In this document: piece by piece, positions 1 to 24,863 of the stretch
How positions within the stretch are numbered: the stretch's first letter is position 1
How the letters are laid out: each line of letters begins with the position of its first letter
Virus record (IMG/VR): IMGVR_UViG_3300030090_002565
Coordinates: 1 to 24,863 of that record
Direction: 5' to 3' (one strand)
DNA length: 24,863 bases
Origin: a virus
Translations under genes and position numbers: made by a program
The notes under the pieces: model-generated
What the model was told of the DNA's origin: nothing
Databases searched by the model: none
What the model saw: the letters and a program-made list of their open reading frames with translations, nothing else

Positions 1-9
1 CATTTTATT

Positions 10-81
10 TGGCTCGCTCCGCAGTCTTGTTTCTATCTCGCCGTCTGGCTCGCTCGCCGCTTTTGTTTCTATCGCGCCACG
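10..81. repeat. Two tandem copies of an imperfect 36-bp repeat
   Basis: Copy 1 is 10-45 and copy 2 is 46-81; they agree at about 27 of 36 positions. Both begin TGGCTCGCTC and share the block TTGTTTCTATC. A third copy begins at 82 (TGGCT), then runs into the stop codon of the IS110-like gene. The repeat lies just downstream of that gene, so it would be in its 3' untranslated RNA on the minus strand. The window edge hides whether more copies follow on the left. Function unknown. Confidence 0.7.
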
Positions 82-85
82 TGGC

Positions 86-907
86 TTAAAAAGGCGGCTC
101 TATCTTGTGTGCATGACCTCCATGCTCTAAGACAAAAGGGTTCGGCGGATTCTTTCCAAACTCATGCTTGTACCATACCTCATGCAGATGCGAGAGAAAT
201 AGTTTTACCGCGTAGCGTGTAGACCTAGCCTGTATGTGCGCTGGCGGTAACTTCCCCTTTATGTACGCCTTGTATGCATCTGTGGTTTTCTTGATGTTCT
301 TCTTCTCCAAAGCAGACTTTGCCTGATCTGCAAACTCCCCATTGTCATTGCGTTTAATTTCTAGCTCCTTACGCTCTTTGTATATTTTACCGTAAAAAGC
401 CTTTTTGTTACCTGACACCTTGACAAAACTTTCCCCTAATTTCCAACACAGCACTTTTAGTTCTGCATTGAATGGTCGCTTGGTTCCCTTTTTCCATTCA
501 GCAGTAGGATCAAGTCCGGCAAACCGCCAGATGGCTCCAGCCGTAGGTGCTCTTGTGATATCAATATGTGCAACCAACCCTGATGCAATCACCTCCCCGA
601 TTCCAACTACCGTTCTGATCCGACTTCCAATCGGGTGTGCATTGGAGTACACATTCAATGCGGCTTTTACATTTTTCTCCAGTACCGTTGACTGAGTGGA
701 CAGCCAGTATAGAATATCGTGTGGCTCATCCTTCATCTGCCGAATCTGATTGTTAGACCGAATCCTGTTACCCTGCATCTGATAATACGAATCTACCAGA
801 AACCTAGCCTCGTCATCTGTCATGGTAGTCGCGGCATTTCGCAAGTCTTTATCCAGAGTTTCTACTGATGACCTGATCTCTTCTACTGTGATCTCTTCGT
901 TAAACAT
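86..907 (-). CDS. IS110/IS116/IS902 transposase-like protein, C-terminal domain only
   Basis: The 273-aa protein matches the C-terminal (Transposase_20) half of IS110-family transposases. It has a helix-hairpin-helix segment at about residues 98-116 (GIGEVIASGLVAHID), the block FAGLDPT at 129-135, a basic turn KKGTKRPFN at 139-147, and a C-terminal helix at about 228-246 resembling the last helix of the family. The N-terminal DEDD RuvC-like nuclease domain is absent; residues 1-90 look helical instead. The SSG-type serine motif that normally follows the GL.P block is replaced by AEWKKG, so the serine thought to be catalytic in IS110 enzymes appears missing. I recall similar stand-alone proteins in other phages. 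It is more likely a DNA- or RNA-binding protein than an active transposase. SD AGAAGGAA precedes the ATG. The preceding 240-nt gap is unusually structured. Confidence 0.75.
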   Translation of the reverse strand: MFNEEITVEEIRSSVETLDKDLRNAATTMTDDEARFLVDSYYQMQGNRIRSNNQIRQMKDEPHDILYWLSTQSTVLEKNVKAALNVYSNAHPIGSRIRTVVGIGEVIASGLVAHIDITRAPTAGAIWRFAGLDPTAEWKKGTKRPFNAELKVLCWKLGESFVKVSGNKKAFYGKIYKERKELEIKRNDNGEFADQAKSALEKKNIKKTTDAYKAYIKGKLPPAHIQARSTRYAVKLFLSHLHEVWYKHEFGKNPPNPFVLEHGGHAHKIEPPF

Positions 908-942
908 AATTCTTTTCCTTCTTCTTTAAAATAATTATTAGT

Positions 943-1121
943 GTGGACTTCCCATTCTTTAGCCATGTTAGCGTTACCTAGCGCGGCTGACCTTTGCATA
1001 ACTTTTGGAACCATGAATTTTCGGGGGCAATTCCAAAGTTATGAGAATGGGTAAGTATTGCGTAGTCCACGACACAATTTAAGGAGTCGCTAATTTCAGA
1101 CGCTTTAGACAACTGAAATTA
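943..1121 (-). ncRNA. Candidate structured RNA upstream of the IS110-like gene
   Basis: This gap in the leftward operon can form nested and successive helices. (a) TAATTTCAG at 1091-1099 pairs perfectly with 1113-1121. (b) GTGGACT at 943-949 pairs with 1064-1070; as an alternative, 947-958 pairs with 1044-1056 over 12 bp with one bulge. (c) 997-1010 pairs with 1031-1043 (13 bp, one extra T), stacked directly on helix b. (d) A small hairpin AGCC/GGCT (961-964/985-988) contains GCG/CGC. The region has no ORF. It could be a cis-acting leader or a trans-acting RNA. IS110-family bridge RNAs also come from the non-coding flank of the transposase gene, but no guide loops have been shown here. Confidence 0.45.
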
Positions 1122-1148
1122 ACTGGAAATCCGCACTACCCCACAAAT

Positions 1149-2345
1149 TTATTCCTCGTTAGTTAGAAAATATATTCTTTTTGATAAGCTCCCCACACTT
1201 TCCCCACTCACTGTTTCATCCTTACAGAATCCTATACCTGCTATGAAATGGGATCTGGCACTCCCCTCGATCATTGACGCATTGAGTACAGCCGCTTTAC
1301 GAGCTAAATCTTCTTCTGCTTCTTCAAAATCAGAATAAGATAAGAACCATCGGCTAAATACTTTACCTTCAGAATCAGTGTAGGCGAACGCTGTTTTATT
1401 ACTTGGGCTATAGACACGTACATAGGCTTTGTACTTGAAGTTATCAATTTCTTCGACATCCTCTTCTGCTTCTTCTATTTCCTGTAGAAGATTAGTCTGG
1501 TTTCGCTCCTCATATGCCTCAAACAACTCACGCATTACTTTTGGATTTTTAAACAACTGTCTCTTTAAATACCATGATGGATTAAGTTCGTTGCTATCAG
1601 AATGTTTTGCTATACCTTCATAGACATGGGTTTTAAATAAATCGTCCAGTGTCTTGTTGAACAATTCCACTTTGTTTTTAGCAATAGTTTCTGCACTGTT
1701 GCGTATCATGAGAAGCGCAGTTTTCCCATAGGGCAATCCGAAATCGTTAAATCTAGGAGTCAATGTATTAGCTTTTGACAACTCTGCTATTGGTGGTGTT
1801 TTGAACCGCATCGGCTCAAACTGTGCCTCCTTTCCATAAATGGATAAACCACTAACAAGAGCTTTACCAAATTGGTCAATTTTTGCCTTTAACGGTGTTG
1901 GTAATTTATCTAAGTGCAGAATTCCTTCTGCAAAACTATTTCTACTATCCGTGTAGGTTGCGTATGTAGAATTATCTGACGCACGATTTAATTGCCCTGT
2001 CTGCCTTATGTTTCTCACATTATTTGTTGTTTTGTCTCTATGTAGGTAATTAGAGGTAATCTGAATCTTCGCAACAAATCCATCGCCATAATCCCATCCC
2101 TCCAAAAGCATAATCCCAAATGTAAATTCACAATGGACTGCTTTGAACACTACAGCTTGGAAATCTATTTTATTTTTATGGTTTCTCTGCCATCCGGCGT
2201 AGGCATAGCGATCTATCCAATCATCGTCTTTTATCTCTGCTACTAAAGAATATTTATTAGCATACCCCAACTTCTTCTGGAGTCTGCTTATTGCTAATTC
2301 CGTTGCACGTAAGACAGGTACATTGTTTGTATTTATGATTTTCAT
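1149..2345 (-). CDS. Hypothetical phage protein, 398 aa
   Basis: I do not recognise a family. The protein is soluble-looking, with no signal peptide or membrane segment. The N-terminal half (about 1-110) is aromatic-rich with alternating polar and hydrophobic strands. Residues 210-280 are mostly helical, followed by a strongly acidic stretch at about 284-301 (rich in EEAEEDVEE). A second acidic segment, EEAEED, occurs at 341-346. The start codon overlaps the upstream gene's stop as ATGA, with the SD AGGAGAAG inside that gene's end, so the two are translationally coupled. It is among the last genes of the long leftward operon. Function unknown; coding status is well supported by length and coupling. 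Confidence 0.8.
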   Translation of the reverse strand: MKIINTNNVPVLRATELAISRLQKKLGYANKYSLVAEIKDDDWIDRYAYAGWQRNHKNKIDFQAVVFKAVHCEFTFGIMLLEGWDYGDGFVAKIQITSNYLHRDKTTNNVRNIRQTGQLNRASDNSTYATYTDSRNSFAEGILHLDKLPTPLKAKIDQFGKALVSGLSIYGKEAQFEPMRFKTPPIAELSKANTLTPRFNDFGLPYGKTALLMIRNSAETIAKNKVELFNKTLDDLFKTHVYEGIAKHSDSNELNPSWYLKRQLFKNPKVMRELFEAYEERNQTNLLQEIEEAEEDVEEIDNFKYKAYVRVYSPSNKTAFAYTDSEGKVFSRWFLSYSDFEEAEEDLARKAAVLNASMIEGSARSHFIAGIGFCKDETVSGESVGSLSKRIYFLTNEE

Positions 2346-2956
2346 AACTCTTCTCCTGTAATCAATTTATAACTTTCCGGTGTAAAAAAACCTTTTGATC
2401 GCCAATAGCCATAGACCGCCCGTGTTCCACCCCGCGTGTAATCATAGGTGTCGTGTATTACTCCATCTACAGAAGCCATATAGTATTTGGTACACCGCAG
2501 AATAAGACTACCTCTTGGTAATTCCTTCTTATCACAGTGCATAGTGACCCCAGTCCCAATCCCCATGACAGGCTTCCACTCCCATCCTAATACTTCTTCT
2601 ATGAAAGCCTTAACACATTGTTCGTGTTCTAACCTCTTTTTCTTACGTTTTGGGTTCCACCTCCTGTTTTCATCTTCAAATAGTAGGTACTCTTTCTTTA
2701 TTTTTGCCCATCCATACCCACTCGCAATGGCTATTGCGCGAATATGATCATATTCTGCAACATTTTCTTGGTATACCTTTCTTTGCCGTGGGCCTAATTC
2801 TGGTAGCTTATCTCCAGCCTCATACATCCCCCCATCGTCATATACGAATCTATGTTCATCGACTGCTATGTTGTGGGCATCAAATAAATACCGTTCCCCT
2901 GTCTCAGACCCAAGGCGTTTGAGCCGTTCCTTTATAAAAATACTAATATCACTCAT
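2342..2956 (-). CDS. Conserved phage-type hypothetical protein, 204 aa
   Basis: I chose the ATG at 2954-2956 (protein begins MSDISIFIKE). It is preceded by GAGGAGG at ideal spacing, whereas an upstream in-frame start 27 nt earlier has no such site and would overlap the preceding gene more. The protein is basic in the middle (NPKRKKKRLEH near the centre). Its C-terminal block contains GSLILRC, a DGVIHDTYD segment and a YGYW motif, which I associate with small conserved phage proteins, though I cannot name a family. No transmembrane segment. It overlaps the upstream gene by 8 nt and the downstream gene by 4 nt, so it is part of a tightly coupled operon. Function unknown. Confidence 0.75.
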   Translation of the reverse strand: MSDISIFIKERLKRLGSETGERYLFDAHNIAVDEHRFVYDDGGMYEAGDKLPELGPRQRKVYQENVAEYDHIRAIAIASGYGWAKIKKEYLLFEDENRRWNPKRKKKRLEHEQCVKAFIEEVLGWEWKPVMGIGTGVTMHCDKKELPRGSLILRCTKYYMASVDGVIHDTYDYTRGGTRAVYGYWRSKGFFTPESYKLITGEEL

Positions 2957-3155
2957 TGTTATCCTCCTCATACGTATGCCCATTGATGGCTACTATTTCA
3001 TAAACCTCCTCTTCAACCTCACCATATGTAGGATCGTGATACTCTCTCCAATACTCTCCCCCAAATACTTTCTGTCTAGCCTCCTCTTCATTAACTGCAT
3101 CTACAAAATAATGTGTATAAGAATCCCATCGAGTTGTAATTTTAAATGTTTGCAT
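2949..3155 (-). CDS. Small acidic hypothetical protein, 68 aa
   Basis: The protein starts MQTFKITTRWDSYTHYFVDA and ends in an acidic tail (YEEDNNE). The pattern strand-strand-helix (AVNEEEARQKVF) suggests a compact alpha/beta fold. No recognisable family. The SD GGAGAAGGAAA lies upstream of the ATG inside a leader, CACTAATTATTTT plus a purine-rich SD, that recurs before three other leftward genes (see findings). Its stop overlaps the next gene's start by 8 nt. Function unknown. Confidence 0.65.
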   Translation of the reverse strand: MQTFKITTRWDSYTHYFVDAVNEEEARQKVFGGEYWREYHDPTYGEVEEEVYEIVAINGHTYEEDNNE

Positions 3156-3231
3156 TGTTGTTTTCCTTCTCCAAAATAATTAGTGGGTAGAAGCTCCACC
3201 CCCGCAGAGCTTTGTGTTACCCGACCAGTTC

Positions 3232-3471
3232 CTACTTTCTATATCGACTGAAGATATCAGCCTCCTCTTCCTCTTCTTCTTTCCCTCCTGAGAAATCTAA
3301 TTCTAGTTGTCTCTCATCTTTAACAGACAACCCATCTTCATATGCTTTCAGTAACATCTTGACCACATTACTGTAAGACAGTCGATACCCATTCGCTTCT
3401 TCAATTTCATCCCTGATACCATCAATTCTCTGCTTGATATCTGGACTAACTGAGATAACTACGTGTGCCAT
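3232..3471 (-). CDS. Ribbon-helix-helix-like DNA-binding protein candidate, 79 aa
   Basis: The start MAHVVISVSP is supported by the SD AAAGGAG at 3480-3486; a GTG start further upstream would translate the palindrome and is unlikely. The first 45 residues fit the ribbon-helix-helix pattern: a short beta strand (VVISVSP), helix 1 (DIKQRIDGIRDEIEEA), a turn, and helix 2 (SYSNVVKMLLKAYEDG). The C-terminus is a flexible acidic run (KEEEEEEADIF). RHH proteins usually act as dimeric repressors on palindromic operators. A perfect 20-bp palindrome lies 17 nt upstream of the start (3488-3507) and recurs four times elsewhere, so autoregulation and regulation of the operon is a reasonable inference, not proven. 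Confidence 0.6.
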   Translation of the reverse strand: MAHVVISVSPDIKQRIDGIRDEIEEANGYRLSYSNVVKMLLKAYEDGLSVKDERQLELDFSGGKEEEEEEADIFSRYRK

Positions 3472-3487
3472 TGTTTGCTCCTTTCTG

Positions 3488-3507
3488 CCTGTGACACCTG
3501 TCACAGG
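3488..3507. promoter_or_regulatory. 20-bp palindrome copy 1 (candidate operator)
   Basis: CCTGTGACACCTGTCACAGG: 9-bp arms with a CC centre on the plus strand. It sits in the 40-nt gap between the VWA gene stop and the start of the RHH-like gene. As RNA it could also form an 8-bp stem with a tetraloop. Confidence 0.7.
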
Positions 3508-3511
3508 TGAA

Positions 3512-4873
3512 TCAATCTAAGTGAAGTACCTGCCCAACCTTCGGGTTGAACTCCTTATAGCCATCAGGACAAACTGCCCAAAGCAGTGGGTATTCTAAAG
3601 AATCCCATACGGCTTCAGATAGTCCGCCTACATATGCGTCTGTCAATAATAGCATACATTCTACATCAGAATCTAGTAGGATATTATTTTCTACATACTC
3701 CACAACACAATGGGGATCAGTACCGCCTCCTCCTTTAGGCTTCGTAGTATCAGTCAACGTGTTGTAGTCATCCTCAGTGTAGATCTCATGCGCGACTACA
3801 TCAGTACCCCAATATAAGAGATGCACTTTCTCCGGCACTACATCCTCCACTATTACTTTCACCTCCGAGAGGAAACGGTCAATATCTTCCTGACAGATTG
3901 ACCCAGAAGTATCAACACCAATCACAATACTTCCTATTGCTTCTCCTTCTGAAGAAGGTGCATATATTCCAGACCCTAACAACCTTCTGTTAAATCTCCG
4001 AAAGGTAGATATGTCTTCCCCTTTGCAGGTGTTTTGTATGAACTCTGCTAGTACCTCTTCCCACGGAGTTTTCACTTCGATCAACTCTCTAATCGTTGCG
4101 GCAAAAACCCCTGCGGCATCCCCTGCTACCTGCGCGGCCTGACGGACAGCCCGATCTAACTCTTCAGCCATCTCCTGTAATTCCTCTGCGCTTTTCTCTT
4201 TCTCAGAATCCCAGTTATGATCATCGAACATCTTCTCTTTCAGTTCTTCGATCTCATCGGAATACTGTTTCTCTTCTTTAGAATTATTAGAAGGATTATT
4301 TACCGGGGGAATATCTTTAGGATCATGATCATTCCCGTCATTCCCGTCACCACTTCCTCCCTTTGGTGGTCGTGGTATTGGTGGCGGAGGGTTGTTCTTC
4401 TGCTTGAGAATATTGAACACCTGCACTGTATTCTTATCTCGATAGGCTTCATCAACTAACGCCATAGGCTCCCCCTTCTTTGGCCCTTCTTTGAAAGTAG
4501 GCATTTTGAAATACTTTTCCCCTGTTGCCTTTGCAAGATCCACCAACTGAAGATTGATCACATAGTCCATCGCCATGTTCGCCAGAAGTGGATCTTCTTT
4601 AACTAGATGTATCCAGACAAATACATGCTTGTAGGCTTTGTGCATTTGCTCATGGAGTACAATGAATAACAGTTCTTTGTTATCCAGTTCCTGACAAAAG
4701 TCTGGGTTGTAGTAAGTATTGATCCCATCGGTTGCCGCTGTCGCAGTTTTATCAGTGCCAATATCATTCTCTCCGTAGAGACTGATTGCCCCAAAGAATC
4801 TCAACTCTTTCACTTCCATCAGTTTAACGTGTGCTCGTTCGAGCCTTTGTTGTGGTGTGAATTGTTGTTCCAT
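3512..4873 (-). CDS. VWA-like zincin metallopeptidase-type protein (DUF2201-like), MoxR partner
   Basis: The 453-aa protein has the two-part layout of DUF2201/VMAP-type proteins. The N-terminal zincin-like domain carries HEQMH at 74-78 with a downstream ANMAMDYVIN segment (98-107) that could supply another ligand. A low-complexity Pro/Gly/Asp linker lies at about 160-195, with a charged coiled region at 200-250. The C-terminal von Willebrand A-like domain keeps a MIDAS: DTSGS at 321-325, the Thr of GGGGTD at 385, and D412 in TDAY. Such proteins pair with MoxR AAA+ ATPases as metal-dependent chaperone or remodelling systems, and a MoxR gene lies three genes upstream in the same operon. The target is unknown. 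SD GGGGAAGGA precedes the ATG. Confidence 0.85.
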   Translation of the reverse strand: MEQQFTPQQRLERAHVKLMEVKELRFFGAISLYGENDIGTDKTATAATDGINTYYNPDFCQELDNKELLFIVLHEQMHKAYKHVFVWIHLVKEDPLLANMAMDYVINLQLVDLAKATGEKYFKMPTFKEGPKKGEPMALVDEAYRDKNTVQVFNILKQKNNPPPPIPRPPKGGSGDGNDGNDHDPKDIPPVNNPSNNSKEEKQYSDEIEELKEKMFDDHNWDSEKEKSAEELQEMAEELDRAVRQAAQVAGDAAGVFAATIRELIEVKTPWEEVLAEFIQNTCKGEDISTFRRFNRRLLGSGIYAPSSEGEAIGSIVIGVDTSGSICQEDIDRFLSEVKVIVEDVVPEKVHLLYWGTDVVAHEIYTEDDYNTLTDTTKPKGGGGTDPHCVVEYVENNILLDSDVECMLLLTDAYVGGLSEAVWDSLEYPLLWAVCPDGYKEFNPKVGQVLHLD

Positions 4874-4884
4874 TATCCTTCCCC

Positions 4885-5292
4885 TTAGTAAGTTGCGTCC
4901 GTGTAGTTTTGAACACCCCAGTTGCTTGAAACCTTTTCGCGTAATGCGTTTTTCATATCGACAAAGAGACTCTCGCCTTTGTGATTGAAGGCGAATGTCA
5001 CGCCGACTAAGTACCGCATATTTTCGCGTCCAATTTCCTCAACTATGAGCACTTCGCCTTCACAGAGATGTTTGCCGATTTCTTTGGATGCGTCGTAAAG
5101 TTCAAGGAGATCATCAGTCTCTTCATCGTAGCGATTCGGTGAAGCGCCATCGGGGTGTTCACAAATAAACCCAATGCGCTCCTCGTTGTCGTAAATTGGT
5201 TTGCATTCGAACGATAGTAGAAACTCTACGAACTCGTCCTTGTCTTTTACGTGTACATAGTTGCTGCGAACGTCACAGATATAGTTAGCCAT
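4885..5292 (-). CDS. Conserved hypothetical protein in the MoxR-VWA cluster, 135 aa
   Basis: The protein begins MANYICDVRSNYVHVKDKDE; this N-terminal pattern (MANY...R.NY..VKD) is one I associate with small proteins near phage and plasmid MoxR-type clusters, but I cannot name a function. It is acidic and soluble (strand-rich start, EETDDLLELYD in the middle). SD AAGAAGGAGAAG sits in the shared leader. Only 11 nt separate its stop from the VWA gene start. It uses GCG, CGC and TCG codons visibly more often than its neighbours, which may reflect a different origin or selection; this is an impression, not a computed value. Confidence 0.75.
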   Translation of the reverse strand: MANYICDVRSNYVHVKDKDEFVEFLLSFECKPIYDNEERIGFICEHPDGASPNRYDEETDDLLELYDASKEIGKHLCEGEVLIVEEIGRENMRYLVGVTFAFNHKGESLFVDMKNALREKVSSNWGVQNYTDATY

Positions 5293-5334
5293 TATTCTTC
5301 TCCTTCTTTAAAATAAATTCAGTGTTGCCACCAC

Positions 5335-6333
5335 TTAGAAATTAAACTTACTTGTAATTTGATCTACCGACTCTTTTACTTTGTTAACTTCTTCTACCAT
5401 AAGACCTCGATAGTATTCCCCATGATCTTTATCCTTCAGATCATCTACATCATAGTCTTCCAGAATCGCTTGGAATTCCTTACGCCTCTGCTCCAACTCA
5501 GGATCTTGTGTGATATTAAAAGCCTTCAGCGCACTACAGATATCTAGCCCACTCTCTAGCAAGTCATTTGATATTTTCTTCTTCTTTGTTACCTCCCTGC
5601 CGTAATCTTTACCTTTCCCTGTTCTTTGGAATTTATCCAAGGCTTTTGCATCTGCCTCCCTCTGCATAGCCGCAACTTCTTCATCAGTTCGATCAGTTAG
5701 CTGTTCGGATATCCTTGCCACAATGCGCGACAAACGATTCCATGTATCTGTCGTAGCTGTCCTTATCTTGTTATCTAACCCCTGCTGAAACAGATCGTTT
5801 AATTCCTCCTTTACATCTTCCAAGACACCATTAATAAACCCACCTTCTTCCGGCACTGGGGGATACTCCAGATTGAACTGAAACTTTCGCTCGATGAAAT
5901 ACTCTATCTCCTCATCCGAAGGGTAATCCATCGGGTTATACAACTCCCCCATATTCTCCTCTGCCTTCTCTCTCAACTCAGGTAATTCCTCCTTGAACAC
6001 CTGCACCATAGAGAGAAACTCTTCCTTCAATTCCCCCATTGTCTCCATGTGTTCCTGAATAAACGAATTCGGCACTAACCGCTGACCGCTATCATTCCAA
6101 GGGAGTGATAACTTGGCGTGTTCCTGTCTCGCTCTAGCCGCAAATTTCACAATCTCCCCCAAGACCTCCGACCCTGCAAAGATGTTCTTGGTCACTCTGG
6201 CAACATTGCTCTCGGCATTGTTATCTTCGTTCACCTTTGCAGTCGCATCTTTGTCCTGCTTTGATCCGGTAGATACCGAAATGTTTAACTCACATAACCG
6301 CGCACAACTTGCTATTGATATACTACTGTTCAT
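5335..6333 (-). CDS. DUF3150-like protein of a MoxR-VWA module, 332 aa
   Basis: The N-terminus (CARLCELNISVSTGSKQDKD) resembles the opening of DUF3150-type phage and plasmid proteins, where a leucine-rich strand is followed by a TGRK-like turn. Around residues 95-110 it has LSLPWNDSGQRLVPN, also typical of that group. Most of the rest is predicted helical and acidic, including EEIEYFIERKF, and a Lys-rich GREVTKKKK segment occurs before the last third. No membrane segment. It lies between the AAA+ ATPase and the VWA protein, the position expected for the third component of such modules. The role is probably adaptor or substrate handling; this is inference. SD AAAGAAGGAAG lies in the shared leader. 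Confidence 0.65.
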   Translation of the reverse strand: MNSSISIASCARLCELNISVSTGSKQDKDATAKVNEDNNAESNVARVTKNIFAGSEVLGEIVKFAARARQEHAKLSLPWNDSGQRLVPNSFIQEHMETMGELKEEFLSMVQVFKEELPELREKAEENMGELYNPMDYPSDEEIEYFIERKFQFNLEYPPVPEEGGFINGVLEDVKEELNDLFQQGLDNKIRTATTDTWNRLSRIVARISEQLTDRTDEEVAAMQREADAKALDKFQRTGKGKDYGREVTKKKKISNDLLESGLDICSALKAFNITQDPELEQRRKEFQAILEDYDVDDLKDKDHGEYYRGLMVEEVNKVKESVDQITSKFNF

Positions 6334-6393
6334 TTTTAATCTTCCTTCTTTAAAATATTTACTTTATTAGGTACGTTTTAAGACCACTGTTTG

Positions 6394-6413
6394 CCTGTGA
6401 CACCTGTCACAGG
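6394..6413. promoter_or_regulatory. 20-bp palindrome copy 2
   Basis: Identical to the copy at 3488-3507, same orientation (CC centre). It lies in the 92-nt gap between the MoxR gene stop (6426) and the DUF3150-like gene start (6333). The following bases GCTGTTTA are also shared with the copy at 7722. Confidence 0.7.
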
Positions 6414-6425
6414 CTGTTTACTGAA

Positions 6426-7508
6426 TTAACTATCTAGTCCGTAGAGATGTTTGTTCGCAACTGCCCAGTCCCCAAAGGCTTTGTGACTCTGGACTAACTT
6501 GTTCAGTTTGCGATTATCCTTGGACTGCAATAACCACAAGGCTTGGTTCTCGGTTGACAACCGTTTCATGTAGGTAAACCACGCATCCAGTTTGGGCTTA
6601 CTATCAACCCATGTTAATGCGGATACTGTGGTTATACATACTGCTGGCGGTGACTCCGGCACTATGGCATTTTCTGGATCTTCTATAATGTCATCCGGTG
6701 AAGGTAGTTCTTCCACCAAGTCAATGAATGTCATTAGCTGTGCGCCACCTGCTAACCCTATTGCTCCTTCCAGAGAAGACCGTAAGTTTCGTTTCTCTAT
6801 CCGTCCATTGAAGTAGTCCCATATACAATGTGAAGCCATCTCCAGAGATCGTGGTGTTACACATTGTTGTGTGTTTCTTTTGGGATTAGAGATATAAGGA
6901 TTCTGACCGTCAGGGTCATCGACGAATGACTGCATCAACTGTGGTTCACGCTTCACCCAAGCCATTACGGTTGGGTGGATGCCATTCTGTGAAGCCCACA
7001 AGATCCACTCGTCTGCCGTAGGCTTGCGGATATATTTCGTAATAACTCGGTTGGCTGTATGGTTCTGTAACCGATCACCTACACCCTCGACCGTAAGATT
7101 GCCTGTTGTTATTACTATAGAATCAGGATGGATATTGATCGATCCAATCCTGCGCGGATGCGTCAATAATCCATGAAACATAGCCTGTACTACTTTTGGA
7201 GCCTTGGTTAACTCGTCTATCACGATGAACAATGGCTCATCCAGATGGAATCCCCAATGCCTATTGAATAGAAACTCAGCACAGCCTTTCTCTACGTTAG
7301 GCATCATAATGCCTATATCCGCAATATCTATCTGGGTGCAGTCAATGAAGACAAACCGCATCCCCAACTTGTCTGCACCGGAACTTGCTACGGATGTTTT
7401 ACCAACACCCATCTCCCCCATCCAATGCCATGTTATTTTCCCTGCACTGGCAACCGCATCATCCATCGCCTCATTCAAACTCACATATGTTCTTGCTTGC
7501 ATACTCAT
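6426..7508 (-). CDS. MoxR-type AAA+ ATPase
   Basis: The 360-aa protein carries a canonical Walker A, GEMGVGKT (31-38), a Walker B with LFIVIDE (93-99), a sensor-1 segment ITTGN (133-137), and candidate arginine fingers at R146 and R154 in GDRLQ/NRV. The order and spacing fit single-domain MoxR-family AAA+ proteins, with a helical lid in the C-terminal third. MoxR ATPases work with VWA proteins to remodel or activate protein complexes; here the partner is the VWA/zincin protein at 3512-4873. The start overlaps the zinc-ribbon gene's stop as ATGA, and the SD GGGGGAT lies upstream. In a phage this could serve host takeover or virion maturation, but no target is visible. Confidence 0.85.
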   Translation of the reverse strand: MSMQARTYVSLNEAMDDAVASAGKITWHWMGEMGVGKTSVASSGADKLGMRFVFIDCTQIDIADIGIMMPNVEKGCAEFLFNRHWGFHLDEPLFIVIDELTKAPKVVQAMFHGLLTHPRRIGSINIHPDSIVITTGNLTVEGVGDRLQNHTANRVITKYIRKPTADEWILWASQNGIHPTVMAWVKREPQLMQSFVDDPDGQNPYISNPKRNTQQCVTPRSLEMASHCIWDYFNGRIEKRNLRSSLEGAIGLAGGAQLMTFIDLVEELPSPDDIIEDPENAIVPESPPAVCITTVSALTWVDSKPKLDAWFTYMKRLSTENQALWLLQSKDNRKLNKLVQSHKAFGDWAVANKHLYGLDS

Positions 7509-7702
7509 CTTACTAATCCCCCTTTGTTGTTTAATCCTTTTAAATCTTCTCTATTACTAATAACTACATAATTACTCTTGTGCATTGGTGCAATGGTAAA
7601 GGTCACGCACCCTGCTTCTACTTCGCCACAAGATAGACAAGTGTCATATCCTAGTGCCTTCCTCCGTGAGTCAAATGACCCACCACATCTAATACATTCC
7701 AT
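7505..7702 (-). CDS. Small zinc-ribbon protein, 65 aa
   Basis: I start it at the ATG 7700-7702, with SD AGAGGAAAG. A start at 7771 would translate through the 20-bp palindrome. The protein has two Cys knuckles, CIRC at 3-6 and CLSC at 22-25, making a zinc ribbon. The C-terminal half (APMHKSNYVVISNREDLKGL) matches my memory of a small zinc-finger protein common in phages. It is the first gene after the consensus promoter at 7837-7865 and overlaps the MoxR start by 4 nt. Possibly a nucleic-acid- or RNA-polymerase-binding factor; not established. Confidence 0.75.
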   Translation of the reverse strand: MECIRCGGSFDSRRKALGYDTCLSCGEVEAGCVTFTIAPMHKSNYVVISNREDLKGLNNKGGLVR

Positions 7703-7721
7703 ATTTACTTTCCTCTGTTTA

Positions 7722-7741
7722 CCTGTGACACCTGTCACAGG
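7722..7741. promoter_or_regulatory. 20-bp palindrome copy 3 in the leftward operon leader
   Basis: Identical to the other CC-centre copies. It lies about 90 nt downstream of the predicted start point of the main leftward promoter and 20 nt upstream of the zinc-ribbon start codon, a place where binding could block transcription or a hairpin could affect translation. Confidence 0.7.
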
Positions 7742-7836
7742 CTGTTTATCAACTACCCGACCAGTTCCCACATCCTATGGACTGGAGAGAACCTATTGTC
7801 GGTTTTCTCAGTGCGAGTTCTCCCACACATATAACC

Positions 7837-7865
7837 ATTATACAGTAAAAGACTACCTATGTCAA
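7837..7865 (-). promoter_or_regulatory. Perfect consensus sigma70 promoter for the main leftward operon
   Basis: On the minus strand TTGACA (7860-7865) and TATAAT (7837-7842) are separated by exactly 17 bases. The start point should be near 7830. The first gene downstream is the zinc-ribbon protein, followed by MoxR and the rest of the operon down to 86. Confidence 0.9.
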
Positions 7866-7990
7866 GTTAATACTTCTTTAGAATATATACAGAGTAGAAA
7901 AGATTATGTAAGACTACGAAAGATATTGTCGGATTAGCTGCGTGAATGTCGGTTTTAAAATGTGGGCTAAGTTACTGATAAATAAGTTTT

Positions 7991-8194
7991 GTTCCTAATG
8001 TTCCTTTTGTCGGTATTTTTTTAGTACATCTGGGAAATTACAAAAACCGACAAATGTTTTTACTGTTGGCTTTGTGTTTATATATATAATGTTTCATATG
8101 AGATAGATAGAAGAGTACATATGCGTACACCCTCAAAGAAGAATTTTTTGCCATGTATACTTTAAAATCGACCGACAAAAGGAACATTATGAAC
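7991..8194. repeat. Near-perfect 24-bp inverted repeat
   Basis: Arm 1 is 7991-8014 and arm 2 is 8171-8194; they are reverse complements with one mismatch, and 18 bases are perfect (7997-8014 with 8171-8188). Each arm combines a GTTCCTAATGTTCC-type unit with a TTGTCGG iteron. The 156-base spacer is AT-rich. Confidence 0.8.
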
Positions 8195-8347
8195 ATTACT
8201 TTAAAATCAATGACTTAGGAAAACCAAAAACCGACAATACAAAACACAAAACCGACAATGCAAACAAATCGTTGACTTATCCATTTCTTCCTGTTAATAA
8301 TGCATGGCATTATTATCAGTAAGCCTTCTCCTGCTTCTCTAAAATCA

Positions 8348-8367
8348 CCTGTGACACCTGTCACAGG
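8348..8367. promoter_or_regulatory. 20-bp palindrome copy 4
   Basis: CC-centre copy in the non-coding region. It is paired with the oppositely oriented copy at 8482-8501, 134 bases away start to start, with the 10-bp tandem repeat between them. Confidence 0.7.
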
Positions 8368-8386
8368 CTGCTAGCCCACAATCGCT

Positions 8387-8420
8387 TACGACCCCCTACG
8401 ACCCCCTACGACCTCTTACG
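8387..8420. repeat. 10-bp tandem repeat, ACCCCCTACG type
   Basis: Successive units after TACG are ACCCCCTACG (8391-8400), ACCCCCTACG (8401-8410) and ACCTCTTACG (8411-8420). The 10-bp period places each unit on the same DNA face, as expected for a cooperative binding site. Confidence 0.75.
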
Positions 8421-8481
8421 GTCTATAGCTATTCTAGGAAACTGGTAGGGGGCAGTAGCAATAACTTAGTCAACCTGTTCG

Positions 8482-8501
8482 CCTGTGACAGGTGTCACAG
8501 G
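8482..8501. promoter_or_regulatory. 20-bp palindrome copy 5, inverted orientation
   Basis: Same arms as the other copies but with a GG centre on the plus strand, so it faces the opposite way from the copy at 8348. Confidence 0.7.
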
Positions 8502-8607
8502 TAGAAAACCAATAGACTTCTATGTCTACAGGCAAATTAAGATTACTATTTTCTGCTACCTCTCGCTGTCTCTGGTCGCTCACGTTCGCTTTCGATATCG
8601 CTTTCGA

Positions 8608-8646
8608 TCCGGCATACAAGCACCCCTTCCTTACCAGTTCCCTAAA
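8608..8646. repeat. 39-bp repeat downstream of a terminator, copy A
   Basis: Matches 9721-9759 at 35 of 39 positions. It starts TCCGGCATACAAG and ends in CCAGTTCCCT. Both copies lie a short distance beyond (in the leftward transcription direction) a UUCG-loop terminator. Confidence 0.75.
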
Positions 8647-8675
8647 TAACCAGACCAGTTTCCTAAATTTTAGGC

Positions 8676-8710
8676 AAAAAAAATCCCCGACTACCGAAGC
8701 AGTCGGGGAT
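8676..8710 (-). terminator. Rho-independent terminator of the basic-protein gene
   Basis: On the minus strand a 12-bp stem (8699-8710 with 8683-8694, rich in CCCCGACT) closes on a UUCG tetraloop and is followed by eight T residues (8676-8683). It lies about 40 nt after the stop of the gene at 8748. Confidence 0.9.
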
Positions 8711-8747
8711 AAAGGTGTGAGCATTGCGCTCGATTAGTGATTAGACG

Positions 8748-9530
8748 TTATTTTTTAGAGCGTTTTTTAGGCTCTTTTTTCCGCGAAGGCATTTTCCTAG
8801 TAGCAAGTCTACCAGTGAAAACTCCGGACACATCTTCTAAGGCTTTCGTAAAAGCCACGAGGATTGCTATATTCTCATCCGAGATCTTAGCACGTTGTCC
8901 TTTCAACGCTTCTTTAGAACCTTTCTCGATTCTGGCTATATGGCCCTGTACATCAAGTAGCGAAGAATCGAAATCCTCCATCACTCTCTCTACATTTTCT
9001 ATGCGTTCCGCCTTGACTCGCTCTTGTGCAGCGAATTTCGGATCGGTCGCAATTCTAGCCTGACGATTACGCTCTTTATCTGTCATCTTTTTCTTCGCTT
9101 GTGGGGTTTGTGGCTTAGCGGGCCATGCGCACATGGAGGGATCCACTAGCTTTCTGACTCCATAGCGAATTCGCTCAAGGTATTTGCGAGCATTAGTGTG
9201 GACTTGTGCGTTGGAAGTTGCCTTCCCGTCACTGTCCAAATTAGACTCGCCATTGGCTAAACCATATGCCACACGGGCATTGTAAAGCGTATTACCTTTA
9301 TAATCCTTCTCACCAAAAATAGCGAGATAGGTATCATAAGATAATTTCTTTAACGATTTTCCCGCGAGCGGGAAACCGTCTTTAGCCAATTTTCCACCTA
9401 TAAGCGTATAGACGAATTGGCAGATCTCGATCTTGGACTCAAGGGCCGCCGTTTCAGAATCTACGTCTTTACCTATTTTGCTAGAAAGCTCCGCATAGGT
9501 ATCGCGGTTGAGTGTGCGTAATGTTGCCAT
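8748..9530 (-). CDS. Highly basic protein of unknown function, 260 aa
   Basis: I start at the ATG 9528-9530 (MATLRTLNRDTYAELSSKIG); a GTG two codons upstream at 9536 is an alternative closer to the SD AGGA. No known family. The protein has helical segments, a Gly/Asn/Asp-rich middle (NGESNLDSDGKATSN), a proline/lysine linker (PAKPQTPQAKKKMTDKERNR), a likely coiled coil in the third quarter, and a very basic tail (RKMPSRKKEPKKRSKK). Nucleic-acid binding is likely. It is the only gene in its transcription unit, with its own promoter, two palindromic elements in its leader, and its own terminator. A regulator or iteron-binding initiator is possible but unproven. Confidence 0.75.
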   Translation of the reverse strand: MATLRTLNRDTYAELSSKIGKDVDSETAALESKIEICQFVYTLIGGKLAKDGFPLAGKSLKKLSYDTYLAIFGEKDYKGNTLYNARVAYGLANGESNLDSDGKATSNAQVHTNARKYLERIRYGVRKLVDPSMCAWPAKPQTPQAKKKMTDKERNRQARIATDPKFAAQERVKAERIENVERVMEDFDSSLLDVQGHIARIEKGSKEALKGQRAKISDENIAILVAFTKALEDVSGVFTGRLATRKMPSRKKEPKKRSKK

Positions 9531-9560
9531 TTTCACATTTTCCTATTGCCGATATTAAAT

Positions 9561-9609
9561 GCCAGATCTGGCTATCGACGGACAAGATCGGCGTGACTTG
9601 TCCGCCGAT
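9561..9609. promoter_or_regulatory. Palindrome plus 13-bp inverted repeat in the basic-protein gene leader
   Basis: GCCAGATCTGGC (9561-9572) is a perfect 12-bp palindrome. Next to it, 9574-9586 (ATCGACGGACAAG) and 9597-9609 form an inverted repeat with one mismatch and a 10-base spacer. Both lie between the predicted start point (about 9610) and the start codon, where an autorepressor operator or an RNA hairpin would sit. Confidence 0.6.
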
Positions 9610-9616
9610 GGTTCCC

Positions 9617-9645
9617 ATTATACGCAAGTAGCAAGCTAACGCAAA
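9617..9645 (-). promoter_or_regulatory. Sigma70-like promoter for the basic-protein gene
   Basis: Minus-strand TATAAT (9617-9622) lies 17 bases downstream of TTTGCG (9640-9645). It is part of a 38-bp element (9617-9654) repeated at 10986-11023 with only three differences. Confidence 0.75.
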
Positions 9646-9720
9646 TTAAGACAGTAAAAAATTATATAAGATAGGGAACTGGCAATGTGTCCTCACAGGC
9701 GCACCGCGACCGCTTACACA

Positions 9721-9759
9721 TCCGGCATACAAGACCCCCTTCCTTGCCAGTTCCCTGAA
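9721..9759. repeat. 39-bp repeat downstream of a terminator, copy B
   Basis: Partner of 8608-8646 (35 of 39 identical). It sits just beyond the terminator at 9770-9800. No coding sequence. Confidence 0.75.
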
Positions 9760-9769
9760 CGACAGGCAT

Positions 9770-9800
9770 AAAAAAACCCCGACTACCGAAGTAGCCGGGG
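9770..9800 (-). terminator. Rho-independent terminator of the membrane-protein unit
   Basis: On the minus strand the 10-bp stem CCCCGGCTAC/GTAGTCGGGG (one G-T pair) closes on UUCG and is followed by seven T residues. It lies 13 nt after the stop at 9814. Confidence 0.9.
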
Positions 9801-9813
9801 CTGTAGGAGTCCA

Positions 9814-10338
9814 CTATTTCTTTTCGTCAAAGAAACCTTCTGCTTCAAGTGTTCTTTTAATCTTCTCAAGTGTCTCTGGGTTCGGCTTGTATAGCTCTTC
9901 TTCTTCTGGAGTTAATGGTCGCATAAACTCTTTATAATCCATATGGTCTTGGAATTTCATTACACCAAGCATAACCCATCCCGCAGATGCTAGGATGATA
10001 GCCATGATAGCCAACCACTGTCGTACTTCTCCTCCTTGTGTTATCCACAAGATACTTGCCATCCCTGCGAGTAGTGTTACTAACACTACTCCCAAAAGCA
10101 TTTCATAGTCTTTTATATAATTATTTATGTTCATTTTTCTTTTTCTATCTTCTTTGTCTTGTTCTAACAGATGTGGTTTGATAATCCACAACATTCCCCA
10201 TCCAGAAACGGCGGTAGCTGTGGTCAGGATAAGTAGCCACGATCTCACTGCGCCTCCGTCGTGTGCTACCCAAGCTATAGCCGCCATTCCTGCAATGCCT
10301 GTCATAATTAGTACGCCAAGTTTGTATGCTGTTCTCAC
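9814..10338 (-). CDS. Four-helix membrane protein with internal duplication, 174 aa
   Basis: The gene uses a GTG start (10336-10338) with an excellent SD, AAAGGAG. The protein consists of two related units: residues 7-55 and 82-128. Both have the pattern LGV..., AGMA, a GG turn with V-R-W, then a second hydrophobic helix ending in GW-ML. Each unit is a pair of transmembrane helices (about 7-25/34-53 and 82-99/108-127). A charged link (EQDKEDRKRK) separates them and an acidic soluble tail (about 140-174) follows. Met69, just before unit 2, could be an internal start. The small size would suit a holin-like or superinfection-exclusion protein, but there is no direct evidence for either. Confidence 0.75.
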   Translation of the reverse strand: MRTAYKLGVLIMTGIAGMAAIAWVAHDGGAVRSWLLILTTATAVSGWGMLWIIKPHLLEQDKEDRKRKMNINNYIKDYEMLLGVVLVTLLAGMASILWITQGGEVRQWLAIMAIILASAGWVMLGVMKFQDHMDYKEFMRPLTPEEEELYKPNPETLEKIKRTLEAEGFFDEKK

Positions 10339-10352
10339 TGTCTATCTCCTTT

Positions 10353-10372
10353 GGGAGGTCTTGCGACCTCCC
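10353..10372 (-). promoter_or_regulatory. GNRA-loop hairpin next to the SD of the membrane-protein gene
   Basis: Minus-strand RNA GGGAGGUC-GCAA-GACCUCCC: a perfect 8-bp stem with a GNRA tetraloop, followed three bases later by the SD AGGAG. There is no U-run, so it is not a typical terminator. Confidence 0.65.
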
Positions 10373-10384
10373 GTTATTAGTTGG

Positions 10385-10669
10385 TTAACTCTCTACTATT
10401 GTTTCCAGAGATCCTTCAGGTATACCCAAAGGTAAGTCTAGTTGGTATGGATGCTGTATATAGGCAATCTCTTCTGGGAGGTCTGTAGGAGGATCTTGTT
10501 TATCCAATGCCCACAATATATTATCTAGAAGATGTAAGTTAATTTTATTGAAGTCAACGATATCGAACGAATCATCTATTACGTTAATAGCGTCTCCCCA
10601 ATCGTTTATCTGATCCTCTTTGGAATATATTAAACGTGCTATATCTAAATGTTGTTCTGGTGAGTACAT
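10385..10669 (-). CDS. Small acidic hypothetical protein, 94 aa
   Basis: The protein begins MYSPEQHLDIARLIYSKEDQ and is strongly acidic with aliphatic residues (INLHLLDNILWALD). No recognised motif, signal or membrane segment; its helices suggest a small all-alpha protein. SD AAAGGA lies 8 nt upstream of the ATG, preceded by the UUCG hairpin at 10691-10708. It is the second gene of the short leftward unit that starts at the 10986 promoter. Function unknown. Confidence 0.65.
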   Translation of the reverse strand: MYSPEQHLDIARLIYSKEDQINDWGDAINVIDDSFDIVDFNKINLHLLDNILWALDKQDPPTDLPEEIAYIQHPYQLDLPLGIPEGSLETIVES

Positions 10670-10690
10670 GATTGTTTTCCTTTAAAGATT

Positions 10691-10708
10691 GGGAGGCCGA
10701 AGCCCCCC
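10691..10708 (-). promoter_or_regulatory. UUCG-loop hairpin in the gap before the 94-aa gene
   Basis: Minus-strand RNA GGGGGGC-UUCG-GCCUCCC (7 bp with one G-U pair), followed by AAUCUUUAAAGGA containing the SD. It parallels the hairpin at 10353-10372. Confidence 0.6.
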
Positions 10709-10723
10709 TCTCTTTTCCTTAGT

Positions 10724-10933
10724 TTAAATTAGTTCGGCAACTGCTTGGATTCGTACGATTGCATCGCTATATAGAGACTGCTTATCTTTACGAATCGCCT
10801 CTGCTTCAGCCAATGTGTAAGTAGATATAACGTGCCATCCACACGTTTTACTTACGTTGAACACTACAAGGTACTTGTAGGTAAGATCGTCGATAGTAAC
10901 GTCATCGACAGCCGTAGTAGAATCACTATTCAT
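10724..10933 (-). CDS. Small hypothetical protein, 69 aa
   Basis: The first leftward gene after the divergent promoter region. It begins MNSDSTTAVDDVTIDDLTYK, then has a hydrophobic strand (YLVVFNVSKT), CGWHVIST and a helix (AEAEAIRKDKQSL). The pattern suggests a small alpha/beta protein. It has no family I can name. SD AGGAAA lies about 9 nt upstream of the ATG. Position and promoter suggest early expression. Confidence 0.6.
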   Translation of the reverse strand: MNSDSTTAVDDVTIDDLTYKYLVVFNVSKTCGWHVISTYTLAEAEAIRKDKQSLYSDAIVRIQAVAELI

Positions 10934-10985
10934 AATAGTTTCCTATGGGTTAACACGAATAACACTATGTCATTCGATGGTTTCT

Positions 10986-11014
10986 ATTATACGCAAGTAG
11001 TAATCTAATGCAAA
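10986..11014 (-). promoter_or_regulatory. Sigma70-like promoter for the first leftward unit
   Basis: Minus-strand TATAAT (10986-10991) and TTTGCA (11009-11014) with 17-base spacing. The surrounding 38 bp (10986-11023) are nearly identical to the promoter at 9617, so the two units are probably co-regulated. Confidence 0.75.
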
Positions 11015-11036
11015 TTAAGACAGACCTTGATTTGAC

Positions 11037-11187
11037 ACCCCCCACCCCCCTAGACTCAGTTAGGAGTCCCACATCTTATATACATACTAATACACACATC
11101 CGATTACATATTTTTTGAAACCCCTACCCCCCTATTAGTTTTCTACAAGTTTTTCTTAGCCCCCTACTTGCAAAACCCCCCCGTTTG
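11037..11187. other. C-tract-rich region before the packaging genes
   Basis: Runs of four to seven C occur repeatedly (11037-11060, 11119-11133, 11160-11164, 11176-11182), several as CCCCCTA. The minus strand is therefore G-tract-rich and could form G-quadruplexes. The location just upstream of the terminase genes fits a packaging (cos or pac) or late-control site. I see no clear consensus promoter for the rightward operon. Confidence 0.4.
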
Positions 11188-11227
11188 TTATAAAAGGCAT
11201 TTTGAAAAAAAATTTTCGCAAAAAATT

Positions 11228-12037
11228 ATGGAATCCAGTTTACAAAGCATTGTAGATAAATGGGTTGACGAGGAAGCTCCTGAGTTAAAGGATGTCCCCG
11301 CTGTTATTGTGACCCCTGATTTTGATACCCCCCTTCCACAGTCCTACCCTCGTAAGGAAAAGACGCTTACATTGAAAGAAGGGGTTCGTGTTGCTGCCAA
11401 CACCGCAACTGTTTTAAAGGAACTAGGCATGAAAGAAGGAGATGACTATGAGCCTCCTGAGAAAACTACAAGAAAGGGTAGACCTAAAACAACGAGTCTT
11501 AGACCTGAAGAAGAAGATCCAGTCGATTTGTTTGACCCTACAAATATTTTTGACCAAGCATACGGCACTACTTCAGGTGAGATGGGTGAAGCTCAAGCTG
11601 TATGTGATGCAGGTACGAAAAAACTTGAGCAAGCCGAAGATAGAGAAATAAAAGTTCCTGCCACCCGACTGTATAATACCTATACAGCCTCCAAGTTAGC
11701 GACAATCCTGACCGAGTATGACCAGCAGGTTGTTGCAGATGCTGCCCAGATGCGTACTTATGTCACCAATAAGTTACTGGAGATATCCGGTTGCGGGGAT
11801 AGTAAGCAGGAGTTACGGGCGTTGGAGTTGCTAGGGAAGATTTCAGATGTCGGGCTGTTCTCTGAAAAGACAGAGATCAATGTTACACACACTACGGAAT
11901 CGCTGGAACATTCAATCAAGGATAAAATTAACCGTCTGATGGGGCAGATACATGAGGCAGAATTTGAGGAAGTGCCTACATTGGAAGTGGTAGAGGAGGA
12001 ACCGGATGGCAGCGAAGAAGGATTCGAGACTAGCTAG
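11228..12037 (+). CDS. Terminase small subunit (probable)
   Basis: The ATG at 11228 gives a 269-aa protein; a TTG 60 nt earlier is less likely. The sequence before the ATG is A-rich with no SD. The N-terminal third is acidic and disordered. An AT-hook-like RKGRPKT lies near residue 80, and the C-terminal half is helical, ending with ALELLGKISDVGLFSEKTEI. That block (LELLGK....LF.EK.EI) is typical of phage small terminase subunits, which recognise phage DNA for packaging. It is the first gene of the rightward operon and is followed closely by the nuclease and large terminase genes. Its 3' end overlaps the next gene by 32 nt. Confidence 0.7.
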   Translation: MESSLQSIVDKWVDEEAPELKDVPAVIVTPDFDTPLPQSYPRKEKTLTLKEGVRVAANTATVLKELGMKEGDDYEPPEKTTRKGRPKTTSLRPEEEDPVDLFDPTNIFDQAYGTTSGEMGEAQAVCDAGTKKLEQAEDREIKVPATRLYNTYTASKLATILTEYDQQVVADAAQMRTYVTNKLLEISGCGDSKQELRALELLGKISDVGLFSEKTEINVTHTTESLEHSIKDKINRLMGQIHEAEFEEVPTLEVVEEEPDGSEEGFETS

Positions 12038-12296
12038 GGCAGGAGTCAGTGGGTATAACAAACCCAGACGTACCCCGAACCACCCCAAGAAGTCTCACAT
12101 TGTTGTTGCTAAAGAAGGGGATAAGATAAAAACTATCCGCTTTGGGCAACAGGGAGTTTCAACCGCAGGTAAACCTAAAGCGGGGGAATCGGCTAAACAG
12201 AAAGCACGGCGTAAGTCATTTAAAGCCCGTCATGGTAAGAACATTGCCAAGGGTAAGATGTCTGCGGCGTACTGGGCAGATAAGGTGAAGTGGTAA
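12006..12296 (+). CDS. Small basic conserved phage protein, 96 aa
   Basis: The protein is rich in Lys and Arg, with IKTIRFGQQG in the middle and a C-terminal FKARHGKNIAKGKMSAAYWA segment ending KVKW. I recognise this C-terminal pattern from small proteins next to terminase genes in environmental phages, but no function is known to me. The high charge suggests DNA or RNA binding, possibly in packaging. SD GAGGAGG lies inside the end of the small terminase gene. One base separates it from the nuclease gene. Confidence 0.75.
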   Translation: MAAKKDSRLARAGVSGYNKPRRTPNHPKKSHIVVAKEGDKIKTIRFGQQGVSTAGKPKAGESAKQKARRKSFKARHGKNIAKGKMSAAYWADKVKW

Positions 12297-12297
12297 G

Positions 12298-12702
12298 ATG
12301 GCAAAGAAAAAAGCACCTAATCCGTATATCTACACAGCTACTTTGGTCAGGGTGATAGATGCAGATACTCTAGATTGTGATATTGACCTTGGATTTGGGG
12401 TATGGCTTCGGAAACAACGGGTGCGCTTTCGGGGGATAGATACACCAGAATCCCGCACAAGGAACTTAGCAGAAAAACAACTAGGGCTGGCGGCAAAAGA
12501 AAGGGTGATTGAGTTAATCCCTGAGAAGTTTCTGCTAGAGACTTATAGGGATAAAGGTAAGTTTGGGCGAATATTAGGTGTTCCATTGACTGCTGACCAT
12601 AAGAGTGTTTGTGAAATATTGATTAAAGAAGGCCATGCTAGAGAATATTCAGGCGGAACGAAAGAGCCTTGGGTTCCAGCTAGGACAATTAGAGGGCATT
12701 AA
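12298..12702 (+). CDS. Staphylococcal-nuclease-like (thermonuclease) protein
   Basis: The 134-aa protein covers the SNase OB-fold core: VIDADTLD (19-26, calcium-site Asp), VRFRGIDTPES (42-52) with R45, D48, T49 and E51 corresponding to the catalytic and metal residues, and DKGKFGRILG (85-94) with R91 matching the second catalytic Arg. All signature residues are kept, so it is probably an active calcium-dependent nuclease. There is no signal peptide, which fits a cytoplasmic role. Its place between small and large terminase suggests a job in DNA packaging, genome-end processing or host DNA breakdown. The stop is directly followed by the large terminase GTG start. Confidence 0.85.
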   Translation: MAKKKAPNPYIYTATLVRVIDADTLDCDIDLGFGVWLRKQRVRFRGIDTPESRTRNLAEKQLGLAAKERVIELIPEKFLLETYRDKGKFGRILGVPLTADHKSVCEILIKEGHAREYSGGTKEPWVPARTIRGH

Positions 12703-14352
12703 GTGAGCGCAGCCGCCGAACAAACTCGTCCCTATAACAAGACCAGCACACTTGCACCCAAGTTATCCGCAGAGGATCTCAATAACTTAATATCCATATT
12801 GCCCAAGCTGTCAGAAAAAGAACAGGTCGCCTTACTAAAAGAACTTACTGACTTTGAAGAGTTGTTAAGTAAGGAGACAGCGCAGAAAGACTTCTTGGAA
12901 TTTGTTAAGAAGATGTGGCCCGACTTTATTATGGGGCGACATCACGCAAAAATGGCGAAAGCCTTTGAGAAAGTAGCCAATGGGGAGTGTAAACGGCTGA
13001 TTATCAATATGCCGCCACGACACACCAAGTCGGAATTTGCGTCTTACCTGCTTCCAGCGTGGTTTTTAGGTAAGTTTCCGCAGAAAAAAGTGATTCAGAC
13101 CTCCCATACAGCCGAGTTAGCGGTAGGGTTTGGTCGTAAAGTGCGTAATTTGGTAGGGAAAGAGGAATATATCGACATTTTCCCCAATACATCCCTGCAA
13201 GCTGACTCAAAAGCAGCCGGAAGATGGAACACATCGAAGGGTGGAGACTACTTTGCTATCGGTGTAGGCGGGGCGGTGACAGGTAAAGGTGCTGATTTGC
13301 TGATTATTGACGATCCGCACAGTGAGCAAGAGGCTACATTGGCGGAACATAGCCCTGAAATCTACGATAAAGTCCATGAATGGTATACATCTGGCCCCCG
13401 TCAGCGTTTACAACCGGGGGGAGCCATCGTGATCGTGATGACACGGTGGAGTAAACGGGATCTGACGGGTCAGGTGGTCAAATCGGCTATGCAAAGGGAC
13501 GGGGAAGAGTGGGAAATCATTGAATTTCCCGCAATTATGCCCTCTGGTAACGCACTTTGGCCGGAATTTTGGTCATTAGATGAGCTAAGTGTCCTAAAAA
13601 ACGAATTACCACACCCTAAATGGATGGCACAGTACCAGCAAGACCCGACTTCAGAGGTTAGCGCCATTGTTAAACGGGATTGGTGGCAATGTTGGGAAGG
13701 GGAAAGCCCCCCAGCCTGTGATTTTGTCCTGATGTCATGGGATACGGCGTTTGAGAAGAATAATAGGGCGGATTACAGTGCCTGTACTGTGTGGGGAGTC
13801 TTTTATCAGGCTGGTGAACCTGCGGTAGAGATAGAAAGTGAAACTGAAGAGCAACGGGTTAAATTACAGCAGGGGTTGCCACAGGCAAACATCATTTTAT
13901 TAAATGCGTACCGTGATCGGCTGGAGTTCCCTGAACTAAAACGGACGGTTATGGAAGAATATAAACAATGGGAGCCGGATAGCATCATTATTGAGAAAAA
14001 AGCGAGTGGTGCGCCATTGATTTATGAACTACGGTCTATGGGTATTCCGGTACAGGAGTTTACGCCCACTAAAGGTAACGATAAAATCAGTCGGTTAAAT
14101 GCCGTGTCGGATATTTTTGCATCAGGGAAGGTGTGGTATCCGCCAACCAGATGGGCGGAAGAGGTGATAGAGGAAGTCGCAAGTTTCCCTGCGGGGGAAC
14201 ATGATGACTATGTGGACTCCACTTCGATGGCGTTAATACGTTTCCGAAAAGGGGGGTATATTCGCACATCAATGGATGAACCTGATGATTATTACGATAC
14301 AAAAGAGTATCGTGCGTACAGACAATACAGCAATAAAGCATCTTACTATTGA
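12703..14352 (+). CDS. Terminase large subunit
   Basis: The 549-aa packaging motor has an ATPase domain with Walker A PPRHTKS (104-110), Walker B LLIIDD (199-204) and a TRW segment (247-249). The C-terminal RNase-H-like nuclease has candidate metal residues D347 (SWDTAF), E431 (IIIEKKASG) and D501/D502 (HDDYVD). It cuts and translocates the genome into the prohead. The start is GTG, immediately after the nuclease stop, with no clear SD, so translation is probably coupled. An extra 30-residue stretch (about 366-396, Glu/Gln-rich) sits in the nuclease domain between the first Asp block and the NAYRDRLEFPELKR segment, a possible family-specific insertion. Confidence 0.95.
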   Translation: MSAAAEQTRPYNKTSTLAPKLSAEDLNNLISILPKLSEKEQVALLKELTDFEELLSKETAQKDFLEFVKKMWPDFIMGRHHAKMAKAFEKVANGECKRLIINMPPRHTKSEFASYLLPAWFLGKFPQKKVIQTSHTAELAVGFGRKVRNLVGKEEYIDIFPNTSLQADSKAAGRWNTSKGGDYFAIGVGGAVTGKGADLLIIDDPHSEQEATLAEHSPEIYDKVHEWYTSGPRQRLQPGGAIVIVMTRWSKRDLTGQVVKSAMQRDGEEWEIIEFPAIMPSGNALWPEFWSLDELSVLKNELPHPKWMAQYQQDPTSEVSAIVKRDWWQCWEGESPPACDFVLMSWDTAFEKNNRADYSACTVWGVFYQAGEPAVEIESETEEQRVKLQQGLPQANIILLNAYRDRLEFPELKRTVMEEYKQWEPDSIIIEKKASGAPLIYELRSMGIPVQEFTPTKGNDKISRLNAVSDIFASGKVWYPPTRWAEEVIEEVASFPAGEHDDYVDSTSMALIRFRKGGYIRTSMDEPDDYYDTKEYRAYRQYSNKASYY

Positions 14353-14363
14353 GGTAAGCAGTT

Positions 14364-16829
14364 ATGGCAAATGAAAATATGCCCGAATTAGAGATCGTAC
14401 TTCCTGATGGAAGACCTGTTTCTGAATTTGAAGAAACCGAAGAAGACTTGGGGACAGTTGTAGAATTTGATGCGTCACCGGAAGGTACGTTAACTACTGT
14501 TGTCGAGATAGAGATATCTGAGAAAGAAAATCCTTTTTACGAAAACCTCGCAGAAGATATGGATGAAGATTTGCTGATTGAAATGGCTTCAGGTCTGATG
14601 GAGGATTTTGAGGGGGATTTGAGTTCACGTAAAGATTGGCTTGAAACTTACGCGGACGGTATGGAGTTGCTAGGTCTTAAAATAGAAGACCGGACTGAGC
14701 CGTGGTCAGGTGCGTGTGGTGTATACCATCCATTGCTATCAGAAGCGTTAGTAAAGTTTCAATCAGAAACCGTTATGGAAACTTTACCTGCGGGTGGCCC
14801 TGTTAAAACAAAAATTATCGGAAAGGAAACAAAAGAGAATAAGGCAGCGGCAGTCAATGTTGCAGCTAATATGAATTATTACGTTCAGGAAAAAATGCCT
14901 GAGTACCGTGCTGAACATGAACGGATGTTGTGGGGCTTGGGCCTTGCAGGTAATGCGTTTAAGAAAGTGTACTATGATCCATCTACGTGCCGTCCTGCGT
15001 CTATCTATGTTCCCGCAGAAGATATGGTTGTGCCTTATGGCGCAAGTAGTCTGGATGATGCGGAGCGTGTTACGCACGTTATGCGGAAAACTGAAAATGA
15101 AGTGCGTAAATTACAGGTGTCTGGTTTCTACAGGGATGTGGAATTAGATAGCCCTGAAGGGGGTTATCTGGATGATATTGAAAAGAAGATAGCAGAAAAT
15201 ATGGGGTTTAGTGCATCTTCTGATGATCGGTATAAAATTCTTGAGTTTCATGTAGACCTTGATATATCAGGGTATGAAGACAAGGATGAGAAAGGCAAAG
15301 CTACAGGTATAGCGCTACCTTATATTGTAACGATAGAGCGTAGCTCTAATATGGTTTTAGCTGTTAGACGTAATTGGTTAGAAAATGATAAGAAGAAACT
15401 TAAGCGTCAGCACTTTGTTCATTATCCTTATATACCCGGATTTGGTTTTTATGCTTTTGGTTTAGTTCACCTGTTAGGCTCGTTTGCTAAATCCGGTACA
15501 TCTTTAATTAGACAGTTGGTGGATGCAGGGACACTTAGTAACTTGCCCGGAGGTTTTAAAACCAAAGGTATGCGTGTTAAGGGTGATGACACTCCGATAC
15601 AACCCGCAGAGTTTCGTGATGTGGACATACCAAGTGGTTCACTAAAAGAAAACATCATGCCTCTACCGTATAAAGAACCGAGTCAGGTTTTGTTCACTTT
15701 GATGTCGAGTATTGTTGAAGAAGGTAGACGGTTTGCATCTATTGCTGATTTAAAGATTAGTGATATGTCTTCACAGTCTCCTGTAGGTACAACACTTGCC
15801 ATACTTGAACGCTCGTTGAAAGTAATGTCATCAGTACAGGCAAGAGTTTATGCGGCAATGAAACAGGAGTTTCAGTTGCTTGCAAAAATTATCAGGGATG
15901 ACACACCTAGTTCGTATACATATGAACCTAGTGAAGGGAAGCCACAGGCGAAACGTGCTGACTATGACATGGTTGAGGTGATTCCTGTCGCGAATCCTAA
16001 TTCGTCAACGATGGCACAGAAGGTTGTTCAGTATCAGACAGTAATGCAACTCGCTGCGAGCGCACCGCAAATTTATGATGTTCCCGAACTCCATAAGCAG
16101 ATGTTGGAAACAATAGGTATAGATAACGTAGATAAATTGATTCCTTCTGAAGAAGAACAGAAACCAACTGATCCTGTTTCTGAGAATATGGATATCATTA
16201 CAGGTAAACCTGTGAAGGCATTTATTTATCAGGATCACGAAGCGCATATCCAAGTTCATATGAATGCGGCACAAGATCCATATATCCAGCAAATGATGGC
16301 GCAAAACCCTAATGCACAAGCAGTTGCTGCGGCAGGACAAGCTCATGTTGCTGAACACGTAGCTTTCTTATATAGGTCTAAGTTGGAAGAGCAGTTGGGT
16401 GTACCACTACCACCACCTGATGAACCATTGCCGGAAGATATAGAAGTCCAACTATCTCGTCTGGTAGCAGATGCGTCACAGCAGCTACTACAGCAGAATC
16501 AGGCGATGGCAGCGCAGGAAGAAGCACAGCAACAGGCACAAGATCCGGTTGTTCAGATGCAACAGCAGGAATTGCAGCTTAAACAGGGTGAACTCCAACG
16601 TAAAGCTACTAAAGACCAGACAGATGCCCAGATTAAACAGGCACAGTTACAGTTGGATGCAGCCCGTATCCAATCACAGGAAAGGCAAACTAGCGTGAAA
16701 GTGCTGGCTGATGCAGCTAAAGAAGATGAGGTGCTAAAAGTTAAACAGGCACTTGAGGGGGCTAAATTAGGCATAAATTTAAGCCAAAATTTAGATAGCG
16801 GGAATATAACACCAAGAGAAGAGGGTTAG
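14364..16829 (+). CDS. Portal protein, P22-like
   Basis: The 821-aa protein directly follows the large terminase. An acidic leader of about 60 residues is followed by the portal core (SSRKDWLETYADGMELLGL, then the WSGACGVYHPLLSEA segment near 120-135), a long clip/wing region and a large C-terminal extension. The last ~150 residues are Gln- and Ala-rich (QQLLQQNQAMAAQEEAQQQA and onward) and should form a long coiled coil, like the barrel of P22-type portals. The portal is the dodecameric DNA entry channel at one capsid vertex. The length suits a P22-like portal more than short siphophage portals. SD GAGGTAAG lies upstream. Confidence 0.85.
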   Translation: MANENMPELEIVLPDGRPVSEFEETEEDLGTVVEFDASPEGTLTTVVEIEISEKENPFYENLAEDMDEDLLIEMASGLMEDFEGDLSSRKDWLETYADGMELLGLKIEDRTEPWSGACGVYHPLLSEALVKFQSETVMETLPAGGPVKTKIIGKETKENKAAAVNVAANMNYYVQEKMPEYRAEHERMLWGLGLAGNAFKKVYYDPSTCRPASIYVPAEDMVVPYGASSLDDAERVTHVMRKTENEVRKLQVSGFYRDVELDSPEGGYLDDIEKKIAENMGFSASSDDRYKILEFHVDLDISGYEDKDEKGKATGIALPYIVTIERSSNMVLAVRRNWLENDKKKLKRQHFVHYPYIPGFGFYAFGLVHLLGSFAKSGTSLIRQLVDAGTLSNLPGGFKTKGMRVKGDDTPIQPAEFRDVDIPSGSLKENIMPLPYKEPSQVLFTLMSSIVEEGRRFASIADLKISDMSSQSPVGTTLAILERSLKVMSSVQARVYAAMKQEFQLLAKIIRDDTPSSYTYEPSEGKPQAKRADYDMVEVIPVANPNSSTMAQKVVQYQTVMQLAASAPQIYDVPELHKQMLETIGIDNVDKLIPSEEEQKPTDPVSENMDIITGKPVKAFIYQDHEAHIQVHMNAAQDPYIQQMMAQNPNAQAVAAAGQAHVAEHVAFLYRSKLEEQLGVPLPPPDEPLPEDIEVQLSRLVADASQQLLQQNQAMAAQEEAQQQAQDPVVQMQQQELQLKQGELQRKATKDQTDAQIKQAQLQLDAARIQSQERQTSVKVLADAAKEDEVLKVKQALEGAKLGINLSQNLDSGNITPREEG

Positions 16830-17015
16830 ATGGACGTATACCGATTAGTAATTGATGAGATTGATGTTAAACATAATATTTTACTTCAAAAGCTAAGTAG
16901 TGGTAGTATTAAAAGCTATTCAGAATATAAATATATATGTGGGATAGTGAATGGATTGCTTTCTATGAAAGAATACTTAATAGATTTAGAAGAAAGGTTT
17001 GAAGAAAATGAATGA
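16830..17015 (+). CDS. Small conserved protein downstream of portal, 61 aa
   Basis: The ATG directly follows the portal stop. The protein is helical: MDVYRLVIDEIDVKHN, then LSSGSIKSYSEYKYICGIVN and a final coiled stretch LIDLEERFEENE. Small proteins with this YxEYxxxCGxxxGL-like pattern often follow portal genes in podoviruses, but no function is known to me. The start has only a weak SD-like AAGAGAAGAGGG sequence. The stop overlaps the co-chaperonin start by 8 nt, so expression is coupled. Confidence 0.7.
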   Translation: MDVYRLVIDEIDVKHNILLQKLSSGSIKSYSEYKYICGIVNGLLSMKEYLIDLEERFEENE

Positions 17016-17397
17016 TGTAGCAGAAACAGTTGACCAGACTGTAGCAGATTTTGGAGAAAAAAAGGCAACACAACTACCTAAACCGCAGGGATATCATATT
17101 TTATGTGCTATTCCTGAAATAGAGGAAAAATTTGACAGTGGGCTTTTAAAAGCCAGTGAAACCCAGAAAAACGAGGAAATTCTGGCAACTGTGTTATTTG
17201 TAGTGGAATTAGGGCCGGATTGTTACCAAGATACGGGCAAATTTCCTACTGGGCCGTGGTGTAAAAAGGGTGATTTTGTACTTGTAAGGCCACATACAGG
17301 TACACGAATACATATACATGGGAAGGCTTTTCGGATTATTAATGATGATTCTGTAGAAGCAGTAGTAGAAGATCCCAGAGGAATCCAAAGACAATAA
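17008..17397 (+). CDS. GroES/Cpn10-like co-chaperonin
   Basis: I use the ATG 17008-17010 (MNDVAETVDQ), with SD AAAGG; an in-frame TTG at 16999 is less likely. After a 25-residue leader the 129-aa protein follows the Cpn10 beta-barrel. It has a first strand GYHILCAIP, a mobile-loop-like segment EEKFDSGLLKASETQK whose GLL matches the hydrophobic GroEL-contact tripeptide position, the block ATVLFVVELGPDCY, then GPWCKKGDFVLVRP and the end strand AFRIINDDSVEAVVEDP. Phage Cpn10s such as T4 gp31 help host GroEL fold the major capsid protein. Its place between portal and scaffold supports that role. Confidence 0.8.
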   Translation: MNDVAETVDQTVADFGEKKATQLPKPQGYHILCAIPEIEEKFDSGLLKASETQKNEEILATVLFVVELGPDCYQDTGKFPTGPWCKKGDFVLVRPHTGTRIHIHGKAFRIINDDSVEAVVEDPRGIQRQ

Positions 17398-17425
17398 TTT
17401 CTTTTAAAATCAAGAGGATACAGAG

Positions 17426-18412
17426 ATGCCACAAACCGCATTAGAAGACACAGAAAGCACTGAAACTGTAATCGGCGCACTACAACAAGAACAAAAAGAA
17501 GAAGAAGCTCAAGAAGATCAAGAATTTGAGATTGAAATTGTAGATGACACGCCCGAAGAAGACCAAGGGCGTGAAGCAATGCCCGAAGAAATTGTGGATA
17601 ACCTTGAAAAAGATGAATTGGATGAATATTCCAAAGAAAAAGGTAAGCAACTAAAGAAAGTCTGGAATGATGAACGGCGAGCAAAAGAGGCGGCGCTTCG
17701 GGAACGGGATCATGCGGCTAAATTAGCAAAACAGGCTATGGAAGAGAATAAATTGCTAAAACAGCACCTGTCTGCGGGAGAACAGGCGCTAATGGATAAC
17801 TCTAAAAGTAGCGCAGAGAATGAGTTAGAGTTAGCGAAGAAAATGTATAAGGATGCCTATGATTCAGGAGATGCAGATTTAGTGGCAGATGCTACTGAAA
17901 AACTAGCATCTGCTAAAATGAATCTTACAAATGCGGAAACTTACGTTCCACAGTATTCACAAGATGCTTTACAAGCACAAGAATATAGTGTAAATAGAGA
18001 ATCAGAACAGTTAATTTCAAACCAACAAGCGCCACAAGCAGATGCAAAAGCGTTAGCGTGGCAAGAACGTAATAAAGAGTGGTGGGGAGTTGACCGTGCG
18101 ATGACAAGTTTGGCGTTTGGCACACATGAGCATTTAGTATCTCAAGGTGTTGACCCAACATCAGACGAGTATTATGAAAGCATCGACAAAGAGATGCGTA
18201 CAAGATTTCCTGAAAAGTTTAAGCAGGAAGCAGAAGAAACACCTTCTACAAACGGAAGTGGAGAACAGGCACAAAAAACTGTCGTTTCTCCTGCAAAACG
18301 TAGCACTAGCTCTAAACGGGTGGTGCTTACGAATTCGGAAGTTAGGCTGGCGCAACGGCTAGGACTTTCACCCGAACAATATGTTCGTGAAAAAATGAAA
18401 CTGGAGGCATAG
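17426..18412 (+). CDS. Capsid scaffolding protein
   Basis: The 328-aa protein is highly charged and low in hydrophobic residues. It has an acidic N-terminus (IEIVDDTPEED), a long helical coiled-coil region at about 60-170 (RRAKEAALRERDHAAKLAKQ), and a basic C-terminal helix-turn-helix-like end (TNSEVRLAQRLGLSPEQYVR). Scaffold proteins hold capsid subunits together during prohead assembly, often through a basic C-terminal segment. The position between portal and major capsid gene is the standard one. SD AGAGGAT lies upstream. Confidence 0.8.
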   Translation: MPQTALEDTESTETVIGALQQEQKEEEAQEDQEFEIEIVDDTPEEDQGREAMPEEIVDNLEKDELDEYSKEKGKQLKKVWNDERRAKEAALRERDHAAKLAKQAMEENKLLKQHLSAGEQALMDNSKSSAENELELAKKMYKDAYDSGDADLVADATEKLASAKMNLTNAETYVPQYSQDALQAQEYSVNRESEQLISNQQAPQADAKALAWQERNKEWWGVDRAMTSLAFGTHEHLVSQGVDPTSDEYYESIDKEMRTRFPEKFKQEAEETPSTNGSGEQAQKTVVSPAKRSTSSKRVVLTNSEVRLAQRLGLSPEQYVREKMKLEA

Positions 18413-18413
18413 C

Positions 18414-18896
18414 ATGGACGAAGTTAAAGCAGTAGGGCGATCTCGTAGCACAAGAGCAAATGCTTCGCGTGAAACGGAAGAACGTCCGAAACAATGGACT
18501 CCCCCTGAATTGTTACCCGAAATTAACAAGGAAGAAGGGAAATCCTATCGCTTTGTTCGTGTTAGTTCTATGGGCAATAATGACCCACAGAATGTATCCG
18601 CAAAGTTTCGTGAAGGGTGGGAACCTGTAAAAGCCTCAGATCATCCTGAAGCATTTACAATGCCTGATCCAAACAGCCAATTTAAGGATTCAATAGAGAT
18701 AGGTGGGCTGCTTCTCTGCAAAACTGACGAAGAGCTTACTCAACAGAGAGATGAGTACATTGCTAACAGAACACAGCAAAGTACAGAGTCTGTCGATAAT
18801 AACTATATGCGTGAAGATGACCCCCGTATGCCGTTATTTAAAAATAAGTCTACGAAAGTAACTTTTGGTAGTGGTAACGGAGGACGAAGCGCATAG
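18414..18896 (+). CDS. Conserved phage protein between scaffold and capsid genes, 160 aa
   Basis: The N-terminus is basic and probably disordered (GRSRSTRANASRETEERPK). The middle has SYRFVRVSSMGNNDPQNVSA, then FREGWEPVKASDHPE, and GGLLLCKTDEELTQQRDEY. I recognise the pattern (FVR....G..D..NV.....EGWEPV....HP) from phages with this capsid layout but know no function; a minor head or assembly protein is likely. It starts one base after the scaffold stop, with SD GGAGG inside that gene. Confidence 0.7.
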   Translation: MDEVKAVGRSRSTRANASRETEERPKQWTPPELLPEINKEEGKSYRFVRVSSMGNNDPQNVSAKFREGWEPVKASDHPEAFTMPDPNSQFKDSIEIGGLLLCKTDEELTQQRDEYIANRTQQSTESVDNNYMREDDPRMPLFKNKSTKVTFGSGNGGRSA

Positions 18897-18930
18897 AGAT
18901 TAACTTTCTGTTAAGTGAGGAATTTAAACT

Positions 18931-19560
18931 ATGGCTTATCCAACGGTAGATGCCCCATATGGTTTAAAGCCGATCAACTTGATCGGAGGACAACCTTATG
19001 CGGGTTCAACACGACAGATGACTATAGCTTCTGGTTATGCCACAGATATCTTTTGTGGGGATGTTGTCAAGCGGGCTGCTGACGGCACGATCCAAAAAGA
19101 TACTGGCACATCCACAACTGTAACCACTGGCGTAATTGGTGTTTTCATGGGTTGTACTTATACAGACCCCGGCTCAAACACTAAAACTTTTAAACAATAT
19201 TGGCCCGCTAGTACAGCAGCGTCTGATGCGAAGGCTTATGTTGTTGATGATCCTGATGCGCTATTTAAAGTAGCGGTTGTATCATCTGGTACTACTATTG
19301 CTGGTACTGGGTATACATCAATCGGCAGTAATGCCGCATTGGTTCAAAATTCAGGTAGCACCACTACTGGTAACTCTAAAGTTGCTATTAATGGCATTGC
19401 TACGACACTAACCTTGCCGATGCGAATAATTGATGTAGTTGAAGAGACTACTGATAGTGACGGTAATTACACAGAAGTAATCGTTAAGTGGAACGCACCT
19501 TATGAAGATAGTAATATCGCTAAAGGTGGTCACGCTTATGTGGTTGCTACTGGCCTATAA
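18931..19560 (+). CDS. Virion structural protein, possible head decoration, 209 aa
   Basis: The protein is Thr/Ser/Gly/Ala-rich and predicted all-beta. It begins MAYPTVDAPYGLKPINLIGG, a start typical of conserved phage structural proteins next to the capsid gene, and has CGDVVKRAADGTIQ and a FMGCTYTDP segment. No Cys pattern, membrane segment or enzyme motif. It lies directly before the major capsid gene, 13 nt upstream, where decoration or stabilising proteins are usually encoded. SD GAGGA is present. Confidence 0.65.
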   Translation: MAYPTVDAPYGLKPINLIGGQPYAGSTRQMTIASGYATDIFCGDVVKRAADGTIQKDTGTSTTVTTGVIGVFMGCTYTDPGSNTKTFKQYWPASTAASDAKAYVVDDPDALFKVAVVSSGTTIAGTGYTSIGSNAALVQNSGSTTTGNSKVAINGIATTLTLPMRIIDVVEETTDSDGNYTEVIVKWNAPYEDSNIAKGGHAYVVATGL

Positions 19561-19573
19561 GGAGGATTAAATA

Positions 19574-20485
19574 ATGGCTATAAGTAGAGCGCAATTATTA
19601 AAAGAACTCCTCCCCGGCCTCAATGCTCTTTTTGGGCTTGAATACAACCGTTACGGTGAGGAACATAAAGAAATTTTCGAGCAAGAAACTTCTGAACGTG
19701 CATTTGAAGAAGAAGCAAAGCTCTCTGGCTTTTCAGCCGCTCCTGTAAAACAGGAAGGAGAAGCGATTGCTTATGATAACGCACAGGAAGCGTGGGCGGC
19801 TCGATACAACCACGAAACCATTGCGATGGGATTTTCGATCACTGAAGAAGCAATGGAGGATAACCTCTATGATTCTTTGTCTGCTCGATACACTAAAGCA
19901 TTAGCTAGAGCGATGGCGTACACCAAACAAGTAAAAGGAGCAAACATATTAAACAATGCGTTTGATTCTAACTATACTTATGGTGATGGGGTTGTACTTT
20001 GCAGTACCTCTCATCCTCTTGTGTCAGGTGGTACTAACTCCAATCGTCCTTCAACTGCCTCCGACTTAAATGAAACTTCTTTGGAAGCGGCTGTTATCCA
20101 GATTTCTAACTGGACGGATGAGCGTGGGTTGTTAATCGCAGCTAAACCTCAAAAACTGATTATCCCTGCTGATTTGCAGTTTGTTGCAACTCGGTTGTTG
20201 AAATCAGAGAACAGGGTTGGTACTGCGGATAATGATATCAATGCGGCTAGGTCTATGGGCGTTATTCCACAGGGTTACTCTGTGAATAATTTCCTAACGG
20301 ACACTAACGCTTGGTTCATCACTACAGATATCCCGAATGGTCTAAAACATTTTGTTCGTACTCCGATGAGTACCAGCATGGATGGAGACTTTGATACCGG
20401 AAATGCACGATATAAAGCTCGTGAAAGGTACTCATTTGGTGTATCCGACCCATTAGGAGTATTCGGTAGCCCCGGATCGTCCTAA
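19574..20485 (+). CDS. Major capsid protein, HK97 fold (Mu gpT-like)
   Basis: The 303-aa protein has an N-arm helix (LLKELLPGLNALFGLEY), a segment around RYNHETIAMGFSITEEAMED, the block ILNNAFDSNYTYGDGVVLCS, then STSHPLVSGGT, followed by KPQKLIIPADLQFVATRLL. This order matches the Mu-like major head subunit (gpT) family with an HK97 fold. It forms the icosahedral shell. It has the strongest SD of the rightward operon (AAGGAGGATT), consistent with high expression, and is followed by a terminator. Confidence 0.85.
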   Translation: MAISRAQLLKELLPGLNALFGLEYNRYGEEHKEIFEQETSERAFEEEAKLSGFSAAPVKQEGEAIAYDNAQEAWAARYNHETIAMGFSITEEAMEDNLYDSLSARYTKALARAMAYTKQVKGANILNNAFDSNYTYGDGVVLCSTSHPLVSGGTNSNRPSTASDLNETSLEAAVIQISNWTDERGLLIAAKPQKLIIPADLQFVATRLLKSENRVGTADNDINAARSMGVIPQGYSVNNFLTDTNAWFITTDIPNGLKHFVRTPMSTSMDGDFDTGNARYKARERYSFGVSDPLGVFGSPGSS

Positions 20486-20493
20486 TAAAATAT

Positions 20494-20524
20494 AGCAGGG
20501 GGGTACTTAGTACCCCTTTTGCTT
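20494..20524 (+). terminator. Terminator after the major capsid gene
   Basis: GGGGTAC (20500-20506), loop TTA, GTACCCC (20510-20516), then TTTT; outer AGCA/TGCT can extend the stem. It lies 8 nt after the capsid stop and could set a high ratio of capsid to downstream transcripts. Confidence 0.8.
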
Positions 20525-20542
20525 TAATCTGGGAAAAATATA

Positions 20543-20605
20543 GCCCTAGCGACTGTCCCAGCAGACGCTTACCAAGACTCTAGGGCGAAACCTTTGGTAA
20601 GGAGG
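20543..20605 (+). promoter_or_regulatory. Candidate regulatory pseudoknot leader at the RBS
   Basis: Helix 1 pairs GCCCTAG (20543-20549) with CTAGGGC (20580-20586). Helix 2 pairs CTTACCAA (20568-20575) with TTGGTAAG (20594-20601), plus one flanking G-U pair. One strand of helix 2 is inside the loop of helix 1, which is the topology of an H-type pseudoknot. Helix 2 ends at the first G of the SD GGAGG (20601-20605), 8 nt before the ATG at 20614. This arrangement resembles translational riboswitches or protein-bound leader RNAs. I cannot match it to a named class. Confidence 0.6.
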
Positions 20606-20613
20606 TAATTCCG

Positions 20614-21393
20614 ATGGGAACTACTCGATTTAGTGGGCCGATAATGTATAGTGGGTCAGGTAGTGATTCACTTGGTTATGGAACTTTTTTTAAAAACCTT
20701 CCTATTCAATGTAACCCTGATTATGTGGTGAAATGGGATGACTTTGCGGGTATAGATATTGATGATACGGATGATTGGACTAAATCTGTCCTGAATTCCG
20801 GTACGCTAACCCTTTTAGCAGATCATGTAGGTGGTTGGGCTAAATCTCTTGGTGATGGATCTACCGATAACTCTGGTGGCGCTATTCAGGGCAATGAAAT
20901 TTTCATGGCAGAAGCCAGTAAGAAAATTTTCTTTGAAGCAACTGTAGCAGTAGCTGATGCTGATGACATGGATATGTTTGTTGGTTTGGCTGAGAACGGT
21001 ACGTTTGCCACAGGTGTTCCTTTTGCAGCAGCTAACCAAATTGGATTTTTGTTGGTAGAAGGCGCAGCCGATATTTACGCAAACTGTGACAGTGGTGGAA
21101 CTGAAACTAAAACTGACACAGGTGTAGATTTTGCTGATGGTGCTGAAAGTAGTTCGGCTATTACTAATACGCGAAGACTTGGTTTTGTAGTTACAGGAAC
21201 AGGAACGGTTGAATTCTATGTTGATCGTGTCAAGAAAGTAACTACGACTGCCAATATACCTACTTCTGCTTTAACTCCGTGGTTTGCAGCAATGTCTGGA
21301 ACAACGACTGCTGATGCAGCTTGGTGTGATTACATTATGGTAGCAGCGCAACGAACTACAGACGGTATGACAGAATATGACGATATGCCGTAA
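20614..21393 (+). CDS. Virion structural protein, beta-rich, 259 aa
   Basis: The N-terminus MGTTRFSGPIMYSGSGSDSL is of a type seen in phage head or fibre proteins. The rest alternates beta strands and Asp/Gly/Thr turns. Pieces such as KIFFEATVAVADADDMDMFV, FVGLAEN, RRLGFVVTGTGTVEFYVD and the final WCDYIMVAAQR resemble a jelly-roll, lectin-like fold. This suggests a capsid-surface or adhesion protein. It follows the capsid terminator and the pseudoknot leader, so its expression may be set separately from that of the capsid. No enzyme motif. Confidence 0.65.
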   Translation: MGTTRFSGPIMYSGSGSDSLGYGTFFKNLPIQCNPDYVVKWDDFAGIDIDDTDDWTKSVLNSGTLTLLADHVGGWAKSLGDGSTDNSGGAIQGNEIFMAEASKKIFFEATVAVADADDMDMFVGLAENGTFATGVPFAAANQIGFLLVEGAADIYANCDSGGTETKTDTGVDFADGAESSSAITNTRRLGFVVTGTGTVEFYVDRVKKVTTTANIPTSALTPWFAAMSGTTTADAAWCDYIMVAAQRTTDGMTEYDDMP

Positions 21394-21403
21394 GGAGTAA
21401 TGT

Positions 21404-21556
21404 ATGGCTACGAGTAAAGCAAAACCTAAAGCCACTACTAAGAAGAGCGGTTCTTCTGCGCCTAAAATAGAAGGTAGGTATAAAAAAGAATCGCCTCCTA
21501 TAGGTAGTGCTAAATATAAGTCTTATGTTTTACAAGGGCTTATTAAAGCAAAATAG
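21404..21556 (+). CDS. Very small Lys-rich protein, 50 aa
   Basis: ATG GCT ACG begins an ORF encoding MATSKAKPKATTKKSGSSAP, then KIEGRYKKESPPIGSAKYKS, ending in QGLIKAK. SD AAGGAG lies upstream. An overlapping ATG at 21400 stops after five codons, so 21404 is the start. The basic, disordered N-terminus suggests DNA or capsid contact. Short gaps on both sides fit a real operon gene. Function unknown. Confidence 0.55.
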   Translation: MATSKAKPKATTKKSGSSAPKIEGRYKKESPPIGSAKYKSYVLQGLIKAK

Positions 21557-21567
21557 GGAGGTAGATT

Positions 21568-22182
21568 ATGGCGCTTTCAGATGTACAAGCGGTATTTCTT
21601 ACCGCAGATACCCAAGCACTTGATGCGGATGGTATCTCTACAGCAGCAACTTTAAGTGGCTCCGGTAATCTTACCATTAATGGCGCACTTGCAAGTGGTG
21701 GCTCCTGTACTTTTGACGCAGGGCGAATTGTAACTATTTTATCTGCGGGAGATGACTCAGGGGATACATTTACTGTAACAGGTACAGATGTAAACGGTGA
21801 TGCTCAAACTGAAGATATAACAGGGGCTAATGCCGGAACTGCTACAGGTACTAAGTATTTTAAGACGGTTACGCAGATAGCCACAGATGGCGCAAGTGCG
21901 GGTAATGTCTCTGCGGGGGTAAATGCTTCCGCAGGAGATGTTATTTTTGCTGGACGTTCTCGGCTTAAAGGTGTGTTTACTGTTAATTCAGCAACAGCAG
22001 GGACTATTAATTTTACTAATACTTCTCCAGCAGGTACGGCGTTAATGAAACTTGGTACAGTTGCTTCGGCTACAGTATCAAGAGATGTGACTGTACCTGA
22101 TGAAGGTGTAGTGTTTAGTGATGGTGTGTATATTCAATATACAGTTGCTACGTTTACAAACATGACCGCGTATCATGCGTAG
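21568..22182 (+). CDS. Virion structural protein, Ala/Gly/Thr-rich, 204 aa
   Basis: The sequence is almost entirely beta-strand and turn residues. It contains short repeated themes such as SGSGNLTINGAL, AGDDSGDTFTVTGTDVNGDA and SAGNVSAGVNASAGDV. It lacks charged helices, Cys or catalytic motifs. Small proteins of this composition are common among tail or head accessory proteins of environmental phages. SD GGGAGG lies upstream, and the gene lies between two other structural genes. A decoration, fibre or tail-associated role is inferred only from context and composition. Confidence 0.6.
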   Translation: MALSDVQAVFLTADTQALDADGISTAATLSGSGNLTINGALASGGSCTFDAGRIVTILSAGDDSGDTFTVTGTDVNGDAQTEDITGANAGTATGTKYFKTVTQIATDGASAGNVSAGVNASAGDVIFAGRSRLKGVFTVNSATAGTINFTNTSPAGTALMKLGTVASATVSRDVTVPDEGVVFSDGVYIQYTVATFTNMTAYHA

Positions 22183-22226
22183 GAGTTAGATAAAGGTAAA
22201 ACCAAAGCTAGGCATAGGTAATATGT

Positions 22227-22937
22227 ATGACTACATCATCAACAGCGGCCTTCAATCTCGATTTAAATGAGATTGTAGAGGAGGCATTTGAACGAGCAGG
22301 GTCTGAATTACGGTCTGGGTATGATCTAAAAACAGCTAGACGCTCGTTAAACCTATTGTTTGCAGAATGGGCAAATCGTGGGATTAATCTGTGGACAGTA
22401 GAAGAAGGTACACAGACGTTAACTTCTGGTACAGCTACATATAATCTTGCTGTTGATACGGTTGACTTAATAGAACACGTTATCCGTACAGGATCAGGTA
22501 CAACACAATCTGATCTGGCTTTATCTAGGGTAACTGTGTCAAGTTATGCGGCGATCCCTAATAAGACTACAACAGGCAGACCTACCCAGATATACATAGA
22601 TCGTAAAAGCGGGGCTACAGAGTCAGGAGGGGTGCAGTACCCTACTGTGACTCTATGGCCTGTGCCAGATAGCGCAGACACCTACACATTAGTTTATTGG
22701 CGGTTGGCTAGAATACTAGATGCAGGTGATGGGTTTAATACTATGGATATACCATTCAGGTTTCTTCCAGCGATGGTAGCGGGTTTAGCTTACCATTTGT
22801 CAATGAAGATACCGGGATCGGAGCAACGGGTTCCTGTTCTTAAGCAAATGTATGATGAGGCATGGTTACTTGCTTCTGATGAGGACAGGGATAAGTCCTC
22901 CCTATTAATCACACCACAGATATATTATGTGAATTGA
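22227..22937 (+). CDS. Head-tail connector / P22 gp4-like tail accessory factor (probable)
   Basis: The 236-aa protein starts with a helical bundle (LDLNEIVEEAFERAGSELR, then LKTARRSLNLLFAEWANRG). A beta-rich centre follows (TLTSGTATYNL, GRPTQIYIDRK), then YTLVYWRLARILDAGD and a final helical part (RFLPAMVAGLAYHLSMK) that ends in DEDRDKSSLLI. This layout, including the RFLP..V.GLAY.LS.K block, matches gp4-type proteins that bind the portal and close the head of P22-like phages. SD AGGTAA lies upstream. It is one reason to see this as a short-tailed phage. Confidence 0.7.
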   Translation: MTTSSTAAFNLDLNEIVEEAFERAGSELRSGYDLKTARRSLNLLFAEWANRGINLWTVEEGTQTLTSGTATYNLAVDTVDLIEHVIRTGSGTTQSDLALSRVTVSSYAAIPNKTTTGRPTQIYIDRKSGATESGGVQYPTVTLWPVPDSADTYTLVYWRLARILDAGDGFNTMDIPFRFLPAMVAGLAYHLSMKIPGSEQRVPVLKQMYDEAWLLASDEDRDKSSLLITPQIYYVN

Positions 22938-22938
22938 T

Positions 22939-23304
22939 ATGGCTCAGAGATTTGCATCCGCCAAACACGCCATTGCAGATTGTGATCGTTGTGGTTTCCA
23001 ATACAAATTAAAGCGGCTAAAAGAGATTTATATTAGAGCGCATAAAACTAATATCTTAGTATGCCCTACTTGCTGGGAGCCAGATCAACCTCAAAATTTT
23101 GTTGGGCTATATCCAGTTAATGACCCTCAAGCTATTAGAAACCCAAGACCTGATACTTCGTATGCAGAAACAGCAGATAGTGTAGGTAGTAGGGTAATTC
23201 AATGGGGATGGTTTCCTGTAGGATTTGATGATAATGATGGACTTACCCCAAATGACCTAAAAGCTACTGGAGAGGTAGGGTCAGTTACAGTTACTACTTC
23301 ATAG
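22939..23304 (+). CDS. Zinc-binding conserved phage protein, 121 aa
   Basis: Cys pairs at 15/18 (CDRC) and 42/45 (CPTC) form a zinc ribbon. The motif CWEPDQPQNFVGLYPVNDPQ follows, then PRPD near residue 70, which I recognise as a conserved signature in structural regions of marine and soil podoviruses. The C-terminal ~50 residues are less conserved-looking, with GWFPVGFDDND. The exact role is unknown; a small virion or connector-associated protein is likely. It starts one base after the upstream stop with no strong SD, so coupling is probable. Confidence 0.75.
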   Translation: MAQRFASAKHAIADCDRCGFQYKLKRLKEIYIRAHKTNILVCPTCWEPDQPQNFVGLYPVNDPQAIRNPRPDTSYAETADSVGSRVIQWGWFPVGFDDNDGLTPNDLKATGEVGSVTVTTS

Positions 23305-23313
23305 GAGTAAATA

Positions 23314-23475
23314 ATGAAAGAACCTAAAGTACAAGTTCAACCAAATCAACCTAAACCATGCCCAATGCCGCATATGGCTGGGTATCCAAACAATATACCT
23401 AATACACAAACACAGCAGATGAAAGGCAAAGGTGCTGCAACTAAAGGTACGGGATTTAGTAAAAATTCAGATTAA
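23314..23475 (+). CDS. Small Pro/Gln-rich protein with GAATKG motif, 53 aa
   Basis: The ORF starts MKEPKVQVQPNQPKPCPMPH, contains a Pro/Asn-rich centre and ends KGKGAATKGTGFSKNSD. The GAATKG.GF ending recurs in small proteins of many environmental phages (from memory), supporting that this is a gene. SD TAGGAG lies 7 nt upstream. It fills the gap between the zinc-ribbon and adaptor genes. Likely a short virion-associated or assembly peptide; no function known. Confidence 0.6.
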   Translation: MKEPKVQVQPNQPKPCPMPHMAGYPNNIPNTQTQQMKGKGAATKGTGFSKNSD

Positions 23476-23480
23476 TTAAT

Positions 23481-24119
23481 ATGAATTATTCAAGTTTAAA
23501 AACAGCTATTCAGTCTTATGTAGAGAATGAGTTTAGTTCAACTGATCTTGATGTGTTTATTACACAAGCAGAACAACGCATCTATAATACAGTCCAGATA
23601 GCTTATTTGCGTAAGAATGTCACAGGCTCTTTAACTACAGATAACCAATATTTGACATTACCTGCTGATTGGTTGGATACGTTTTCATTGGCAGTATTGG
23701 ATGGTAGTAGCAATTACAGCTACCTACTTAATAAAGATGTTAATTTTATACGGGAGGCTTATCCTGCGGCAGGGTCTAATAAAGGGCTTCCGCAGTATTA
23801 TGCGCTTTTTGATGACACAACTCTAATATTGGGGCCAACACCGGACTCCGGTTATACGATGGAGCTTCATTATTACTATTATCCAGAATCCATCACTACT
23901 GTATCCAGTGGAACAACATGGATTGGAGATAATTTTAGTTCCGTGCTTTTATATGGAGGCATTCTTGAAGCCTATACATTTATGAAAGGCGAACCGGATG
24001 TAATGGGGGAGTATCAAAAACGTTATGACGCTGCATTAGTTATGCTAAAAGAATTGGCTGAATATAAGAATCGTAATGATACTTATAGAGCAGGGCAAGG
24101 GAGAAGGGCTGTTGTTTAG
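23481..24119 (+). CDS. Phage adaptor protein, 212 aa
   Basis: The protein begins MNYSSLKTAIQSYVENEFSS, then DVFITQAEQRIYNTVQ, YLTLPADWL, GLPQYYALFDDTTLILGPTP and YTMELHYYYYP. It closes with a helix rich in EAYTFMKGEPDVMGEYQKRY. This order is characteristic of a phage adaptor family that attaches tail parts to the head-tail connector (name known from family annotations, assigned here by pattern). It has no clear SD. Its 3' end overlaps the next gene by about 8 nt. Confidence 0.75.
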   Translation: MNYSSLKTAIQSYVENEFSSTDLDVFITQAEQRIYNTVQIAYLRKNVTGSLTTDNQYLTLPADWLDTFSLAVLDGSSNYSYLLNKDVNFIREAYPAAGSNKGLPQYYALFDDTTLILGPTPDSGYTMELHYYYYPESITTVSSGTTWIGDNFSSVLLYGGILEAYTFMKGEPDVMGEYQKRYDAALVMLKELAEYKNRNDTYRAGQGRRAVV

Positions 24120-24402
24120 TGTAAATATAGAATCAAATGTTGGAAGCCCTACTGTTGTTACAACAACTGACAGGGGTATGAACGCTGAAGAATGGGCAGA
24201 ATTAGCCGTTAAACGTATTGTTTCTATTTCTGCGGATACACCGATGCCATTACGTGAACAAGCAGTTGCATATAGAGCGCAGATAAAAGCATTGTTAATA
24301 GATTACTTTCATAAAGTAGCTCAAAGCGAACGGGCAACCATAAAAGTAATCTTGGAAAAACAAGGTTATGCAGATATAGCTAAAAATATAGAGGATATAT
24401 AA
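24112..24402 (+). CDS. Small conserved phage protein, about 96 aa
   Basis: I place the start at TTG 24112 (MFSVNIESNVGSPTVVTTTD), with AGGGAGAAGGG just upstream; an ATG at 24076 in the same frame would give 12 extra residues that overlap the adaptor gene. The pattern GSPTVVTTTDRGMNAEEWAE, then KRIVSISADTPMPLREQA and a helical end is familiar from phage structural clusters. All-alpha apart from the first strands, mildly basic and acidic mixed. No known function to me; possibly an assembly chaperone or tail component. The stop is followed directly by the next ATG. Confidence 0.65.
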   Translation: MFSVNIESNVGSPTVVTTTDRGMNAEEWAELAVKRIVSISADTPMPLREQAVAYRAQIKALLIDYFHKVAQSERATIKVILEKQGYADIAKNIEDI

Positions 24403-24834
24403 ATGGCAATAACACAAGCAATGTGTTCAAGTTTTAAGCAAGAATTACTTGAAGCTAAACACAATTTTCTTAACAGTGGTGGCAACACATTTAAAATAGC
24501 TTTATATACATCAAGTGCTAGTTTAGATGCTTCTACTACAGCATATACTACAAGTAATGAAGTTAGTGGGACTAATTATACGGCTAAAGGTAACACGTTA
24601 ACTCGTGTAAACCCTTCTCTTGATGGCACAACTGCCATAACGGATTTTGCAGATACTACTTGGTCATCTAGTACCATAACTGCTAGAGGGGCTTTAATTT
24701 TTAATGAGGATACTTCTGGGGATACCTCTGTTCTTGTTTTAAATTTTGGTGCTGACAAGACATCTACTGCGGGGGATTTTACGATTGCGTTTCCTGCCGC
24801 AGACGCTAGTAACGCGATTATAAGGATCGCCTGA
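24403..24834 (+). CDS. Virion structural protein (MAITQAMC... family), 143 aa
   Basis: The start MAITQAMCSSFKQELLEAKH, then FKIALYTSSASLDASTTAY and a Thr/Ser-rich beta domain with DTSVLVLNFGADK. The opening MAITQAMC.SFK.ELL is a common start of minor structural proteins in environmental phages, in my memory. A C-terminal strand motif (AGDFTIAFPAAD) ends it. Probably a tail- or head-associated beta-sandwich protein; exact position in the virion unknown. It directly abuts the upstream stop. Confidence 0.7.
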   Translation: MAITQAMCSSFKQELLEAKHNFLNSGGNTFKIALYTSSASLDASTTAYTTSNEVSGTNYTAKGNTLTRVNPSLDGTTAITDFADTTWSSSTITARGALIFNEDTSGDTSVLVLNFGADKTSTAGDFTIAFPAADASNAIIRIA

Positions 24835-24839
24835 CTACA

Positions 24840-24863
24840 ATGGCCTTAGTTGTAAAAGATCGT
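24840..24863 (+). CDS. Start of a further structural gene, cut by the window edge
   Basis: ATG GCC TTA begins an open frame that encodes MALVVKDR and runs off the window. MALVVKDR is, from memory, a frequent N-terminus of long phage tail-fibre or structural proteins. It starts six bases after the previous stop codon, which fits the operon. Too short for a firm call. Confidence 0.5.

What the first reader, a model, noticed from the sequence alone, without database searches (positions are those of the whole stretch)
86..1148. IS110-like C-terminal domain paired with a multi-helix upstream RNA candidate
The gene encodes only the Transposase_20-type half of an IS110 enzyme, lacks the DEDD nuclease and apparently the catalytic Ser region, and is preceded by about 240 non-coding nucleotides with several long helices. 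In IS110 elements the bridge RNA comes from the non-coding flank of the transposase gene. A phage-retained, nuclease-less IS110 domain with its own structured leader could be an RNA-guided or RNA-regulated DNA-binding system. No guide loops are shown; a simple cis-leader is the main alternative.
Basis: partly seen in the sequence, partly recalled or inferred. Interest (0 to 1): 0.8.

Follow-up and report, generated by a model that had tools for sequence, protein, structure and literature searches.

The report
Phage TIGR-TasA RNA-guided DNA-binding system
This phage carries a nuclease-less TIGR-Tas system, in which a small protein related to IS110 transposases is guided to DNA by short RNAs from an array just downstream of its gene; the system type was described in 2025, and the folded stretch upstream that drew attention is not its guide RNA.

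Summary
Its closest solved relatives are TasR and TasH of the TIGR-Tas systems, ahead of IS621. A TIGR dual-repeat array begins at its stop codon (1-85, -): truncated edge GCCA, then loop GATAGAAACA and edge GAGCGAGCCA alternating with 8-nt spacers, 36-nt period. It runs off the contig end; a sister phage (L001) shows 26 repeats. The same architecture is recognised in 47 of 51 phage contigs (none in shuffled DNA), with covarying repeat pairs. So this is a TIGR-TasA system, a known kind (Faure et al. 2025, PMC12045711). The 240-nt upstream helices are real but modest (sense z -2.1), occur only in L001 and are absent beside an 89%-identical homologue: not the guide RNA. No tigRNA target lies in the phages themselves. 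In a related prophage with a sequenced host (Acidobacteriaceae KBS 96), one of six tigRNAs matches 16/16, gap 0, an early regulator gene of a separate capsid-encoding integrated element (0.01-0.06 expected by chance): a candidate natural target for TasA, whose targets and role are described as open.

The parts
86..907 (-). tasA: solo Nop-domain (IS110 C-terminal-like) protein, 273 aa, no nuclease domain
   Evidence: Pfam Transposase_20; PDB profile hits TasR 9mty E 1.1e-21, TasH 21kl E 1.2e-13, IS621 only E 1.8e-4; AlphaFold2 pLDDT 87.5 and Foldseek top 11 all TasH/TasR; 23 synonymous vs 1 nonsynonymous difference from the sister phage
82..85 (-). 5'-truncated edge repeat GCCA directly after the tasA stop codon = start of the TIGR array
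   Evidence: same arrangement (GTCA) in L001
74..81 (-). spacer A of tigRNA 1 (CGTGGCGC)
64..73 (-). loop repeat GATAGAAACA
   Evidence: consensus in L001
56..63 (-). spacer B of tigRNA 1 (AAAGCGGC)
46..55 (-). edge repeat GAGCGAGCCA
38..45 (-). spacer A of tigRNA 2 (GACGGCGA)
28..37 (-). loop repeat GATAGAAACA
20..27 (-). spacer B of tigRNA 2 (AGACTGCG)
10..19 (-). edge repeat GAGCGAGCCA
1..9 (-). spacer A of tigRNA 3 (AATAAAAT) and first base of the next loop repeat; the array is cut by the contig end
   Evidence: window starts at base 1 of the 26411-base record; L001 continues to 26 repeats
908..1148 (-). structured intergenic gap upstream of tasA (several hairpins); probably a lineage-specific regulatory or DNA-palindrome element, not the guide RNA
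   Evidence: z -2.10 sense, -3.41 antisense; only L001 has it; no Rfam match; no promoter or terminator consensus in the gap

Best explanation
The locus is a phage-borne TIGR-TasA system. The array downstream of tasA is presumably co-transcribed with the gene and processed into 36-nt tigRNAs, each edge-half / spacer A (8 nt) / loop / spacer B (8 nt) / edge-half. A TasA dimer would hold one tigRNA through the box-C/D-like ends of the loop and edge repeats, and the two spacers would pair with opposite strands of a contiguous 16-bp target. Without a nuclease, TasA would act by occupying and bending DNA. The most likely use is RNA-guided silencing of competing mobile elements (repressor or roadblock). 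Shown here: protein kinship and fold, array anatomy, covarying repeats, purifying selection on tasA beside rapidly changing spacers, no self-targeting. Inferred from the published TasR/TasH/TasA work: transcription, processing, DNA binding, bending. Suggested only: silencing of competitors, from one exact target in a relative. The confidence given is for TIGR-TasA identity; for the silencing role I would say 0.45.
For: Profile search of solved structures: TasR 9mty 1.1e-21, TasH 21kl 1.2e-13, IS621 1.8e-4. Foldseek ranks 1-11 are TasH/TasR, TMq 0.49-0.64; IS621/ISCro4 follow. Array of 10-nt repeats and 8-nt spacers starting with a truncated edge at the stop codon, full in L001. A simple repeat rule finds 151 arrays in 47 of 51 tasA phage contigs, 0 in shuffled contigs. 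Edge repeats covary at positions 3-8 (GC/TA/AT) and 4-7 (CG/TA/TG); loop repeats pair only at 3-8; the last base matches between edge and loop in 40 of 41 contigs. These are the published TIGR features. tasA: 23 synonymous, 1 nonsynonymous change between sister phages whose spacers differ from the first unit on. No self-target above control. KBS 96 tigRNA 2: exact 16/16 gap-0 target in an HTH_17 early gene of a separate capsid-encoding element.
Against: No expression or binding data. The window array is cut after two full units. No terminator follows the L001 array. The silencing role rests on one exact match (expected 0.014 at gap 0 by composition, about 0.04-0.06 over gaps 0-2) in a relative 58% identical. 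Two Halomonas tigRNAs gave no exact target. The other KBS 96 tigRNAs gave no exact hit, and their two-mismatch hits are at background level.
Confidence: 0.95

Rival explanations
1. The structured upstream gap (908-1148) is the guide or bridge RNA of an IS110-like RNA-guided DNA binder.
For: IS110 elements encode the bridge RNA in a non-coding flank (established); the gap folds better than most shuffles.
Against: Absent beside the 89%-identical homologues, and an exact 19-base probe finds it in only one near-identical IMG/VR contig; most relatives have no sizeable upstream gap; guide units of a known type lie downstream.
Confidence: 0.02
2. The upstream gap is a cis element of this phage lineage: a structured 5' leader, or an operator or palindrome controlling tasA and the array, or a palindromic insertion. 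This is compatible with the best explanation.
For: It lies directly upstream of tasA in a same-strand gene run; it is kept at 99% in L001; L004 has a different hairpin directly upstream of tasA and L008 a strongly folding gap, z -5.6.
Against: No sequence kin, so no covariation can be tested; no promoter or terminator consensus.
Confidence: 0.7
3. TasA with its array serves the phage's own genome (integration, packaging or replication), binding sites in its own DNA.
For: Faure et al. suggest the DNA bend could help integrases.
Against: No tigRNA target in the phages' own contigs above re-paired-spacer control (815 tigRNAs); spacers turn over quickly between close relatives, unlike fixed own sites.
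Confidence: 0.07
4. It is a decayed IS110 transposase fragment.
For: Only the C-terminal half is present; databases call it transposase.
Against: At least 80 relatives of about the same size with 39 invariant residues in a 39-sequence alignment, purifying selection, and nearly always the same kind of array.
Confidence: 0.01

Closest known systems
TIGR-TasA (dual-repeat TIGR arrays, e.g. Flavonifractor plautii FpTasA), Faure et al. 2025, PMC12045711
   Same: Solo Nop-domain protein without nuclease; adjacent array of alternating 10-nt edge and loop repeats with short spacers, 36-nt period; truncated first edge; covarying box-C/D-like ends; phage context
   Different: 8-nt rather than 9-nt spacers (16 nt total, as in SpTIGR); box D reads GA and box C CA/CG here; no terminator seen after the L001 array
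TasH of Salicola phage CGphi29 and TasR (PDB 21kl, 9w04, 9mty)
   Same: Nop domain and coiled coil; best sequence and fold matches; CGphi29 also appears in the phage search
   Different: Those carry HNH or RuvC nuclease domains, absent here
IS110 family transposases (IS621, ISCro4)
   Same: C-terminal Transposase_20/Nop-like domain, RNA-guided ancestry
   Different: No DEDD RuvC domain, no serine at the catalytic position (by inference), no bridge RNA; element ends not looked for
Type IV and V-M CRISPR systems (functional analogy made in PMC12045711)
   Same: Mobile-element-borne, possibly silencing rivals without cutting
   Different: Unrelated protein, dual split guides, no PAM, no adaptation genes

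Membership tests
TIGR-TasA | Nop/IS110-C-terminal-domain protein without a nuclease domain | tested here: met
   273 aa; Transposase_20 only; fold matches the Nop part of TasH/TasR
TIGR-TasA | Nearer to solved Tas proteins than to IS110 transposases | tested here: met
   1.1e-21 and 1.2e-13 against 1.8e-4; Foldseek ranks
TIGR-TasA | Adjacent dual-repeat array, two alternating 8-12-nt repeats, 8-12-nt spacers, about 36-nt unit | tested here: met
TIGR-TasA | Edge and loop repeats share box C/D-like ends; edge has an extra covarying pair | tested here: met
   984 edge and 1002 loop repeats over 41 contigs
TIGR-TasA | Array starts with a truncated edge repeat | tested here: met
   GCCA after the TAA; GTCA in L001
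[quoted passage not shown]
   Window array is cut; L001 ends with a full edge and no terminator match
TIGR-TasA | 36-nt tigRNAs bound by the protein; tandem opposite-strand DNA targeting | not testable with these tools
   Needs RNA pulldown and binding assay
IS110 transposase | N-terminal DEDD RuvC domain | tested here: not met
   No such domain; protein starts at the Nop/coiled-coil part
IS110 transposase | Catalytic serine in the C-terminal domain (Ser241 in IS621, own knowledge) | tested here: not met
   IS621 P238-R239 aligns with P134-T135; ungapped extension puts Glu137 at 241, a variable column; inference over two residues
IS110 transposase | Bridge RNA in the non-coding flank | tested here: not met
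   Upstream gap lineage-specific; no guide loops identified
IS110 transposase | Element ends and insertion at a core dinucleotide | not tested
   Not looked for once the array was found
TIGR stem-loop array | Repeated palindromic units with box C/D motifs and two spacers | tested here: not met
   The upstream palindromes are not repeated units and lack kin; a dual-repeat array is present instead

The most novel reading that the evidence does not exclude
TIGR-TasA arrays of phages are guides for silencing rival mobile elements inside the host: in KBS 96 a tasA prophage holds a tigRNA exactly matching codons 9-14 of an excisionase-like (HTH_17) gene in the early operon of a separate capsid-encoding satellite or prophage. 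This would be a natural target and a function for nuclease-less TasA.
Probability: 0.45. Interest if true: 0.85.

Novelty: new member of a known kind. Interest (0 to 1): 0.45.

Why it matters
The locus adds a clear phage TIGR-TasA and about 80 relatives, most with parsed arrays (8-nt spacers, covarying repeats). Faure et al. state that genuine spacer targets are hard to identify and that the role of nuclease-less TasA is unclear. Using relatives inside sequenced hosts gives a directly testable candidate target: a tasA prophage pointing at the early genes of another integrated element in the same chromosome.

Tried and rejected
Upstream gap as guide RNA: rejected, no homologue beyond one near-identical phage, no Rfam match. 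IS110 relic: rejected. Self-targeting: 815 tigRNAs against their own contigs, no excess over re-paired spacers. Targets among 51 tasA phage contigs, two geometries and gaps -4 to 12: no excess. Spacer A/B resemblance within units: none. IMG/VR scans with two G001 tigRNAs: 45 and 26 hits, no clear target. KBS 96 target 16-mer in IMG/VR: 33 hits, many from one unrelated AT-rich prophage family, none homologous to the KBS 96 site. Halomonas tigRNAs 1 and 2: no exact host target. Propionivibrio: three two-mismatch sites in 32 kb, one in housekeeping xerD, judged weak.

Full report
What was claimed.

The protein. The ORF is real: 273 aa, minus strand. Pfam gives a partial Transposase_20 match only. 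Against solved structures the single sequence hits TasR (9mty, 2.3e-11) and TasH (21kl, 5.1e-09) with IS621 at 0.73. A 39-member profile keeps that order: 1.1e-21, 1.2e-13 and 1.8e-4. An AlphaFold2 model from the family alignment (pLDDT 87.5, pTM 0.84) matches eleven TasH/TasR chains before any IS110 chain. PHROGs and Pfam call the family transposase; that label is misleading.

The array. The repeat finder showed two 36-nt tandem copies at 10-81, just downstream of the gene. Read on the minus strand from the stop codon: TAA GCCA | CGTGGCGC | GATAGAAACA | AAAGCGGC | GAGCGAGCCA | GACGGCGA | GATAGAAACA | AGACTGCG | GAGCGAGCCA | AATAAAAT | G. This is a dual-repeat TIGR array: truncated edge, spacer A, loop, spacer B, edge, as described by Faure et al. 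2025 (PMC12045711). Window base 1 is base 1 of the 26411-base record, so the array is cut off. The sister phage L001 shows the continuation, 26 repeats.

The family. One scan of IMG/VR returned 80 relatives, about 49-100% identical. In 47 of 51 tasA phage contigs a simple rule (GA..G...C[AG] every 16-20 nt, at least five in a row) finds 151 arrays; shuffled contigs give none. Over 984 edge and 1002 loop repeats, edges covary at 3-8 and 4-7, loops pair only at 3-8, and the final A/G agrees between edge and loop in 40 of 41 contigs. Faure et al. describe the same logic: covarying box C/D ends and an extra pair in the edge. Relatives also occur in bacterial genome bins, one archaeal bin, and isolates such as Halomonas sp. 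NO4 and Acidobacteriaceae KBS 96.

Selection and turnover. tasA of the window and of L001 differ by 24 bases, 23 of them synonymous, yet the spacers differ from the first unit on. Other contigs with about 98% identical tasA share 1-4 units of dozens (G009/G010/G012), although G013/G014 (98.7%) share all 14 comparable units; pairs with 100% identical tasA differ by single inserted or deleted units. So the protein is conserved while the guides can change quickly.

The upstream gap. It folds moderately better than shuffles on the sense strand (z -2.10) and better on the antisense strand (z -3.41), as expected of DNA palindromes. It is found only in L001 (99.2%). L002/L003, 89% identical in TasA, lack it. 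Among 78 relatives, 28 have an array upstream instead, and of the other 50 only seven have a gap of 120 nt or more. It cannot be the guide RNA of the family. Hairpins of unrelated sequence stand before tasA in L004 and L008, so local regulation is plausible but untested.

Targets. The published geometry (opposite strands, contiguous, 0-2 nt gap, 8-nt 3' overhangs) implies a target reading SA + rc(SB) on one strand; this order is my deduction. 815 distinct tigRNAs showed no excess of matches in their own phage or in the other phages over re-paired spacers. KBS 96 offers a host genome: one of its six tigRNAs (TAAAAGCA/TTCGATTC) has an exact, gap-0 site in the 6.69-Mb contig. The site lies in codons 9-14 of an HTH_17/excisionase-like gene in the early operon of a separate element with integrase, Xre-like repressor, a weak replication O-like match, HK97-type capsid and prohead protease. 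Expected exact gap-0 hits for all six tigRNAs: 0.014 by base composition; over gaps 0-2 about 0.04-0.06. A second tigRNA has a two-mismatch, gap-0 site 0.9 kb away in the replication-type gene, but two-mismatch hits overall are at background. I treat this as a candidate, not a demonstration.

Verdict. A TIGR-TasA system: RNA-guided, nuclease-less, phage-borne; a new member of a known kind. The part worth pursuing is the target: possible silencing of rival integrated elements.

Noticed in passing
L324:9962-9977 (G051:C1:6329962-6329977, Acidobacteriaceae KBS 96): Exact 16/16 gap-0 match to tigRNA 2 of the tasA prophage array, at the start of an HTH_17/excisionase-like gene of a capsid-encoding integrated element; tigRNA 5 has a two-mismatch site at L324:9052 in the same element.
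   Followed up: partly
L236:9747-9954: Propionivibrio array: units GAAATAAC/CACTGGTA and GAAGTAAC/CACTGGTA look like a duplicated unit with one changed base, a hint on how arrays grow.
   Followed up: no
contigs G025 (array starts 39688, 44390, 50516) and G045 (12087, 16642): TIGR arrays lie many kilobases away from tasA in the same phage contig, so arrays can sit apart from the gene.
   Followed up: no
L001:1725-1755 and window 907-937: The 31 bases at the tasA start recur (90%) at the start of the gene that follows the array in L001, perhaps a shared translation or regulatory leader.
   Followed up: no
window 3512-7508: A DUF2201 metallopeptidase/VWA protein (3512-4873) and an AAA ATPase (6426-7508) on the same strand, with 5335-6333 between them: an ATPase-VWA set of unknown role in this phage.
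   Followed up: no
L062 and L065 (contigs G043 and G044): The tasA match in each holds one in-frame TGA in the search output: possible recoding or a damaged gene.
   Followed up: no
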